This document shows, piece by piece, positions 1 to 64,000 of a stretch of 64,000 nt of DNA. This DNA comes from Aureimonas sp. SK2 (GTDB taxonomy: Bacteria; Pseudomonadota; Alphaproteobacteria; Rhizobiales; Rhizobiaceae). A program made the position numbers and the translations under genes. The first letter of the stretch is position 1; the number at the start of each line of letters is the position of its first letter. The stretch lies in assembly GCF_029813115.1 (NCBI RefSeq), contig NZ_JAPZDS010000002.1:186001-250000 (forward strand). The letters run 5' to 3'. Below the pieces are notes generated by a model. That model did not search any database. It had not been told where the DNA came from and worked only from the letters and a program-made list of their open reading frames with translations.

Positions 1-1460
1 TGTTCAACACGCTGGTGGAGTTCCGTCCCGGCTCCACCGAAATCCGCCCGGCGCTCGCTTCCGGCTGGACCATCTCGGCCGACGGGCTGGTCTACGACTT
101 CACCCTGCGCAGCGACGTCGCCTTCCATGCCAACGACGACTTCACCCCGACGCGCCCGATGGAGGCGCGCGACGTCGTCTTCTCGCTGGAGCGGCAGTGG
201 AAGGCGGACCACCCGTTCCACGACGTGTCCGGCGCGCGCTTCGACTACTTCCAGGATTCCGGCTTTCCCGACCTGATCGCCGCGATCGAGGCGCCCGATC
301 CCGGGCATGTGCGCATCCGCCTGACCCGGCCGGAGGCGCCCTTCCTCGCCAACCTCGCCATGCCCTTCATGTCGATCCTGTCGGCCGAGTATGCCGAGCA
401 TCTCCTGGCCGAGGGCAAGCCGGAGGTGCTGGACACGAAGCCGGTCGGCACCGGGCCGTTCGAGTTCGTCGGCTACCAGCCGGGCGTCGCCATCCGCTTT
501 CGCGCCTTCGACGGCTACTGGCGCGGACGCCAGCCGATCGACACGCTGGTCTTCTCGATCACGCCCACCACCTCGGCGCGTCTCGCCAAGCTCTCGGCCG
601 GCGAATGCCACATGAGCGCCTTTCCCGACGCCGCCGACCTGCCGGCCCTGCGATCCAGCCAGGAGCTCAAGGTCTACGAGACCGAGGGGCTGAACGTCGG
701 CTATCTCGCCATGAACACGCATGTGAAGCCCTTCGACGATGTGCGCGTGCGCCGGGCGATCAACATGGCGATCGACCGGCAGGCGATCCTGTCGGCGGTC
801 TATGTCAGCGGCGCGGTGGCGGCCAAGAACCCGATCCCGCCGACGCTCTGGGCCTTCGACAACGACATCCGGCCCTATCCCTACAATGTCGCCATGGCCC
901 GCAAGCTCCTGATCGAGGCGGGGCTGGAGAACGGGCTCGACGCCGACATCTGGTACATGCCGGTCTCGCGTCCCTACAACCCGAACGCCCAGCGCGTGGC
1001 CGAGATGATCGCGGCCGATCTCGAGAAGCTCGGCATCCGCCTGCACCTGCGCACCACCGACTGGAACGCCTATCGCGTCGCCATCATGGGCAACGAGGAC
1101 GTGCCGCTGGTGCTCTACGGCTGGGCGGGCGACAACGGCGACCCCGACAACTTCCTGCACACCCTCCTCGGCTGCACGGCGGCGCGCCCCGGCGGCAACA
1201 ATGTCGCGCGCTGGTGCGACGCGGAGTACGACCGGTTGGTGCGGGAGGCCAAGACCGTGTCGGACGTGGCCACGCGCAAGCGCCTCTACCAGGAGGCGCA
1301 GGAGATTTTCCACCGCGAGGCGCCGTGGGTGCCGCTCGCCCACTCGATCTTCTCGGTGGCCGCGCGGCGCGAGGTGACCGGCTATGTCGCCGATCCCCTG
1401 TTCTATCACTCGTTCGAGGGCGTGGACCTCGCGCCGGAGGCGGGCTCTCCGCCGGGCTGA
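1..1460 (+). CDS. ABC transporter substrate-binding protein, family 5 (peptide/opine type), 5' end missing
   Basis: Periplasmic binding protein that would deliver oligopeptides or a similar ligand to an ABC importer. The frame is open to the left edge, and the codons before the first possible start (GTG at 15) already read FNTLVEF, the usual N-terminal part of the mature SBP_bac_5 domain. The true start and signal peptide therefore lie outside the window. Family features seen are the GTGPFEFVGYQPG segment near residue 145 and the typical C-terminal WVPLAHS stretch. About 481 residues are visible, against roughly 530 for DppA-like proteins. The permease and ATPase partners are not in the window. 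The gene converges with the histidine kinase 4 bases downstream. The ligand cannot be told from sequence. Confidence 0.88.
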   Translation, partial: FNTLVEFRPGSTEIRPALASGWTISADGLVYDFTLRSDVAFHANDDFTPTRPMEARDVVFSLERQWKADHPFHDVSGARFDYFQDSGFPDLIAAIEAPDPGHVRIRLTRPEAPFLANLAMPFMSILSAEYAEHLLAEGKPEVLDTKPVGTGPFEFVGYQPGVAIRFRAFDGYWRGRQPIDTLVFSITPTTSARLAKLSAGECHMSAFPDAADLPALRSSQELKVYETEGLNVGYLAMNTHVKPFDDVRVRRAINMAIDRQAILSAVYVSGAVAAKNPIPPTLWAFDNDIRPYPYNVAMARKLLIEAGLENGLDADIWYMPVSRPYNPNAQRVAEMIAADLEKLGIRLHLRTTDWNAYRVAIMGNEDVPLVLYGWAGDNGDPDNFLHTLLGCTAARPGGNNVARWCDAEYDRLVREAKTVSDVATRKRLYQEAQEIFHREAPWVPLAHSIFSVAARREVTGYVADPLFYHSFEGVDLAPEAGSPPG

Positions 1461-1464
1461 CCGA

Positions 1465-4107
1465 TCAGGCCGGAACCCGCTGGCAATCGAGCACGCGCGC
1501 GATCGCCGCGTCGAGGTCCTCCATGCCGTAGGGCTTGGACAGGATCGTCACCCGCGCGTCCTCGCCAGGCACCACGCCCGCCACGTGGCGGTCGCCGGTC
1601 GCGAAGACGACGCCGACGCCGGGCTTCACTTCCCGCGCCTCGTCGGCGAGTTCTGTCCCGGACATGCCGGGCAGGTTGACGTCCGTCACCAGCGCGTCGA
1701 AGGGCACGGTCTGGATGGCGGTGAGCGCATCCTCGGCGCGGCCCGCCTCGACCACGACATAGCCGAGGTCCTTCAGCATGTCGGCCGTGTTCATGCGGAT
1801 CAGGCCGTCGTCCTCGACGAGCAGCACGGTGCCCTTGGTGCCGGCCTCCGCGGTCGGGGACCCGGCCCCGGTGCCGCCCGACTTGGGCGCGGCGACGGTC
1901 GCGGGCGCCTCGGCCGCGGCGGGGCTGAGCGACGGACCCTTGAGGGTAGCCTTGCGCGCGACGGCGAGCTGCGCCTGGTTGGCGACGACGTGGCGGATCT
2001 TCCGGGCCAGCGCCTCGCGCGTGTAGGGCTTGGACAGGAGCTGCACGCCCGCGTCGAGCCGGCCGCCGTGCACGATCGAGTTCTCGGTGTAGCCGGAGGT
2101 GAAGAGGACCGCGAGGTTCGGCAGGCGCTCCTTGGCCTTGCGCGCCAGCTCGGGGCTCTTGAGCTTGCCCGGCATCACCACGTCGGTGAACAGGATGTCG
2201 ATCGGGATGCCGCTTTCCACCACGTTGAGCGCCGACTGGGCGTCCACCGCCTTGAGCACGCGATAGCCGAGGTCGGTCAGCATCTCGACCGCAGTGGCAC
2301 GCACCTCCTCGTCGTCCTCGACCACGAGCACGGTCTCCGTGCCGCCCGAGACGGGGCCGGTGTCCACCTCGATCTCCTGGTCCTCGCGCTCGGTGGAGCG
2401 CGGCAGGTAGAGCCGGATCGTGGTGCCCTGGCCGACTTCGGAATAGATGTTCACGTGGCCGCCGGACTGCTTCACGAAGCCGTAGACCATGGACAGGCCC
2501 AGCCCCGAGCCCTTACCCTCCGCCTTGGTGGTGAAGAAGGGCTCGAACACGCGCTCGATGATCTCCGGGCTCATGCCCGATCCCGTGTCGCTCACCGCCA
2601 GCATGACGTACTGCCCGGCCGTGACCTCGTGGCGACGGGCGTAGTCGTCGTCGAGATGGGCGTTGCCGAGCTCGATCGTCAGCTTGCCCTGGCCGTCCAT
2701 CGCGTCGCGCGCGTTGATGGCGAGGTTCAGGAGCGCGTTCTCGATCTGGGTCGGGTCGATGAACGTGTTCCATAGGCCGCCCCCGAACACGGTCTCGACC
2801 TCGACGCCTTCGCCGATCGCCCGGCGCAGCATGTCGTCCATGCCGCGCACGAAGCGCGTGACGTTGACCACCTTGGGCTCGAGCGCCTGGCGCCGCCCGA
2901 AGGCGAGGAGCTGGGAGGCGAGCTTGGCACCGCGCGAGACGCCCGCCAGCGCGTTGCGCACGCGCGTCTCGGCCCGCTCGTTGCCGGCGATGTCCTTGAG
3001 AAGGAGCTGGAGGTTGCCGGAGACGACCTGCAGGAGGTTGTTGAAGTCGTGCGCGACGCCGCCCGTCAGCTTGCCGACCGTTTCCAGCCGCTGCGCGCGG
3101 TTCAGCGCGGCCTCGGCGGCCTGCCGCTCCTCGACCGCCTGAACGACGCGCTGCTCCAGCGTCTCGTTGAGCTGGCGAAGCTGTTCCTCGGCGCGCTCGC
3201 GATGACGGATCTGCCGCTCCAGGATGCCGGCGTGCTCGCGCAACTGCTCCTGCGCGAGGCGCTCCTCGGTGACGTCCGTGTGGACGCCCACCCATTCGCG
3301 CAAGGTTCCGTCCTCGTCGATGATCGGCACCGCGCGGATGGCGAACTGGCGCCATTCGCCCGACGTCACCCGCACCCGGTGCTCGAAGACGAAGGTCGAT
3401 CGCGTCGCCACCGCCTCGTTCCAGGCCGCGATGGAGGCGTCGGCATCGTCGGGATGGACGGCCGAAGCCCAGCCGAACCCCTCGTACTCGGCTTCCGTCT
3501 GCCCGGTGAGCGCGCTCCAGCCGGGCTGCTCGCCGCTCATCCGCCCTTCGGCCGAGTTGGTCCAGAGGGTGGAATGGATCGCCGCCACGGCGGCGCGGAA
3601 GCGGTCGTTGGAACGGCGGAGATCATGGCGGACCGCCTCGCGTTCCGTGTGCTCGATCACGGTGCAGAGCACGCCGCCGACGGCGCCCGACACGTCGCGG
3701 ATCGGCGTGTAGAAGAGGTCGAACACGACGTCGCAGAAGCTGCCGTTGCGGAAGAGGCGCATCGGCTGGTCGCGATAGCTCTCCGACCGTCCGCCGAAGC
3801 CCGCCTCCAGGATCCGGCGGTTCCAGTCCCAGATTTCCGGCCAAACGGTGGGGACGGTTCCGCCGAAGGCCGCCGGATGCTTGCTCCCGGCGATCTCGCT
3901 GTAGCCGTCGTTGTAGATCATCACGTGGTCCGGTCCCCACATGAGGACCTTGGGGATCTGCGAATCGAGGACGGTGTCGACCACGATGGACAGGGCGGGA
4001 GACCAGGTCGCGCGCGGCCCGAGCGGCGTGGCCGACCAGTCGGTCCGCTCGAGAAGAGCCCGCGCCGTCACCGCTGCGTCCGGTTGAAGGTCGAGCGCTA
4101 CGCTCAT
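1465..4107 (-). CDS. PAS-containing hybrid sensor histidine kinase with two receiver domains
   Basis: An 880-residue cytoplasmic hybrid kinase; no transmembrane segment is evident. Order of parts: N-terminal PAS-like region (about 30-150), a PAS/PAC domain (about 165-285), a coiled-coil linker, a HisKA dimerisation domain with the phosphoacceptor in AHDFNN (His353), a HATPase domain with DTGSGM and GSGLGL motifs, then two receiver domains. Receiver aspartates are Asp642 in FTDVVMPG and Asp809 in VTDVNLPG, each followed by a conserved lysine in SKPY. This architecture is common in rhizobial hybrid kinases, and some respond to light or stress, but the first PAS lacks the NCRF cysteine motif of LOV domains. 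No cognate regulator is adjacent, so it is an orphan. The start was chosen as the first ATG of the open frame. Confidence 0.9.
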   Translation of the reverse strand: MSVALDLQPDAAVTARALLERTDWSATPLGPRATWSPALSIVVDTVLDSQIPKVLMWGPDHVMIYNDGYSEIAGSKHPAAFGGTVPTVWPEIWDWNRRILEAGFGGRSESYRDQPMRLFRNGSFCDVVFDLFYTPIRDVSGAVGGVLCTVIEHTEREAVRHDLRRSNDRFRAAVAAIHSTLWTNSAEGRMSGEQPGWSALTGQTEAEYEGFGWASAVHPDDADASIAAWNEAVATRSTFVFEHRVRVTSGEWRQFAIRAVPIIDEDGTLREWVGVHTDVTEERLAQEQLREHAGILERQIRHRERAEEQLRQLNETLEQRVVQAVEERQAAEAALNRAQRLETVGKLTGGVAHDFNNLLQVVSGNLQLLLKDIAGNERAETRVRNALAGVSRGAKLASQLLAFGRRQALEPKVVNVTRFVRGMDDMLRRAIGEGVEVETVFGGGLWNTFIDPTQIENALLNLAINARDAMDGQGKLTIELGNAHLDDDYARRHEVTAGQYVMLAVSDTGSGMSPEIIERVFEPFFTTKAEGKGSGLGLSMVYGFVKQSGGHVNIYSEVGQGTTIRLYLPRSTEREDQEIEVDTGPVSGGTETVLVVEDDEEVRATAVEMLTDLGYRVLKAVDAQSALNVVESGIPIDILFTDVVMPGKLKSPELARKAKERLPNLAVLFTSGYTENSIVHGGRLDAGVQLLSKPYTREALARKIRHVVANQAQLAVARKATLKGPSLSPAAAEAPATVAAPKSGGTGAGSPTAEAGTKGTVLLVEDDGLIRMNTADMLKDLGYVVVEAGRAEDALTAIQTVPFDALVTDVNLPGMSGTELADEAREVKPGVGVVFATGDRHVAGVVPGEDARVTILSKPYGMEDLDAAIARVLDCQRVPA

Positions 4108-4221
4108 GCGTGTGGTCCCCCGGTTCTGGATGCGGGTCCTTGCGGCCCCCGAAGCTAACGCATTGGCATGCCGCCAAATTGCGACTTCGGCAAGGCCGGT
4201 CGGGCAACACCCCAGGCGGAC

Positions 4222-5403
4222 TCAGGCCCCCCGGCCGAGCAGTCCGCGTCCGGCGAGATAGCGCATCAGCTCGGTGATTCCAGAGCGCCAGGGCTGGGCC
4301 TTGTCGGTGTGGACCACCGTGTTCTCCAGCCGGCCGAGGCGCGGCGAGGCGATGGAGACGCGGTCGCCGACTTTGTGGGTGAAGCCCTTGCCCGGCGCGT
4401 CGCGGTCCTCGACCGGCGCGAACAGCGTGCCGAGATAGAGCATCATGCCGTCGGGATACTGGTGGTGGCGGCCCAGCGCCTGGGATACGAGGTCGGCCGG
4501 ATCGCGGCTGATCTCCCGCATTGAGGAATGCCCGTCCAGCCGATAGCCGTCCTCGGCCCCCTCGACCGTCAGCGTCAGCTCGGCCGCGCGCACGTCGTTT
4601 AGCGTGAAGCGGTCGTCGAACAGGCGCACGAAGGGGCCGATGGCGCTCGACGCGTTGTTGTCCTTGGCCTTGCCGAGAAGCAGCGCCGAGCGGCCCTCGA
4701 CGTCGCGAAGGTTCACGTCGTTGCCGAGCGTGGCGCCCCGGATCTCCCCGCGCGAGTTGACGGCGAGCACCACTTCGGGCTCCGGGTTGTTCCATTCGGA
4801 CGAGGGCAGGATGCCGATCTCCGAGCCCCAGCCGACGCTGGCCAGAACCGGCGCCTTGGTGAAGACCTCGGCGTCCGGCCCGATGCCGACCTCCAGATAC
4901 TGCGACCAGTATCCGCGCTCCTGCAGGATGCGCTTCACTTCCGCAGCCTTTTCGGACCCCGCCACGACGTCGGTGAGCGCCCCGCCGATCACCTCGGCGA
5001 TCTCGCCGCGGATCGAGGCGGCCAGCGACAGGTCGCCCTTGGCCCGCTCCTCGATCACCCGCTCGATCATGGAGCGGGCGAAGGTGACGCCGCAGGCCTT
5101 CACCGCCTGGAGGTCGCACGGGGCCAGAAGCACGGGCGCCGTCTCGCGCCCCTCTCCGTTGCGCCGGCTGGCCTCCACGACGGCGGCGAGGTCCCAGGTC
5201 CGCGCGTCCGAGACGCGCGACAGGGCGGCGACGGGATCGGGGAGTTCGAGGAGCTGCGACAGGGTCGGGGCGGCGCCCGTCGCCTCGACCAGCGTCTCTT
5301 CGTGCAGGGTGACGAGAACCGGACCGCCGGTCTCGGAGTCGAACAGCCGGCCGACCAGGACGGCGTCGGCCGCGTCCGCGGGAAGAAGGGAAGTCGCGCT
5401 CAT
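4222..5403 (-). CDS. Fumarylacetoacetate hydrolase (FAH) family protein
   Basis: A 393-residue protein of the FAH superfamily, which hydrolyses or decarboxylates C-C bonds in 2-oxo acids such as acylpyruvates and fumarylacetoacetate with a divalent metal. The C-terminal two thirds carry the fold: the acidic metal-binding segment around PEPEVVLAVNSRGEI, followed by the GNDVNLRDVEG and LGKAKDNNASSAIGP stretches. The N-terminal roughly 100 residues are a variable cap. The size fits the long FAH subfamily found in rhizobia near sugar and acid catabolism genes. It lies 114 bp upstream of the hybrid kinase on the same strand, which is too far to assume an operon. The substrate is not predictable from sequence. 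Confidence 0.85.
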   Translation of the reverse strand: MSATSLLPADAADAVLVGRLFDSETGGPVLVTLHEETLVEATGAAPTLSQLLELPDPVAALSRVSDARTWDLAAVVEASRRNGEGRETAPVLLAPCDLQAVKACGVTFARSMIERVIEERAKGDLSLAASIRGEIAEVIGGALTDVVAGSEKAAEVKRILQERGYWSQYLEVGIGPDAEVFTKAPVLASVGWGSEIGILPSSEWNNPEPEVVLAVNSRGEIRGATLGNDVNLRDVEGRSALLLGKAKDNNASSAIGPFVRLFDDRFTLNDVRAAELTLTVEGAEDGYRLDGHSSMREISRDPADLVSQALGRHHQYPDGMMLYLGTLFAPVEDRDAPGKGFTHKVGDRVSIASPRLGRLENTVVHTDKAQPWRSGITELMRYLAGRGLLGRGA

Positions 5404-5691
5404 GTCGTATCGCCCATATCCGGAGGCGCGAATCGCGCCCGTCGCGCGCGAGAGGACTCCAGAACCGGACCGGGGCGCAAGCGCCCGTCGTGCTGCGCTG
5501 CGGGATGGGACGCGGCGGGGAGTGGCGTCGAAATTCGATCGCGTTAGATGTTTGTTCAGTCTCGAAGGCTAGAACCGAAGACGCAGCAGCGAACAGTGCG
5601 GCCGTTGGCCCAGGTGTCGCCAGGCATGATGCCGATGTTGCCCGACGGTCCGACCGTCATGTCCCACGAGTCATTTTTTCGGGACAACACC

Positions 5692-8304
5692 ATGACCTCC
5701 GTGAACACCAACGCCGCCGCCATCACCGCGCTGCGTACCCTCCAGAGCACCAACCAGCAGCTCGACTCCACCCAGGCGCGCATCTCGACCGGCCTCAAGA
5801 TCGGCTCGGCCAAGGACAACGCCGCCTACTGGTCGATCTCCACGACCCTGAAGTCCGACAACAAGTCGCTGTCGACCGTCAAGGACGCGCTCGGCCTCGG
5901 CGCCGCGACCGTCGACGTCGCCTATCAGGGCCTCAACAAGGCCAAGGACGTCCTCGACGAGATCAAGTCGAAGGTGACCGCGGCCACCCAGGACGGCGTC
6001 GACCGCTCCAAGATCCAGGCCGAGATCGCCGAGCTGCAGAAGCAGCTCAAGTCGATCGCCGACTCCTCCGTCTTCTCGGGCGAGAACTGGCTCTCGGTCG
6101 ACTCGTCGCTCTCGACCTTCAACGCCGACAAGAACGTCGTCGCCTCGTTCTCGCGCGCCGCGAACGGCTCGGTCTCGATCGGCACGATCGGCGTCAACAT
6201 CGGCACCGTGAAGCTCTTCGACAGCAACGCCAATGCCGACGGCATCCTCGACGTCAAGGTCGGGATGAAGGACTCCGCCGGCAACGCGATGACGGTCGGC
6301 GGCTTCAACGCCGGTGTCGATCCGTCGACGGCTGCGCTGAACTTCTCCGGCACGGGCACCGGTGCGACGTCGACGTCCGCCGCCGGCGCCGTTGCGACGC
6401 TCGGCACGCTCAACCTCGCCGGCGTCACGGCGGGCGATCGCCTGACCTTCGACCTGACGGTCGACGGTGCTTCGGGCACGGTCTCGCTCGACACGACGGG
6501 CCTGACCTCGGCCAACTTCGCAAGCAAGCTGCAGCAGGCGGTCGAAAACGCCGTCGGCGCTGGCAAGGCCACCGTCAAGCTCGGCGGCAATCCGGCTGGC
6601 ACGTCCGGCCTGATCACGATCGAAGCCGCCAGCAGCGGCACCGCGTCGACGATCACGGTCGGCCAGACGCAGGTCGTGGACGGCGACGGTGTCGTCACCT
6701 CGACCGGCGGCATGCTGACCGGTGCCTCGCTCCCGGCTCCGGTGTTCGGAACCTCGACGAAGGCCGCTGTTGATTTCGGCACCTACACCGCGCCGACGGT
6801 CGACATCGCTTCGACGGATACCTACAGCTTCGATGTCCAGTACGGCTCGACGGTGGAGCGGATCTCCGGCACCTACGGTACGGACTTCGCCGGCGCTGCG
6901 ACGGCCAACCGTCCGACGGCCGCCGAGTTCGCCACCTGGCTGCAGGGCAAGATCGACACCGCCTTTGCCGGTTCTGCCTTCAACGGCACCGGTGCGACGT
7001 ACACGGCCGGCGACATCGACGTTTCCGAGAACACCGGCGCATTCAGCCTGACCTCGAAGAACGCGGGTGCGGATCAGGCGATCGGCCTCACGAGCTTCAG
7101 CGGTACCGTGAACGGTGCTGCGAGCATCTTCGGCCTGGACGCGGACTCGGCTTCGAGCACGGCGGGTCAGACCGGCAAGGTCGGCTACGGCACGGCCACT
7201 GAGGCGACGCTGACGATCGGCACGTTCGTGAACGCGGACATCAAGCCGAACGACCGCATCTCCTTCGTGGTGAACGTCGGCGGCAACCAGCAGACGGTCA
7301 CCGTCTCCACCGAGGGCCTGACGGGCGTTCTCGCCGATCGCGCCGCGGATGCGGGCCGCCTCCAGACCAAGGTGCAGACGGCGCTGAACGCCCTCTACAC
7401 CTCGAACGCGCCGACCTTCGCCATCGACACCACGTCGTGGGCGATGACCCTGAAGACGGCCACCACCGGCCCGTCCGCGTACCTGGCGATCGCCAACGTC
7501 GCGGCGGTCAATGGTGACACCGTCTCCTCGCAGAAGGGCGGCATGACGACTGTCACGGCTCCCACGACGACGCAGGGTACCGACAACAGCGGCGCCACCG
7601 TGGCCTCGCTGGTCAGCGGCACGGCCTTCGCCGGCCCGCAGACGCTCGGCGCCGACGACAAGATCTCGTTCGACATCGCCGTCAACGGCGCGACGACGCG
7701 GATCAACATCGACAAGGCCCGCGTCAACACGGCGCTCGGCCTCGGCGTGAACGGCAGCGGCACGATCGGCAACGTCACCGACTACGCGACCGTCCTGAAT
7801 TCGGCCCTTTCGGCCGCGCTCGGACCCAGCGTCGTGACGGCTTCGGGCAACACGACGACCAACATCCTGACGCTCACCAAGGCGTCGGCTGCGGGCGTCG
7901 GCACGATCGCCGTCTCCAACGTCGCGTCCAGCGCCGGTGCCGACACGATGTCGATCGACAAGATCGACGTCACCGAAACCACCCTGGCTTCGATGGGTGT
8001 CAACAGCAGCAACCGCAAGGACGTCTTCGCCGCGTACATCTCGCTGGTGAACGATGCGATCAACAAGGTGACCACCGCGGCTTCCAGCCTCGGCTCCGTC
8101 GCCTCGCGCATCGACATGCAGAAGTCCTTTGTGAATACGCTGATGGACACGATCGACAAGGGCGTGGGCCAGCTCGTCGACGCCGACATGACCGAAGAGT
8201 CCACCAAGCTCCAGGCGCTGCAGGTCAAGCAGCAGCTCGGCGTGCAGGCTCTGTCGATCGCCAACCAGTCGGCGCAGAACGTGCTGTCGCTCTTCCGCGG
8301 CTAA
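5692..8304 (+). CDS. Flagellin with an unusually long variable region
   Basis: Structural protein of the flagellar filament. The N-terminal D0/D1 helices (MTSVNTNAAAITALRTL, ARISTGLKIGSAKDNAAYW) and the C-terminal D1/D0 helices (ASRIDMQKSFVNTLMDTID, ending QSAQNVLSLFRG) are canonical. I start at ATG 5692 because conserved flagellin sequence begins exactly there; the frame opens upstream at 5548 but those 48 residues look non-coding. The protein is then 870 aa, against roughly 300-500 for most alphaproteobacterial flagellins. The extra length is a central block of about four diverged modules (see findings). The gene stands alone, with no flaF or flbT beside it, and ends in a strong terminator. 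The 288-bp leader (5404-5691) has no promoter I would defend. Confidence 0.93.
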   Translation: MTSVNTNAAAITALRTLQSTNQQLDSTQARISTGLKIGSAKDNAAYWSISTTLKSDNKSLSTVKDALGLGAATVDVAYQGLNKAKDVLDEIKSKVTAATQDGVDRSKIQAEIAELQKQLKSIADSSVFSGENWLSVDSSLSTFNADKNVVASFSRAANGSVSIGTIGVNIGTVKLFDSNANADGILDVKVGMKDSAGNAMTVGGFNAGVDPSTAALNFSGTGTGATSTSAAGAVATLGTLNLAGVTAGDRLTFDLTVDGASGTVSLDTTGLTSANFASKLQQAVENAVGAGKATVKLGGNPAGTSGLITIEAASSGTASTITVGQTQVVDGDGVVTSTGGMLTGASLPAPVFGTSTKAAVDFGTYTAPTVDIASTDTYSFDVQYGSTVERISGTYGTDFAGAATANRPTAAEFATWLQGKIDTAFAGSAFNGTGATYTAGDIDVSENTGAFSLTSKNAGADQAIGLTSFSGTVNGAASIFGLDADSASSTAGQTGKVGYGTATEATLTIGTFVNADIKPNDRISFVVNVGGNQQTVTVSTEGLTGVLADRAADAGRLQTKVQTALNALYTSNAPTFAIDTTSWAMTLKTATTGPSAYLAIANVAAVNGDTVSSQKGGMTTVTAPTTTQGTDNSGATVASLVSGTAFAGPQTLGADDKISFDIAVNGATTRINIDKARVNTALGLGVNGSGTIGNVTDYATVLNSALSAALGPSVVTASGNTTTNILTLTKASAAGVGTIAVSNVASSAGADTMSIDKIDVTETTLASMGVNSSNRKDVFAAYISLVNDAINKVTTAASSLGSVASRIDMQKSFVNTLMDTIDKGVGQLVDADMTEESTKLQALQVKQQLGVQALSIANQSAQNVLSLFRG

Positions 8305-8362
8305 TAACGGGGACCCGAAAAGGGCCGGCGCCTCCGGGCGCCGGTTCCCGACCGGGACAAGA

Positions 8363-8394
8363 GGCCCCCGGACCGAAAGGTCCGGGGGCCTTTT
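8363..8394 (+). terminator. Rho-independent terminator of the flagellin gene
   Basis: A perfect 12-bp stem (8363-8374 with 8379-8390) closes a GAAA tetraloop and is followed by TTTT. A second hairpin with an 8-bp stem and a UCCG tetraloop (8325-8344) lies just upstream, so the flagellin mRNA ends in two very stable stem-loops. This is typical for highly expressed, long-lived messages. Confidence 0.9.
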
Positions 8395-8407
8395 CGCGTC
8401 GCGCGCC

Positions 8408-9766
8408 TCAGCGCGCGTTCAGGAGGTCGGCGGCCTCGATCAGAACGAACTCGTTGTCATCAGCCCGATCCAGCGCGCGGCCGGCCGAGTAGGGGAAGTT
8501 GTTGTCGTTGGCGACCACGATATGGGTGTCGTCCACCCGGTCGACGTTCTCGATGGTCACGAAGGGCATGTCGTAGACGCCGTCCCGCGTGCCCTGGCGG
8601 GCGACGCCGGCCGCGTCCTTGACGTCCATCAGGTCGATATAGCCGATCTTCCTCACCGGCCCGCCGACATTGGCGTCGCTCATCTCGATCTTATAGACGC
8701 GCTTCAGCTTGGCGGGCGCCGCGAAGCAGTCCTGCTTCGCCTCGCCCTCGCACGCCTGATCCGCCCGCCCGGCGCCGTTGTCGCGCTCGATCACCAGCGC
8801 CGTCGTGTCGTCCAGCATGTTGAAGTCGCCGATGGCGACGCCCCCCTGGCTCAGCGGATACATCCAGGAGCGGCCCGTCCAGTCGCCCTTGGCGGTGTCG
8901 AACTCGACGACGCGCAGGGCCGTGCGCCCGTCTTCGGTCGTCTCCGGCTTGCCGTCGGCAAAGAGCGGGCCTTCCAGCATGGCGTAGAGATGCGCGCCGT
9001 CCGGCGAGCGCGCGAGGCCCTCGAAGCCGCCGGAGCGCTTGAGGTTGAAGGTGGGCAGGGGCTTGGTCGGATCGGCCGGAAGCTGCAGCGCCGGATGGTC
9101 GGGCGACTTGACCGCGGTCTCGCCGACCCGCGTCTCGTGGACCGACCGGAGCTTTCCCTCCCGGTCGAAGTGCAGGAGCCAGGGTCCGAACTCCTCGCCG
9201 ACGAAGAACCCGTCCGCCACCGGCTGGATCGATTCCACGTCGAAGTCGGCGCCCGTCAGGTAGCGCTTGTCCGAGCCCTCCAGGACGATGGGGAAGGGCG
9301 CCTTGCGGTCGGGGTCGGAAAGGAACACGGTCTCGCGCCGATCGACGGTTCCCGCGTCCCAGTCGATCGCGATGTGGTGCAGCATCAGCATCGCGTCGCT
9401 GGAATTCGCCTTGGCGCCGAAGCCGTTGTCGGAGAGGGTCCAGAACGTGCCGTCCTCCATGCGGCGGATGCCGGAGAAGCCCTGGACGGCCTGGCCGTCG
9501 ATCGGCAGCGAGAAGCCCGTGGGGCGAAGGCCGTCCTTGCCCGGCACCGTGCCGAGCGCGTCGGTGCGGCGGCGGTCGGGCGTCGTGAACTTGCCGGCGT
9601 GGCCGAGATGGGCCGGGGCGTCCTGCGGCGCGGCGAGCGTCGTGTCGGCGGGCAGCACGGCTTGCGCCTTCAGGGTCGCGGGGAATCGGGTGCCTTCCGC
9701 GTCTTGCGCCAGGGCGGCGGTTCCCAGGGCAAGCAGGGCGAGGCTGGAGGCGAGAAGCGTCTTCAT
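8408..9766 (-). CDS. Exported phytase-like esterase domain protein
   Basis: A 452-residue secreted protein with the 'esterase-like activity of phytase' beta-propeller domain (PF13449 type). I start at ATG 9764-9766, preceded on the minus strand by AGGAAA at good spacing, giving the signal peptide MKTLLASSLALLALGTAALA. The longer frame from 9811 adds 15 unlikely residues. Family-like segments include GFSGIRRMEDGTFWTLSDNG near the N-terminus and the DFDVESIQPVADGFFVGEEF region, where an aspartate-rich loop could bind Ca2+. Members are common in alphaproteobacteria, but the true substrate is rarely known. It converges with the flagellin gene across the terminator. A shorter member of the same family lies at 57042-58079. 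Confidence 0.82.
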   Translation of the reverse strand: MKTLLASSLALLALGTAALAQDAEGTRFPATLKAQAVLPADTTLAAPQDAPAHLGHAGKFTTPDRRRTDALGTVPGKDGLRPTGFSLPIDGQAVQGFSGIRRMEDGTFWTLSDNGFGAKANSSDAMLMLHHIAIDWDAGTVDRRETVFLSDPDRKAPFPIVLEGSDKRYLTGADFDVESIQPVADGFFVGEEFGPWLLHFDREGKLRSVHETRVGETAVKSPDHPALQLPADPTKPLPTFNLKRSGGFEGLARSPDGAHLYAMLEGPLFADGKPETTEDGRTALRVVEFDTAKGDWTGRSWMYPLSQGGVAIGDFNMLDDTTALVIERDNGAGRADQACEGEAKQDCFAAPAKLKRVYKIEMSDANVGGPVRKIGYIDLMDVKDAAGVARQGTRDGVYDMPFVTIENVDRVDDTHIVVANDNNFPYSAGRALDRADDNEFVLIEAADLLNAR

Positions 9767-9858
9767 GTCGGTCGGTTTCCTGTTGGCCGGACGGCCGGAA
9801 AACCAACCCAAAAGCGTGACAGCCGAGCGACGCGCGGATGACGCCTAGGTGACGGAGC

Positions 9859-10029
9859 TCAGGACCCGCCGCGATCCGCCTCGTCCTCGCGCTCCGGCCT
9901 CTCGCCCGGCACAGGCTCGGGAACGGCGTGCGCGTCGTCGCCGGGCAGGCTCCGGTCGTCGTCCTCGCCGCGGCGGCGGATCTCCGCGATGTCGGTGCTG
10001 ATCGGGCTGGCGCCCGGAATGCGGCTCAT
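9859..10029 (-). CDS. Small acidic hypothetical protein (56 aa) downstream of zur
   Basis: A 56-residue, highly charged protein starting MSRIPGASPIST and ending ADRGGS. It is rich in Asp, Glu, Arg and Pro and has no membrane segment or cysteine, so it is probably disordered. The support is the ribosome-binding site: on the minus strand GGGAGGAG sits a few bases before the ATG at 10027-10029, one of the best in the window. It follows zur by 65 bp on the same strand and may share its transcript. I recognise no family and propose no function. Confidence 0.55.
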   Translation of the reverse strand: MSRIPGASPISTDIAEIRRRGEDDDRSLPGDDAHAVPEPVPGERPEREDEADRGGS

Positions 10030-10094
10030 GGTGCTCCTCCCGAAAGTGTTCGGAGGAAGCAAGCCGCTGCCGGCCGTCATGGTTCCCCTGGCCG

Positions 10095-10520
10095 TCAGGC
10101 GCAGGCGGCGCACAGGCCCTTGATCTCGACGGTGGTGCGCTTCGGGCGGAAACCCGTCTCGCCGGCCCAGGCCCCGAGCCGCGATTCCACGACCGCATCG
10201 GCGAACTCGGCGACGGCGCCGCATTTCTCGCAGATCGCGAAGGCCGTCAGCGAATGGGCGCAGGCATGGGGATGGGCGCAGGCGACAAAGGCGTTGAGGC
10301 TTTCCAGCCGGTGGACGAGGCCCGTCTCCAGAAGCTTCTCCAGCGCCCGGTAGACCTGCGGCGGCGCGCGCAGACCCTCCCCGCGCAGGGCGTCCAGGAT
10401 GGAATAGGCGCTGAGCGGCCCGTCGGCGCGTTCCAGCGTCTCGAAGACCAGCTTCTGGTTGCGCGTCAGCCCCTTGGCCTCGCCATGGTCGCGGGCATGG
10501 TCGTGATGGTGATGGCTCAT
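10095..10520 (-). CDS. zur: Zinc uptake regulator Zur (Fur family)
   Basis: A 141-residue Fur-family repressor that senses cytosolic Zn2+ and represses zinc uptake. The N-terminus is His-rich (MSHHHHDHARDHG), then a winged-helix DNA-binding domain (LTRNQKLVFETLERA, SAYSILDALRGEGLRAPPQVYRALEKL). The dimerisation domain carries HPHACAH and two Cys pairs (CEKC and CAAC) that form the structural zinc site. I start at ATG 10520, preceded by GGAAGGA on the minus strand; the upstream in-frame ATG at 10565 lacks one. The identity as Zur rather than Fur is supported by position, since it lies directly downstream of znuA. A candidate operator lies at 13397-13411. Confidence 0.9.
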   Translation of the reverse strand: MSHHHHDHARDHGEAKGLTRNQKLVFETLERADGPLSAYSILDALRGEGLRAPPQVYRALEKLLETGLVHRLESLNAFVACAHPHACAHSLTAFAICEKCGAVAEFADAVVESRLGAWAGETGFRPKRTTVEIKGLCAACA

Positions 10521-10611
10521 GCCGTTCGCGGTCCTTCCGGCGGGCGAAGCCCGGTGCTCCTTCATATGGTCGGGATCGGCGCCTCGTTCAAAGGGCGCCG
10601 ATCGTCCCGCC

Positions 10612-11589
10612 TCAGCTCGTCTTCAGCGCCTCGACCAGCTGCGAGACGTTGTGGCGGACCATATCGAGATAGGTTGGGGCCGGGCCGCCCGGTTCCGACA
10701 GGCTGTCGGAGAAGAGCGAGCCGCCGATCCGGGCGCCGGTCTCGGCGGCGATGCGCTCGACGAGGCGCGGGTCGGAAATGTTCTCCACGAAGACGGCCGG
10801 GATCTTTTCGGCGCGGATCTGGTCGATGATACGGGCGACGTCGGCGGCGGAGGCTTCCGATTCGGTGGACACGCCGTTCGGGGCGATGAACTGGATGCCG
10901 TAGGCCTTGCCGAAATAGCCGAAGGCGTCGTGCGAGGTGACCACCTTGCGCTGGGCCGCCGGGATCGCGCCGAGCTGCTGCCGGACCTGCCCGTCCAGCG
11001 CCTCCATCTCGGCGATATAGGCCTCCCCGTTGCGCTCGTAGTCGGCCGCGTTGGCGGGATCGGCCGCCTTCAGGGCGTCGGTGATGTTGCGGGCGTAGAT
11101 CCGTCCGTTGGCGAGGTCCTGCCAGGCATGGGGGTCGCTCGGGCCGTGGTCGTGGCCCCCGTGGTCGTGGCTCTCATGCGCGTGGCCCTCGTGCGCATGA
11201 TCGTCGTGGGCGGCATGCTCGTCGTGCTCTCCCTCCTCGAAGGGGATGGGCGTCACGCCGGTCGCCGCCTCCACCGTCTCGCCTTTGAAGCCGGAGGTCG
11301 AGACGAGGCGGGGGAGCCAGCCCTCGAAGCCGAGACCGTTGGTGACGAGGAGCTTCGCCTTGCCGAGGGTGCGGGCGTCGGCAGGTGTCGGCTCGAAGAC
11401 GTGGGCGTCGCCGCCGGGGCCGACGAGGGTGGAAACGGCGACGTGGTCGCCGCCGATGCGGCCGGTCATGTCGGCGAGGATCGAGAAGGAAGCGACGACA
11501 GGCAGGGGTTCCTGCGCCTGTGCCCCCGTGAGCGACAGAAGCGCGGCGGCGCCGGCGGCAAGGCCGAGAAGGTGACGACGATGGATCAT
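10612..11589 (-). CDS. znuA: Zinc ABC transporter, periplasmic binding protein ZnuA
   Basis: A 325-residue cluster A-I (family 9) metal-binding protein. The signal peptide covers about residues 1-25 (cut after AQA). Metal ligands are visible as His63 in GDAHVFEP, His154 in SDPHAW and His220 in TSHDAFGYF. Between the first two lies a His/Asp-rich loop (about 121-148) with repeated HDH and HAHE units, which is the hallmark of zinc rather than manganese members. The gene is third in the znuC-znuB-znuA order, 22 bp after znuB. A 9-bp inverted repeat at 10575-10602 follows the stop codon but has no T-tract. Confidence 0.95.
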   Translation of the reverse strand: MIHRRHLLGLAAGAAALLSLTGAQAQEPLPVVASFSILADMTGRIGGDHVAVSTLVGPGGDAHVFEPTPADARTLGKAKLLVTNGLGFEGWLPRLVSTSGFKGETVEAATGVTPIPFEEGEHDEHAAHDDHAHEGHAHESHDHGGHDHGPSDPHAWQDLANGRIYARNITDALKAADPANAADYERNGEAYIAEMEALDGQVRQQLGAIPAAQRKVVTSHDAFGYFGKAYGIQFIAPNGVSTESEASAADVARIIDQIRAEKIPAVFVENISDPRLVERIAAETGARIGGSLFSDSLSEPGGPAPTYLDMVRHNVSQLVEALKTS

Positions 11590-11611
11590 GCTGGGGTCTC
11601 CGGTTGGAGGG

Positions 11612-12484
11612 TCAGCCCGCCGCCAGGCCGCCCCGGAGGGCGCGGGAGGCGAGGCTGTCGACGCGCCCGACGAGAACCGACAGGGCGTAGAACCCGCTCG
11701 CCGACAGAATGATGGCGGGCGAGGCGGGAAGGCTGAGGTGGTAGGAGGCGAGGAGCCCGACCACTGAGGACAAGAGGCCGACGAGGATCGCGACAGCCAT
11801 CTGGCCGGCGACGCTTTCGGCCCAGAACCGCGCGGCCGTGGCGGGCAGCATCATGATGCCGACCACCATGAGCGTGCCGAGCGCCTGGAAGCCGCCGACG
11901 AGGTTGAGGACGACCAGCGCCACGAAGCTCATGTGCACGACCCCGCCCCAGCCGCCGACCGCGCGCAGAAAGCCGGGATCGAGGCATTCCACGACCAGCG
12001 GCCGATAGATCGCGGCGAGCGCCAGCATGGTGAGGCTGGCGATGGAGGCCATGAGGAAGAGCGCGGGATCGTCGAGCCCGAGGACGGTGCCGAAGAGGAC
12101 GTGGAGAAGGTCGATGTTGGAGCCGCGCACCGAGACGAGCAGCACGCCGAGCCCCAGCGAGAAGAGGTAGAAGGCGGCGAAGCTCGCGTCCTCGCGCAAG
12201 CTGGTGTAGCGCGATACGAGCCCGGCGAGGAAGGCGACGAAGAGCCCCGTCAGGATGCCGCCGAGCGTCATGGCGAAGAGCGAGAACCCGGCCACCAGGA
12301 AGCCGACCGCCGCGCCCGGCAGGATGGCGTGCGCCATCGCGTCGCCGACGAGGCTCATGCGCCGGAGCACCAGCACCACGCCGAGCGGGCAGGCGCCGAG
12401 CGCCAGCGCCAGGCACCCCGCCAGCGCCCGTCGCATGAAGGCGTAGTCGGCAAAGGGCGCGAGGGCGAGGTCGTAGAGGCTCAT
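11612..12484 (-). CDS. znuB: Zinc ABC transporter, permease ZnuB
   Basis: A 290-residue inner-membrane permease of the ABC-3 family, with about eight hydrophobic segments. Family signatures are GDAMAHAILPGAAVGFLVAG near residues 51-70, the loop that contacts the ATPase, and the VVGIMMLPATAARFWAES stretch. Its start codon overlaps the znuC stop in an ATGA, so the two are translationally coupled. It forms the channel through which Zn2+ released by ZnuA enters the cytoplasm. Confidence 0.93.
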   Translation of the reverse strand: MSLYDLALAPFADYAFMRRALAGCLALALGACPLGVVLVLRRMSLVGDAMAHAILPGAAVGFLVAGFSLFAMTLGGILTGLFVAFLAGLVSRYTSLREDASFAAFYLFSLGLGVLLVSVRGSNIDLLHVLFGTVLGLDDPALFLMASIASLTMLALAAIYRPLVVECLDPGFLRAVGGWGGVVHMSFVALVVLNLVGGFQALGTLMVVGIMMLPATAARFWAESVAGQMAVAILVGLLSSVVGLLASYHLSLPASPAIILSASGFYALSVLVGRVDSLASRALRGGLAAG

Positions 12485-13245
12485 GCGGCTTGCGCCCGCT
12501 CGCCGGGGGCCTGCGTGTCGAGGCTCTCGCCGAGCGCCTGCGCCCGGGCGAGGTTGGGCCGCGCCAGCGCCTCTTCGGTCCGGCTCCAGGCGATCGTCTC
12601 GCGCGCCAGGAGCAGGGTCTCGGGGAAGTACTGGCGCACGAGGTCTATGTCGTGCAGGACCGCGATCACCGTGCGCCCTTCCCCGTTCCAGCGCTTCACG
12701 AGGTCCATCAGCTCGCGCGTCGTGCGCGCGTCGATGGCGGTGAACGGCTCGTCGAGAAGGAGAAGGCGCGCGTCCTGGAGGAGAAGGCGGGCGAAGAGCG
12801 CGCGCTGGAGCTGGCCGCCCGATAGGGTGCCGACCAGCCGGTCCTCCAGCCCGTCCAGCCCGACGGCGGCGATCGCCGCCTCCGCCTCGCCGGCGAGCTC
12901 GCGCCCGATCCGGCCGAACGGGCCCGAACGGCGCCAGAGACCGAGAGAGACGAGATCGAGGACGCTGATGGGAAAGGACCTGTCGAGGTCGGCCGCCTGC
13001 GGAAGATAGCCGATGTCGCGGCGATGGATGCCGTCCACCAGAACCTTGCCGCCGGACGCCCGGACGCTGCCCATGATGCCCTTCAGGAGCGTGGACTTGC
13101 CCGCCCCGTTGGGTCCGACCACGGCCGTCATCGAACCGGGCGCGAAACGGCCCGTGACGCGCGAGACCGCCGTCCGGCGCCGGTAGGCCAACGTCAGGTC
13201 GCGCAGTTCCACGGCGGGGGCGCGGGGCAGCGTTTCCACCCTCAC
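12481..13245 (-). CDS. znuC: Zinc ABC transporter, ATP-binding protein ZnuC
   Basis: A 254-residue ATPase with Walker A GPNGAGKST, Q-loop region YLPQAADLDRSFP, signature LSGGQLQRA, Walker B LLLLDEPFTAID and switch His in VLHDIDLV. I prefer the GTG at 13243-13245 because it overlaps the stop of the 40-aa upstream frame in a GTGA, a common coupling arrangement. The longest frame begins at another GTG at 13275 and would add ten residues. It overlaps znuB by 4 bases. The gene energises zinc uptake and is the first clearly conserved gene of the operon. Confidence 0.9.
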   Translation of the reverse strand: MRVETLPRAPAVELRDLTLAYRRRTAVSRVTGRFAPGSMTAVVGPNGAGKSTLLKGIMGSVRASGGKVLVDGIHRRDIGYLPQAADLDRSFPISVLDLVSLGLWRRSGPFGRIGRELAGEAEAAIAAVGLDGLEDRLVGTLSGGQLQRALFARLLLQDARLLLLDEPFTAIDARTTRELMDLVKRWNGEGRTVIAVLHDIDLVRQYFPETLLLARETIAWSRTEEALARPNLARAQALGESLDTQAPGERAQAA

Positions 13246-13364
13246 GCGGAGATCGCCCAGAACACGGCGCCCCACAGCACGAGGACGCCGAGAAGGGCGA
13301 CGCCGAGGCGCTCCAGCGCGGAGCGCCGCAGGACGGACGGGGATCGGGAACGGATCGGGGGCAT
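13242..13364 (-). CDS. 40-residue single-pass membrane peptide leading the znu operon
   Basis: The frame encodes a basic N-terminus (MPPIRSRSPSVLRRSALER) followed by one hydrophobic helix (LGVALLGVLVLWGAVFWAIS). Two things support it: its TGA stop overlaps a GTG start of znuC in GTGA, and it lies immediately downstream of the candidate Zur operator, so it would be the first product of the zinc-responsive mRNA. Against it, no Shine-Dalgarno sequence precedes ATG 13364. It could be a small accessory subunit of the transporter, or simply a translated leader that couples ribosomes onto znuC. I recognise no family. Confidence 0.5.
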   Translation of the reverse strand: MPPIRSRSPSVLRRSALERLGVALLGVLVLWGAVFWAISA

Positions 13365-13396
13365 GGACTCGGCGGGGGACGATCTCAACGGAGAAA

Positions 13397-13411
13397 GTGA
13401 TATAACATTAC
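13397..13411. promoter_or_regulatory. Candidate Zur operator
   Basis: GTGATATAACATTAC is an imperfect palindrome centred on 13404; the half-sites GTGATAT and GTAATGT (read on the other strand) agree at five of seven positions. It closely resembles the AT-rich alphaproteobacterial Zur box built on GTAATGTTATAACATTAC. It stands 33 bp before the first ATG of the znu operon in otherwise GC-rich sequence. The call is inference from motif and position. The site also lies about 190 bp upstream of mdoH on the other strand. Confidence 0.75.
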
Positions 13412-13602
13412 GCCGTCGACCTGCAAGCCGGTCCCCTCCGTTTGCAGGCGGACCCGCAGCGTTCACCATGGTGGCGGACTAGCCGCTGCACGCGTTCGCG
13501 CCACATTGCGGACGCGATGACAAGCGAGGCAGCAACCGCTATGACGCGGCGCATGCGCCGCGGCTCGGCGTCCTCGAACTCCCGCGCCGGGATGGGAATA
13601 CG

Positions 13603-15393
13603 ATGGTTTTGGGCAGACTCCTCTTCGCGCTCACCGCGCTGGTTCTGGCCGCGCTGGCCGGCGTCCTGTTCGCGGTGGTGATCACCGCCAACGGGACGAC
13701 CTGGCTTCACGTCATCCAGATCGTGCTTCTGGCGATCTGCTGCGTCTGGCTCGCCTGGGGCTTCAACACGGCGGTGACCGGCATCCTGTTCGGACGCACC
13801 CGGAAGCGCGAGCGCAGAAGCGGCCTGCCGCCCGCCTCGCGCCACAAGACGGCGATCCTGGTGCCGGTCTACAACGAGGACGCGGGCGCCGTGATGGCGC
13901 GGGTGGCGGCGATGATCGAGGGCCTGCGCTTCATCCGGCGCATGGACAATTTCGTCTTCTTCGTCCTGTCCGATTCGACCAAGCCGGAATGCGTCGCGGA
14001 CGAGAAGCGCACGATCCTGAAGCTCGCGGGCGAGCTCGAGACCGGTTCGATCCTGTTCTACCGCAACCGCGTCAAGAACGTGAACCGCAAGGCCGGCAAC
14101 ATCGAGGACTACGTCACCAACTACGGCGGCGCCTACGAATACATGATCGCACTGGACGCCGACAGCCTGATGCGGCCGGAGACGCTGGTCGAGATGGTGG
14201 CGCGCATGGACGCCGACCCCGAACTCGCCCTCCTCCAGACGCAGCCGCTGATCATCGGCCGCAAAACGCTGTTCGGCCGCGCGCTGCAGTTCTCCGCCGC
14301 GCTCTATTCGCCGATCTTCTCGCGCGGCATCGCCGCCCTGCAGGGGCGCGAGGGGCCGTTCTGGGGGCACAACACGATCATCCGCACGAAGGCCTTCGCC
14401 GACTGCTGCGGCATGCCCAAGCTCTCCGGAAAGCCGCCCTTCGGCGGGCTGATCCTGTCCCACGACTTCGTGGAGGCCGCGCTCCTGTCGCGCTCGGGGT
14501 GGAAGGTGCGGCTCGACCCGGACCTCGAAGGTTCCTTCGAGGAGGCGCCCGCCAACATCATCGAATATGCCAAGCGCGACCGGCGCTGGTGCCAGGGCAA
14601 CCTCCAGCACGGGCGGCTCCTCCGGGCGCCGAACCTGAAGCTCTGGAGCAAGGTCTCCATGATCTCCGGCATCATGGCCTATGCGGCCTCGCCGATCTGG
14701 CTCCTGTTCCTGATCGCCTCCATGCTTGACCCGGTGCTGGCGCCCGCGCCCAACTACTTTCCGGCCGACAGCCTGTTTCCCGTCTTTCCGACACCCGAGA
14801 CCGGCAAGGCGCTGCTTCTTCTGCTGGGCATCTTCCTGCTCCTGCTTCTGCCCAAGACCCTGATCGCCTTCCACACGGCCATGTCGCGCCGGGCCTCGCG
14901 CTTCGGCGGGGGCTGGGCGGTGCTGCTCGGCGCGACCTGCGAGCTGATCCTCACCAGCGCGCTGGCCCCGATCATGATGCTGTTCCAGTCCAAGGCGGTG
15001 GCCGAGATCCTGATGGCGCGCGACAGCGGCTGGCCGGCGACCGAGCGCGAGGACGAGGGGCTCCCCTTGTCGGCCGCCTTCGCGGCGAGCTGGTGGATGA
15101 TGATCGCGGGCGCCGTTCTCGGCACCGTCGCCTACGTCTATTCGCTGCAGCTCTTCCTCTGGGTCTGCCCGATCGCCATCCCGCTCTTCTTCGCGCCCTT
15201 CTTCATTTCGCTCACCGGCGATCCGGGGCTCGGGGAAAGGGCGCGCAAGCTGTCGATCTTCAACACGCCCTTCGAGACCGAGCCGGAGCCCGTGATCCGC
15301 GCGGCGGCGGTCTGGCACGCGCGCCTGTCGGGCGAGACGGACCAGCGCCGGGACGCGGCCGAGACGGCGACCGGCCTGGCGCAGCCGGCCTGA
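13603..15393 (+). CDS. mdoH: Membrane glucosyltransferase MdoH/OpgH-like (periplasmic glucan synthesis)
   Basis: A 596-residue inner-membrane GT2 glycosyltransferase that would polymerise the glucose backbone of osmoregulated periplasmic glucans from UDP-glucose. Two N-terminal helices (about 1-55) are followed by the catalytic domain: ILVPVYNED, the DxD-type motif Asp185-Ala-Asp187-Ser, SHDFVEAALL, and RRWCQGN at residues 327-333, which matches the Q-x-x-R-W-type acceptor site of OpgH. Several C-terminal helices follow from about 350. The length fits the shorter alphaproteobacterial form (gammaproteobacterial OpgH is about 850 aa). No opgG lies beside it, so the backbone-processing partner must be elsewhere. 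It is divergent from the zinc operon and is followed after 20 bp by allE. Confidence 0.87.
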   Translation: MVLGRLLFALTALVLAALAGVLFAVVITANGTTWLHVIQIVLLAICCVWLAWGFNTAVTGILFGRTRKRERRSGLPPASRHKTAILVPVYNEDAGAVMARVAAMIEGLRFIRRMDNFVFFVLSDSTKPECVADEKRTILKLAGELETGSILFYRNRVKNVNRKAGNIEDYVTNYGGAYEYMIALDADSLMRPETLVEMVARMDADPELALLQTQPLIIGRKTLFGRALQFSAALYSPIFSRGIAALQGREGPFWGHNTIIRTKAFADCCGMPKLSGKPPFGGLILSHDFVEAALLSRSGWKVRLDPDLEGSFEEAPANIIEYAKRDRRWCQGNLQHGRLLRAPNLKLWSKVSMISGIMAYAASPIWLLFLIASMLDPVLAPAPNYFPADSLFPVFPTPETGKALLLLLGIFLLLLLPKTLIAFHTAMSRRASRFGGGWAVLLGATCELILTSALAPIMMLFQSKAVAEILMARDSGWPATEREDEGLPLSAAFAASWWMMIAGAVLGTVAYVYSLQLFLWVCPIAIPLFFAPFFISLTGDPGLGERARKLSIFNTPFETEPEPVIRAAAVWHARLSGETDQRRDAAETATGLAQPA

Positions 15394-15412
15394 GGAACGG
15401 GGAGGGGACACC

Positions 15413-16246
15413 ATGACGGGCTTCGATCGCACCTATCACGCGGCCAAGGGCGGCCTGCCGCCGCAGACGCAGCGTACCGCCCAGCACGCGATCTTCACCG
15501 ACGCCTATGCCGTGATTCCCGGCGGCACCCTGTCCGACATCACGGCCAGTCTCCTGCCGTTCTGGGAGGGCACCCGCGCCTGGATTATCGCCCGGCCGCT
15601 GTCGGGCTTCGCCGAGACCTTCTCGCAATACGTGATGGAGGTGCAGCCCGGCGGCGGCAGCGAGCGGCCGGAGCCGGACGCGGGCGCGCAAGGGGCGCTC
15701 TTCGTGACCGAAGGCGAGGCCGTGGTGACGCTCGGAGGAGCCGAGCATGTCCTGGCCGTGGGCGGCTTCGCCTATCTGCCCGCCGGCCGGGCCTGGACCC
15801 TGCGAAACCGGGGTGGCGCGCCCGCCCGCTTCCACTGGATCCGCAAGGCCTACGAGGCCGTGGAGGGGCTCGACGCTCCCGATCCGGTCTTCTCCAGCGA
15901 TGCGGCCGTCGCCCCGTCGGTGATGCCGGACTGCGGCGGCGTCTGGGCGACCACGCGCTTCGTCGACCCGGCGGACCTTCGCCACGACATGCACGTCACC
16001 ATCGTGACCCTCCAGCCGGGCGGCGTCATTCCCTTTCCCGAGACGCACGTGATGGAGCACGGGCTCTACGTCCTGCAGGGCAAGGGCGTCTATCTCTTGA
16101 ACCAGACCTGGGTGGAGGTCGAGGCGGGCGACTTCATGTGGCTGCGCGCCTTCTGCCCGCAGGCCTGCTATGCCGGAGGGCCGGGGCCGTTCCGCTACCT
16201 GCTCTACAAGGACGTCAACCGTCATCCGAAGCTGCGCTGGCGCTGA
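15413..16246 (+). CDS. allE: (S)-ureidoglycine aminohydrolase (bicupin)
   Basis: A 277-residue two-cupin protein. It hydrolyses (S)-ureidoglycine to (S)-ureidoglycolate and ammonia in the allantoin branch of purine degradation, using Mn2+. The second cupin shows the family's ETHVMEHGLYVLQGKGVY stretch near residues 205-222, with His and Glu metal ligands. The first cupin includes GALFVTEGEAVVTLGG. Translation starts at ATG 15413 after GGGGAGGGG. It follows mdoH by 20 bp, so it may be cotranscribed with it, which is an unusual partner. No allantoinase, allantoicase or ureidoglycolate lyase gene is in the window. Confidence 0.88.
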   Translation: MTGFDRTYHAAKGGLPPQTQRTAQHAIFTDAYAVIPGGTLSDITASLLPFWEGTRAWIIARPLSGFAETFSQYVMEVQPGGGSERPEPDAGAQGALFVTEGEAVVTLGGAEHVLAVGGFAYLPAGRAWTLRNRGGAPARFHWIRKAYEAVEGLDAPDPVFSSDAAVAPSVMPDCGGVWATTRFVDPADLRHDMHVTIVTLQPGGVIPFPETHVMEHGLYVLQGKGVYLLNQTWVEVEAGDFMWLRAFCPQACYAGGPGPFRYLLYKDVNRHPKLRWR

Positions 16247-16302
16247 CGCCAGTCTCTGGGCATCCGGCGGCCGGGGGGCCGCCTTCGAGGGGGGAACCAA
16301 CA

Positions 16303-17331
16303 ATGAAGGCATCGACCAAGCGCCGCCTGAAGCGGGCCGGCATCGAAGTGACGGCGCTGGGCATGGGCACGGCGCCGCTCGGCGGGCTCTACACGCCCGT
16401 TTCGCTCGGCGACGCGCGCGGCGCCATGCAGGCGGCGTGGGATGCGGGCATCCGCTATTTCGACACCGCGCCGATGTATGGCCTGACGCGCTGCGAGCAC
16501 CTGACCGGCGAACTCCTGCGCGAGGAGGACCCGTCCTCCTTCGCCGTCTCCACCAAGGTCGGGCGCCTGATGAGCTTCGACCGGCCGGGCCGCATCCTGC
16601 CGCCCGCGCCCCCGAAGAACGAGTTCGATTCGGGCTGGAACAACGGCCTCTCGTTTCGCGAGGTCTTCGACTATTCCTACGACGCGATCCTGCGCTCCTA
16701 CGACGATTCCCGCCAGCGCACGGGCCTGTCGAAGCTCGACATCCTCTTCGTCCACGACATCGGCCGCGTCACCCACGGCGCTCTGCACGAGCACCATTGG
16801 AGCGCCTTGACGAAGGGCGGCGGCTTCCGGGCGCTCGAGGAGCTTCGCGCGGCGGGGCTGATCGCGGGCTTCGGCCTCGGCGTCAACGAAAACCAGGCCA
16901 TTCTCGACGCGATGGAGGAGACCGATCTCGACGTCTGCCTTCTCGCCGGCCGCTACACGATGCTGGACGGGTCGGCGACGGAAGAGCTGCTGCCGAAAGC
17001 CCTGGAGCGCGAGGTGGCCCTCGTGGTCGGCGGCGTCTTCAACTCCGGGATCCTCGCCTCCTCGTCGGGCCGCAAGAAGTTCAACTATGTCGATGCGCCG
17101 GCGGAGATCATCGAGAAGGCGGACGCGCTTCGTGCCGTGTGCGAGGGCTTCGGCGTGCCCCTGCCGGCCGCGGCCATCCAGTTCCCGATGCGCCATCCCG
17201 CGACCGCCAATGTCGTGATCGGCGTGAAGTCGGCCGAGCAGCTCCGACAGAACGTCGAATGGTTCGAGCAGCCGATCCCGGACGCGCTCTGGACCACCCT
17301 TGAGGACAAGGGGCTGATCTCGGCCGTCTGA
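16303..17331 (+). CDS. Aldo/keto reductase, D-threo-aldose/pyridoxal dehydrogenase-like
   Basis: A 342-residue (beta/alpha)8 NAD(P)-dependent oxidoreductase. The AKR catalytic tyrosine is in FDTAPMYG, with Asp in WDAGIRYFD and His in LFVHDIG. The insert NNGLSFREVFDYSYDA is typical of the subgroup that includes D-threo-aldose 1-dehydrogenase and pyridoxal 4-dehydrogenase; the substrate is uncertain. I start at ATG 16303 behind GAGGGGGG; the open frame continues upstream to 16138 but overlaps allE. The 56-bp allE gap holds a 7-bp stem with a GGGG loop (16266-16283), possibly a weak attenuator. The neighbour allE does not share an obvious pathway. Confidence 0.85.
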   Translation: MKASTKRRLKRAGIEVTALGMGTAPLGGLYTPVSLGDARGAMQAAWDAGIRYFDTAPMYGLTRCEHLTGELLREEDPSSFAVSTKVGRLMSFDRPGRILPPAPPKNEFDSGWNNGLSFREVFDYSYDAILRSYDDSRQRTGLSKLDILFVHDIGRVTHGALHEHHWSALTKGGGFRALEELRAAGLIAGFGLGVNENQAILDAMEETDLDVCLLAGRYTMLDGSATEELLPKALEREVALVVGGVFNSGILASSSGRKKFNYVDAPAEIIEKADALRAVCEGFGVPLPAAAIQFPMRHPATANVVIGVKSAEQLRQNVEWFEQPIPDALWTTLEDKGLISAV

Positions 17332-17341
17332 CGACAGCGAT

Positions 17342-17370
17342 GCCCGGCTGCAACAGTGGCCGGGCGTCTT
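17342..17370 (+). terminator. Possible weak terminator after the aldo/keto reductase
   Basis: GCCCGGC (17342-17348) pairs with GCCGGGC (17359-17365) around a 10-base loop, followed by GTCTT rather than a clean T-tract. Its position 10 bases past the stop codon is right, but the weak tail keeps the call tentative. Confidence 0.4.
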
Positions 17371-17455
17371 GCGCCCGACGCTGTTTCGCCACGGTTCGTG
17401 CGGTAAGGGGAGCCGAGCCGGCACGCGACGCGCGTCCGCGGCCGAGGAGAGCGTC

Positions 17456-18637
17456 ATGGAAATCGAAGGGGCGCCCGGCCAGCCGCGGCGCGACGAGCTG
17501 GCCTATCGTCTCAAGCAGCAGAAGCTGCTCGCCGAGTTCGCCCGCCTCACGCTCCAGACCACCGATATTCCCGCCCTGTTCGCCGGGGCGACGGAACTCT
17601 GCGCGCGGGGCCTCGAGGCGCCCTACTGCAAGATCCTCGAATACCGCGCGGGGCCGAACGACCTCCTGATGCGCGGCGGTTGGGGCTGGGGTCCCGGCGA
17701 GGTGGGCGTGGCGACGCTCGGCGCCGACCTCGAATCGCCCGCCGGGTTCGCCTTCCACACGGGCGAGTCGGTCCTTTCCAACCACCTGACCGACGAGACG
17801 CGCTTCCGCACGCCCAAGCTTCTGGCCGACTACGGCATCCGGCGCGCCGTCAACGTCCTGATCGACCGCGGCGGGCGCAAGCAGCGCGCCTATGGCGTGC
17901 TGGAGGTGGACAGTCCCGACCCCGGCGACTTCGACGCCTCGGACGTCGATTTCCTGTCGGGCTGCGCCCGGATCCTCGGCGCCGCCATCGAGCGGGTGGA
18001 CACCGACCGGCACCTCAAGGAGGCGCTGGAGACGCAGGCCATGCTGACGCGCGAGATGAACCACCGGGTCAAGAACAGCCTGGGCGTCGTCGGCGGCCTC
18101 CTGCGCGTCAACTCCAACGTGGTGAGCGATCCCAAGGCCAAGGCCGCGCTGGTGGACGCCGAGGCGCGCATCATGACCATCGCGCGCGTCCACGACCACC
18201 TCTGGAAGGGGGCGAGCGTCACGGAGGTGGACCTGTCCACCTTCCTCGACGATCTCTGCTCGCAGCTCGGCTTCGCCACGGCGGGGCTCGAGATCCAGTG
18301 CCGCGCCGACCCCGTCGTGGTCAGCGCCGACAAGGCGATCCCCGTCGGGCTGATCGTCAACGAGCTCGTCACCAACGCGGTGAAATACGCCTATGACGAG
18401 GGAGAGCCGGGCCAGATCGAGGTGTCGCTCTGGCAGAAGGGCGAACGCGCGATGGTGCGCGTGCGCGACTCGGGCAAGGGCCTGCCCGAGAGCTTCGACC
18501 TCGAAGCCGCGCGCAAGAGCTTCGGCATCCGCGTCATCCTCTCCCTGGTGCGCCAGCTCGACGCCGAGCTGACGGTGGAGAGCGTGCCGCGCGGCGCCTC
18601 GTTCCTGCTCGCCTTCGACCCCGTCACCAATTCCTGA
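17456..18637 (+). CDS. GAF-domain sensor histidine kinase of the HisKA_2 type
   Basis: A 393-residue soluble kinase. A GAF domain (about 20-190) is followed by a HisKA_2 domain with the phosphoacceptor His203 in MNHRVKNSL, then a HATPase domain (NELVTNAVKYAYD, RVRDSGKGLP, SFGIRVI). This class is common in alphaproteobacteria and often feeds the PhyR/NepR/EcfG general stress response or light responses. No regulator is adjacent. I start at ATG 17456 with GAGGAGA upstream; the frame extends 29 residues further upstream without a ribosome-binding site. The GAF domain lacks an obvious bilin-binding cysteine context, so the ligand is unknown. Confidence 0.88.
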   Translation: MEIEGAPGQPRRDELAYRLKQQKLLAEFARLTLQTTDIPALFAGATELCARGLEAPYCKILEYRAGPNDLLMRGGWGWGPGEVGVATLGADLESPAGFAFHTGESVLSNHLTDETRFRTPKLLADYGIRRAVNVLIDRGGRKQRAYGVLEVDSPDPGDFDASDVDFLSGCARILGAAIERVDTDRHLKEALETQAMLTREMNHRVKNSLGVVGGLLRVNSNVVSDPKAKAALVDAEARIMTIARVHDHLWKGASVTEVDLSTFLDDLCSQLGFATAGLEIQCRADPVVVSADKAIPVGLIVNELVTNAVKYAYDEGEPGQIEVSLWQKGERAMVRVRDSGKGLPESFDLEAARKSFGIRVILSLVRQLDAELTVESVPRGASFLLAFDPVTNS

Positions 18638-18655
18638 CGACGGGGTCGCCGCCCG

Positions 18656-20722
18656 TCAGAGAACGGGCAGGGCGCCGACGATGCGCAGCGACAGGCCTTC
18701 CCAGGGGTCGAGCACGATGCGCAGCTCGCCGTTCTCGGTGAGGTCGCCTTCCACCGTCTCGCCGATCATGTCCACGACCGGGCCGGGGCGCACATGCGGC
18801 AGGATCACCGTCTCGTCCACCGGCTCGCGGCCGAAGTTGAGCGCGGTGACCTGGGTTCCGCGCCCGTCAGGCAGCTCGTGCACCATCAGGAGGAGGCCGG
18901 GGGTGGTGACGTCGGGGATCAGGGTCTGGCGGCTCGCCGCGATGCCGTAGGCCTCGCGCACGGCGAGCAGCCGCTTGAGCTGCGAGGCGAAGGAGCCGGG
19001 ATCGGACAACTGTTCGTTGATCGGCCCATAGAGCGCGCGCGCCTTGGGCAGCCCTTCGGCGGAAACGGCCGCTTCCGGGTTGACGCCGATGAGGTCGTAG
19101 GCGCCGCGCTCGATCCAGCGCGTGTCGCCGTCCTTCATGTAGTCCGACACGGCTTCCGGCGGCAGGGGCAGGGCGCCGACGAGATCCCAGCCCGACAGGG
19201 CGAAGATGCCGGGCTGGAACGCGTTGTACATGGCCATCAGGAGATGGCCCCGCTGGATCTCGGCCTTGTCCTCGTCCGTGATGGCCGAGAGGTCGGTGAT
19301 GCCGAGCGCCGCGGTGACGACGCTGGCCGAGGTGCAGGCGATGCCATTGGTCACGAAGCGCAGGTTGTAGGGCGCGTTGGTGCCCGACAGCTTCTCGTAC
19401 ATGGTCTCGCGGATGCGCGTGCGCAGCGTGCGGCCCTGCCAGGTCTGGCCGCCGAACGTGTAGATGTCCTCCGAGTGGAGGGTCCAGAAATGGACGAGCT
19501 CGGTGGTCAGCTCGTCGTGGTTCTGAAGGGCGTGGATCAGCGAGGCCGGGTCGATGCCGAACTCGTGGACGGTGCGCAGCATCATGCGCAGGAATTCGGT
19601 GTCGCCGGTCAGCAGCGCGTGCTGGTAGGCCGGCCGCGTGATGAAGTCGTAGGAAAGATCCGCGCCGCCTTTCGACATCGAGGCGATGTCGTCCACCGTC
19701 AGGTTCAGCTCCTGGAAGGAGAAGCCGCCGGCCTTGCGGATCATGCCCGCGAGCAGGGCGTTGCCGGTCACCGACAGGGGGTGGCTTTCCGACCAGGCCG
19801 GCCCGTCCAAGCGCTTCTCGACGCCCAGAAACCCGTTGGCGTCGAGGCGCAGTCCCCGCGCGCCCATCTGGTCGATCGAATGGAGCGCGTCGCCGATGAT
19901 CATCTGCTGGGCGGCAAAGGACGGATCCAGCCAGTTGAGGCTCGGCTGCCCTTCCTTGAAGTAGTGGAGATAGACCCAGCGCCGCGTCACGCCATCGACG
20001 CCCGTCACCGGGCCGGTGGCGCTCCAGTCGGTCTCCTTGACGCCCGGCTCGAAGAAGATGACGCGCTGGAGCTGGCCGACGATATGGCCCTTGTCGCGCA
20101 AGGCATCCACGGCCGAAGGCGATAGGTTCACCGCGTCGCGCCCCTCCGGTACCTCGGGAAGCAGCGGCCAGTCCTCCTCGGGGATCGCCACCATGTGGTA
20201 GAGGCCGGGATAGGTGGAGTGGTTCATCTCGGCGAGGCGGAAGTCCGCGCCCTTGCCGGTATGGGCGGGGATCACGTCGTCGATCACCACCGAATTGTGG
20301 GCGGCGGCCATGCGCGAGATGGCGACGAACTCCTCGGCCGTGCCGAAGGAGGGATCGATGTCGAAGCCGATCCGGTCGAAATTTCCGTCGATCGTCGGCG
20401 TGAACTGGCCGTCGCGCCAGCCGCCGGAACGCTTGGTCGGTCCGGTGTGGATGCCGCGCACGCCGATGGAGGAGAGCGCCGACCAGAGCTGCTGGTCGCC
20501 CAACGTCGCCAGGACCGACTGGCCCGGCCGCGTGACGATGGAGGCGGGATAGGCGGTGAACCAGACGGGCGCCACGGCCGAAGCGACGCGCGGCCGCGTT
20601 TCGGCATAGGGCCGCTGCCAGAACCGGCCCTGGCCGCCGTAGCCCTCGGCGAAGCGGCGCGCCTGATGCAGCATCGAGGCCTCGACCATCTGTTCGACCG
20701 TGTCGGTGTCTGGTGCGCTCAT
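18656..20722 (-). CDS. GH13 family enzyme, TreS-like (maltose alpha-glucosyltransferase type)
   Basis: A 688-residue alpha-amylase superfamily protein. The catalytic set is visible: nucleophile Asp294 in GLRLDANGF, acid/base Glu338 in FQELN and the transition-state pair His402-Asp403 in QNHDELT. The [13 protein letters not shown] segment and the overall layout resemble trehalose synthase (TreS) and related maltose-converting enzymes more than secreted amylases, and there is no signal peptide. A C-terminal beta domain (about 600-688) closes the protein. It would act on cytosolic maltose, trehalose or a related glucoside, perhaps for osmoprotection. No glgE, maltokinase, treY or treZ gene is adjacent, and the exact specificity is inferred only. 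Confidence 0.75.
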
Positions 20723-20828
20723 GAACGCTTGGCCCTTCTCGTCTCGTTCGGGGACGGGCGGCTGCCGAAGCCGCCGTCCCCCGCGTGCCCCATCTAAGGG
20801 CGAAGAGCGGCAGGGCCAGCCCCGAATC

Positions 20829-21281
20829 CTATCGCCGGCCTCCGGTCTCGGACAGGACGCGCCGGATCGCGAAGGACGAATTGATGCGCGAGACCGCCGG
20901 CAGGCGCGACAGGATCTCCTTGTGGATGCGCTCGTAGTCGCCCGCCCCTTCGGCCTCGACGCGCAGGAGATAGTCCTCCGCGCCCGTCATCAGGTAGCAT
21001 TCGCGGATCTCCGGATGCTTCAGCACCTCCGCCTCGAACCGGTTGAGGACGTCCTCCGTCTGCCGCTCCAGCGTAATGCGCACGATCACGACATGCGCGT
21101 CCTCGCCCCCGGTACCGGCGACGATCGCCGTGTAACCCCGGATCGCACCCGATTCCTCCAGCATCTGGACGCGGCGCAGGCAGGCGGACGGCGACAGGCC
21201 GACCTCGGCGGCCAGCGCCACGTTGGTGGCGCGGGCGTTGCGGCGAAGTGCCCGGATCAGGGCGCGATCGATGCGGTCCAT
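20829..21281 (-). CDS. Lrp/AsnC family regulator of the alr-dadA operon (DadR-type)
   Basis: A 150-residue regulator with an N-terminal helix-turn-helix ([34 protein letters not shown]) and a C-terminal RAM effector domain (from about residue 65). I start at ATG 21281 because MDRIDRALI is the typical Lrp beginning; a TTG at 21329 opens the frame further upstream. It is divergent from alr-dadA across a 129-bp gap containing a perfect 18-bp palindrome. That is the usual arrangement for DadR/AlaR-type activators responding to alanine. The regulatory target is inference from position. Confidence 0.88.
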
Positions 21282-21339
21282 GGGTGGAAGATTGCGCTTC
21301 GTTGCAGGAAATTTCGCACGAAGGTCCAAAATAGCAGAA

Positions 21340-21357
21340 ATGCCGAAATTTCGGCAT
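21340..21357. promoter_or_regulatory. Perfect 18-bp palindrome, candidate Lrp/DadR operator
   Basis: ATGCCGAAATTTCGGCAT is a perfect inverted repeat in the gap between the Lrp-type gene and alr. Its core GAAATTTCG recurs at 21308-21316, 37 bp away, which is about 3.5 helical turns. An AT-core dyad with a second half-strength copy is what cooperative Lrp-family octamers commonly bind. Confidence 0.65.
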
Positions 21358-21410
21358 CTCCTTCGGCGATCCTTCGATCATCATGACGGGATCAAGCACC
21401 GGGGGCCGTT

Positions 21411-22556
21411 ATGAACGCCATGCTTCTCTCGCCCGCCGACCGGGCCGGCTCCACCGGGTCCTCCGGCGGCGTCCTGACGGTGGATCTCGGTGCGATCCAG
21501 CGCAACTACCGGCGGCTCGTCGCGCAGGCCGGCGGCGCGGCGGTCGCGGGCGTCGTCAAGGCGGACGCCTACGGGCTCGGCGTGGAAAGGGTCGCACCGG
21601 CGCTCCTCGAAGCGGGCTGCCGTACCTTCTTCGTCGCCCATCTGACCGAGGCACTGGCGCTGCGTCCGCTCCTGCCGGACGGGGCCGAACTCTTCGTCCT
21701 CAACGGTCTCCTGCCGGGCGACGAGCGCCTATGCGCGGAAAGCGGCATCCGACCCGTCCTGAACTCGCTGGAACAGGTCGCGGCCTGGAGCGCGCTCGGC
21801 CTGTCGCTCGGCCGCAGGCTCCCCGCCGCGATCCAGGTCGATTCGGGCATGTCGCGCGTCGGACTCGCGCCGCAAGAGGTCGAAGCGCTCGCCTCCGACC
21901 CCGCGCGCCTCGCAGGCGTCGAGACCGTGCTCGTCATGAGCCATCTCGCCTGCGCCGACGAACCGGACCACCCGGCCAACGCGGCGCAGCTCGCCGCCTT
22001 CGAAACCCTCGCGGCAAGGCTACCGGCGGCGCGCCGCTCGCTCGCCAACTCGGCCGGCCTCTTTCTCGATGCCCGCTTCCGCTTCGACCTCGCCCGCCCC
22101 GGCATCGCGCTCTACGGCGGCGCGCCCAACGCGGTGCGGCCGAATCCGATGGAGCCGGTGGTGCGGTTGGAGGCCCGCGTCATCCAGACGCGCGAGGTGC
22201 CGGCGAGGGCGGGGATCGGCTACGGCTTTTCGGTGGTCGCGGACCGGCCGATGCGGCTCGCAACGCTCTCCGTCGGCTATGCCGACGGCTGGCTGCGCTC
22301 CGCCTCGAACCGGGGCGCCGTCGCCTTTCAGGGCCGGCGCCTGCCCATCGTCGGGCGCGTGTCGATGGATTCGATCATCGTGGAGGCGGGCGAAGCGGCG
22401 CTGGCGCCCGGCGACCTCGTGGACCTGATCGGCCCGGAGGCGAGCCTCGACGCGGCGGCCGAGGCGGCCGGCACCATCTCCTACGAGATCCTGACGGCGC
22501 TGGGCCATCGCTACGAGCGCCGCTATCTGTCCGCCAACAAGGGAGACCGGCCATGA
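21411..22556 (+). CDS. alr: Alanine racemase (catabolic type)
   Basis: A 381-residue PLP-dependent racemase that interconverts L- and D-alanine. The PLP lysine is Lys50 in [10 protein letters not shown]. The second catalytic base is the Tyr in GIGYGFSVV, and SVGYADGW and GRVSMDSI are also conserved. The ATG at 21411 follows GGGGGCCG. Its last codon overlaps the dadA start (ATGA), so the two are coupled: the racemase makes D-alanine that DadA oxidises. It therefore probably serves catabolism, while a housekeeping racemase for cell wall may exist elsewhere. Confidence 0.95.
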
Positions 22557-23803
22557 AGGTCGTGGTGCTCGGCGCCGGCATCATCGGCGTCACCTCCGCC
22601 TGGTATCTCATGAAGGCCGGTCACGAGGTGATCGTGGTGGACCGGCAGGAGGGGCCGGCGCTGGAAACGAGCTTCGCCAATGCGGGCGAGGTGTCCTTCG
22701 GCTATTGCAGCCCGTGGGCGGCGCCCGGCATTCCGCAGAAGGCCGTCAAGTGGCTGATGATGGAGCACGCGCCCCTCATCCTGCGCCCGCAGCTCGACCG
22801 CGCCATGCTGTCCTGGCTCGCCAGGATGCTGGCCAACTGCACGGCCGGCGCCTATGCGCGCAACAAGAGCCGGATGCTGCGCCTGTCGGACTACAGCCGC
22901 GTGTCGCTGGCCGAGCTGCGCCGCGACACCAACATCGCCTACGACCAGCGCATGCTCGGCACGCTGCAGCTCTTCCGCACGCAGGCCCAGCTCGACGCCT
23001 CGGCCAAGGACGTCAAGGCGCTCGCCGCCGACGGCATTCCCTACGAGGTGCTCGACCGCGAGGGCTGCATCCGCGCCGAGCCGGCGCTGGCGCACGCCCG
23101 CGACAAGATCGTCGGCGGCCTCCAGACCCCGCAGGACGAGACCGGCGATTGCTTCAAGTTCGCCAACGCCCTGTCCGAGATCGTGGCCGCGCGCGGGGTC
23201 GCGTTCCGCTGGGGCCGCACGGTACGCCGGCTGCTGGTCGAGGGCAGCCGGGCGACCGGCGTCGAAACCGATGCGGGAGAGATCCGAGCCGACGCGGTGG
23301 TCGTGGCCATGGGCTCCTATTCGCCGCAGCTCGTGCGCCCGCACGGCATCAAGCTCCCGGTCTATCCGGTGAAGGGCTATTCGCTCACCATCCCGATCGT
23401 GGACGAGGCGCGCGCGCCCGAATCGACCGTCATGGACGAGACCTACAAGATCGCCCTCACGCGCCTCGGCGACCGCATCCGCGTCGGCGGCATGGCGGAG
23501 ATTTCGGGCTTCACCAACGACCGGCCGGAGCGCCGCCGCCGGACGCTGGAACATTCCGTCACCGACCTCTTCCCGGGCGGTGACCTCGAGCGCGCCACCT
23601 TCTGGTCGGGCCTCCGGCCGATGACGCCGGACGGGACGCCCGTGATCGGACCGACGGAGGTGAAGGGTCTCTTCCTCAACACCGGCCACGGCACGCTCGG
23701 CTGGACCATGAGCTCGGGGTCGGGCCGGCTTCTGGCCGACCTCGTGTCGGGCAGGGCGCCCGACATCGACGCGCGCGACCTCTCCGTCGCGCGCTACGGC
23801 TGA
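22553..23803 (+). CDS. dadA: D-amino acid dehydrogenase, small subunit
   Basis: A 416-residue FAD enzyme that oxidatively deaminates D-alanine and other D-amino acids to 2-oxo acids, passing electrons to the respiratory chain. The dinucleotide-binding motif [13 protein letters not shown] starts at residue 6, followed by [11 protein letters not shown] and, near the C-terminus, [14 protein letters not shown] and [11 protein letters not shown]. The start overlaps the alr stop by 4 bases. Alanine induction through the divergent Lrp-type regulator is expected from the arrangement. Confidence 0.95.
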
Positions 23804-23810
23804 GGCCCCG

Positions 23811-24122
23811 TCAGATCCGCCCGACCGGCTTCTCCTCTTCCGTGCGGATGTCGCCGTAGCGCTCGGGGTGCCGGTCGAAGAGGGCGCGCACGTAGGAGCA
23901 GGCCGGCACCACGGTCTTGCCCTGCGCCCTCGCGAAGGCGACGGCGTGGTCGACCAGCTTTTCCGCGATGCCCTGGCCGCGCATGTGCTCGGGCACGTAG
24001 GTGTGGTCGAAGATCAGCGAGTTCTGGATGCCGGCTGGCGCATAGGTCAGCTCGGCGCGGTCCTTGCCTTCGCCCGTGGCGAAGATGCCGGTGCGGCCCT
24101 GATCCTCATGAACGATCTGCAT
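23811..24122 (-). CDS. GNAT-fold N-acetyltransferase, small YjdJ-like type
   Basis: A 103-residue protein of the short GNAT family (COG2388 type). The acetyl-CoA-binding motif is visible as HMRGQGIAEKLVDHAV near residues 47-62, and the CSYVRALFDRHPERY tail is characteristic. I start at ATG 24122 because AAAGGAGGT lies at ideal spacing on the minus strand; the longer frame from 24188 is not supported. The acceptor substrate of this family is generally unknown. The gene is convergent with dadA, with 7 bp between stops. Confidence 0.88.
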   Translation of the reverse strand: MQIVHEDQGRTGIFATGEGKDRAELTYAPAGIQNSLIFDHTYVPEHMRGQGIAEKLVDHAVAFARAQGKTVVPACSYVRALFDRHPERYGDIRTEEEKPVGRI

Positions 24123-24226
24123 GTCGACCTCCTTTGACAGACAACGGTCGCCCGAATGACGCGGCGCCCCGCGCATGGGTTCCATCAAGCGAATGCGAGC
24201 ATCGAAGCGGTGGGGCGCGTGCAGGG

Positions 24227-24242
24227 TTAAACGACCCTTAAC
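24227..24242. promoter_or_regulatory. Candidate CtrA binding site upstream of ftsK
   Basis: TTAA-N7-TTAAC, the full CtrA consensus, occurs once here, 149 bp before the ftsK start, in a GC-rich setting where TTAA is rare. It is also the core of a GGGTTAA-N7-TTAACCC inverted repeat (24224-24244). CtrA controls division genes in alphaproteobacteria; the assignment is inference. The rest of 24123-24390 shows no gene. Confidence 0.6.
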
Positions 24243-24390
24243 CCCGTTTCTTTACCTTGACCGCAAACAGCCGGCCCTCCCCGGGGCGCCGCCCGAGAGG
24301 GCGCGTCCGAGGGTGATCGAGGACCGGCCGACGGGGATCGGCCGGCGCGGCAGGCGCCGTCCGGGCAGGCAGCAGGCGAAGGGCAGCGAC

Positions 24391-27300
24391 ATGGCATCGA
24401 TCGAGGCGCGGGACGAGGGGACGGGATCGATGGCACGGCCGGCGCGCCTGGGACTGGGGATCGGCCTCGTGGGCCTCGCCCTCTGGCTGGCGACCGCCTT
24501 CGCCACCTGGGCGGTGGACGACCCCTCGCTCAGCTATTCCAACGACAACCCCGTCCGCAACATGGCGGGCGCCGGCGGTGCGGTCGCAGCCGACCTCGCC
24601 ATGCAGGTGTTCGGCCTCGCCGCCGTGCTCCTGCCGCTGGTGCTCGCGATCCGCGGCATCCTCTGCCTTCTCGGTCGCCGGGCGGGCCGCGCCGGGCAGC
24701 GCGCCTGGTGGGCGCTGGGAGGCCTCGCGCTGGCCAGCGCGGCGCTCGGCTCGCTGGAGGCGCCCGCCGGCTGGCCGCTGCCGATCGGCCTCGGCGGCAT
24801 CGTCGGCGATCTCCTTCTCAAGGTGCCAGCGCTCGCCACCGGCGCCTATCCGTCCGGCGCCTGGAGCTGGGTCGCCGCCGCGCTCTTCGCCGCGCCGGCC
24901 CTCTGGTGCATCCTCAACGGCGCCGGCCTTCTCGGCGCGCAGGCCGAGCCCGTCGTCGCCCTCAGCGCCCGGCGCGGCGCGCCCGTGGCCGACGAGGACG
25001 AGGGCGAGAGCCGCCTGGCGCTGCTTGCGGGCGCCGCCAGCCACTGGGCCTATCGCATGCGCTCGGCCGCCGCGCGCGTCGGCCAGGCCGTGCCGACCCT
25101 CGGACGCCGCGAGGATCCGTTCTCCCACCGCGAGTGGGATGCCGACGCGCCCCTGATGCCGCCGGCCCCGCCCGCCCGTTTCCGCGACGACAAGGCCGCA
25201 CCCGCCGCCCGGCGCGAGGTGCGAGTCGTCCAGCCGCCGCGCTTCGCCGAGCCGCAGTTCGACGAGCCGATGGACGCGGCCGACGAGCGCGCCTGGGACG
25301 AAGTGCCCTATGCGCCGGAACCCGATGCCCCGTCCGCCCCGCGCACGGCCGCTCGCGCCCCGTCCGTGGCGGTGCCTGCGGTCGATCCCGAGCCCGCCGC
25401 GCCGGCTCGCCGCACGGTGGATACGAGCCGCGCCACCGTGCGCCACGGCCGCTCCGACTGGAACGGCACCTACAAGCTGACGCAGCGCCAGGCCGCGCTG
25501 GAGGCGGCGGCCGCCGCCGTCGCGGCCGGGCACGCCGCCCCGATCGTCCCGCAAGGCGAGGAGGGCGACGACGACCTGTTCGAGACCGGCGCCCCAGAGG
25601 ACCGCGGCGTCGTCGGCTACGACGACATCCACCGCCATGGCCAGCCGGACTTCGGTCACGACGGCGAAGCGCCCTTCGAGGTGGACGGGCGCGCGCCCTA
25701 TCTCGGCGACGACGGCCGTCTGTCGCTGGAAGAGCGGATCGCCATGGAGGACGAGGAAGACGCCCGCCTCGACGCCGCCGAGCGCACTGCGGCGCCGGAG
25801 GAAGGCGGCGGCTGGCGCGACTTCATCGCCAACAACATCGTCGCCTTTCCCGGCCTGAAGCGGGCTCCGAAGGCCGAAGCGGACATGCCGCGCACGCCCG
25901 TTGAGCCGCGCATGGCCCCCGCCGCGCCCGCCCAGGCGGCGCCCGCGCCGCGTGGACCCATGTTCGAGCGCCCTGCGCGCGTCGTGCCGCAGGCCGCGGC
26001 GGACGCGGTCTCGACCCAGTCGTCGCGCGCGCGCCTCGCCGAGCTCGGCAACGCCGCGCTCAACGCCGAGTTCGAACTGCCGCCGATCGAGCTCCTGTCG
26101 CCGCCCAAGCCCCGCAACCGCGACAATTCGCTGACGCCGGAGATCCTCCAGGAGAACGCGCGCCTTCTCGAAGGCGTCCTCGACGACTTCGGCGTGAAGG
26201 GCGAGATCATCGAGGTGCGCCCCGGTCCGGTCGTCACGCTCTACGAGCTGGAGCCCGCGCCCGGCATCAAGTCGAGCCGCGTCATCGGCCTCGCCGACGA
26301 CATCGCCCGCTCGATGTCGGCGATCGCCGCGCGCGTCGCGGTCATCCCCGGCAAGAACGCCATCGGCATCGAACTGCCCAACGCCAAGCGCGAGACCGTC
26401 TATTTCCGCGAGATGATCCAGTCGGAGACCTTTGCGGGCGCCAAGGCCAAGCTTGCGCTGGCGCTCGGCAAGACGATCGGCGGCGAGGCCGTGATCGCCG
26501 ACCTCGCCAAGATGCCGCATCTTCTCGTCGCCGGCACCACCGGCTCGGGCAAGTCGGTCTCGATCAACACCATGATCCTGTCGCTCCTCTACCGGATGAG
26601 CCCGGCCGAGTGCCGCATGATCATGATCGACCCGAAGATGCTGGAGCTTTCGATCTACGACGGCATTCCGCATCTCCTCGCCCCCGTCGTCACCGATCCG
26701 AAGAAGGCCGTCGTGGCGCTGAAGTGGACGGTCAAGGAGATGGAGGACCGCTACCGCAAGATGTCGAAGGTGGGCGTGCGCAACATCGACGGCTTCAACA
26801 CGCGCGTATCTTCCGCCATCGAGCGCGGCGAGACCATCTCGCGCACGGTGCAGACGGGCTTCGACCGCGAGACCGGCGAGCCGATCTTCGAGTCGGAGGA
26901 GTTCGATCTTTCGCCGCTGCCCTACATCGTCGTCATCATCGACGAGATGGCCGACCTCATGATGGTCGCCGGCAAGGACATCGAAGGGACCGTCCAGCGC
27001 CTCGCCCAGATGGCGCGCGCGGCCGGCATCCACGTCATCATGGCGACGCAGCGCCCCTCGGTCGACGTCATCACCGGCACGATCAAGGCGAACTTCCCGA
27101 CCCGTATCTCCTTCCAGGTGACGTCCAAGATCGACAGCCGCACCATTCTCCAGGAGCAGGGCGCCGAGCAGCTTCTCGGCATGGGTGACATGCTGTTCAT
27201 GGCCGGCGGCGGGCGCATCCAGCGCGTCCACGGCCCCTTCGTGGACGATGCCGAGGTCGAGGAGGTCGTGAAGCACCTCAAGGCCCAAGGCACGCCCGAA

Positions 27301-27588
27301 TATCTCGACGCGATCCTGGAGGACGAGGACGAGGACGGCGGTGCGGCGGCGTCGGGTGCCGGCGGCGGCGGCTCGGGCGGCGGTGAGGAATCGGCCGACC
27401 TCTACGACCAGGCGGTGGCCGTGGTGCTGCGCGACGGCAAGGCGTCCACCTCCTATGTCCAGCGCCGCCTCCAGATCGGCTACAACCGCGCCGCCTCGAT
27501 CATCGAGCGCATGGAGCGCGAGGGCATCGTCGGCCCCGCCAACCACGCGGGCAAGCGCGAGATCCTGGTGCCGACGGACAATGCCTGA
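24391..27588 (+). CDS. ftsK: DNA translocase FtsK
   Basis: A 1066-residue septal DNA pump that couples division to chromosome segregation and activates XerCD at dif. Four transmembrane helices lie at about 18-42, 70-95, 104-122 and 156-183. A Pro/Ala/acidic linker runs to about 570, then the RecA-like motor with Walker A GTTGSGKS near residue 715 and Walker [14 protein letters not shown]. After a Gly-rich hinge comes the C-terminal gamma winged helix ([19 protein letters not shown]), which reads KOPS sequences. I chose ATG 24391; the frame opens at 24175 but the earlier sequence looks non-coding and holds the CtrA box. A terminator follows. Confidence 0.95.
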
Positions 27589-27618
27589 CCGCCTCGGGCG
27601 GGTTTGAACGGACCGGAA

Positions 27619-27660
27619 GGGGCGGCGGTTTGCGCGAGGGCGCCCGCCGCCCCATTTTCT
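27619..27660 (+). terminator. Rho-independent terminator of ftsK
   Basis: GGGGCGGCGG (27619-27628) pairs perfectly with CCGCCGCCCC (27644-27653) around a 15-base loop, followed by ATTTTCTT. It lies 30 bases past the ftsK stop codon. Confidence 0.8.
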
Positions 27661-27776
27661 TCGCCATGCATCCACGCCGCAATCCCGCCGGAGCCCTCCG
27701 CTAGAACCGGCCTGGAAGGAACGGAACGGCCCGGCCGCCCTTTTCGGGCCGGGACCAGAACGAGACGAGGACCCTG

Positions 27777-28418
27777 ATGACCGCCAACCGTCGTGCCACG
27801 ACCCGTCTTCGCACAATGCTCGGTGCCGGCGCCCTGGCGCTCGGCCTCCTGGCCGGGTCGCTGCCCGCCAGCGCCCAAGGCGCAGCCGCCGCCCAGCGCG
27901 TCGCCGACCATTTCTCCGGCGTGAAGACGATGAAGGGCAACTTTGTCCAGTTCGACGCGGCCGGGAACCAGACCGAGGGCACGTTCTTCATGGAACGGCC
28001 GGGCAAGATCCGTTTCGACTATTCCGGCTCGCCCGTGCGAGTGATAGCCGATGGCTCCCAGGTCGCGGTCAACAACCGCAAGCTCAACACCTGGGACCTC
28101 TATCCCCTGTCGAAGACGCCGCTGAAGCTGCTCCTCGACCAGCGCATCGACCTGTCCGGGGCCAACATCCAGAGCGTCAAGGAAGGGCCGGACCTCACCA
28201 CGATCGTGATGGGCGACAAGTCGGTCTTCGGCAATTCGCGCATCACCATGATGTTCGACCCCTCGACGCTGGACCTGCGCCAGTGGACCATCCGCGACGC
28301 GCAAGGCAAGGACACGACCGTCATGGTCTACAATGTCGTCGAGGGCGGCTCCGTCGACAACGACCTCTTCAACATTCCCTACGCCAACATCCGCGGCGGC
28401 CAGACCGGCAATCGCTGA
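27777..28418 (+). CDS. lolA: Outer-membrane lipoprotein carrier protein LolA-like
   Basis: A 213-residue periplasmic chaperone that ferries lipoproteins from LolCDE to the outer membrane. The signal peptide covers about residues 1-34 (cut after ASA). The mature part has the LolA beta-barrel pattern: VKTMKGNFVQFDAAGNQTEGTF, ERPGKIRFDY and a hydrophobic lid region. It lies between ftsK and the convergent dehalogenase and follows the ftsK terminator, so it has its own promoter. Alphaproteobacteria often place lolA directly after ftsK and before xth, as here. Confidence 0.9.
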   Translation: MTANRRATTRLRTMLGAGALALGLLAGSLPASAQGAAAAQRVADHFSGVKTMKGNFVQFDAAGNQTEGTFFMERPGKIRFDYSGSPVRVIADGSQVAVNNRKLNTWDLYPLSKTPLKLLLDQRIDLSGANIQSVKEGPDLTTIVMGDKSVFGNSRITMMFDPSTLDLRQWTIRDAQGKDTTVMVYNVVEGGSVDNDLFNIPYANIRGGQTGNR

Positions 28419-28427
28419 AGGCGCCGG

Positions 28428-28453
28428 GCGCTGCGGCCTTGCGGCCGCAGCGC
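28428..28453. terminator. Hairpin between convergent lolA and dehalogenase genes
   Basis: GCGCTGCGGCC (28428-28438) and GGCCGCAGCGC (28443-28453) form a perfect 11-bp stem with a TTGC loop between two convergent stop codons. It has no T-tract on either strand, so it may act as a transcript-end stabiliser or a weak bidirectional terminator. Confidence 0.5.
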
Positions 28454-29332
28454 TCAGCCCATGAAGTCGAGGAGAGCCTTCAGCGTCTCCTCCGGCGCTT
28501 CCTCCACCAGGAAATGGCCGCTCTCGATCGCGCGGCCGGAGACGTCGTCGGCGTAAGTCCGCCAGATTTCCAGGATGTCCCCGTGCTTGGCCGGCGTGCC
28601 CTTGGCGCCCCAGAGGGCCAGGAGCGGACAGGCGATGCGCGTGCCGGCGGTCCGCGTCTCCTCGTCGTGCCGCCGGTCGATCGTCGCGCCCGCACGGTAG
28701 TCCTCGCAGGCGCCGTGGATCGCGTCGACGCGCGAGAAGGAGCGGCGATACTCGGCCAGCGCCTCGGGGGCGAAAGGCGCGGTGGACTGGTTGGCCGTCC
28801 AGCTCGCCAGCGTGTGGTCGAGATAGAAGACCGGGTCCGCCCCGATCAGCCGCTCCGGCATCGGGTTCGCTTGGGCGAGGAACATCCAGTGATAGGTCGA
28901 GAGCGCGGCGGCGGCATCCATGCGCTCCCACATCTCCACCGTCGGGATGATGTCGAGAAGCGCCAGGCGCTCGACGGCTTGGCTGTGGTCGAAGGCCAGG
29001 CGATAGGCGACGCGCCCGCCCCGGTCGTGGCCGGCGAGGCGGAAGCGCTCGTGTCCGAGCGTCGCCATCACACGCACCATGTCGGCCGCCATCACCCGCT
29101 TGGAATAGCCCTCGCCGCCCTTGGATTCTGGGCCTGAGGACTGGCCGTAGCCGCGAAGGTCGGGCACCACGACGCGGAAGCGCTCGGCAAGGCGCGGGGC
29201 GATGCCGGCCCACATGGCGCCGGTCTGCGGATAGCCGTGGAGGAGAAGGAGCGGCGGCCCGTCGCCGGCGATGCGGCAGAAGATCTCGGCGCCCTCGCCG
29301 GAGACGGTGCGCGTCTCGAAACCCTCGAACAT
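28454..29332 (-). CDS. Alpha/beta hydrolase, probable fluoroacetate/haloacetate dehalogenase
   Basis: A 292-residue alpha/beta hydrolase. The residues that define fluoroacetate dehalogenases are all present: nucleophile Asp103 and the carboxylate-binding Arg104 and Arg107 in GHDRGGR, catalytic Asp127, halide-pocket His148, Trp149 and Tyr212, and general-base His273 in SGHFLVEE. Their spacing matches the Rhodopseudomonas enzyme (Asp110, Arg111, Arg114, Asp134, His155, Trp156, Tyr219, His280) with a constant offset of seven. The start ATG 29332 has AAGGGGA upstream on the minus strand; the frame running up to 29599 overlaps xth. It would hydrolyse the C-F or C-Cl bond of haloacetates to glycolate in the cytoplasm. 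Confidence 0.82.
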   Translation of the reverse strand: MFEGFETRTVSGEGAEIFCRIAGDGPPLLLLHGYPQTGAMWAGIAPRLAERFRVVVPDLRGYGQSSGPESKGGEGYSKRVMAADMVRVMATLGHERFRLAGHDRGGRVAYRLAFDHSQAVERLALLDIIPTVEMWERMDAAAALSTYHWMFLAQANPMPERLIGADPVFYLDHTLASWTANQSTAPFAPEALAEYRRSFSRVDAIHGACEDYRAGATIDRRHDEETRTAGTRIACPLLALWGAKGTPAKHGDILEIWRTYADDVSGRAIESGHFLVEEAPEETLKALLDFMG

Positions 29333-29486
29333 GATCCGTCCCCTTGCCCTGCGATCCCCGCGACGCCCCGCCAGAACGCGGGGGAGGGCGATGCGTTGCG
29401 TGGGGACGGGGCGCCGCCGAAGCGTTTCCTTCGGCCACGGCGATGGTCTAGACAGGCGCCGACCCTTCCGCCGACGGACACGCGCC

Positions 29487-30290
29487 ATGCCCTTCACGCT
29501 CGCCACCTGGAACATCAACTCGGTGCGCCTGCGCCTGCCGATCGTGGAGGCGTTCCTCCAGGCCGAGAGCCCCGACGTCCTGTGCCTCCAGGAAACCAAG
29601 TGCCCGAACGAGCTCTTTCCTGAAGGTGCGTTCCGCGCGCTCGGCTACGAGCACGTCGCGCTGCACGGCCAGAAGGGCTACCACGGCGTCGCCACGATCT
29701 CGCGCCTCCCCTTCGCCGACCTCGTGCGCCAGGACTTCTGCGCGATCGGCGACGCGCGGCACCTGTCGGTGCGCATGGCTGTCGGCGACCGGCAGATCCG
29801 CGTCCACAATCTCTACGTGCCGGCGGGCGGCGACGAGCCGGACCCGGAAATCAACCCGAAGTTCCGCCACAAGCTCGACTTCCTGGAGGAGATGCGCCTG
29901 ATGCGGGCCGACGCGGAGCCCGGCGTCTCGGCCATCCTCGTCGGCGACCTCAACATCGCGCCGTTCGAGGAGGATGTCTGGTCGCACAAGCAGCTTCTCA
30001 AGATCGTCTCGCACACGCCGGTCGAGACCGACGGCATGAAGCGGGTGATCGCGGAAGGCAACTGGACCGACCTCGTGCGCCAGCACATCCCGCTGCCCAG
30101 CAAGCTCTACACCTGGTGGAGCTACCGGGCGAAGGACTGGGACGCCGCCGACAAGGGCCGGCGGCTCGACCATATCTGGAGCTCGGCCGACCTTGGACCG
30201 CATCTGAAAGAGGCCCGCGTGCTGCGCGAGGCGCGCGGTTGGGACCGGCCGTCCGACCACGTGCCGGTGGTGGTGACGCTCGACATCTGA
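29487..30290 (+). CDS. xth: Exodeoxyribonuclease III / AP endonuclease
   Basis: A 267-residue Mg2+-dependent AP endonuclease and 3'-5' exonuclease of base-excision repair. Motifs seen: TWNINSVRLR at the N-terminus, LQETKC with the metal-binding Glu, GDLNIAPFEEDVW, and C-terminal RLDHIW and SDHVPV with the catalytic His. I start at ATG 29487; the open frame reaches 29271 but overlaps the divergent hydrolase. It is divergent from the dehalogenase and convergent with the chemoreceptor. Confidence 0.95.
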   Translation: MPFTLATWNINSVRLRLPIVEAFLQAESPDVLCLQETKCPNELFPEGAFRALGYEHVALHGQKGYHGVATISRLPFADLVRQDFCAIGDARHLSVRMAVGDRQIRVHNLYVPAGGDEPDPEINPKFRHKLDFLEEMRLMRADAEPGVSAILVGDLNIAPFEEDVWSHKQLLKIVSHTPVETDGMKRVIAEGNWTDLVRQHIPLPSKLYTWWSYRAKDWDAADKGRRLDHIWSSADLGPHLKEARVLREARGWDRPSDHVPVVVTLDI

Positions 30291-30312
30291 CAGGCGTCTC
30301 GCCCCGAACACG

Positions 30313-30366
30313 AGAAAGGCCCGGTGGCGGATCCGTGTCGGTCCCCCGCCGGGCCTCGTGGTTTTC
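30313..30366. terminator. Bidirectional terminator between xth and the chemoreceptor gene
   Basis: AGGCCCGG (30317-30324) pairs with CCGGGCCT (30349-30356), and the stem continues inward with a G-U pair and more G-C pairs. TTTTC follows on the plus strand and TTTCTC on the minus strand, which suits two convergent genes sharing one hairpin. Confidence 0.6.
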
Positions 30367-30376
30367 GGTCGTCCGC

Positions 30377-32308
30377 TCAGAACTCGTCCCAGGCGTCCTG
30401 CGTCGGGGCGGCGCCGCCCCGGCCGGTGTGCCGCAACTGCTCGACGGGCGCGGGCCTCGGCGAAGCGGCGCCCGACCGCTGCTGCCCCGGCGCGCCGATG
30501 CTCCATCCGGTGGTCGGCTTGGTCCAGGTGCGGAAGCGCTCGGTGAGGCGCGCAAGGTCCGCGGTCTTGGAGCTGAGGGACTGCGCGGCGGCCGTGGTTT
30601 CTTCGACCATGGCGGCGTTCTGCTGGGTCACCTTGTCCATCTGGTCGGCGGCCACCGACACTTCCCTGAGGCTGATCGCCTGCTCCTTCGCCGAACTCGC
30701 GATCTCGCCGACGAGATGACTCATCTGATCGACCTGCGCGACGATCTCTTGCAGCGAGCGGCCGGACGCAGAGACGAGCTCGACGCCGCGCTCCACCTCT
30801 GTGCCCGAGGCCGCGATCAGTTCCTTGATCTCCTTCGCGGCTTCCGCCGACCGCTGGGCGAGCCCGCGCACCTCCTGCGCCACCACGGCGAAGCCACGGC
30901 CCGCCTCGCCGGCCCGCGCGGCCTCGACGCCGGCGTTCAAGGCGAGGAGATTGGTCTGGAAGGCGATCTCGTCGATCACGCCGATGATGTTGCCGATGCG
31001 CTGGGAGGAGCGCTCGATCTCCGCCATCGCCTCCACGGCGCGCGACACGACGGCGCCCCCCTTCTCGGCGTTCCTGACGGCCGTCGTCGCCGTCTCCTGC
31101 GCTTGGCCGGCGCGGTCCGCCGTCCCGTTGATGCCGCGCGTCACCTGACCGAGCGCCGCCACGGTCTCCTCGAGGTTCGCGGCCTGCTGCTCGGTGCGGT
31201 GGGACAGGTCGCCCGCTGCCACCGTGATCTGTTCGAGGCCCACCTGGATCGAGCCGATCGACCCGACCACCGAACCGATGGCTTCCTCCAGCGAGCCCAC
31301 GGCCACGTTGAAGCGCAGGCGGATGGGTTCGAACTCGGCCGCGACCTTGCCATCCATTCGGACCGTGAGGTCGCCGAGCGCGAGCTGGCCGAAGGCCGTC
31401 TCGACCTCATGCACGAAGATGCGAAGGTCTTCCGCCTTGGCGCTGTCGATCGCCGCCTGCCGGTCCCGGCTCGCCGCCTGCTCGTCGCGCGCCTGGCGCG
31501 CCTCGACCTCCAGCCGCTGGCGCTCGCGAAGCCCGTCGCGAAACACCGCCATGGCCTTGGCAAGGCCGCCGATCTCGTCCTTCTGGTCGATGAAGGGAAT
31601 GTCCGATGTCACGTCGCCCTCGGCCAAGCGTCCGACAACGGCGGTCAGGTCCCGCAACGGGCGGGCGAGCGCCGCGAACAGGAAGAGTGCGGAGCCGACG
31701 ACGATCGCGATGGCCAGAAGGCCCATGACGAGCCCGACCTGACTGGCGCGCAGGAGGGTGCGTTCGAGTTCCGCTTTGGCGCTCTCGGTGAAACGTTTCG
31801 CGTTGGCGAGCGCCTCGTCGATCGCATCCTGCGTCTGCTGCCGCAAGTCCAAGGCGTTCGCCGAAAAGACGGGCGTGGTCGCGACCGTTCCTGCGGCGAT
31901 CTCGGCGGAGCGGGCGGCTGCCGTCGCCGCGAGTTCGCCTGTCAGAAGACCGAGGTTCCTGTCGATCTCGATCAGGACATCGGGAAGCTTGGCGATGCGG
32001 ATGGGTGTCGCCAGATCGGCCTTGGCCTGCTCGCTGCTGGCCTTCGCCTCGCGCAGGACCGCATCCACCTCGTTCGGCGAGCGGGCCTGCAGGAAGGCCC
32101 CGCGGGCGACGGCCATTTCGTTCATCGCGGTCTTGGCCGAGATGATGCCGCTCAGGATGGTCTGCTCGTTGTTGGCCGAAAGCGACGCCTCCTGGATGTC
32201 TCCTTCGCTCCATTTCTGGTTGGCCACCATGGCCGCCACCACCGTGATGGCGAGGAGGGAAGACACTGCAAGCTTGGAGGTCGCGCTCGTATTGCGAAGA
32301 AGTCTCAT
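30377..32308 (-). CDS. Methyl-accepting chemotaxis protein
   Basis: A 643-residue chemoreceptor. TM1 (about 12-32), a helical periplasmic sensor of about 160 residues, TM2 ([19 protein letters not shown]), a HAMP domain, then the cytoplasmic signalling domain with the hairpin tip [22 protein letters not shown]. The protein ends in AWDEF, an xWxxF pentapeptide that resembles the CheR/CheB tether NWETF. I start at ATG 32308 because [14 protein letters not shown] is a typical short cytoplasmic lead to TM1. The frame opens further upstream (32434) in AT-rich sequence that looks like leader, and no strong ribosome-binding site decides it. The ligand is unknown. Confidence 0.9.
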
Positions 32309-32773
32309 CTCGATGGATCCGAATGCTGGACGCAAGGTCGTATCCTTGCGCAAACTGAGCATCGACGATGCGAAATAAATCAAAATAAATTGTAAAAACT
32401 GGTCGCGAGAAAAATTTCCGCCTTGTCGTAGCAATCATAACTTGCAGTTAGAGGGTGCAACTCATGAACGAGATTTGTATTGTTTCTCTGTCGAGTGCAG
32501 TAGTCCTGAGCTGCTTTGAATTTGTAACTGACATTTCTCCCTGAAATCGATGGGCCGAAATGGGAAGGCTCGGGTTCGTATCAAGCCCCCGACGATAATC
32601 TTTGCTCGCGGATGAAGCGGAAAAGCCGCGCATCTCCGTTTGAAGGTCGACCAGTGTTCGGTCCGCCGTCAGATGCGGAGTGTTTTCGGGAAGATGAAGC
32701 CGCTTCTTGCCCCGTGCCCTTGCCCTTGCCCCTTGAAGGGCACGGCTGGGAAGGAAGGGAAGCCGCCCGATCC
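32309..32773. other. 465-bp AT-richer intergenic region, no convincing gene
   Basis: This gap between the chemoreceptor and the cNMP-binding gene is clearly less GC-rich than its surroundings, especially 32360-32560 (runs such as AAATAAATCAAAATAAATTG). It presumably holds the chemoreceptor promoter, but I cannot fix its elements. An inverted repeat, CCGTGCCCTT (32712-32721) with AAGGGCACGG (32736-32745), lies 29 bases after the minus-strand cNMP gene and may end its transcript; it lacks a T-tract. A 26-codon frame at 32464-32544 is not supported enough to call. Confidence 0.5.
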
Positions 32774-33298
32774 TCAGTCCCGTGGTTCGGCGTCCCGGCG
32801 ACCATCCGTCTCGACGGACGGTCCCGTCTCGTCCGCCTCGTCGTCGTAGTCGAACACGGCCGACAGGGCGAGGATGCGGGCGGTCATGTCCTGGAGCTCG
32901 CCGGCGATGCGCCGGTGGAGCGTCGCGGCGATGTCGGGATATTCCTGCAGCATGCGGCGGAACAGCGGGCGCGAGATGCGGATGAAGTCGCAGTCGGTGG
33001 CCGTCACCGCCGTGACCGGCCGGCGCGTGTCGGCCATCAGCGCGATCTCTCCGAGCAGCGTGCCCGGGCCGACCGTGTCGGCGATGCGCCGGGCATCCCC
33101 CTCGCCGTCGACGAGGTTGACCTCGCCCGTCACCACGATGAAGCCGGCATCGGCCCGCGCCTCGGCCCGGAACAGGATCTCGCCGGCCTTGAGGTGCCTA
33201 TGCTCCGCCCCGAAGGCCAGAAGCCGTAACTGGTCGCGCGTCAGGTCCTGGAACAAGGAGACGCCGCCGAGAAGCTCCATGTCGCTTTCCAGGCTCAT
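32774..33298 (-). CDS. Stand-alone cyclic-nucleotide-binding domain protein
   Basis: A 174-residue protein made of one cNMP-binding (cAMP receptor-like) beta-barrel (about 10-125) followed by a helix and an acidic tail ending DAEPRD. The phosphate-binding cassette region reads TLLGEIALMADTRRPVTAVTA, close to the GExxL...RxA pattern, so ligand binding is plausible. There is no helix-turn-helix, so it is not a DNA-binding Crp/Fnr protein; it may act through a partner. It is upstream of the chemoreceptor and downstream of cenR on the same strand, with 182 bp to cenR. Confidence 0.8.
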   Translation of the reverse strand: MSLESDMELLGGVSLFQDLTRDQLRLLAFGAEHRHLKAGEILFRAEARADAGFIVVTGEVNLVDGEGDARRIADTVGPGTLLGEIALMADTRRPVTAVTATDCDFIRISRPLFRRMLQEYPDIAATLHRRIAGELQDMTARILALSAVFDYDDEADETGPSVETDGRRDAEPRD

Positions 33299-33480
33299 TC
33301 CGACCGATACACCCCATGCGTCCCCATGCTGGACGCGCGGGCGCCCGCATCCGACATCGCAGGAAACAACCGCCGCGTGAAGCCCAAAGCTTGCGCAAAG
33401 CCTTTGCCGGGACGCCCATTGCGATGGGGCGTCCCCAGTCGGTCACAGGATTCCGGTCTTCGCCGGAGGCTAACGCTCCG

Positions 33481-34164
33481 TCAGGGCATCAGCTTGTAGC
33501 CGCCCGATTCCGTCACGATCAGGCGCGCGTTGGACGGCTCCGGCTCGATCTTCTGGCGCAGGCGGTAGACATGGGTTTCCAGCGTGTGGGTCGTCACGCC
33601 CGAATTGTAGCCCCAGACCTCTTCCAGAAGCACGTCGCGCGTCACCACGCGGCGGTCGGCCCGGTAGAGGTAGCGGATGATCGCCGTTTCCTTCTCCGTC
33701 AGCCGGATCTTGCCGCCCTTGTCGTCGAGCAGAACCTTCTGGCTCGGCTTGAAGACGTAAGGTCCGACCTGGAAGGTCGCGTCCTCGGACTGCTCGTGCT
33801 GGCGCAGCTGCGCGCGGATGCGTGCCAGAAGCACCGCGAAGCGGAAGGGCTTGGCGACATAGTCGTTGGCGCCCGATTCGAGGCCGAGGATCGTGTCGGC
33901 GTCGCCGTCCTGGGCGGTGAGGATGATGACGGGGGCCTTGAAGCCGCCCTTGCGCAACGCCTTGACCGCCTCGCGCCCGTCCATGTCCGGCAGGCCGACG
34001 TCCATGATGACGAGGTCGATCAGGTTGGACCGAGCCGTCTGGATGCCCTTGGTGGCGTTCGCCTCCTGGAGCACCTGGAATTCCTCGTGCAGGGCAAGCT
34101 GGTCCACAAGCGTCGTGCGAAGGTCGTCGTCGTCATCGACAATGAGAATGCTACGTACGCTCAT
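33481..34164 (-). CDS. cenR: OmpR-family response regulator CenR
   Basis: A 227-residue response regulator: receiver domain with acidic pocket DDDDD near residue 10, phosphoacceptor Asp55 in VIMDVGLPD, and Lys in AKPFRF, then an OmpR/PhoB winged helix (LTEKETAIIRYLYR, TTHTLETHVYRLRQKIE). The GYNSGVTTHTLETHVYRLRQ stretch matches CenR, which controls cell-envelope homeostasis with CenK and is essential in several alphaproteobacteria. I start at ATG 34164; the frame reaches 34317 but the earlier codons overlap the divergent transpeptidase gene. Placement beside a peptidoglycan-modifying gene fits an envelope role. No kinase gene is adjacent. Confidence 0.82.
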   Translation of the reverse strand: MSVRSILIVDDDDDLRTTLVDQLALHEEFQVLQEANATKGIQTARSNLIDLVIMDVGLPDMDGREAVKALRKGGFKAPVIILTAQDGDADTILGLESGANDYVAKPFRFAVLLARIRAQLRQHEQSEDATFQVGPYVFKPSQKVLLDDKGGKIRLTEKETAIIRYLYRADRRVVTRDVLLEEVWGYNSGVTTHTLETHVYRLRQKIEPEPSNARLIVTESGGYKLMP

Positions 34165-34235
34165 TCGAGGTTCCCGTTCCATGGTCCGACCGGCTGCGCG
34201 ATTCGCACCCGGCTTTGTAATAATTTGTGAGCGCC

Positions 34236-34802
34236 ATGCGACTTTTTCCACCCCCCCGGCCAAGGAAAGCCCGATCCGGACCGGTTCTTCTGGTTCGTTC
34301 AGTGCCCGGAGACCCACGCCGCGGGGTGCTTCAGGCAGGTTACCTGCGTATTCCCTGCGCGCTCGGGCGCTCGGGCATTACCGCCTTCAAGCGCGAGGGG
34401 GACGGGGGAACGCCGCTCGCCGCGATGGCCGTTCTCGGGGCCTATGTCCGCGGCGGGCGGCGCGGCAAGCCGGTCCGGTTGCCCGGTTTGCCCGTGCGGC
34501 GCGCGAGGGCGGACGACGGCTGGTGCGACGCGCCGCGCCACCCCGCCTACAATCGACCGGTGCGCCTGCCGCTCGGCGCCAGCACCGAGACGATGCAGCG
34601 CGAGGACGGGCTCTACGACGTGGTGGTGGTGCTCGACTGGAACGTCCGGACGCGCGCGCGCGGGCTCGGCAGCGCCATCTTCCTCCACATCGCCCGGCCC
34701 GGCTACCGGCCGACGGAAGGATGCGTCGCCGTCTCGCGCCGCGACATGGACCGGCTGGCGCCGTTCCTGAAGCTCGGCGCGCGATTGGTCGTGCGGCGGT
34801 AG
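34236..34802 (+). CDS. L,D-transpeptidase (YkuD) family protein
   Basis: A 188-residue YkuD-fold protein. The catalytic motif is SAIFLHIARPGYRPTEGCVAV, with the conserved His and the nucleophilic Cys in TEGCV, followed by SRRDM. It is the short form without a recognisable signal peptide or LysM domain, as in COG3786-type proteins. It would form or edit 3-3 or protein crosslinks in peptidoglycan if exported. I use ATG 34236; an in-frame GTG at 34227 is possible and neither has a strong ribosome-binding site. It is divergent from cenR, whose start lies 71 bp away, so a shared control region is likely. Confidence 0.8.
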   Translation: MRLFPPPRPRKARSGPVLLVRSVPGDPRRGVLQAGYLRIPCALGRSGITAFKREGDGGTPLAAMAVLGAYVRGGRRGKPVRLPGLPVRRARADDGWCDAPRHPAYNRPVRLPLGASTETMQREDGLYDVVVVLDWNVRTRARGLGSAIFLHIARPGYRPTEGCVAVSRRDMDRLAPFLKLGARLVVRR

Positions 34803-34887
34803 AAGGGCGGCGGGCGGAACCGCAAGGGGCATTCGCGCGTCCAAGGGATTGGTGCCAACCATTTCACCGAGCGAAGGCCATGCCGTC

Positions 34888-37221
34888 ATGAAGCGCAGCG
34901 AGATCCAGCCCGAGCCCACGGTCGAACCCTATGACGAGCCGACGGGCGGCTGGGGCTCGGTCAAGTCGCTTGCCACCAAGAGCCTGGCGGAAGGCCTGGC
35001 GATCTCGACCATCTGGAACACGCTCTACAAGCAGAACAAGCCGGACGGCTTCGCCTGCGTCTCGTGCTCCTGGGCCAAGCCCGCCGACAGCCATCCGTTC
35101 GAGTTCTGCGAGAACGGCGCCAAGGCGACGATCTGGGAACAGACCAAGCGGCGCACAACCCGAGACTTCTTCGCCCGGCACAAGGTGTCGGAACTCCTCG
35201 ACTGGCCCGACCACGACCTCGAGAAGAACGGCCGGCTGACGAGCCCGATGCGCTACGACGCCTCGCTCGACCAGTATGTGCCGGTTTCCTGGGAAAGCGC
35301 GTTCAAAGAGATCGGGCGCGAATTGCAAGCCCTCGACCCGAAGTCGGTGATCTTCTACGCCTCCGGTCGGGCCTCGCTCGAGACGAGCTACATGTACCAG
35401 CTCTTCGCGCGGGTCTACGGTTCGCAGAACCTGCCCGACAGCTCCAACATGTGCCACGAATCGACATCCGTCGGCCTGCCGCTCTCGATCGGCTCGCCGG
35501 TCGGCACGGTGGTCTACGAGGACTTCGCGCATTGCGACATGATGCTCTTCTTCGGCCACAACACTGGCACTAACGCGCCGCGCCTCCTCCACCCTCTGCA
35601 GGAGGCGCGCAAGCGCGGCGTTCCCGTCTTCACCTTCAACCCGGTGGAGGAGCGGGGCCTGATGCGGTTCAAGAACCCGCAGTCGCCGGCCGAGATGCTG
35701 TCGCCCGGCGAGGGCACCAAGATGTCGAGCGAGTATTTTCAGTTGAAATGCGGCGGCGACATCGCCGCCATCACCGGCATCGCCAAGACGGTTTTCGCCC
35801 TCGACGACGCCGCCAGGGAGAAGGGCGGTGCCCGTGTCCTCGACACCGCCTTCATCGAAGAGCATTGCCACGGGTTCGATGACTTCGAGCGCTTCGTGCG
35901 CGAGGCCTCGTGGGAGGAGATCGAGCGCTGCTCCGGGCTTGCGCGGTCCGAACTGGAGGAGGTCGGCCGCACCTACGCCCGCTCCAACGCGGTGATGGCG
36001 CATTACGGCATGGGCCTTACCCAGCACCGGCACGGCGTCGCCAATGTGCAGATGCTGGTGAACCTCCTGCTCATGCGCGGCAATATCGGCAAGCGGGGCG
36101 CCGGCATCTCGCCGATCCGCGGCCACTCCAACGTGCAGGGTCAGCGCACGGTCGGCATCACGGAGAAGCCGGAACTCGCGCCGCTCGACAAGTTCAAGGA
36201 ATTCTACGGCTTCGAGCCGCCGCGCGAGAAGGGTCTGGCAACGGTGGAGGCCTGCCAAGGCATCATCGACGGCACGGTGAAGGCCTTCATCGGCCTGGGA
36301 GGCAACTTCTCCCGCGCGGTGCCGGAAACCGAGTTGATCGAAAAGGCGTGGCGCAACCTTCGCCTCCACGTCCAGATCTCGACCAAGCTCAACCGCAACC
36401 ACCTCTTGCCTGGGGCGGTGACCTACATCCTGCCCTGCCTCGGGCGCATCGAGCGGGACCGGCAGGCAAGCGGAGACCAGACCGTCTCGGTCGAGGATTC
36501 CACCGCCTGCATCCACGGCTCCAAGGGTTGGCGCCCGCCGGCCTCGCCGGAGCTCCTGTCGGAGCCGAAGATCGTCGCCGAACTCGCCAAGGCGACTGTC
36601 CCCGGCCGCTCCACCATTCCCTGGGACGAATGGGTCGGCAATTACGCCCTGGTGCGCGACGAGATCGAGCGGGCCTACCCGCAATACTTCAAGGACTTCA
36701 ACCAGCGCTTCCTGCAGCCCGGCGGCTTCCACCGCGACCTGCCGGCCTGCCGGCGCGAGTGGAAGACCGAGAACGGCAAGGCCAACTTCCACGTGCCGGA
36801 GGACGGGTTCGACACGAATCCCGACATCGACACGCGCGGCCCCGACGTCTTCACCCTCATGACGCTGCGCTCCAACGACCAGTTCAACACCACGGTCTAC
36901 GGCTACGACGACCGGCTGCGCGGCATCTCGGGCTCGCGCATGGTGCTCCTGATGAACCGGGACGACATGACCCGCCTCGGCCTCAAGGACCAGGATTTCG
37001 TCGACGTCGAGACCCATGCCGACGACGGGGTGGAACGGCGCGTCGAGGGCCTGCGGGTCCACGCTTTCAAGCTGCCGAAAGGCGATGTCGGCGGCTACTA
37101 TCCCGAGCTGAATCGGCTGATCCCGCTCTGGCACCACGCCAAGGACAGCCATGTCCCCGCGGCGAAGTCGGTACCGATCCGCGTCGCCAAGGCGAAGGTC
37201 GCGGCGGTGGCGGCGGAGTAG
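34888..37221 (+). CDS. FdhF/YdeP-family molybdopterin oxidoreductase
   Basis: A 777-residue Mo/W-bis-MGD enzyme related to formate dehydrogenase H. Its N-terminus has the CVSC...C cluster region (FACVSCSWAKPADSHPFEFC). Cys189 in NMCHESTSVGL aligns with the selenocysteine/cysteine Mo ligand of formate dehydrogenases. GMGLTQHRHGVANVQM and the C-terminal molybdopterin-binding domain (LMTLRSNDQFNTTVYGYDDR) are as in the YdeP subfamily, which in E. coli is tied to acid resistance but has no proven substrate. I start at ATG 34888 (GAAGG upstream); 34849 is a longer alternative. There is no Tat signal, so it is cytoplasmic. No fdhD is adjacent. Confidence 0.85.
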   Translation: MKRSEIQPEPTVEPYDEPTGGWGSVKSLATKSLAEGLAISTIWNTLYKQNKPDGFACVSCSWAKPADSHPFEFCENGAKATIWEQTKRRTTRDFFARHKVSELLDWPDHDLEKNGRLTSPMRYDASLDQYVPVSWESAFKEIGRELQALDPKSVIFYASGRASLETSYMYQLFARVYGSQNLPDSSNMCHESTSVGLPLSIGSPVGTVVYEDFAHCDMMLFFGHNTGTNAPRLLHPLQEARKRGVPVFTFNPVEERGLMRFKNPQSPAEMLSPGEGTKMSSEYFQLKCGGDIAAITGIAKTVFALDDAAREKGGARVLDTAFIEEHCHGFDDFERFVREASWEEIERCSGLARSELEEVGRTYARSNAVMAHYGMGLTQHRHGVANVQMLVNLLLMRGNIGKRGAGISPIRGHSNVQGQRTVGITEKPELAPLDKFKEFYGFEPPREKGLATVEACQGIIDGTVKAFIGLGGNFSRAVPETELIEKAWRNLRLHVQISTKLNRNHLLPGAVTYILPCLGRIERDRQASGDQTVSVEDSTACIHGSKGWRPPASPELLSEPKIVAELAKATVPGRSTIPWDEWVGNYALVRDEIERAYPQYFKDFNQRFLQPGGFHRDLPACRREWKTENGKANFHVPEDGFDTNPDIDTRGPDVFTLMTLRSNDQFNTTVYGYDDRLRGISGSRMVLLMNRDDMTRLGLKDQDFVDVETHADDGVERRVEGLRVHAFKLPKGDVGGYYPELNRLIPLWHHAKDSHVPAAKSVPIRVAKAKVAAVAAE

Positions 37222-37225
37222 GAGC

Positions 37226-38929
37226 TCAGTCGCGCCAGGGAAGGGTGCCCGGCGCGCCGCGGCCGAGACGGTCGGCCAGGAGCGCGAGCAGGCCGACGAG
37301 AAGCGTGGCGAGGACGGCGAGCGCGGCCGCCTCGCCGGAATTGCCTTCGTATTGCAGCGAGAACACCATCACGCCGACCGTCTGCGTGCCGGCCGACCAG
37401 AGGAGGGCCGAGACGGTCAGCTCGTTGAAGGCCGTGAGCGCGGCGAGGAGCATGCCCGCCGCCGCCGCCCGCCCTGCCAGCGGCAGCGCGAGGAAGGCGA
37501 GGCGCCGACGCAGCCCGACGCCCGAGACCCGCGCGGCGTCGTCCAGGCCTGCGTCGAGGCTGGCGAAGGAGGCCGCCACCGGCGCCGTCACCAGTGGCAG
37601 GAAGCGCGCGACATAGGCCAGAAGCAGGATCCAGGGCGTGGCATAGAGCGAGACGCCGAGAATGGGCAGCGGCGGCAGGAAGACCAGGATGAAGGCCAGC
37701 GCCAGCACCGTTCCCGGCACCACGAAGGGGCCGTCGGCAAGGATGGCGGCGATCCGGGCCGTGCGATTGCGGCGCACCTGTCCGAGATAGGCGAGGGGCA
37801 CCGCGAGCAGGCCGGCGACGACGGCCATGCCGGCAGACAAGGCGATCGAGTTGAGGAGCGCCCGGCGGATCGCGCCGCTGCCGAGCACCGAGCGGAACTG
37901 GTCCAGCGTCGCCGTCTCCGGCGTCAGGGCGACGCCGAGCGCCGGCGTCAGCGCCCCCGCCAGCAGCGCCAGCATCGGCAGGACGGCGAGCACGAGGACG
38001 GCGCACCAGACGGCGGCGGAGGCCGGCAGGCCCGCGGCGAAGAGCCGGCTCGCGCGCGTGCCCGTCCGGTCGACCGGCACGGCCAGCGCGCGCAGGACGA
38101 GGGCCCGCAGAGACAAGGCGCCGAGGGCCAGCGCCACCAGCACCAGCGCGATGACGGCCACCTGGGGCAGGACGGAGGGACCGAAGCCGTTGAGCCGCTG
38201 ATAGGCCAGGGTCGTGAGCATCGGGAAGCGGCCGGGAATGCCGAGAAGCGCCGGGATGCCGAAGTTGCCGACCGAAGCGGCGAAGGCGAGGGCGGCGCTG
38301 CCGGCGACCGCCGGCACCAGGAGAGGCAGGACGATGCGGGCGAGGATGCGCGGGCGCCCGACGCCGGCGATCCGTGCGGCCTCCACGAGGTCCGCCGGCA
38401 GGAGCGCGAGGCCCGCCCGCACGGCCAGAAACACCAGCGGCATCGATTCGATGCCGAGCAGCAGCGCGATGCCGGAACCGGAATAAATGAGACGCCCGGC
38501 ATCCGCCGAGACGAGGCCCGCCAGCTCGATCCAGGCGAGCGCCATGATCTGCGAGGGAACGAGCAGCGGCGACAGGAGAAGAAAGGTCGCAAGCGCCCGC
38601 CCGCGGACGGGAAAGAGGCCGACGAGGAGCGCGAGCCCGGTGCCCGTGGCGGCGGCGATCGCCGTTGCGCCCGCCGAGGCGGCCAGAGTGTTCCAGAAGG
38701 CGCGGTGGATCGCCCGCGAGCCCCAGGCTTCCGCCAGGTTGCCGAAGGCCGCCCCGTCCTCGCCGGCCCCGAAGCCGAGCGACAGGAGGCGCAGGAGCGG
38801 CCAGGTTCCGATCAGCGCGACGACGACGAGAAGGCCGGCGGCGAGCACCGCCTCCGGCCGGGGGCGCCAGGCGGCCGCAAGGGGCCGCCTGGACAAGGCG
38901 CTTCGCGAAGCGTGCGTCGTGTCAGCCAC
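37226..38929 (-). CDS. Ferric-iron-type ABC transporter, fused double permease
   Basis: A 567-residue membrane protein with two tandem BPD permease domains (about 12 helices), each with an EAA-type cytoplasmic loop (EAARIAGVGRPRILARIVLPLL and DAARVSGVGLRRRLAFLALPL). This duplicated FbpB/AfuB layout is typical of Fe3+ and 2-aminoethylphosphonate importers. It overlaps the upstream binding-protein gene by 8 bases and is last in the operon (ATPase, binding protein, permease). It converges with the molybdoenzyme gene, with a 4-bp gap. Confidence 0.88.
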   Translation of the reverse strand: MADTTHASRSALSRRPLAAAWRPRPEAVLAAGLLVVVALIGTWPLLRLLSLGFGAGEDGAAFGNLAEAWGSRAIHRAFWNTLAASAGATAIAAATGTGLALLVGLFPVRGRALATFLLLSPLLVPSQIMALAWIELAGLVSADAGRLIYSGSGIALLLGIESMPLVFLAVRAGLALLPADLVEAARIAGVGRPRILARIVLPLLVPAVAGSAALAFAASVGNFGIPALLGIPGRFPMLTTLAYQRLNGFGPSVLPQVAVIALVLVALALGALSLRALVLRALAVPVDRTGTRASRLFAAGLPASAAVWCAVLVLAVLPMLALLAGALTPALGVALTPETATLDQFRSVLGSGAIRRALLNSIALSAGMAVVAGLLAVPLAYLGQVRRNRTARIAAILADGPFVVPGTVLALAFILVFLPPLPILGVSLYATPWILLLAYVARFLPLVTAPVAASFASLDAGLDDAARVSGVGLRRRLAFLALPLAGRAAAAGMLLAALTAFNELTVSALLWSAGTQTVGVMVFSLQYEGNSGEAAALAVLATLLVGLLALLADRLGRGAPGTLPWRD

Positions 38930-39917
38930 CGAAGAGGTCGGAGAAGCGCATCTTGAGGTCCGCCTCGTCCTTCACGAGCTGGGCGGAATCGGTCGGCAGC
39001 ACCTTCAGCGTCATAGGCTCGGGATAGCCGGCGGGCGCCGCCATGCCCTCGATCACCGGGAAGTAGCCTTGCGCGACCGACTGCTCCTGCGCGGCGCGCC
39101 CGAGCTGCCAGTCGACGAAGGCCTTGGCCGCGTCCGGATTGTCGGTGGACTTCAGGATCGCGACCGGCTGGGTGATGGTCGAGACGCCCTCCGACGGAAA
39201 CACGAAGGCGACCGGCGAGCCCTTGGCCTTGGCGTTCATCGCCATGTAGTCGACGATCATGCCGTAGCTCTTCTCGCCGCGCGCGACCGCCTCCAGCACC
39301 GTGCCGTTGCCCTGGCCGGCCACCGCGCCGGCCTCGGCCAGCGCCTCGTAGTAGTCCCAGCCGAAGGCGGGGTCCTGCGTCATGGTGCCGACATGGACGA
39401 CCGCCGCGCCGGAATAGAGCGGGCTCGGCATGATGAGCTGGCTGGCGGCGTCCTCGTTCTTGAGGTCGTTCCAGGAGGTCGGCGCCGTCGTCACCTTGTC
39501 GGTGTTGTAGACGATGCCGGTGGTGATCAGCTTGGTGCCGAAATAGGTGCGGTCGGCGTCGATCAGGTTCGCGGGAATGCCCTCCACCGGCGCCTCGGCA
39601 TAGGGCAGGAGGCGTCCGGCTTCCTTGAGCTGCGTCATCGCCACCGTGTCGGCGATCAGCACCACGTCGGCGGGCGAGCCGCCGGCGGCGAACTCGGCCT
39701 GGAGCTTGGCCATCAGCTCGGTCGTGCCGGCGCGGAAGATCTCGACGGAGACGTTGGGGGTGTCCTTGCGGAACGCCTCGACCACGGCCGTCATCTGGTC
39801 GTTGGGCTGCGAGGTGTAGAGCGTGATCGCGCCCGAGGCGTCGGCGCCGAGGGCGGCGCCGGACAGGACGAGGCCGGCGGCAAGGGCGGCAAGGCGGGTG
39901 GCGAGGCGACGCGACAT
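38922..39917 (-). CDS. Ferric-iron-type ABC transporter, substrate-binding protein
   Basis: A 331-residue extracellular solute-binding protein of family 1/6 (Fbp-like). The signal peptide covers about residues 1-25 (MSRRLATRLAALAAGLVLSG, cut after ALG). ITLYTSQPNDQM and the C-terminal VDWQLGRAAQEQ are characteristic of the Fe3+ and phosphonate-type binding proteins. The paired tyrosines of FbpA are not clearly present (GYFPVIEG occurs instead of a YY motif), so another ligand such as a phosphonate or an iron chelate is possible. It is the second gene of the operon, 75 bp after the ATPase. Confidence 0.82.
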   Translation of the reverse strand: MSRRLATRLAALAAGLVLSGAALGADASGAITLYTSQPNDQMTAVVEAFRKDTPNVSVEIFRAGTTELMAKLQAEFAAGGSPADVVLIADTVAMTQLKEAGRLLPYAEAPVEGIPANLIDADRTYFGTKLITTGIVYNTDKVTTAPTSWNDLKNEDAASQLIMPSPLYSGAAVVHVGTMTQDPAFGWDYYEALAEAGAVAGQGNGTVLEAVARGEKSYGMIVDYMAMNAKAKGSPVAFVFPSEGVSTITQPVAILKSTDNPDAAKAFVDWQLGRAAQEQSVAQGYFPVIEGMAAPAGYPEPMTLKVLPTDSAQLVKDEADLKMRFSDLFGG

Positions 39918-39992
39918 GGGACGATCCTTCGTCGGTTGACGGGGGAAGATGGGCTCCCGCTAGCGCCCGAACATGACAGGCGCGTGAAAATA

Positions 39993-41054
39993 TCAGGACG
40001 GACGGGCGATCACCCAGCCGTCGGTGACCTGCAAGGCCACGGGGGTGCCGGGAGGCAGGGGATCCGGCCCCGACGCTTCGACCGAGAGGCCGTCCGCCGT
40101 CGCAAGATCCACGTCGTGGAGAAAGGCGCCCGCTTCGAATCGCGTGTTGCGCACCCTGCCGGGAAGGGCGCCCGGCGCCTCCGGTCCCTCGGCCAGCGCA
40201 AGCCCCTGGCGGCGCAGGCACAGCCAGGCAGGTCCGGGCTCCGCATCGCCCGGCACGAGGAGGCGGGCGGCGCCGGAGGTGACGGCGAGCCGGTCGCCCT
40301 CGCGCCCGACGACCTCGACCGGCAGGAGGCGCCCGTCGCCGATGAAGCGTGCGACGGTCGGCGTGGCGGGCCGCCGCCAGAGATCCTGCGGCGGCGCGCA
40401 CTGTTCGAGGCGCCCGGCCTCCAGCACGGCGATCGTCGTGGCGAGCGCCAGCGCCTCGGCCTGGTCGTGGGTGACGAAGACGAAGGTCGTGCGCGTCTCG
40501 GCGTGGAGGCGGCGGAACTCGGCGGCGAGCCCGGTGCGCAGCGCCGGGTCGAGATTGGCGAGCGGCTCGTCGAGGAGCAGGAGCTTGGGGCGCAGCGCCA
40601 GACTGCGGGCGAGCGCCACGCGCTGGCGCTGGCCGCCGGAGAGCTCGTGCGGGCGCGCCTTCGCGCGGTGGCCGAGACCGACGAGATCCAGCGCTTCCGC
40701 CGTGCGCCTGGCGATGTCGCCTGCGGCCATGCCCTTGCCGTGCAGCGCGAAAGAAACGTTGCCCTCGACGCTCATGTGAGGCCAGAGGGCATAGGACTGG
40801 AACACCATGCCGAGGCCCCGCTCCTCGGGCGGCACGAAGACCCCGTCGCCCGCCACCATGCGGTCGCCGATGGCGATCGTCCCGGCGTCCGGCCGCTCCA
40901 GCCCGGCGAGAAGACGCAGGACGGTGGTCTTGCCGCAGCCGGAGGCCCCGAGCAGCGCCAGGAAGGCGCCGTCCGGAACGGTCAGCGACAGCCCGTCCAC
41001 CGCCCGCGCGCCGCCGAAGCTCTTGGCGAGCCCGTCCAGCCGAAATCCCACCAT
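39993..41054 (-). CDS. Ferric-iron-type ABC transporter, ATP-binding protein
   Basis: A 353-residue ATPase with Walker A GASGCGKTT, Q-loop VFQSYALWPHMSVEGN, signature LSGGQRQRVALAR, Walker B LLLLDEPLANLD and switch His in VFVTHDQAEAL. A C-terminal TOBE-like regulatory domain spans about 240-353. I start at ATG 41054; the TTG at 41072 would add six residues. First gene of the operon, whose permease is a fused two-domain protein. No Fur/Irr-type box was evident in the 73 bp upstream. Confidence 0.9.
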   Translation of the reverse strand: MVGFRLDGLAKSFGGARAVDGLSLTVPDGAFLALLGASGCGKTTVLRLLAGLERPDAGTIAIGDRMVAGDGVFVPPEERGLGMVFQSYALWPHMSVEGNVSFALHGKGMAAGDIARRTAEALDLVGLGHRAKARPHELSGGQRQRVALARSLALRPKLLLLDEPLANLDPALRTGLAAEFRRLHAETRTTFVFVTHDQAEALALATTIAVLEAGRLEQCAPPQDLWRRPATPTVARFIGDGRLLPVEVVGREGDRLAVTSGAARLLVPGDAEPGPAWLCLRRQGLALAEGPEAPGALPGRVRNTRFEAGAFLHDVDLATADGLSVEASGPDPLPPGTPVALQVTDGWVIARPS

Positions 41055-41127
41055 GCCGCCGTCCCGTTGCAAAAGGCGCTCTTAGGTCCGCCTCGTGACG
41101 CCTGCGTGACGCTTTGGCAAGCGGGCG

Positions 41128-41874
41128 TCAGCTCGCCGGGCGCCAGCGCCAGACGGTGGTGCGCTTCACCTCGGCGTCCTCCAGGGCTCGCGTGACCGGC
41201 ACCTCGTAGACCGCAAGACGCTCCACGCTCGCAGCCGGCAGATAGGCCCGGCCCGGGTCGCCGACGAGTACGTCCACGCCGGACGATGCCAGGGCGTCGA
41301 ACCAGGGCGCGAGGCGCCGGGCGAAACCCTGGTCGTAGAAGACGTCGCCCGCGAGCAGCACGTCGGCGTCGAGCGAGTCCCCGATCCTGTCCTCGTTCCG
41401 TACCTCGAAGGAGACGCCGTTGCGGCCGGCGTTGAGAAGGGCGGCCTCGCGCGCGAACGGGTCGATGTCGAGCGCGAGGACCGACGCCGCCCCGGCCCTG
41501 GCCGCCGCGATGGCGACGAGGCCGGAGCCCGAGGCGAGATCCACGACGCGCCGGCCCGCCACGCAGGACGGATGGTCCAGCACGTAGCGCGCCAGCCCCT
41601 GGCCGCCGGCCCAGGCGAAGGCCCAGAAGGGCGGCGGCAGGCCGATCGCCTCCAGTTCCTCCTCCGTGCGCAGCCACAGGTCGTGCGCCTCGTCGGCGAG
41701 ATGCAGTTCGATCTCGGGCACGTGCGGCGGGCGGAGCGGGGCGGTGTTGGCGAGGACGAAGGCGCGGCGGCGCTCGCGCTCCTTCACGAAGCCGTTTCCG
41801 ATCCCGTGGCCGATGGCGCGGAACCATCCAGCTGGCGGCGCGGTTGCGTCAGGGACTGAGACAAAGGAGCGCAT
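41128..41874 (-). CDS. SAM-dependent lysine methyltransferase, ETF-beta (METTL20) type
   Basis: A class I methyltransferase of 248 residues. It carries PPPFWAFAWAGGQGLARYVLD, the SAM motif VVDLASGSGLVAIAAARAG, LALDIDPFA, and the GDVFYDQ motif of the METTL20/EtfB-KMT group. That group trimethylates lysines of electron-transfer flavoprotein beta near its acyl-CoA dehydrogenase docking loop. The upstream boundary is uncertain: ATG 41874 has no ribosome-binding site and sits 3 bases from a divergent start, whereas a GTG at 41787 has GGAAACGG upstream and gives the usual 219-residue length. The target protein is inferred from family only. Confidence 0.78.
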   Translation of the reverse strand: MRSFVSVPDATAPPAGWFRAIGHGIGNGFVKERERRRAFVLANTAPLRPPHVPEIELHLADEAHDLWLRTEEELEAIGLPPPFWAFAWAGGQGLARYVLDHPSCVAGRRVVDLASGSGLVAIAAARAGAASVLALDIDPFAREAALLNAGRNGVSFEVRNEDRIGDSLDADVLLAGDVFYDQGFARRLAPWFDALASSGVDVLVGDPGRAYLPAASVERLAVYEVPVTRALEDAEVKRTTVWRWRPAS

Positions 41875-41877
41875 GTC

Positions 41878-41961
41878 ATGTTGAAAGGTGGCCTTCTCTG
41901 GCTGATCGGCATTCCCATTCCGATCATCCTTCTTCTTTGGCTCTTCGGCTTCCTGAGTTGA
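41878..41961 (+). CDS. 27-residue hydrophobic membrane peptide
   Basis: The frame encodes MLKGGLLWLIGIPIPIILLL and ends LFGFLS, a single strongly hydrophobic helix with an IPIP kink. Support is an AAAGGAG ribosome-binding site at 41863-41869, eight bases before ATG 41878, and a normal stop. It is far below the usual gene-calling limit. It resembles the many very small inner-membrane proteins of rhizobia, but I cannot name a family. The neighbour on the other strand starts 3 bases away unless its GTG start (41787) is used. Confidence 0.6.
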   Translation: MLKGGLLWLIGIPIPIILLLWLFGFLS

Positions 41962-41987
41962 AGACGGGCCGCGCGGCGGGCGGCCCG

Positions 41988-42021
41988 AAAAAAAAGCCGC
42001 GCATCCCGAGGGAAGCGCGGC
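41988..42021 (-). terminator. Rho-independent terminator of the DUF3072 gene (minus strand)
   Basis: GCCGCGC (41996-42002) pairs with GCGCGGC (42015-42021) around a 12-base loop. On the minus strand the stem is followed by eight T residues (A-run at 41988-41995), a textbook intrinsic terminator 26 bases past the stop codon at 42047. Confidence 0.85.
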
Positions 42022-42046
42022 CTCTCCATGAACAGGACCGGTCGGC

Positions 42047-42271
42047 TCAGCCGTCCTTCAGGCGCTTGCTCCTGGCCTGCAGCTCGTCGATGAGCTTGGA
42101 GGCGTCGCCCTTCGTCATCTTGTCGTCGAACGGGTGACCGGTCTCCTCGCACAGGGTCTTGAGATAGGACCCCTGCGCGCCGGTCATCGGCTCGTCGCCG
42201 GTGGTCCAGTCGTCCGGGTCCTTCACCGTGTTGGAATTGGCGGCGTCGGCCTTGGGGTTGGCATCGGTCAT
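42047..42271 (-). CDS. DUF3072 domain protein
   Basis: A 74-residue soluble acidic protein. The core GDEPMTGAQGSYLKTLCEE and the downstream LTKxxAS-like KGDASKLIDELQ match the DUF3072 family, widespread small proteins of unknown function in alphaproteobacteria and actinobacteria. GGAG precedes the ATG at 42271, and a strong terminator follows. It appears monocistronic. Confidence 0.85.
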   Translation of the reverse strand: MTDANPKADAANSNTVKDPDDWTTGDEPMTGAQGSYLKTLCEETGHPFDDKMTKGDASKLIDELQARSKRLKDG

Positions 42272-42316
42272 GGATCGCTCCGCGAGTGTGTCGTTCGCGA
42301 AACGTTCCGCCCTCCG

Positions 42317-42753
<437 letters not shown>

Positions 42754-42754
<1 letters not shown>

Positions 42755-43044
42755 CAGGCGCTCTCGGGATTGTTGACCGACCAGTTCCACCGCCGCACGG
42801 TGACGGAGGAGAAGAGGCCCGCCTTGGCGAAGGGGTCCTGTTCGCCCAGCGCCCGCGCGGCGTCGGCGCTGTCGGCCTCGACCACGATCAGGCTGCCCGT
42901 CGGCTTGCCCTCGTCGTCGAGAAAGGGGCCGGCGAACTTCAGCGTCGGGCCGAGGCCCTTCAGATGGGCGAGGTGCTCGGGGCGGTTGTCGGCCCGGAGG
43001 CTTCCGGCGTCCGGTCGGTCTTCGCAGATCAGGGCGTAGAGCAT
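42754..43044 (-). CDS. YciI-like protein
   Basis: A 96-residue ferredoxin-like alpha+beta protein of the YciI family. It has MLYALICEDRPDAGSLRADN with the conserved Asp and the SLIVVEADSADAARAL strand-helix segment; related proteins include YciI and muconolactone-isomerase-like folds. GGAGGAAA precedes the ATG at 43044. It lies 53 bp after gpsA and overlaps the EVE gene. The biochemical activity is unknown. Confidence 0.88.
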
Positions 43045-43097
43045 GGGGCTTTCCTCCGGGAATGGCTCGTCGCCCCGTAGCAAATCGGGGCGGTCGA

Positions 43098-44078
43098 TCA
43101 AGCGGTTTCGAACTCGCGCTTCAGGGGCCGCGCCAGGAGCGCCGCCACCGCGGCGGCGACGGGCAGCGTGCCGTCGAGAATGCCGGCGACGGCCTCGATG
43201 ATCGGCGCCTCGATGCCGCGCTCGGCCGCGAGCCTTGCCGCGATGCCGGCGGAGAAGACGCCTTCCGCGAGCCTTTGCGTCGAAAGGTCTTCGCCCCGGC
43301 CGAGCGCCAGCCCATAGGCGAAGTTGCGCGACTGGGCGCCCGAGCAGGTGAGGACGAGGTCGCCGAGACCGGACAGGCCCATCAGCGTGCGCGGATCGGC
43401 GCCGAGCGCCTCGCCCAGACGCGTCAGCTCCACGAAGCCGCGGGTGACGAGGGCCGCCTGGGCCGAGGCGCCGAGGCCGAGGCCCGCCGCCGCGCCCGCG
43501 GCGATCGCGAGCACGTTCTTGAGCGCGCCGCCCGCCTCGACGCCGAGGACGTCCGTGCCGGCATAGATGCGGAAGGCCGGGCCGGACAGGCGCTGCGCCA
43601 GAGTGTCGGCGAGCCCGGCGTCGCGCGCGGCGAGCGTCACGGCGGTCGGAAGGCCGGCGGCGACGTCGGTGGCGAAGCTCGGGCCGGACAGGACGGCGAC
43701 GGGGTGGCCCGGCAGCTCGGCCTCCACCACGGCGGAGGCGAAGAGGCCGGTGTCGCGCTCGATGCCCTTGGAGCAAAGGACCAGCGCCGCGCCTGAAGGA
43801 AGGGCGGGCGCCAGCGTTCGGCAGAGGGCGCGGAGCGTCTGGGCCGGTGTGACGAGGAGGACGGTGTCGGCGCCCTTCAGCGCCGCGGCGGGGTCGAGCA
43901 CGGCCGCGATGCCGGGCGGCAGGGCGATGCCCGACAGATAGGCGGGGTTCTCCCGCCGCGCGTTGATCGCCTGCGCCACGGCGGGATCGCGCAGGAGAAG
44001 GCGGACGCCGCCCTGCCGGGCCGCCACCGCCGCCAGCGCCGTGCCCCAGGCGCCGCCTCCGACCACCGCGACGCTCAT
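43098..44078 (-). CDS. gpsA: Glycerol-3-phosphate dehydrogenase [NAD(P)+]
   Basis: A 326-residue cytosolic enzyme that reduces dihydroxyacetone phosphate to sn-glycerol 3-phosphate for phospholipid synthesis. The Rossmann motif [11 protein letters not shown] starts at residue 5, the catalytic Lys is in [11 protein letters not shown], and [11 protein letters not shown] and [12 protein letters not shown] are conserved. The start overlaps the tsaD stop in ATGA. Confidence 0.95.
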
Positions 44079-45199
44079 GCCTTGGCTCCGCGCTTGCCGA
44101 AGCCGATCAACGGCGCGGCGGTCTCGTCCAGCGGCCAGCGCGGGCGCACGGGCAGAGTGACGGCGTCCCGTTCGCCCGCTTCCAGCCGTTCGAGGCCGAC
44201 ATAGGCGATCATCGCGGCGTTGTCGGTGCACAGCGCATGGGGCGGCGAGACGAGGCGCACGCCGGTGCGTGCCGAGAGGTCGGTCAAGGCCCGGCGGATC
44301 TCACCGTTGGCCGCGACGCCTCCCGCCACCGCCAGGGCCGGGTCGGCCAGGTCGGGAAACCGGTCGCGGAAGCGGGCGAGCGCGAGCGCCAGCCGGTCGG
44401 CGACGCTTTCGCTCGCCGCGCGCTGGAAGGCGGCGCAGAGGTCGGCGACGTCCCCGTCGGCGAGCGGCGCATGGGCTTCGGCGGCCTGGCGCACGGCGGT
44501 CTTCAGGCCGGAAAACGAGAAGTCGAGCCGCTTTTCCCCCCGGAGCGGCCGGGGCAGGGAGAAGCGGGCGGCGTCGCCGGACGTCGCCATGCGCTCGACG
44601 CTGGGACCGCCGGGATGGGGGAGTTCGAGAAGCTTGGCGGTCTTGTCGAAGGCCTCGCCCAGCGCGTCGTCGATGGTGGTGCCCCAGCGCTCGTAACGGC
44701 CCAGCCCCTCCACCAGCAGGATCTGCGTGTGGCCGCCGGACACGAGGAGCAGGAGATAGGGATAGGCGAGCGCGTCGGTGAGGCGCGGCGTGAGGGCGTG
44801 GCCCTCCAGATGGTTGATGCCGAGAAACGGAATTCCGAGCGGCAGGGCGATGGCCTTGGCGGCGGTCGCCCCAACGATCAGCCCGCCGACGAGGCCCGGC
44901 CCGACCGTGGCGGCGACGGCCCCGATCGCCTCGAGCGCGACGCCGGCCTCAACGAGCGCGGCCGACACGATGCCGCCGATCGCCTCGGCATGGGCGCGGG
45001 CGGCGATCTCCGGCACCACGCCGCCGAAGGCCGCATGCTCCCCGATCTGGCTCAGCACCACGTTGGACAGGATTTGCGCCCGTCCGGACGCGTCGCGCCC
45101 CACCACGGCGGCGGCGGTCTCGTCGCAGCTCGTCTCGATGCCCAGAACGAGGGGGCCGAGGACGAGGGGGCCGGAGAGGGAAGGGTCGGGCGTGGTCAT
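44075..45199 (-). CDS. tsaD: tRNA N6-adenosine threonylcarbamoyltransferase TsaD
   Basis: A 374-residue ASKHA-fold protein that transfers the threonylcarbamoyl group to A37 of ANN-decoding tRNAs, with TsaB and Tsa[16 protein letters not shown] begins near residue 19. The Fe/Zn-binding pair is His130 and His134 in NHLEGH, and [20 protein letters not shown] and [14 protein letters not shown] follow. I start at ATG 45199; ATG 45211 is possible. It is divergent from hemC, with a 117-bp shared promoter region, and is first in the operon. Confidence 0.95.
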
Positions 45200-45316
45200 G
45201 CGCCAGCACATAGCCGTGCGCGGCGGGTTTCGCCACCGCAAGGCGCGTGCTTTGAACGGTGGCCCCGGGCCGCCGGCCTGTTGTAGGGAAGGGCGACGAC
45301 ACGAAAGGCCAGCCCC

Positions 45317-46249
45317 ATGATCTCCCGCCCTTTTCGCATCGGCACGCGCGGCAGCCGCCTGGCGCTCGCCCAGGCGCACGAGGTCCGCGCCCGGCTGATG
45401 GCGGCGCACGCGCTGCCGGAGGAGGCGTTCGAGGTCACCGTGATCTCGACGGCCGGCGACCGCATCCAGGACCGCGCGCTCTCGGAGGTCGGGGGCAAGG
45501 GGCTCTTCACCAAGGAAATCGAGGACGCGCTGCTCGGCGGGCGGATCGATGTCGCCGTGCATTCGGCCAAGGACATGGCGACCGCCGTGCCGGACGGGCT
45601 GGCGCTGACCGCCTTCCTGCCGCGCGAGGACGTGCGCGACGTCTTCATCGGCCGCAGCGTCCGGCGCATTGCCGATCTGCCGCAAGGCGCGCGGGTGGGC
45701 TCGGCCTCGCTCCGCCGGCAGGCGCTCCTGAAGCGCCTGCGGCCCGACCTCGACCTCGTGATCTTCCGCGGCAACGTCCAGACACGGCTTCAGAAGCTCG
45801 AGCGCGGCGAGGTGGAGGGCACGCTCCTGGCGCTGGCCGGCCTCAACCGGCTGGACGCCGCCGATGTCGCGGGCGAGATTCTCGACCTCGACGCGTTTCC
45901 CCCGGCGCCCGGCCAGGGGGCGATCTGCGTCGAGCAGCGGGCGGCGGACGAGGCGACGGCCGCGCTTGTGGCGCCGCTCGACCACGCCGACACGCACCGG
46001 GCGCTTCTGGCCGAGCGCGCCTTTCTCGCCGTTCTCGACGGCTCCTGCCGCACCCCGATCGCCGCCCATGCCCGGCCCGACGGCGAAGGCTTCCGCTTCC
46101 ACGGCATGATCCTGACGCCCGACGCCGCGCGCATGCACGAGACCCGCCTTTCCGCCGGCCGGGCGGACCTCGTCGAGGCCGCGGCCGAGGCCGCGCGCCG
46201 GCTGGTCGCGGATGCCGGCCCGGACTTCTTCGCCGGCTGGTTCGGCTGA
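45317..46249 (+). CDS. hemC: Porphobilinogen deaminase (hydroxymethylbilane synthase)
   Basis: A 310-residue enzyme that polymerises four porphobilinogens into hydroxymethylbilane for heme and cobalamin synthesis. [13 protein letters not shown] is at the N-terminus, HSAKDM is the catalytic region, RGNVQTRL follows, and the dipyrromethane cofactor is carried by Cys244 in LDGSCRTPI. It is first in a hemC-hemD-mic60-hemY run and divergent from tsaD. Its product, after HemD, also feeds the cobalamin pathway represented by cobS/cobT in this window. Confidence 0.96.
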
Positions 46250-46255
46250 GGGGCG

Positions 46256-46945
46256 ATGGCGCGGGTGCTCGTCCTCAGGGAGGCGGAGGACGCCGCGCGC
46301 ACGGCCGACGTCTTGCGCGCGCACGGCCACGAGCCGCTGCTCCTGCCGCTGCAGGAGGTGCGCCCGCTCGACCCGCCGCTGGAAGGCGGACCGTTCGGCG
46401 GGTTCCTCGCAACCAGCGCCCATGCGGCCCCCTGGCTTGCGCGGCACGCCGCCGGCACGGCGCTCCCCGTCCTGGCGGTGGGCGAGCGGACAGCTGAAGC
46501 GCTGCGGGCCGCGGGTCTGCCCGAGGTGGTGGCCGGCCCCGGCCGGGCGCGGGACCTCCCGGCTCTTGCCGCTCGGCTTCCTTCCGGAGACGCTCCGCTC
46601 GTCTATGCGGCGGGACGCACGCGGCTTCCCGATCTGGAGGCGGGTCTCCTGGCGGCCGACGTGCGGTTCCGCACGCTGGAGGTCTACGACATGGTGGAGC
46701 GGCGGCCGGGTGAGGACGAACTCGATCGCCTGACGGAGAGCGGTCCCCCGGATGCCGTTCTCCTCCTGTCGCGCGGGCAGGCGGCGCTGTTCGAGGCGCT
46801 TGCCGCCCGCCGCCCCGGCCTTCGCCCGGCAGCCCTGCGCCACCTCTGCCTGTCGTCCGCCGTGGCGGACGGGCTGTCGCCGGGGCGGGTGGCGGAATGG
46901 CCCGCCGAACCGTCGCTCGATGCGCTTCTCGCGCGCCTCGGCTGA
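46256..46945 (+). CDS. hemD: Uroporphyrinogen-III synthase
   Basis: A 229-residue enzyme that cyclises hydroxymethylbilane to uroporphyrinogen III. The family is poorly conserved; recognisable features are the N-terminal [20 protein letters not shown], the [15 protein letters not shown] and [15 protein letters not shown] segments and the [15 protein letters not shown] hinge. It follows hemC by 6 bp and precedes mic60, a conserved alphaproteobacterial order that supports the call. Confidence 0.88.
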
Positions 46946-47132
46946 GGGGGATCGTCAACCCTTCCGATCACGAACGCACAGGCGCCGCACAAACTCCGTT
47001 GCAGCTTGGCGTGGACACGCTAAATCAGCATCGGCTCGTCTCCCTTGTTCGCGGGGCGGAGCCAGTCGGCCATCGGCCGGAACCCAAAGGATGCGGCTCC
47101 GTTCGGAGCCGACACGACTCGAGGAGCCCCGG

Positions 47133-48824
47133 ATGGCCAATCGCCCGCGCCGCCCCCGACCAGGCGGCAGACCGGAAACCATCATCGACGGCGAAGCCGA
47201 GCGGATCGATGCGGCCGGCGGAACCGAAGGCGGTGGCACGGACGCCGAGCGCGCGGCGGTGGAGCCGGGTTTCTCGTCCGATACGGCGACGGGCGGCGAG
47301 GCGGTGGTGAGCGGCGGCGCGGCCTCCTCCGACGACCGCGAGCCGGGTCGCGAGGATGCCCTGACGCAGGCCGGCGACGCCGATGAAGCAGCGCGCGTCC
47401 ACGAGGCGGTGGCCGGGCCTCTGCCCGAGGGCGGCGACAGCGTCGATCCCGCCGCAGGCGCGCCGTTGCCGGCGGGTGCCGACCGTGCCGACACGCCCTT
47501 GGCGTCGGGCGACGAGACCCGGCCGGCCGAGACCCCGGCGGCAGAGTTCGCCCGCGAGGAGGGTTTCGTGCCCGCCGATGCGACGGCCGCCGAGCCGTCG
47601 CGGCCCCATCTCGGCGAGTTCGAGGACGACGAGACCGTCCATCCTCAGGCGGAGGCCGCGCGGACGCAGACCTCCGTTCCTGACGGAAGCCCTTATCTTG
47701 CCGGCCATTCGTCCGAGCCGCGCGGCGGTCCGGGCTTCGGCGCGCTTCTGGGCGCCGGGGCACTCGGCGCCGCGATCGCCCTGCTTCTCGGCGGCACGGC
47801 GCTCTACGGCGGCATCCTGCCGCCGCCCGGCCGGCAGGAGCCGGTCCAGACACAGCAGTTCGCCCAAGCCGGCGACGTGCAGCAGCTCCGCAGCGACCTC
47901 GACCAGGTGCGCGGCACGGTGGAGCAGGTCCAGTCGGCCCAGGCCGCCGGCGGCGCCGGATCGGGCACGGTGTCGACCGCCGAGTTCACCCAGCTCACCG
48001 ACCGCGTGACGGCCAACGAGCGCGCGATCCAGAGCAGCGGCACCTCCACCGGCGACGCGGCGGCCACCGCGAACACCGCCAACGAGGCGGCGACGGCCGC
48101 CCGTGACACGGCGGCGGAGGCCCAGACCGCCGCCAGTGCCGCACGCGACACGGCGAACGCCGCCCAGGCTGCGGCCGAAGAGGCGCGCGCAGGCGTCTCG
48201 GCCGCCCAGCAGGCCGCCCAGAACGCGCAGAGCGCCGCCAACGAGGCGCGTTCGGCGATCGACGGTTTCGGCGAGCGCCTTTCCGCGATCGAGGAGGCCA
48301 ACCGCCAGGCCGCCGTCGCCTTGTCGGCGGCGGGCCTGAAGTCGGCGATCGACCGGGGCACGCCCTTCATGTCGGAGCTCGAGACCTTCGCCAAGGCGTC
48401 GGGCGATGCGTCGGCGGTCGACCCCTTGCGCAACTTTGCCGCGTCCGGAGTCCCGACGCCGTCGGCCCTCGTCGCCCGCTGGCCGGAGGCGGAGGGAGCG
48501 ATCCTCGACGCCGTGCGGCCCGAGGTCTCCAACGAGGACGTCGGCACGCAGGTCCTGTCGGGGCTGCGCTCGCTGGTGCAGGTGCGGCCGGCCGGATCGA
48601 GCGTCGCACCGGACGCGCCGGGGCCGCAGGCGGCCGTCGCGCGCATGGACGCGGCCGTCTCGTCCGGCGACTACGCCGCCTGGCTCGCCGAATGGGACAA
48701 GCTGCCCGAGGCCGCCAAGACCGCGTCGAAGGACTTTGCCGACGACGTGCGGGCGCGCGTCGAGGCCGACCGCCTGATCCAGGACACGATCAACCGCGCC
48801 GTCGGCGCCTCCTCGCAGGGCTGA
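47133..48824 (+). CDS. mic60: Mitofilin/Mic60-like inner-membrane protein
   Basis: A 563-residue protein with a long acidic Ala/Pro-rich cytoplasmic N-terminus (1-190), one transmembrane helix (FGALLGAGALGAAIALLLGG), an extended Ala-rich coiled coil (about 240-390) and a C-terminal mitofilin-type domain. Its place between hemD and hemY identifies it as the alphaproteobacterial Mic60 homologue, which shapes intracytoplasmic membranes and contacts the outer-membrane BamA machinery. I start at ATG 47133, preceded by GAGGAG; the frame opens at 46752 inside hemD. The sequence is low-complexity, so only the architecture and synteny are strong evidence. Confidence 0.82.
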   Translation: MANRPRRPRPGGRPETIIDGEAERIDAAGGTEGGGTDAERAAVEPGFSSDTATGGEAVVSGGAASSDDREPGREDALTQAGDADEAARVHEAVAGPLPEGGDSVDPAAGAPLPAGADRADTPLASGDETRPAETPAAEFAREEGFVPADATAAEPSRPHLGEFEDDETVHPQAEAARTQTSVPDGSPYLAGHSSEPRGGPGFGALLGAGALGAAIALLLGGTALYGGILPPPGRQEPVQTQQFAQAGDVQQLRSDLDQVRGTVEQVQSAQAAGGAGSGTVSTAEFTQLTDRVTANERAIQSSGTSTGDAAATANTANEAATAARDTAAEAQTAASAARDTANAAQAAAEEARAGVSAAQQAAQNAQSAANEARSAIDGFGERLSAIEEANRQAAVALSAAGLKSAIDRGTPFMSELETFAKASGDASAVDPLRNFAASGVPTPSALVARWPEAEGAILDAVRPEVSNEDVGTQVLSGLRSLVQVRPAGSSVAPDAPGPQAAVARMDAAVSSGDYAAWLAEWDKLPEAAKTASKDFADDVRARVEADRLIQDTINRAVGASSQG

Positions 48825-48825
48825 C

Positions 48826-50229
48826 ATGCTGGCCATCCTCGCCTTCTTCCTCGTCGTCCTGGCCGCCGGCCTCGGCTTCGCCTGGCTCGCCGACCATCCC
48901 GGAACCGTGTCGCTGATCTGGCAGGGTCAGGAGGTCGGCACGAGCTTCACCGTCTTCGTGGTGCTGCAGATCGCGCTCGTGGTGGCGGCGATCCTTCTGT
49001 TCTGGCTGGTGCGCGGATTCTTCAAAGCGCCCGAGCGCATGTCGCGCTTCTTCTCCACGCGCCGCCGCGACAAGGGCTATCGCGCCCTCTCGTCCGGCAT
49101 CATCGCCGTGGGCGCGGGCGATGCGGTGACCGCCCGGCGGATGACCAAGCAGGCCGCCAAGCTCCTGCCCGGCCGCTCCGAGCCGATGCTGCGCTTTCTC
49201 GACGCGCAGACCGCGCTGATCGAGGGCGACAACGGGCGCGCCCGCGCGATCTTCGAGGAACTGGAGGCGCAGCCCGAGACCCGTCTCGTCGGCCTGCGCG
49301 GCCTCTATCTCGAGGCCGAGCGCCTCGGCGACCGCGCCGCCGCCCGCAACTATGCCGAACGCGCATCGCGCATCGCCCCCCATGTCGGCTGGGCCGGCGG
49401 GGCCGTGCTCGACCTGAAGGCCGCACAGGGCGATTACGAGGGCGCGCTCGCCATTCTCGAGGCGCAGCGCGATTCGCGCCTGATCGACAAGGTCGAAAGC
49501 CGCCGCCTGCGCGCCGTGCTCCTGACCGGGCGGGCGCAAGGCATGGCCGACGCCCATCCCGCCGGTGCGCGGACCCTGGCGCGCGAGGCGCAGAAGCTCG
49601 CGCCCGATCTCGTGCCGGCCGCGCTGATCGCCGCCCGCGCCTCCATCCGGCTCGACGACTGGAAGTCGGCGAGCAAGATCCTGGAATCCGCTTGGAAGGT
49701 GGAGCCGCATCCGCAGGTCGGGGCGCTCTACGTCCATGCCCGGTCCTTCGACGGGGTGGAGGAGCGCCTGAAGCGCGCCCGCACGCTGGCCGCGATGCAT
49801 CCCGGCCACGTGGAATCACGCCTCGTCGTCGCCCATGCGGCGCTGGACGCGCGGGACTTCACGACCGCCCGTGCCGAGGCCATGGCGGCGGCCGAGGCGG
49901 CTCCGCGCGAATCGACCTATCTGCTTCTGGCCGATATCGAGGACGCCGATTCGGGCAACGAGGCGCTGGTCCGCCAGTGGATGAGCCGCGCGCTGAACGC
50001 GCCCAAGGATCCCGCCTGGGCGGCCGACGGCGTGACCAGCCCCGAATGGTCGGCGGTCTCGCCGGTGACCGGGCGGATCGACGCGTTCCGCTGGGTCGCG
50101 CCCGCCGCCCCGCCGCAGGTCCGCACCCTGTCCGAGCCCGGCTCGGCCCGGTCCATCGCCGGCAGCGGCTCCAGCGAGATGCAGGCGCCGCCCCGCACGG
50201 AGCCGGCAGCCCCGAACCCCGCCCTCTGA
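48826..50229 (+). CDS. hemY: HemY-like TPR membrane protein
   Basis: A 467-residue inner-membrane protein with two N-terminal helices (MLAILAFFLVVLAAGLGFAW and VVLQIALVVAAILLFWLVRG) and the HemY_N domain. Tetratricopeptide-like helical repeats span about 90-390, and the tail is Pro/Ala-rich and disordered. It starts one base after the mic60 stop. HemY lies in heme operons across Proteobacteria, but its function is unsettled; it is not the Gram-positive HemY oxidase. Confidence 0.9.
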   Translation: MLAILAFFLVVLAAGLGFAWLADHPGTVSLIWQGQEVGTSFTVFVVLQIALVVAAILLFWLVRGFFKAPERMSRFFSTRRRDKGYRALSSGIIAVGAGDAVTARRMTKQAAKLLPGRSEPMLRFLDAQTALIEGDNGRARAIFEELEAQPETRLVGLRGLYLEAERLGDRAAARNYAERASRIAPHVGWAGGAVLDLKAAQGDYEGALAILEAQRDSRLIDKVESRRLRAVLLTGRAQGMADAHPAGARTLAREAQKLAPDLVPAALIAARASIRLDDWKSASKILESAWKVEPHPQVGALYVHARSFDGVEERLKRARTLAAMHPGHVESRLVVAHAALDARDFTTARAEAMAAAEAAPRESTYLLLADIEDADSGNEALVRQWMSRALNAPKDPAWAADGVTSPEWSAVSPVTGRIDAFRWVAPAAPPQVRTLSEPGSARSIAGSGSSEMQAPPRTEPAAPNPAL

Positions 50230-50260
50230 CACCGTTGCCAGCCCGGACCGGACCCTTTCC

Positions 50261-50725
50261 ATGCTCGAAGGCCTGAAGGACTTCTTCGCCACGCTGACGG
50301 GCGGTTCCTCCGCCCGGCCCGACACCGACGACGTGCGCGTGGCGGCCGCCGCGCTCCTGTTCCACGTGACGGAGGCGGACGGATCGGCGAGCGAGCTGGA
50401 GATCGAGACGCTGCGCCGGGTGCTTGCCGCCGAATACGACCTCGACGCCGCGACCGCACGGCGCATCGAGGCGGCCGGAGAGGCGGCCGACGCCGAGGCG
50501 GTGGACCTCTACCGCTTCACCAGCGTCCTCATGCGCCACCTGAGCGAGGCCGAGCGGATACGCTTCGTCGAGCTTCTCTGGCGCGTCGTCTTCGTGGACG
50601 GTGCCGTGCACGAGCTGGAGGACAACGTGGTCTGGCGCATCGCCGAGCTTCTCGGCGTGTCGACGCGCGACCGGATGCAGGGCAAACACGAGGCGATGCA
50701 CGGGGCGGGGAGCATCGGGGCTTGA
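50261..50725 (+). CDS. TerB-like (tellurite resistance domain) protein
   Basis: A 154-residue all-helical protein of the TerB-like family. The pattern VAAAALLFHVTEADGSASELEIETLRRVL followed by FVELLWRVVFVDGAVHELEDNVV contains the paired acidic metal-binding sites typical of the fold (ADG and VDG with downstream Glu). No other ter genes are present, so a role in tellurite resistance is not implied. Its stop overlaps the start of the next gene (TTGA). Confidence 0.85.
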   Translation: MLEGLKDFFATLTGGSSARPDTDDVRVAAAALLFHVTEADGSASELEIETLRRVLAAEYDLDAATARRIEAAGEAADAEAVDLYRFTSVLMRHLSEAERIRFVELLWRVVFVDGAVHELEDNVVWRIAELLGVSTRDRMQGKHEAMHGAGSIGA

Positions 50726-51489
50726 ACCCGGAGGGCCTCGGCGCCGTTCCGGGCGCCGCCGCTCCGCCCCGCTTCCGGCTGCACGGAGCGGACGATCCGC
50801 GACCGGTGCTGGTGGTCCTCCACCAGGAGACCTCGACGCCCGGCCGCGTCGGCCAGGTGCTGGAGGCGGCGGGCGTCAGGATCGACGTGCGCCGGCCGGT
50901 GCTGGGCGAGCGCCTTCCGGAAACGCTGGAGAACCATCGCGGCGCGATCCTGTTCGGCGGCCCGCCGAGCGCCAACGACCCCGACCCGCACCTGCGCCAG
51001 GAGATCGACTGGCTCGACGTGCCGCTCCGCGAGAACCGGCCGTTCCTCGGCATCTGCCTCGGCGCGCAGATGCTGTCCAAGCATCTCGGCGGCCAGGTCG
51101 CCCCGCATGCCGAGGGCCTCGTCGAGGTCGGCTACTATCCGATCGAGGCGACGGAGGCGGGGCGGGCGCTCGTCGGGTCCTGGCCGTCCATGGTCTACCA
51201 GTGGCACCGCGAGGGCTTCACCCTGCCGTCCGGCGCGACGCTGCTGGCCACCGGCGACCGGTTCCCGAATCAGGCGATGCGCTACGGCGACAACGCCTAT
51301 GGCGTTCAGTTCCACGCCGAGCTCACGCTCGCCATGATGCACCGCTGGACGACGCGCGGCCACGCCCGCCTGTCGCTGCCGGGGGCACAGGCGCGCCGCG
51401 AGCACTTCACCGGGCGTGCGATCTTCGACGCGCCGGTGAAGCGGTGGCTGGGTGACTTCCTGGCTCTGATCTTCGGCCGCCGGGACTGA
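50722..51489 (+). CDS. Class I glutamine amidotransferase
   Basis: A 255-residue GATase1 domain protein of the stand-alone GMP-synthase-like group. The nucleophile Cys lies in FLGICLGAQML, the oxyanion strand in ILFGGPPSAND, and the His-Glu pair in YGVQFHAELT. The best start is TTG 50722, which overlaps the TerB stop by 4 bases with GGGGAGCATCGGGG upstream; a later GTG would delete the N-terminal strand. Such enzymes hydrolyse glutamine or gamma-glutamyl compounds; the acceptor is unknown. Confidence 0.85.
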   Translation: MNPEGLGAVPGAAAPPRFRLHGADDPRPVLVVLHQETSTPGRVGQVLEAAGVRIDVRRPVLGERLPETLENHRGAILFGGPPSANDPDPHLRQEIDWLDVPLRENRPFLGICLGAQMLSKHLGGQVAPHAEGLVEVGYYPIEATEAGRALVGSWPSMVYQWHREGFTLPSGATLLATGDRFPNQAMRYGDNAYGVQFHAELTLAMMHRWTTRGHARLSLPGAQARREHFTGRAIFDAPVKRWLGDFLALIFGRRD

Positions 51490-51590
51490 TCCGGAACCCC
51501 GCCTCGCGAAAGCTCCTCCCGCTATGCACCATGGGACGGCCGGCGCGTGTCCGGCCCCATCGCATGCCTGGGACGCGGACGGGAAACCTC

Positions 51591-53039
51591 ATGCAACGCA
51601 CCGACTTGATCGTGATCGGCAGCGGCCCCTCGGGCCGGCGCGCCGCCATCCAGGCCGCCAAGCTCGGCCGGCAGGTGCTCGTCGTGGAAAGCCAGACGCG
51701 CGTCGGCGGCGTGTCCGTCCACACCGGCACCATCCCGTCCAAGACCATGCGCGAGACGGTGCTCAACCTGTCGGGCTGGCGCGAGCGCGGCTTCTACGGG
51801 CGCGCCTACCGGGTCAAGCAGGACATCACCAGCGCCGACATCCAGGCCCGCATGGTGAAGACGCTGGAGCACGAGGTGGACGTGCTCGACCACCAGTTCG
51901 CCCGCAACGGCGTGAAGATCCTGCATGGCCGCGCGGCTTTCCGCTCCGCCCACGAGCTGGACGTCACGCTGCCTTCGGGCGAGGTGCGGACCCTGGCCGG
52001 CGACAGGATCCTGATCGCGGTCGGCACGCGCCCCTTCCGGCCGGACTACGTGCCCTTCAACGGCACCAACGTCTTCGATTCCGACGAGATCGTTGAGATT
52101 CCGAAGCTGCCGCGTTCGCTCACCGTGATCGGGGCGGGCGTGATCGGCGTCGAATACGCCACGATCTTCTCCGCCCTCGAAGTGCAGGTGACGCTGATCG
52201 AGCCGCGCGCGAGCTTCCTCGACTTCGTGGACAAGGAGCTGATGGAGGAGTTCGTCCACGACCTGCGCGACCGCAACGTGGCGCTGCGCCTCGGCGCGGA
52301 GGTGACCAAGATCGCCTTCGACGGCACGGGGCGCCCCGTCTGCAGCCTGGCGACGGGCCGGGACGTGGCCAGCGACATCCTCCTGTTCGCGGCCGGGCGC
52401 ATGGGCGCGACGGACGGGCTGAACCTCGAAGCCGCCGGCCTGACCGCCGACCATCGCGGCCGCATCACCGTCGACGGTCGAACGCTCCAGACCGCCGTGC
52501 CCCACATCTATGCCGCCGGCGACGTGATCGGCTTTCCGAGCCTCGCCTCCACCTCGATGGAGCAGGGCCGGATCGCCGCCTGCCACGCCTTCGGCGCGCC
52601 GACCCCGCCGACACCCGAGTTCTTTCCCTACGGCATCTATTCCGTGCCGGAGATCTCGACCGTGGGCATGAGCGAGGAGGAGGTGCGCAAGAAGGGCATT
52701 CCCTACGAATGCGGGATCGCGCGATTCCGCGAAACCTCGCGCGGCCACATCATGGGCCTCCAGAGCGGCATGATGAAGATGATCTTCTCCAAGAAGACGC
52801 GCCGGCTGCTCGGCGTCCACATCGTCGGCGAAGGCGCCACGGAACTGATCCATATCGGCCAGGCCGTGCTCAACCTTAAGGGCACGATCGACTATTTCCT
52901 GGAGAACACCTTCAACTACCCGACGCTCGCCGAGGCCTACAAGATCGCCTCGCTGGACGCCTGGAACCGCGCCTTCGCACCCCTGCCGGGCGCGGTGCCG
53001 GTGGCGGCGCCCGAAGGCGCCGGCGAGGCGGTGGAGTAG
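51591..53039 (+). CDS. sthA: Soluble pyridine nucleotide transhydrogenase SthA
   Basis: A 482-residue FAD flavoprotein that moves electrons between NADPH and NAD+ in the cytoplasm. FAD motif VIGSGPSGRRAAIQAAKLG is at the N-terminus, the NAD motif is VIGAGVIGVEYATIF, and IYAAGDVIGFPSLASTS follows. The active-site region reads VGGVSVHTGTIPSKT, lacking the Cys pair of disulfide reductases, which identifies SthA. I start at ATG 51591 with GGGAAA upstream; the frame reaches 51531. It converges with the MFS gene, with a 6-bp gap. Confidence 0.93.
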   Translation: MQRTDLIVIGSGPSGRRAAIQAAKLGRQVLVVESQTRVGGVSVHTGTIPSKTMRETVLNLSGWRERGFYGRAYRVKQDITSADIQARMVKTLEHEVDVLDHQFARNGVKILHGRAAFRSAHELDVTLPSGEVRTLAGDRILIAVGTRPFRPDYVPFNGTNVFDSDEIVEIPKLPRSLTVIGAGVIGVEYATIFSALEVQVTLIEPRASFLDFVDKELMEEFVHDLRDRNVALRLGAEVTKIAFDGTGRPVCSLATGRDVASDILLFAAGRMGATDGLNLEAAGLTADHRGRITVDGRTLQTAVPHIYAAGDVIGFPSLASTSMEQGRIAACHAFGAPTPPTPEFFPYGIYSVPEISTVGMSEEEVRKKGIPYECGIARFRETSRGHIMGLQSGMMKMIFSKKTRRLLGVHIVGEGATELIHIGQAVLNLKGTIDYFLENTFNYPTLAEAYKIASLDAWNRAFAPLPGAVPVAAPEGAGEAVE

Positions 53040-53045
53040 GTTGCC

Positions 53046-54314
53046 CTATTCGCGCGCGGCAAGGCTGCGCGCGCGCCGAAGCTGCGGGAACATCGCGGCC
53101 CAGAGGCCGGCGATCGCCACCGTGCAGGCGCCGCCGATGACGGTGGCGGGCACCGCGCCGACGAAGGACGCCATGACCCCGGCGCGGAACTCGCCGAGTT
53201 CGTTGGAGGCGCCGACGAAGATGCCGTTCACCGCGTTGACGCGGCCGCGCACGTCGTCCGGCGTCCAGAGCTGCAGCAGGATCTCGCGGATATAGACGGA
53301 GATCATGTCGGAGGCGCCCATCAGCATCAGCGCGGCGACCGAGAGCCAGGGCGAGGTGGACAGGCCGAACAGCATGGTGAAGGCGCCGAACAGGGCGACG
53401 AAGGCGAACATCACGAGACCCGCATGGTCCTTGACCGGGTGGGCGGCCAGCCAGATCGCGGTGAGGATCGCCCCGACGCCCGGCGCCGCGCGCAGAAGCC
53501 CGAGGCCGAACTCGTCGACCTGGAGGATGTCGCGGGCGAAGACCGGCATCAGCGCCACCGCTCCGCCGAGCAGCACGGCGAAGAGGTCGAGCGAGATGGC
53601 GCCCAGCACGATCTTCTCGCTCCAGATGTAGCGAAAGCCCGCCAGCACCGTCCGGAGGCTCGCCGGCTCGCGGCTGGTGCGTTGCGACGGGGCGGGGACG
53701 GAGGCGATCAGGACGCCGGCCACGACGAAGAGCGCCAGCGCGACGGAATAGGAGAGGTGCGGGGACAGGCCGTAGAGAAGGCCGCCCGCAACAGGCCCGA
53801 CGATGGAGGCGATCTGCCAGGACGAGGAGTTCCAGGCGATGGCGTTGGCCAGCTCGTCCTTGGACACGAGGTTCACCACCAGCGACGAGGCCGCCGGGCC
53901 GAAGAAGGCCCGCGCCACGCCGAAGAGCACGAGAACGGCGAAGACGGGCGCCGGCGAGACGAGGCCTTGATAGGTGAGGGCGAGGAGCACGCCCGCGCCG
54001 AGGGCCTGGACGCCGATCGCCACCGCCATGATGTGGCGGCGTGAGTAGCGGTCGGCCACCGTGCCGGTGACGAAGACGAGAAGCAGGGCGGGCAGGAACT
54101 GCGACAGGCCGATCAGGCCGAGGTCGAGCGGGTCGCGCGTCAGGTCGTAGATCTGCCAGCCGACCGAGACCGCCACGACCTGGACCGCGAAGGCGGCCAG
54201 GAACCGGGCCAGCCAGTAGCGCAGGAAGCGCGAGTTACGAAAGGCGGCGAACCGGTCCTCCGCGGGCGTCTCGACGGGAGGCTCGGCTTCGGACGTGCGC
54301 GGATCGTCGGTCAT
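53046..54314 (-). CDS. MFS transporter, EntS-like (MFS_3 type)
   Basis: A 422-residue major facilitator with 12 predicted helices. VTGTVADRYSRRHIMA is the loop 2-3 signature, and PAASSLVVNLVSKDELANAIAWNSS is typical of the EntS/MFS_3 group of siderophore and drug exporters. I start at ATG 54314 (GGAG upstream); ATGs at 54356 and 54365 lack a ribosome-binding site and the former abuts the tRNA gene. The substrate is unknown. Confidence 0.88.
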   Translation of the reverse strand: MTDDPRTSEAEPPVETPAEDRFAAFRNSRFLRYWLARFLAAFAVQVVAVSVGWQIYDLTRDPLDLGLIGLSQFLPALLLVFVTGTVADRYSRRHIMAVAIGVQALGAGVLLALTYQGLVSPAPVFAVLVLFGVARAFFGPAASSLVVNLVSKDELANAIAWNSSSWQIASIVGPVAGGLLYGLSPHLSYSVALALFVVAGVLIASVPAPSQRTSREPASLRTVLAGFRYIWSEKIVLGAISLDLFAVLLGGAVALMPVFARDILQVDEFGLGLLRAAPGVGAILTAIWLAAHPVKDHAGLVMFAFVALFGAFTMLFGLSTSPWLSVAALMLMGASDMISVYIREILLQLWTPDDVRGRVNAVNGIFVGASNELGEFRAGVMASFVGAVPATVIGGACTVAIAGLWAAMFPQLRRARSLAARE

Positions 54315-54375
54315 GGCTTCGCTCCGGACCGGAAGGCCGGCCCGCTCGTCTGCCATGGGTCGCAAGGGGAGAAAA

Positions 54376-54451
<76 letters not shown>

Positions 54452-54640
54452 GTCCACCAGTGCGCGGCATTTAGGATAGGGCCGGGCGGCCTGTCAAGCG
54501 CGATATCGGGCCGCGTTCACGAAGCCGTTTGGCTGCGGGCCGCGCTGGCATTCGTTAGGGAAATCCCCATCTCGTCGTGCAAGCCTCGCGCCACGATTCC
54601 ATCGGCCAGAGAGCCGCAACCGAAAAGGCCGCCGTCCGAC

Positions 54641-54943
54641 ATGCTCGCCGTCATCCAAGTCGTCCTTCTGATCCTCAACATCCTGTGGTGGATCATCATC
54701 GCGTCGGCGATCCTGTCCTGGCTCTTCGCCTTCAACATCGTCAATCCGCGCAACCAGTTCGTCTCCGTGATCGGCGACTTCCTGTACCGGATGACGGAGC
54801 CGCTCTACCGGCCGATCCGCCGCGTCCTGCCCAATTTCGGCGGGCTCGACCTGTCGCCGCTGGTGGTGCTGCTGATCATCTTCTTCCTGCAGCAGATCAT
54901 CTACATCTACGTCATCCCGGCCGTGTACCGCGCCGGCATCTGA
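54641..54943 (+). CDS. YggT family membrane protein
   Basis: A 100-residue inner-membrane protein with two hydrophobic regions flanking a conserved loop. ILSWLFAFNIVNPRNQFV and MTEPLYRPIRRVLPNFGGLDLSP are the family signature (PF02325). It has been linked to osmotic tolerance and cell division in other organisms, but its role is unknown. It stands alone on the plus strand, convergent with the DUF3108 gene. Confidence 0.93.
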   Translation: MLAVIQVVLLILNILWWIIIASAILSWLFAFNIVNPRNQFVSVIGDFLYRMTEPLYRPIRRVLPNFGGLDLSPLVVLLIIFFLQQIIYIYVIPAVYRAGI

Positions 54944-54949
54944 CGCAGC

Positions 54950-55729
54950 CTACCGCTTGGCGAAGGTGGTCGCGGCCAGCGTCAGCGGCCCGACCTCCGT
55001 CGGGATGCGCACGCGAACCGGCGCATGGATGCCGGTGTCGCCGATCTCGGCGAAGACGAGGCGGATCACCTTGCCCTTCAGGAACGCCAGACCCTTGGAC
55101 GAGGTGCGGTAGCCGCTCACCGGCCGCACCGTCGTGGTGCAGACGCTCGCCTCGCCCTCGAACCCGTCGATGCGCACGGTCTCGGTGCCGGCCGGCGTGA
55201 GCGGCAGGTCGATGCGGCTCCAGCCGTCGAAGACCTTGAGCGTGCGCCGGCAGAGATCGGCGGGCGTGTCCGCCTTGATCATCAGCCCGCCGAGCGGGTC
55301 CACGACGTCGGCGAGCTGCGCCCGGCGGACGGGGACGAAGTCGGCGGGCGCGGGGTTTCGCGCCGGCGGCGCGACCCTGATCGCGGTCACGGAGCCCGCC
55401 CGCAGCGACAGGTCGCTGACCCAAGACTTGCCGTCGCTCGTATAGGCGAGCGCGTAGCGGTCGGCCAGAAGCCGGCGCCCGGCGATTCGCCCCGACACCG
55501 AGCTCGTGCCGCGCGTCGAGGAGACGAGTTCGGCAAGCCCGGCCGAGGACAGGGTGCCCTCGACCTTGAAGCGCGCGCCGTCGATCGTGGTGCGGAATTC
55601 CGCCCGGCCGACCGGCAGGCCGATCAGGGTGATCGCATAGGTCGTCTGCAGGGCGGGCGCCTCGGCTCCCGCCGGCGCGGCCGAAAGGAGGAGCGCGAGG
55701 GCGAGAAGGCCGGGCATGGCGTGGGGCAT
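54950..55729 (-). CDS. Exported DUF3108 domain protein
   Basis: A 259-residue periplasmic protein with a signal peptide ([20 protein letters not shown], cut after GAEA) and a DUF3108 beta-rich domain: [35 protein letters not shown] and VVDPLGGLM are characteristic. GGAGAAG precedes ATG 55729. A run of nine G (C on the minus strand) lies 12 bases before this start. The function of the family is unknown. Confidence 0.85.
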
Positions 55730-55830
55730 GGGGCTTCTCCGGGGGGGGGCGCGGGACGGCGTGCGAGCCCGTTCTTTGCGCGCGAAGGCGGCGGGATCAA
55801 GTCCGGCGACAGCCGCGAGGGCCTTGCGGC

Positions 55831-55859
55831 TTGACGGGGCCGGCGCACGCCACTATAGG
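55831..55859 (+). promoter_or_regulatory. Probable sigma-70 promoter of rpmB
   Basis: TTGACG (55831-55836) and TATAGG (55854-55859) are separated by 17 bases, close to the consensus and well suited to a ribosomal-protein gene. It would give a leader of about 95 bases before the rpmB ATG at 55962. Confidence 0.6.
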
Positions 55860-55961
55860 GGCAGTCGATTTTCCGATCATGCCATGGGGTCGATGATCGC
55901 GCTGCCGTTCCGGCGGCGGCGCGCCCCGGAAGGCCGTATCGAACGTTTGAAAGGTGATCCC

Positions 55962-56261
55962 ATGTCACGCGCTTGCGAACTGACCGGCAAGGCCGTCCAG
56001 ACCGGCAACAACGTCAGCCACGCCAACAACAAGACCCGCCGTCGCTTTCTGCCGAACCTGTGCCAGGTGACGCTGATCTCCGACGCGCTCGGCCAGCGCT
56101 TCCGTCTGCGCATCTCGGCCCACGCGCTCCGCTCGGTCGAGCACCGCGGCGGCCTCGACGCCTTCCTCGCGAAGGCCGCCGAGCACGAGCTGTCGCAGAA
56201 GGCCCGCCTTCTGAAGCGCCAGATCGCCAAGAAGACCGCGACGACGGCCGAAGCCGCCTGA
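55962..56261 (+). CDS. rpmB: 50S ribosomal protein L28
   Basis: A 99-residue basic protein of the large ribosomal subunit. [20 protein letters not shown] and [14 protein letters not shown] are diagnostic. The ATG at 55962 follows GAAAGGTGATCCC. The upstream open frame from 55716 is not coding. A clear terminator follows, so it is transcribed alone. Confidence 0.97.
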
Positions 56262-56289
56262 GGCGCTTCGCCCAGCGATCCTTCGAAAG

Positions 56290-56312
56290 CGCCGCCCCTC
56301 GGGCGGCGTTTT
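56290..56312 (+). terminator. Rho-independent terminator of rpmB
   Basis: CGCCGCCC (56290-56297) pairs with GGGCGGCG (56301-56308) across a CTC loop and is followed by TTTT, 29 bases past the rpmB stop codon. It separates rpmB from the riboswitch-like element and the transporter gene. Confidence 0.88.
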
Positions 56313-56337
56313 CGCGTTTGCCCCTCGAAGCATCGAC

Positions 56338-56368
56338 GCTGGTGCCATACCCCAGCCTAAAAAAATGG
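56338..56368 (+). promoter_or_regulatory. preQ1-I-like riboswitch pseudoknot at the yhhQ start
   Basis: The element folds as an H-type pseudoknot with preQ1-I proportions. P1 GCTGG (56338-56342) pairs with CCAGC (56352-56356). L1 is TG. P2 CCAT (56345-56348) pairs with ATGG (56365-56368). L2 is ACC, with the ACCCCAG string shared with the Thermoanaerobacter aptamer, and L3 is A-rich (56357-56364, CTAAAAAA). P2 would bury the ATG or the GGA before a GTG at 56380. The downstream gene imports queuosine precursors, the known partner of preQ1 riboswitches. Confidence 0.65.
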
Positions 56369-57069
56369 AACGACCCGCCGTGACCCTGTCCCGCCGCACC
56401 GTCCTGCCGGTGATCGCCATGACGATCATCGTGCTCGCCTCCAACATCGCCGTCCAGTTCCCTGTCCAGGGCACGCTCGGCCCCCTGTCCTTGGCCGACC
56501 TCCTCACCTGGGGCGCCTTCGTCTACCCCTTCGCCTTCATCGTCACGGACGTGAACAACCGCCTGTTCGGGCCGGCCGTGGCGCGGCGCGTTGTCTATCT
56601 CGGCTTCGCGGCGGCGGTGGTCAGCTCCATCGTGTTTCCGCCGATCCTGCACCGGCTCGGCCTGACGCCCTTCGAGACGGAGGCGGGTCGCCTCCTGCGC
56701 ATCGCGCTGGCGAGCGGCATGGCCTTCCTGATGGCCCAGCTTCTCGACATCCTGGTCTTCAACCGGCTGCGGCGCCTGTCCTGGTGGAAGGCGCCGCTGG
56801 CGAGCGGCATCCTCGGCACGATCCTCGACACCGCCCTGTTCTTCTCGCTCGCCTTCGCGCCGGTCTTCGTTTTCCTCGGCCCCAACGAGCCCTTCGCGCT
56901 GGAAGCCGCGCCCCTGTTCGGCCTTCTCGCCCTGGAGGCGCCGCGCTGGGTGTCCTGGGCGCTCGGCGACTTCGGCGTGAAGCTGATCATCGCGGTCTTC
57001 GGCCTCGTGCCGTACCGCGTCGCCGTCAACGCCTTCCTGCCCTATCGCGAGGTGCCGACGCCGGCCTGA
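56365..57069 (+). CDS. yhhQ: Queuosine precursor transporter (VUT/YhhQ family)
   Basis: A 234-residue inner-membrane protein of the VUT family (COG1738) with six hydrophobic helices, which imports queuine precursors such as preQ0 or preQ1. Typical stretches are LASNIAVQFPVQ, LLTWGAFVYPFAFIVTDVNNRLFG and the DTALFFSLAF helix. ATG 56365 has no ribosome-binding site; GTG 56380, with GGAA upstream, is an alternative start. The start region overlaps a preQ1-I-like pseudoknot, implying feedback control by preQ1. The 3' end overlaps the convergent phytase-like gene by 28 bases. Confidence 0.9.
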   Translation: MERPAVTLSRRTVLPVIAMTIIVLASNIAVQFPVQGTLGPLSLADLLTWGAFVYPFAFIVTDVNNRLFGPAVARRVVYLGFAAAVVSSIVFPPILHRLGLTPFETEAGRLLRIALASGMAFLMAQLLDILVFNRLRRLSWWKAPLASGILGTILDTALFFSLAFAPVFVFLGPNEPFALEAAPLFGLLALEAPRWVSWALGDFGVKLIIAVFGLVPYRVAVNAFLPYREVPTPA

Positions 57070-58079
57070 CGGTCCTCGGCGAGGCGGAACTCAAGATAGA
57101 GATTGCGCTGGAAGAAGGAGCCGTTATCGTCGGAGACGAGCGACAGGTAGGTGTGGCCGTCCGCGCCTTGCCAGGCGTCCAGCCCTTCCATGTTGTCGAT
57201 CTCCTGCCCAAGATCGGCTTCCATGATCACCGGACCGTCCACCAGCGCGCCGGGGCGGATGGTGGCGCCGTCGATGCGACGGATGCGCATGCCGACGCGC
57301 CCGAAACCCTCGAAGCGCCGCTCCAGGAGAAGGAGGTCGCCGTCCGGCAGGAAGGTGCCGTCCGTCGCAGCCCAGGGCTCGTCGCGCTTTACGGTGAATT
57401 GGCCGCGTCCGAGAATGGCGGCCAGAAGATTGCCCTTGGCGTCGATCGACTGCTCCGCCACGACCACGACCGCACCTTTCAGCGGCGAGGACTTCGACGA
57501 TGCGGCGATCGTCTCCAGCCCGCCATTGCCGCGCAGCTCGCGCTTGGGGATCGGATGCGCCTCGCGCCGCCCGCGCGATTCGAAAGGTGCGAAGGCGGGC
57601 GCGAAGGCCTCGATCCGGTGGTCGCGCTCGAAGCTCACCCAGGCCTCGTTGCCGACGATCGCCAGCCCCTCCGCGTCCGCCTCGCCCTTGGAGGGCATGG
57701 CGCGGCCCGACTTGTCGAGGATCGGCGCGATGCGCGCATCCGCGATGCCGACCGGACGGCCTTGCCCGTCCCGCCGGATCGCGCCGGCGAACCAGAAGCC
57801 GGTGTCCGTCACCGCCAGGAAGCCGGCGCCGTTCGGACGCATGCGGATGGAGGACACGCCCTTCAGTCGCCGGTCGGACGAGGAGTAGGAAAAGCCGCCG
57901 ACATAGTCGAGCGCGCCGAAGCGCACCGCGTCGCTGCCGATGCCGAAGCGCGCGATTGTCCGCGCCTTGACCTCCGTCTCGGCCGACAGGGCGCGCGGGC
58001 TCGGCGCGACGAGCGCGGCGGAAAGAAGAAGACCGACGAGCGCCAGGGAGCGCGCCGCCCCCGCGATGCGCACCGCCAT
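57042..58079 (-). CDS. Second exported phytase-like esterase domain protein
   Basis: A 345-residue protein with a signal peptide (about 1-33) and the phytase-like beta-propeller domain. RFGALDYVGGFSYSSSDRRLKGVSSIRM, ADAEGLAIVGNEAWVSFERDHRIEAF and NMEGLDAWQGADGHTYLSLVSDDN are the family's repeated motifs. ATG 58079 lies 2 bases past the cobT stop, so it is probably cotranscribed with cobT. It is a shorter homologue of the protein at 8408-9766. The substrate is unknown. Confidence 0.83.
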   Translation of the reverse strand: MAVRIAGAARSLALVGLLLSAALVAPSPRALSAETEVKARTIARFGIGSDAVRFGALDYVGGFSYSSSDRRLKGVSSIRMRPNGAGFLAVTDTGFWFAGAIRRDGQGRPVGIADARIAPILDKSGRAMPSKGEADAEGLAIVGNEAWVSFERDHRIEAFAPAFAPFESRGRREAHPIPKRELRGNGGLETIAASSKSSPLKGAVVVVAEQSIDAKGNLLAAILGRGQFTVKRDEPWAATDGTFLPDGDLLLLERRFEGFGRVGMRIRRIDGATIRPGALVDGPVIMEADLGQEIDNMEGLDAWQGADGHTYLSLVSDDNGSFFQRNLYLEFRLAEDRQAGVGTSR

Positions 58080-58081
58080 CC

Positions 58082-59986
58082 TCAGCGCCGCCCGGCGACG
58101 CGACGACGGCGGACGGGCATTTCGCCCTCGTCCTCGAAGAGGGCGGCGAGCTGCTCGGTCATGGCGCCCGCCAGTTCCTCCGCGTCGGAAATGGTCACGG
58201 CGCGGCGATAGTAGCGCGTCACGTCGTGGCCGATGCCGATGGCGAGCAGTTCCACCGGCGAGCGCGTCTCGATCTCCTCGATCACCGCGCGCAGGTGGCG
58301 CTCGAGATAGTTGCCGGGGTTCACCGAAAGCGTCGAATCGTCCACCGGCGCGCCGTCGGAGATCATCATCAGGATGCGCCGCTGCTCGGGGCGGCCGAGC
58401 AGGCGGTTGTGCGCCCAGATCAGCGCCTCGCCGTCGATGTTCTCCTTGAGAAGCCCTTCGCGCATCATCAGCCCGAGATTGCGCCGGGCGCGCCGCCAGG
58501 GGGCGTCGGCGCCCTTGTAGACGATGTGCCGGATGTCGTTGAGCCGGCCCGGCCGCTGCGGCTTGCCGGCCTTCAGCCAGGCCTCTCGCGACTGGCCGCC
58601 CTTCCAGGCGCGCGTCGTGAAGCCGAGAACCTCGACCTTGACGCCGCAGCGCTCCAGCGTGCGCGCGAGGATGTCGGCGCAGGTGGCCGCCACCGTGATC
58701 GGCCGGCCCCGCATCGAGCCGGAATTGTCGATCAGCAGCGTCACGATCGTGTCGCGGAACTGGGTGTCGCGCTCCATCTTGAAGGAGAGCGGCTGCATCG
58801 GGTCGGTGACGAGGCGCGTCAGACGGGCCGTGTCGAGATAGCCCTCCTCGAGGTCGAAGTCCCAGGCCCGGTTCTGCTGCGCCATCAGGCGGCGCTGCAA
58901 ACGGTTGGCGAGGCGCCCGACGGCGCCCTGAAGCGAGACGAGCTGCTTGTCGAGAAAGGCACGCAGGCGGTCGAGCTCGGCCTCGTCGCAAAGCTCCTCC
59001 GCCCCCACCGTCTCGTCGAAGGTTTCGGAGAAGACGCGGTAGTCCGTGTCGCCGAGGTCGCGCGGCATGGCTTGGTTGGGCCGGCGCGAATCCCCGGGTG
59101 TCTCCGAGTCGGGCTCCTCCTCGTCGGAGGGCTCCTCGGCCGTCACCTCCGAGGTCTCGGCCTCCGACATGTCGGTCGATTCCGCCTCGCCCTCGGATTC
59201 CTGCGGCTCGGCCTCGTCCTGGCCGGCTTCCTTCTCGGCGCCCGAATCCTCGTTGTCGCGGGTCTGATTGTCGCCGGCCTCCTCCGGGGATTCCTCGTCC
59301 TCGGACTGGCTCTCGTCGGCGAGCTCCTCCGCCATCTCCATGGAAACCAGCATGTCGCGGATGGCGCGCGCGAAGAGGCGCTGGTCCTCGACGGTCTCAC
59401 CCAACCGCTGGAACTTCTGACCCGCCTTGTCCTCGATCCAGTCGCGCCAGACGTCGACCAGTGCCTGGCCGCTCGGCGGCACCGGGCGGCCGGTGAGCTT
59501 CTCGCGCACGAGGAGCGCGAGGGCGTCCTCCAGCGGCGCCTCGGCCCGGTCGGTGACCTCCGAGAGGTTGGAGCGGTGGTACTTGTCCTCCAGCATGGCG
59601 GCCAGATTGTCGGCGACGCCCGGCATGGCGTTGGCGCCGATCGCCTCGCAGCGCGCCTGCTCCAGCGCGTCGAACACGGCGCGCGCGCCGCGCCCGTCCG
59701 GCGAGAGCGTCGCGTGGACGCGCGCGTCGTGGCGCGCCTTGCGAAGCGCCATGGCGTCCGACAGGCCGCGCACCACCGACACGTCGTTCTCGCCCGCGCG
59801 CTTGGGCAGCTCCGGCAGGCGGGCGCGGTTGCCCGTCAGTCCCGGCCGCTCGTTGCCGTAGGTGATCTCGAGCTCGGCATCCCCGGCGATGGCACGCATG
59901 CAGCCGGCGACGGCCCGCCGGAACGGCTCGCGGTCGGGTGCCTTGCCGCGTGGGGCCTTTGTCGAGTTGTCGCCGATACGGGCCAC
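58082..59986 (-). CDS. cobT: Aerobic cobaltochelatase subunit CobT
   Basis: A 634-residue subunit of the ATP-dependent CobNST chelatase that inserts Co2+ into hydrogenobyrinic acid a,c-diamide. An N-terminal helical domain is followed by a long Glu/Asp/Ser-rich linker (about 225-300) and a C-terminal von Willebrand A domain with the MIDAS motif DNSGSMRG and MMISDGAP. CobS and CobT form the AAA+ rings; cobN is not in the window. It lies 5 bases after a small exported-protein gene that separates it from cobS. Confidence 0.95.
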
Positions 59987-59991
59987 GAGTG

Positions 59992-60462
59992 CTAATCCTG
60001 CTTGCGGATCCTGGAGTCCAGGCGGTCGATGGGGATGGACTTCACCGGCGCAGCGGACAGACGCACGCTGGCGTCCGGCTGGCGTTCCAGGAACAGGGTC
60101 ACGATGCCTTGGTTCATGCCGGCGTACTTGACGGAGAAGAAGCCCTCCAGCGTCACGGCACCTTGCCGGAAGCCGAAGCCGCCGTCCGCCACGATCTGCG
60201 TGTCCGAGCCCTGGCCCGTGAGATAGGCGATGAAGCGGTCGCCTTCCGTCGAGACGCTGATCCCCTTCTCGGCCTGGTCGGCGCGGATATCGAGGCCGAC
60301 GATCGTGTCGACCGAATTCGACAGTAAGGCCTCGAGCCCGGGATAGGTCTTGGCGCCGAGCGCCCCCTCGACGCGAAGGATGCGGTCCTGCGTTGCAGAC
60401 GCAGGAGACGCAAGGCAGGCGAGTGCCGCTGCGGCAAGGAGGAAGGCCCGGCGGGTCGGCAT
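59992..60462 (-). CDS. Uncharacterised exported protein between cobS and cobT
   Basis: A 156-residue protein with a clear signal peptide ([20 protein letters not shown], cut after ASA) and a mature part of about 130 residues with alternating beta pattern. Segments include [39 protein letters not shown] and [19 protein letters not shown]. It has no cysteine after the signal peptide. Its ATG shares one base with the cobS stop (TGATG) and its stop is 5 bases before cobT, so it is embedded in the cobST transcript and translationally coupled. I recognise no family. The partners are cytoplasmic whereas this product is periplasmic, which is odd. Confidence 0.82.
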
Positions 60463-61448
60463 CAGTCGAGCACGAGGTTCGACGCCGCCTCCGGCAGGTC
60501 CTCGCCGAAGGCGCGCTGGTAGAACTCGGCGACCAGCGGCCGCTCGAGATCGTCGCACTTGTTGAGGAAGGTGAGGCGGAAGGCGAAGCCGATATCGCCG
60601 AAGATCTCGGCGTTCTCGGCCCAGGTGATCACCGTGCGCGGGCTCATCACGGTCGAGAGGTCGCCGTTGACGAAGGCCGAGCGCGTGAGGTCGGCGACGC
60701 GCACCATCTTGGAGACCTGGGCGCGGCCTTCCTTGGTCTGGAAGTGCTTGGCCTTGGCCTGGACGATGCCGACCTCGTTGTCGTGCGGCAGGTAGTTCAG
60801 CGTGGTGACGATGGACCAGCGGTCCATCTGCGCCTGGTTGATCTGCTGCGTGCCGTGGTAGAGGCCCGTCGTGTCGCCGAGGCCCACCGTGTTGGCGGTG
60901 GCGAAGAGGCGGAAGGCCGGGTGCGGGCGGATCACGCGCGCCTGGTCGAGCAGCGTCAGGCGGCCCGACGATTCCAGCACGCGCTGGATCACGAACATCA
61001 CGTCCGGCCGGCCCGCGTCGTACTCGTCGAAGACGAGGGCGACGTTGTTCTGGTAGGCCCAGGGCAGTATGCCGTCGCGGAACTCGGTGACCTGCCGCCC
61101 GTCCTGCACGGTGATCGCGTCCTTGCCGACGAGGTCGATGCGGGACACGTGGCTGTCGAGGTTGACGCGCACGCAGGGCCAGTTGAGGCGGGCGGCGACC
61201 TGCTCGATATGGGTCGATTTGCCCGTGCCGTGGTAGCCCGACACCATGACGCGGCGGTTCTTGGCGAAGCCCGCCAGGATCGCGAGCGTCGTCTGCCGGT
61301 CGAACAGGTAGTCCGGGTCGATCTCGGGGACGTGGGCTTCGGTCCGGGAAAAGGCCGGGACCTTCAGGTCGCTGTCGAAACCGAAGGTTTCGCGGACGGA
61401 GACCATGGCGTCGGGAAGGTTCGCCACTTCCAGTTCCGCTGCACTCAT
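60462..61448 (-). CDS. cobS: Aerobic cobaltochelatase subunit CobS
   Basis: A 328-residue AAA+ ATPase that drives cobalt insertion together with CobT and CobN. Walker [10 protein letters not shown] is at residues 71-79, Walker B is LVFDEYDAG near 148, and the sensor region is [18 protein letters not shown] use ATG 61448 because GGAGG lies at proper spacing; ATG 61451 just before it is the alternative. It is followed directly by the exported-protein gene and then cobT. The J-domain gene lies 94 bp upstream on the same strand. Confidence 0.95.
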
Positions 61449-61542
61449 CATACCTCCAGGGGCGCTGCCGCGTTCCGGCAGGCCATTGTCTTGCATGTCG
61501 CTTCGGCCGCCGGCGCGTGTCGATCAGGCCCGGAATCAGGCC

Positions 61543-62160
61543 TTAACAGAAGCCCGACGCCTTCAAAAGCTTGTAGGCCTGGATGACCTCGCGAAGCCGG
61601 TCCTCCGAGCCGCGGTCGCCGCCGTTGGCGTCCGGGTGATACTGCTTGACCAGCGCCTTGTAGCGCACGCGGATCGCCTCGCCGCCGGCGGTCTCGGCAA
61701 GGCCGAGCGTCGTCAGCGCCTTGACCTCCAGCGTCCTCGCCTTGCGGCGCGGTGCCGCGGCGACCGCCTCGCCGTCGCCGAACAGGTTGAAGCTGTCGCG
61801 CGGTCGCGCCCCGTTCCAGCGGCGCGGGCGCCCGCTCGGTTTCGAGGAGGGCATGGCCCCGCCCGAATTGTTGGAGCCCATGGTCCAGGTCGGCCGGTGG
61901 CCGGTCAGCGAGTCCTTGAGATACTTCTGGATGTCGTCGTCGCCGAGCCCGGAAAAGTAGTTGTAGGACTTGTTGTAGAGGCGCACATGATCGACGCAGA
62001 AGTGGAAATACTGGCCCTCGTGGTCGCGCCCACGCGGGGCCTTGTGCGAGCCCGGCTCCTCGCAGCCTTCCCACATGCAGACGGGCGCGCGCTCCGGCTC
62101 CGGCCCCGAGCGGGCGGGGCGGACGCGGATCTTGTCGAAGTATTTGGAGTCGAGCTTCAT
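61543..62160 (-). CDS. J-domain protein with an N-terminal Cys/His motif, upstream of cobS
   Basis: A 205-residue protein. The C-terminal 65 residues form a J-domain with the essential HPD in VKQYHPDANGGDR, which stimulates Hsp70 ATPase. The N-terminal part is unlike DnaJ: it holds Cys28, Cys33, Cys55 and His58 (CMWEGC and FCVDH), a likely zinc site, then a conserved YNYFSGLGDDDIQKYLKDSL stretch. The layout, J-domain last, is the alphaproteobacterial form that sits beside cobS in many genomes. Divergent from bolA across 135 bp. A role in chelatase assembly is suggested only by synteny. Confidence 0.88.
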   Translation of the reverse strand: MKLDSKYFDKIRVRPARSGPEPERAPVCMWEGCEEPGSHKAPRGRDHEGQYFHFCVDHVRLYNKSYNYFSGLGDDDIQKYLKDSLTGHRPTWTMGSNNSGGAMPSSKPSGRPRRWNGARPRDSFNLFGDGEAVAAAPRRKARTLEVKALTTLGLAETAGGEAIRVRYKALVKQYHPDANGGDRGSEDRLREVIQAYKLLKASGFC

Positions 62161-62295
62161 CAGACTGCGATTATGGGGGCCGGGCCCGTTGCGAACAAGA
62201 ATTGACAGAACGGAAAACCCGCCCAAAACGGAGAGCCGGCGACGCGCCCAAACCGGCGCGGGGCGCGAGGGTTCACAGACGGACGGGGCGACATC

Positions 62296-62598
62296 ATGAC
62301 CAAGGCGGCCGAGATCGAGGCGAAGCTGACGCGAGGCTTGGTTCCCGAGCGTCTGGAGGTGGTCAACGAGAGCCATCTCCATGCCGGCCACCACCACGAG
62401 GGCAGCGGCCATCACGGCGCCTTCGACGGAACCGGCGAGACGCATTTCCGGGTGCGCGTCGTCTCGGCGGCCTTTGCCGGCAAGAGCCGGCTCGATCGCC
62501 ACCGCGCGGTCAACGCGCTCCTGGCCGAGGAACTGGCGACCGGCGTCCACGCGCTGGCCATCGAGGCCGCCGCGCCCGGCGAGCCGACGCGGTTCTGA
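62296..62598 (+). CDS. bolA: BolA family protein
   Basis: A 100-residue BolA-fold protein. The conserved His-containing NESHLHAGH region near residue 25 and ETHFRVRVVSAAFAGKSRLDRHR, which holds the FxGKSxxxRH motif, define the family. BolA proteins pair with monothiol glutaredoxins through a [2Fe-2S] cluster and can act in iron sensing and morphology. A Gly/His insert (HHHEGSGHHG) follows the first His. Four bases separate it from the DUF1275 gene, suggesting an operon. Confidence 0.92.
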   Translation: MTKAAEIEAKLTRGLVPERLEVVNESHLHAGHHHEGSGHHGAFDGTGETHFRVRVVSAAFAGKSRLDRHRAVNALLAEELATGVHALAIEAAAPGEPTRF

Positions 62599-62602
62599 CC
62601 CC

Positions 62603-63307
62603 GTGCGCCGCCGCGTGCGTCGCCGCGCGCGGGCGCGGATCGCCGTGGGGCTCCTGTTCGCCTCCGCCCTGTCCTTCACGGCCGGGCTGACGGACGCGAT
62701 CGGCTTCCTCCTCGCCGGCGACTTCGTCTCCTTCATGAGCGGCAACACGACGCGCCTCGGCATCGCGGCCGGCTCGGGCGACCTCGCGCGCGCCGGCCAT
62801 CTCCTGGCGCTCCTTCTCGCCTTCGTCTGCGGCAACGCGCTTGGCGTCCTCCTGATGCGCGCCGCGCGCGGCAGCCAGCCGGTGCTGCTCGCCGCGGTCT
62901 GTGCGCTCACCGGCCTGTCGGCGGCCTTGGGCCAGGGCGGGCCGGCGATCGTCCTCCTGGTCCTGGCCATGGGCGCGATCAACGGGACGCTGGAGGAGGT
63001 GGGGGGCCAGGCGCTCGGCCTCACCTACGTCACGGGCGCCCTGTCGCGCTTCGGGCGCGGGCTCGGCCGGCTGATCCTCGGCGAAGCCTCGCCCGGCTGG
63101 TGGGTGCAGTGCGTGCCCTGGCTCGGCATGGCGGCCGGCGCGACGAGCGGCGGCGCGCTGGTGGGCGCCTTCGGCCATGGGGCGATCCTCGCCTCGACCC
63201 TCGCCTGCGCCCTTCTGGCCGTCCTGGCGCTCGCGATCCCCGACCGTTGGCGCCGGACCTATCTCGCGCGCCGACCGTACCGGCGGGCGACCAAAGCCGC
63301 GGCCTAG
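62603..63307 (+). CDS. DUF1275 (YoaK-like) membrane protein
   Basis: A 234-residue protein with about six hydrophobic helices. [15 protein letters not shown] and [15 protein letters not shown] are the family signature. The start is a GTG: 62603 gives an arginine-rich lead ([16 protein letters not shown]), and GTGs at 62615 and 62645 are in frame. It is 4 bases downstream of bolA. Its stop overlaps the convergent aroB stop (CTAG). The function of the family is unknown. Confidence 0.85.
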
Positions 63308-64000
63308 GCCGAGAGTTCGTCCGTCAGGAAGCCGCGCAAGGCGTCGGGCGAGACGTCGCGCGCGACGAAGGCCTGGCCGAGCCCGCGCGTTAGGATGAAG
63401 GTCAGGCTCCCGCGCGACACCTTCTTGTCCTGGGCGATCCTGTCCATCAGCGCGTCCAGCGTGAAGCCCTCGCCGGGAACTTCCTGGATGCGCGTCGGCA
63501 GGCCCGCTGCCTTGAGATGCGCCTCGGCGCGGCCGGCATCCTGGCCGGGGCAGAGCCCCAGCTTCACCGAGAAGCGATGCGCCAGCGCCATGCCGATCGA
63601 GACGCCTTCGCCATGGACGAGGCGGGCGGGGTCGTAGCGGGCGACCGATTCCAGCGCGTGGCCGAACGTATGGCCGAGGTTCAGGAGCGCCCGGTCGCCG
63701 TCCTCGCGCTCGTCGCCGGCGACGACGGCCGCCTTGGCGCGGCAGCTCTCGGCCACCGCCTCGACCCGCGCCGGGCCGCCGGCGAAGATCGCCGCCCGGT
63801 TCGCCTCCAGCCACGCGAAGAAGTCCGGCCGGTCGATCAGGCCGTATTTCACGACCTCGGCGTAGCCGGCGCGGAACTCGCGCTCCGACAGGGTGTCGAG
63901 GACGTCCGTGTCGGCGAGGACCAGCGCCGGCTGGTGGAACACGCCGACGAGGTTCTTGCCGCGGGGGGAATTGATGCCCGTCTTGCCGCCGACGGAACTA
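63304..64000 (-). CDS. aroB: 3-dehydroquinate synthase, 5' part outside the window
   Basis: The C-terminal roughly 232 residues of AroB, which converts DAHP to 3-dehydroquinate in the shikimate pathway using NAD+ and Zn2+. [19 protein letters not shown] at the edge, the metal-binding Glu in [14 protein letters not shown], the His in [12 protein letters not shown] and [11 protein letters not shown] are diagnostic. The reading frame continues past position 64000. It overlaps the DUF1275 gene by 4 bases at the 3' ends. aroK would usually lie upstream, beyond the edge. Confidence 0.95.

Follow-up and report, generated by a model that had tools for sequence, protein, structure and literature searches.

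The leader of yhhQ in Aureimonas sp. SK2 contains a 31-base pseudoknot that is very likely a preQ1-I riboswitch, most like type III, acting as a translational OFF switch on the queuosine precursor transporter gene downstream. The element occupies positions 56338 to 56368 of the window (the whole 64,000-nucleotide stretch analyzed here, from contig NZ_JAPZDS010000002.1). It probably belongs to a fourth preQ1-I subtype, missed by Rfam, that is widespread in the family of Rhizobium, Mesorhizobium, and Aureimonas: through one compensated base pair, a clasp on the Shine-Dalgarno sequence, as in type III, would have become a clasp on the start codon (AAGG to AAUG), the aptamer would come in two forms that can replace each other (U7, in which base 8 stays unpaired, and G7, which has a fourth P2 pair), and Aureimonas would have been re-plumbed to Shine-Dalgarno hiding with the aptamer kept.

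Architecture and genomic setting

The stretch reads GCUGG UG CCAU ACC CCAGC CUAAAAAA AUGG, and its parts follow one another in the H-type pseudoknot order of preQ1-I riboswitches (P1–L1–P2–L2–P1′–A-rich L3–P2′); letters, coordinates, and order of parts are all as the initial annotation gave them. The gene that follows encodes a Vut_1 protein (PF02592, E = 2.9e-27) that also scores over the cut-off of TIGR00697, the queuosine precursor transporter, in agreement with the identification as yhhQ made in that annotation. The features of the region, all on the forward strand, are as follows.

56338–56342 (+): P1 5′ strand, GCUGG, read from the letters; the inner CUGG/CCAG is found in 175 of 180 elements as parsed
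56343–56344 (+): L1, UG; the U is fixed by the scan pattern, and the second base is G in 103/180 and U in 77/180
56345–56348 (+): P2 5′ strand, CCAU; the outer pair, between its first base and G56368, covaries in 103/103 G-type elements
56349–56351 (+): L2, ACC; C56351 holds the place of the preQ1-I specificity cytosine
56352–56356 (+): P1 3′ strand, CCAGC; in most relatives this place reads CCAG-GA, a Shine-Dalgarno sequence
56357–56364 (+): L3, CTAAAAAA (that is, CUAAAAAA); the A-run is retained in alignments
56365–56368 (+): P2 3′ strand, AUGG; its AUG is the probable start in most relatives and, going by frame counts, probably not in the window
56367–56369 (+): GGA, which shares two of its three bases with P2 and is the likely weak Shine-Dalgarno sequence of GTG 56380
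56380–57069 (+): yhhQ (Vut_1), queuosine precursor transporter; the likely start by comparison is GTG, and the open frame from ATG begins at 56365
55962–56261 (+): rpmB, ribosomal protein L28, the upstream gene (PF00830, E = 8.6e-26; TIGR00009 over cut-off)
56290–56312 (+): 8-bp hairpin, CGCCGCCC-CTC-GGGCGGCG, plus TTTT; possible weak rpmB terminator, absent from the calls of the terminator scan

The computed fold of the window stretch contains P1, and its folding energy, obtained with a program that does not fold pseudoknots, is unremarkable (z = −0.75). The pseudoknot is nevertheless no chance fold, a conclusion that rests not on energy but on its conservation across the genus and the family.

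A terminator had also been proposed to isolate the element from rpmB. The hairpin at 56290 to 56312 is perfect and is followed by TTTT, but the terminator scan called nothing at 55840 to 56420, and a custom hairpin-plus-T test found a terminator-like hairpin within 110 bases upstream of just 34 of the 180 elements, leaving the isolating terminator weakly supported. No sigma-70-like promoter was found at 55840 to 56420. At three loci elsewhere (L241, L243, and L248), P1 is immediately preceded by a hairpin and its T-run, with no room for a promoter between the two.

Distribution within the family

When PF02592 was sought in 61 genomes and the leaders were then read, the element was present before yhhQ in all 21 Aureimonas genomes. 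At E ≤ 1e-4, a covariance model built from 15 sequences, with P1 as its sole helix (R1), has matches in 356 of 394 family genomes and in 99 of 109 family genera; the model was trained on the element, its hits are biased toward it, and a portion of the family hits was read individually. Among 397 genomes drawn from the order, R1 matched 18 of 20 other family members at E ≤ 1.4e-7, the two missed being genomes of 1.5 to 1.6 Mb, and no genome of this draw from outside the family fell under E = 2.8e-4. A pattern scan of named genomes matched at least 118 stretches. Among the 80 matches listed with titles, one is a Desulfuromonadaceae bin (L124) and one is titled just “Bacterium” (L138); the remaining listed titles, which include Rhizobium, Sinorhizobium, Agrobacterium, Mesorhizobium, Brucella, and Bartonella, are names of Hyphomicrobiales. 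The element is linked to yhhQ: a Vut match lies directly downstream of 170 of the 173 distinct elements read, and the three without one consist of two elements with 14 and 97 bases of sequence after P1 (L161 and L212, respectively) and the stray match L124.

Thirty-eight family genomes gave no R1 match at E ≤ 1e-4, and 20 of these were searched for Vut, which was absent from 9 and present in 11. Among the 11, G025 has a divergent element (L254, E = 3.1e-4) and G519 a decayed one (L267); the leaders of the others hold no intact element. Leaders of Vut loci missed by the regular expression or situated outside the family were checked in sets of 18 and then 11 loci (G024, G025, and G026 being in both), and these 18 + 11 leaders hold no intact element apart from that of G025 (L224, divergent); at two of the 18 loci (L230 and L232), the Vut match is too weak to place the start. 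Small-genome relatives thus keep yhhQ with a decayed element (L267 of G519), with a remnant-like string (L278 of G026), or with none (L265 of G200 and L273 of G409). One genome, G668, has two strong element matches, on contigs C30 and C32, perhaps reflecting two yhhQ copies or a mixed assembly. A recurrent weak R1 match, CTGGTGGCATNACCCAGCA (L067, L068, L070, L074, L255, and L257), has neither A-run nor AUG and lies in a similar, coding-looking sequence of several genomes, by eye a translation factor gene, so that we regard it as a chance likeness. Elsewhere in the class, the canonical type III pattern occurs in 2 of 385 genomes, one match (L284) lying by eye inside a coding frame and the other being L283.

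The Rfam preQ1 model RF00522, proposed in the initial annotation as a check, gives no match in the window, nor in L048, and is over its cut-off in none of the 61 genomes, among which a weak match of 14.8 bits corresponds to the yhhQ leader of G035. With the U7 member L056 it gives a full-length alignment that has P1, the U-C loop, the CCC, and the A-run in correct register, at 10.8 bits versus a gathering score of 39. As a positive control, the E. coli K-12 yhhQ leader (201 bases) likewise gives no match at E ≤ 10; in a whole-genome control, 10 of 14 genomes, including E. coli, have a match at E ≤ 10, location not given. Because the model also misses the leader of a known E. coli riboswitch, its negative result decides nothing, and we set RF00522 aside as an arbiter. 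The sole Rfam match over cut-off within the window is a tRNA gene at 54379 to 54451 on the reverse strand.

Covariation and comparison with known preQ1-I riboswitches

Covariation was assessed in a set of 180 yhhQ-linked elements from a final scan that left bases 7, 8, and 31 free, fixed U6, CAU, and UG, and demanded CC after the specificity C while leaving the specificity C itself free. Left out of the set were two elements with a stop in the translated stretch (L097 and L141), L124 (which has no Vut), elements with fewer than 600 bases after the AUG, and duplicates as judged by the first 300 bases. In the G7 elements, the outer P2 pair (8-31) is Watson-Crick in 103/103 (G8-C31 in 67 and C8-G31 in 36), whereas in the U7 elements bases 8 and 31 are unpaired in 77/77: C8 there faces A31 in 50, U31 in 15, and C31 in 12, but never G31. 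The rule that G7 goes with pairing and U7 with its absence thus holds in 180/180 elements, where 2,000 shuffles of base 31 average 98 and peak at 117, and in 36/36 distinct cores, where the shuffles peak at 28. On a quick YhhQ tree, G7/U7 changes 7 times and pairing changes 7 times, and within G7 bases 8 and 31 change 3 times each; the usable independent pairs on this tree are concordant in 3/3 and 4/4 cases, which are too few for a sign test.

Elsewhere in the element, there is less variation to exploit. P1 is nearly invariant in the 180 elements (L173 breaks one pair); among 12 hand-chosen sequences, two of its pairs have both partners changed, in E. coli and L254. The specificity C before the P1 3′ strand is present in 179/180 elements as parsed, the exception being L029, which has a 4-base L2 and is parsed one base off; the base preceding it is A in 138, C in 31, and U in 11. 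The L1 uridine occurs in every element read, that of the window included, although the scan patterns demand it, and its invariance within the family, like that of the P2 core CAU/AUG, is partly a matter of how the pattern was constructed. Where the initial annotation looked to covariation of both helices among relatives, P2 bears it out clearly at its outer pair, and P1, being near-invariant, shows little. The case for covariation therefore draws on a single P2 pair, a small number of tree events (7 and 3), and one gammaproteobacterial comparison sequence.

That comparison sequence is the E. coli K-12 yhhQ leader (L046), which reads UUGGG-UUCCCUCAC-CCCAA, then a linker and AAAAAGG. Type III was reportedly defined by McCown et al. 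in 2014. A crystal structure is available for the E. coli riboswitch, in which, following the open text of PMC10622847, the pairs C9-G30, C10-G29, and U11-A28 form, the Shine-Dalgarno sequence (A27-G30) lies in P2, and C8 sits in a base triple outside the P2 pairing; this position of C8 fits the unpaired base 8 of our U7 members. As far as that text describes type III, the family element shares with it the H-type pseudoknot, a 9-base P1-to-P1 loop, the specificity C just before the P1 3′ strand, the A-run before P2, and control of yhhQ. The likeness is closest in the U7 members, whose loop, UUCCAU(U/C/A)AC (ACC in 2) followed by AAUG, has UUCC-U-AC in common with type III. Where the E. coli loop reads UUCCCUCAC, the counterpart here reads UUCCAUCAC, and both partners of the 10-29 pair differ: C-G has become A-U, a compensated change that would turn the Shine-Dalgarno sequence (AAGG) into a start codon (AAUG).

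Several differences separate the two, again as type III is described in PMC10622847. The P2 3′ strand is AAUG in the family and AAGG in type III (the TG being demanded by the pattern for the 180), L3 is short and lacks the long linker, and 103 of the 180 elements have UG with the fourth P2 pair, as opposed to 77 with UU; we infer that this fourth pair, which in G7 members takes the place of the C8 arrangement, gives them a different pocket ceiling. The family element is alphaproteobacterial, whereas reports of type III come almost entirely from gammaproteobacteria, where it precedes yhhQ. The window element itself has UG for UU, CC for AC before P1 (AC being present in 138/180), and AUGG for AAGG; since it thereby departs from the strict type III rules, we call it a variant rather than a type III member.

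The remaining types are more distant, as they appear in the available text of PMC11625349. Type II riboswitches (Thermoanaerobacter tengcongensis and Bacillus subtilis) have the same fold and, like most of the elements here, AC before the P1 3′ strand, in place of which the window has CC; type II, though, hides little of the Shine-Dalgarno sequence or acts on transcription, whereas here P2 is fully paired on AUG or GGA. Type I also has the same fold, and 11 of the 180 elements resemble it in having UC before P1, but its loop is larger (by three nucleotides in the solved example) and it binds two ligands.

Expression platform, ligand, and implications

The position of the start codon relative to P2 divides the elements in two. 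The P1 3′ strand ends in GG in 156/180; in these elements an AGG or AGGA lies some seven bases ahead of the P2 AUG, which is in frame with Vut in 156/156 and is probably their start codon. The 24 elements without GG comprise all 21 from Aureimonas plus L077, L245, and L246 from two other genera, and in these the P2 AUG is in frame in 7/24 and out of frame in 17/24 (Fisher p = 1.2e-18 for GG end versus in-frame AUG, ignoring the kinship of the genomes). Frames were read from the Vut match, as the longest open frame is misleading in several GC-rich loci. Within Aureimonas, the P2 AUG is out of frame in 14/21, and an in-frame ATG or GTG lies 12 to 17 bases after its A in 21/21. A further in-frame ATG occurs at +4 in 4/21 (L006, L010, L011, and L013), making the exact start uncertain there, and an in-frame GTG lies at −23, inside the element, in 11/21. 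At L016:1331-1400, the frame opened by the P2 AUG closes after three codons, at a TAG that immediately precedes the next ATG (ATGGAACGATAGATG), and may represent a very short upstream frame.

The initial annotation had left two ways for P2 to act, by hiding the ATG or by hiding the GGA that precedes a GTG; the latter is favored in Aureimonas and the former in most other elements read. In the window, comparison with the other Aureimonas loci suggests that P2 more likely hides GGA, a weak Shine-Dalgarno sequence serving GTG 56380, than the start codon itself. GTG 56380 is the likely start because the P2 AUG is mostly out of frame in this genus and a start at +12 to +17 is always present. An unlikely alternative is that translation in the window begins at ATG 56365, with P2 masking that codon just as it would in most of the family. 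This ATG is in frame with Vut, as the same AUG is in every element with GG at the end of P1, but an in-frame position in one genome is the chance expectation, one in three; no Shine-Dalgarno sequence precedes it, and the frame counts within the genus, together with the early stop in L016, weigh against it, as does the presence of the downstream start in all 21 genomes, four of which also have the ATG at +4.

The preQ1-I interpretation of the initial annotation draws strong support from the comparison of architecture, gene context, and P2 covariation. We infer the ligand, the fold in the cell, and the direction of control, and envisage the switch as follows. The leader would fold the P1 hairpin; preQ1, when abundant, would pair with C56351, with the L1 uridine and an L3 adenine keeping it in place as in solved relatives, and would lock the loop CCAU onto AUGG to form P2, with the A-rich L3 laid along P1. 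In Aureimonas, the locked P2 would cover GGA, the Shine-Dalgarno sequence of GTG 56380; in most other genera read, it would cover the AUG start codon, with the Shine-Dalgarno sequence at the end of P1. With either platform, initiation would be blocked and import of the precursor would stop when the precursor is abundant.

Two other explanations bear on what the element senses. We give little credence to the idea that fold and mechanism are as proposed and a different 7-deazaguanine, such as preQ0 or queuine, is the natural ligand, with the fourth P2 pair of G7 members and the CC marking a changed pocket. The base before the specificity C does vary, and, per the open text of PMC10723273, E. coli YhhQ-type transporters carry both preQ0 and preQ1, and one from Bartonella henselae has gained queuine transport; against this, E. 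coli type III strongly prefers preQ1 over preQ0 (PMC10622847, open text). Also against it are the genomes that lack QueA, which is needed solely after preQ1 insertion: among 27 chosen family genomes, QueF is over cut-off in 17 and QueA is present in 24, and the three genomes without QueA (G026, G200, and G409) all keep Vut and have no intact element. It looks as if these small-genome relatives lost the sensor along with the queuosine pathway, although four genomes with QueA and Vut that lack the element (G024, G491, G532, and G566) speak against a strict rule. The window genome has both QueF (on the same contig, outside the window) and QueA, and so can both make and import the precursor; four element-bearing genomes among the 27 searched (G021, G033, G035, and G542) have no QueF match and may depend on precursor uptake.

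Highly improbable is a reading in which the stretch responds to no ligand at all and is a conserved initiation region or protein site whose P1 and P2 tune yhhQ translation. In most relatives, the core is indeed an ordinary initiation region (Shine-Dalgarno sequence, spacer, and AUG) that would be conserved on its own account, but this leaves unexplained the 8-31 pairing in every G7 element, the loop common to the family and E. coli, and the retention of the fold in Aureimonas despite the moved start codon. A preQ1-responsive switch of yhhQ translation is the reading we retain.

Among the open papers surfaced by literature searches (including PMC3766115, PMC2258182, and PMC10907184), none describes the element in these bacteria or a preQ1-I riboswitch that clasps a start codon, and in the open text of a survey of pathogen riboswitches from 2022, preQ1 is listed for neither E. 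coli nor Brucella abortus (PMC9495176). What would be new here, on the sequence comparisons presented, is the start-codon clasp in most elements read, the change of platform in Aureimonas, and the invisibility to Rfam; some of the sequences may already be in the alignment of McCown et al. 2014. A 2024 review of the riboswitch family notes, in its open text, that searches aimed at a hidden Shine-Dalgarno sequence miss translational switches (PMC11625349), and, unlike the targets of such searches, most members here would clasp the AUG, with the Shine-Dalgarno sequence at the edge of P1. Hiding of the start codon is already known among riboswitches, from a model of the TPP riboswitch (PMC11751092, open text), but inside a preQ1-I aptamer it would be new. 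Natural members that combine the same aptamer with either platform would make it easy to compare the ways in which a riboswitch can block initiation, and, if the interpretation is true, a queuosine riboswitch that goes unreported by the standard library is present in hundreds of genomes from well-studied bacteria.
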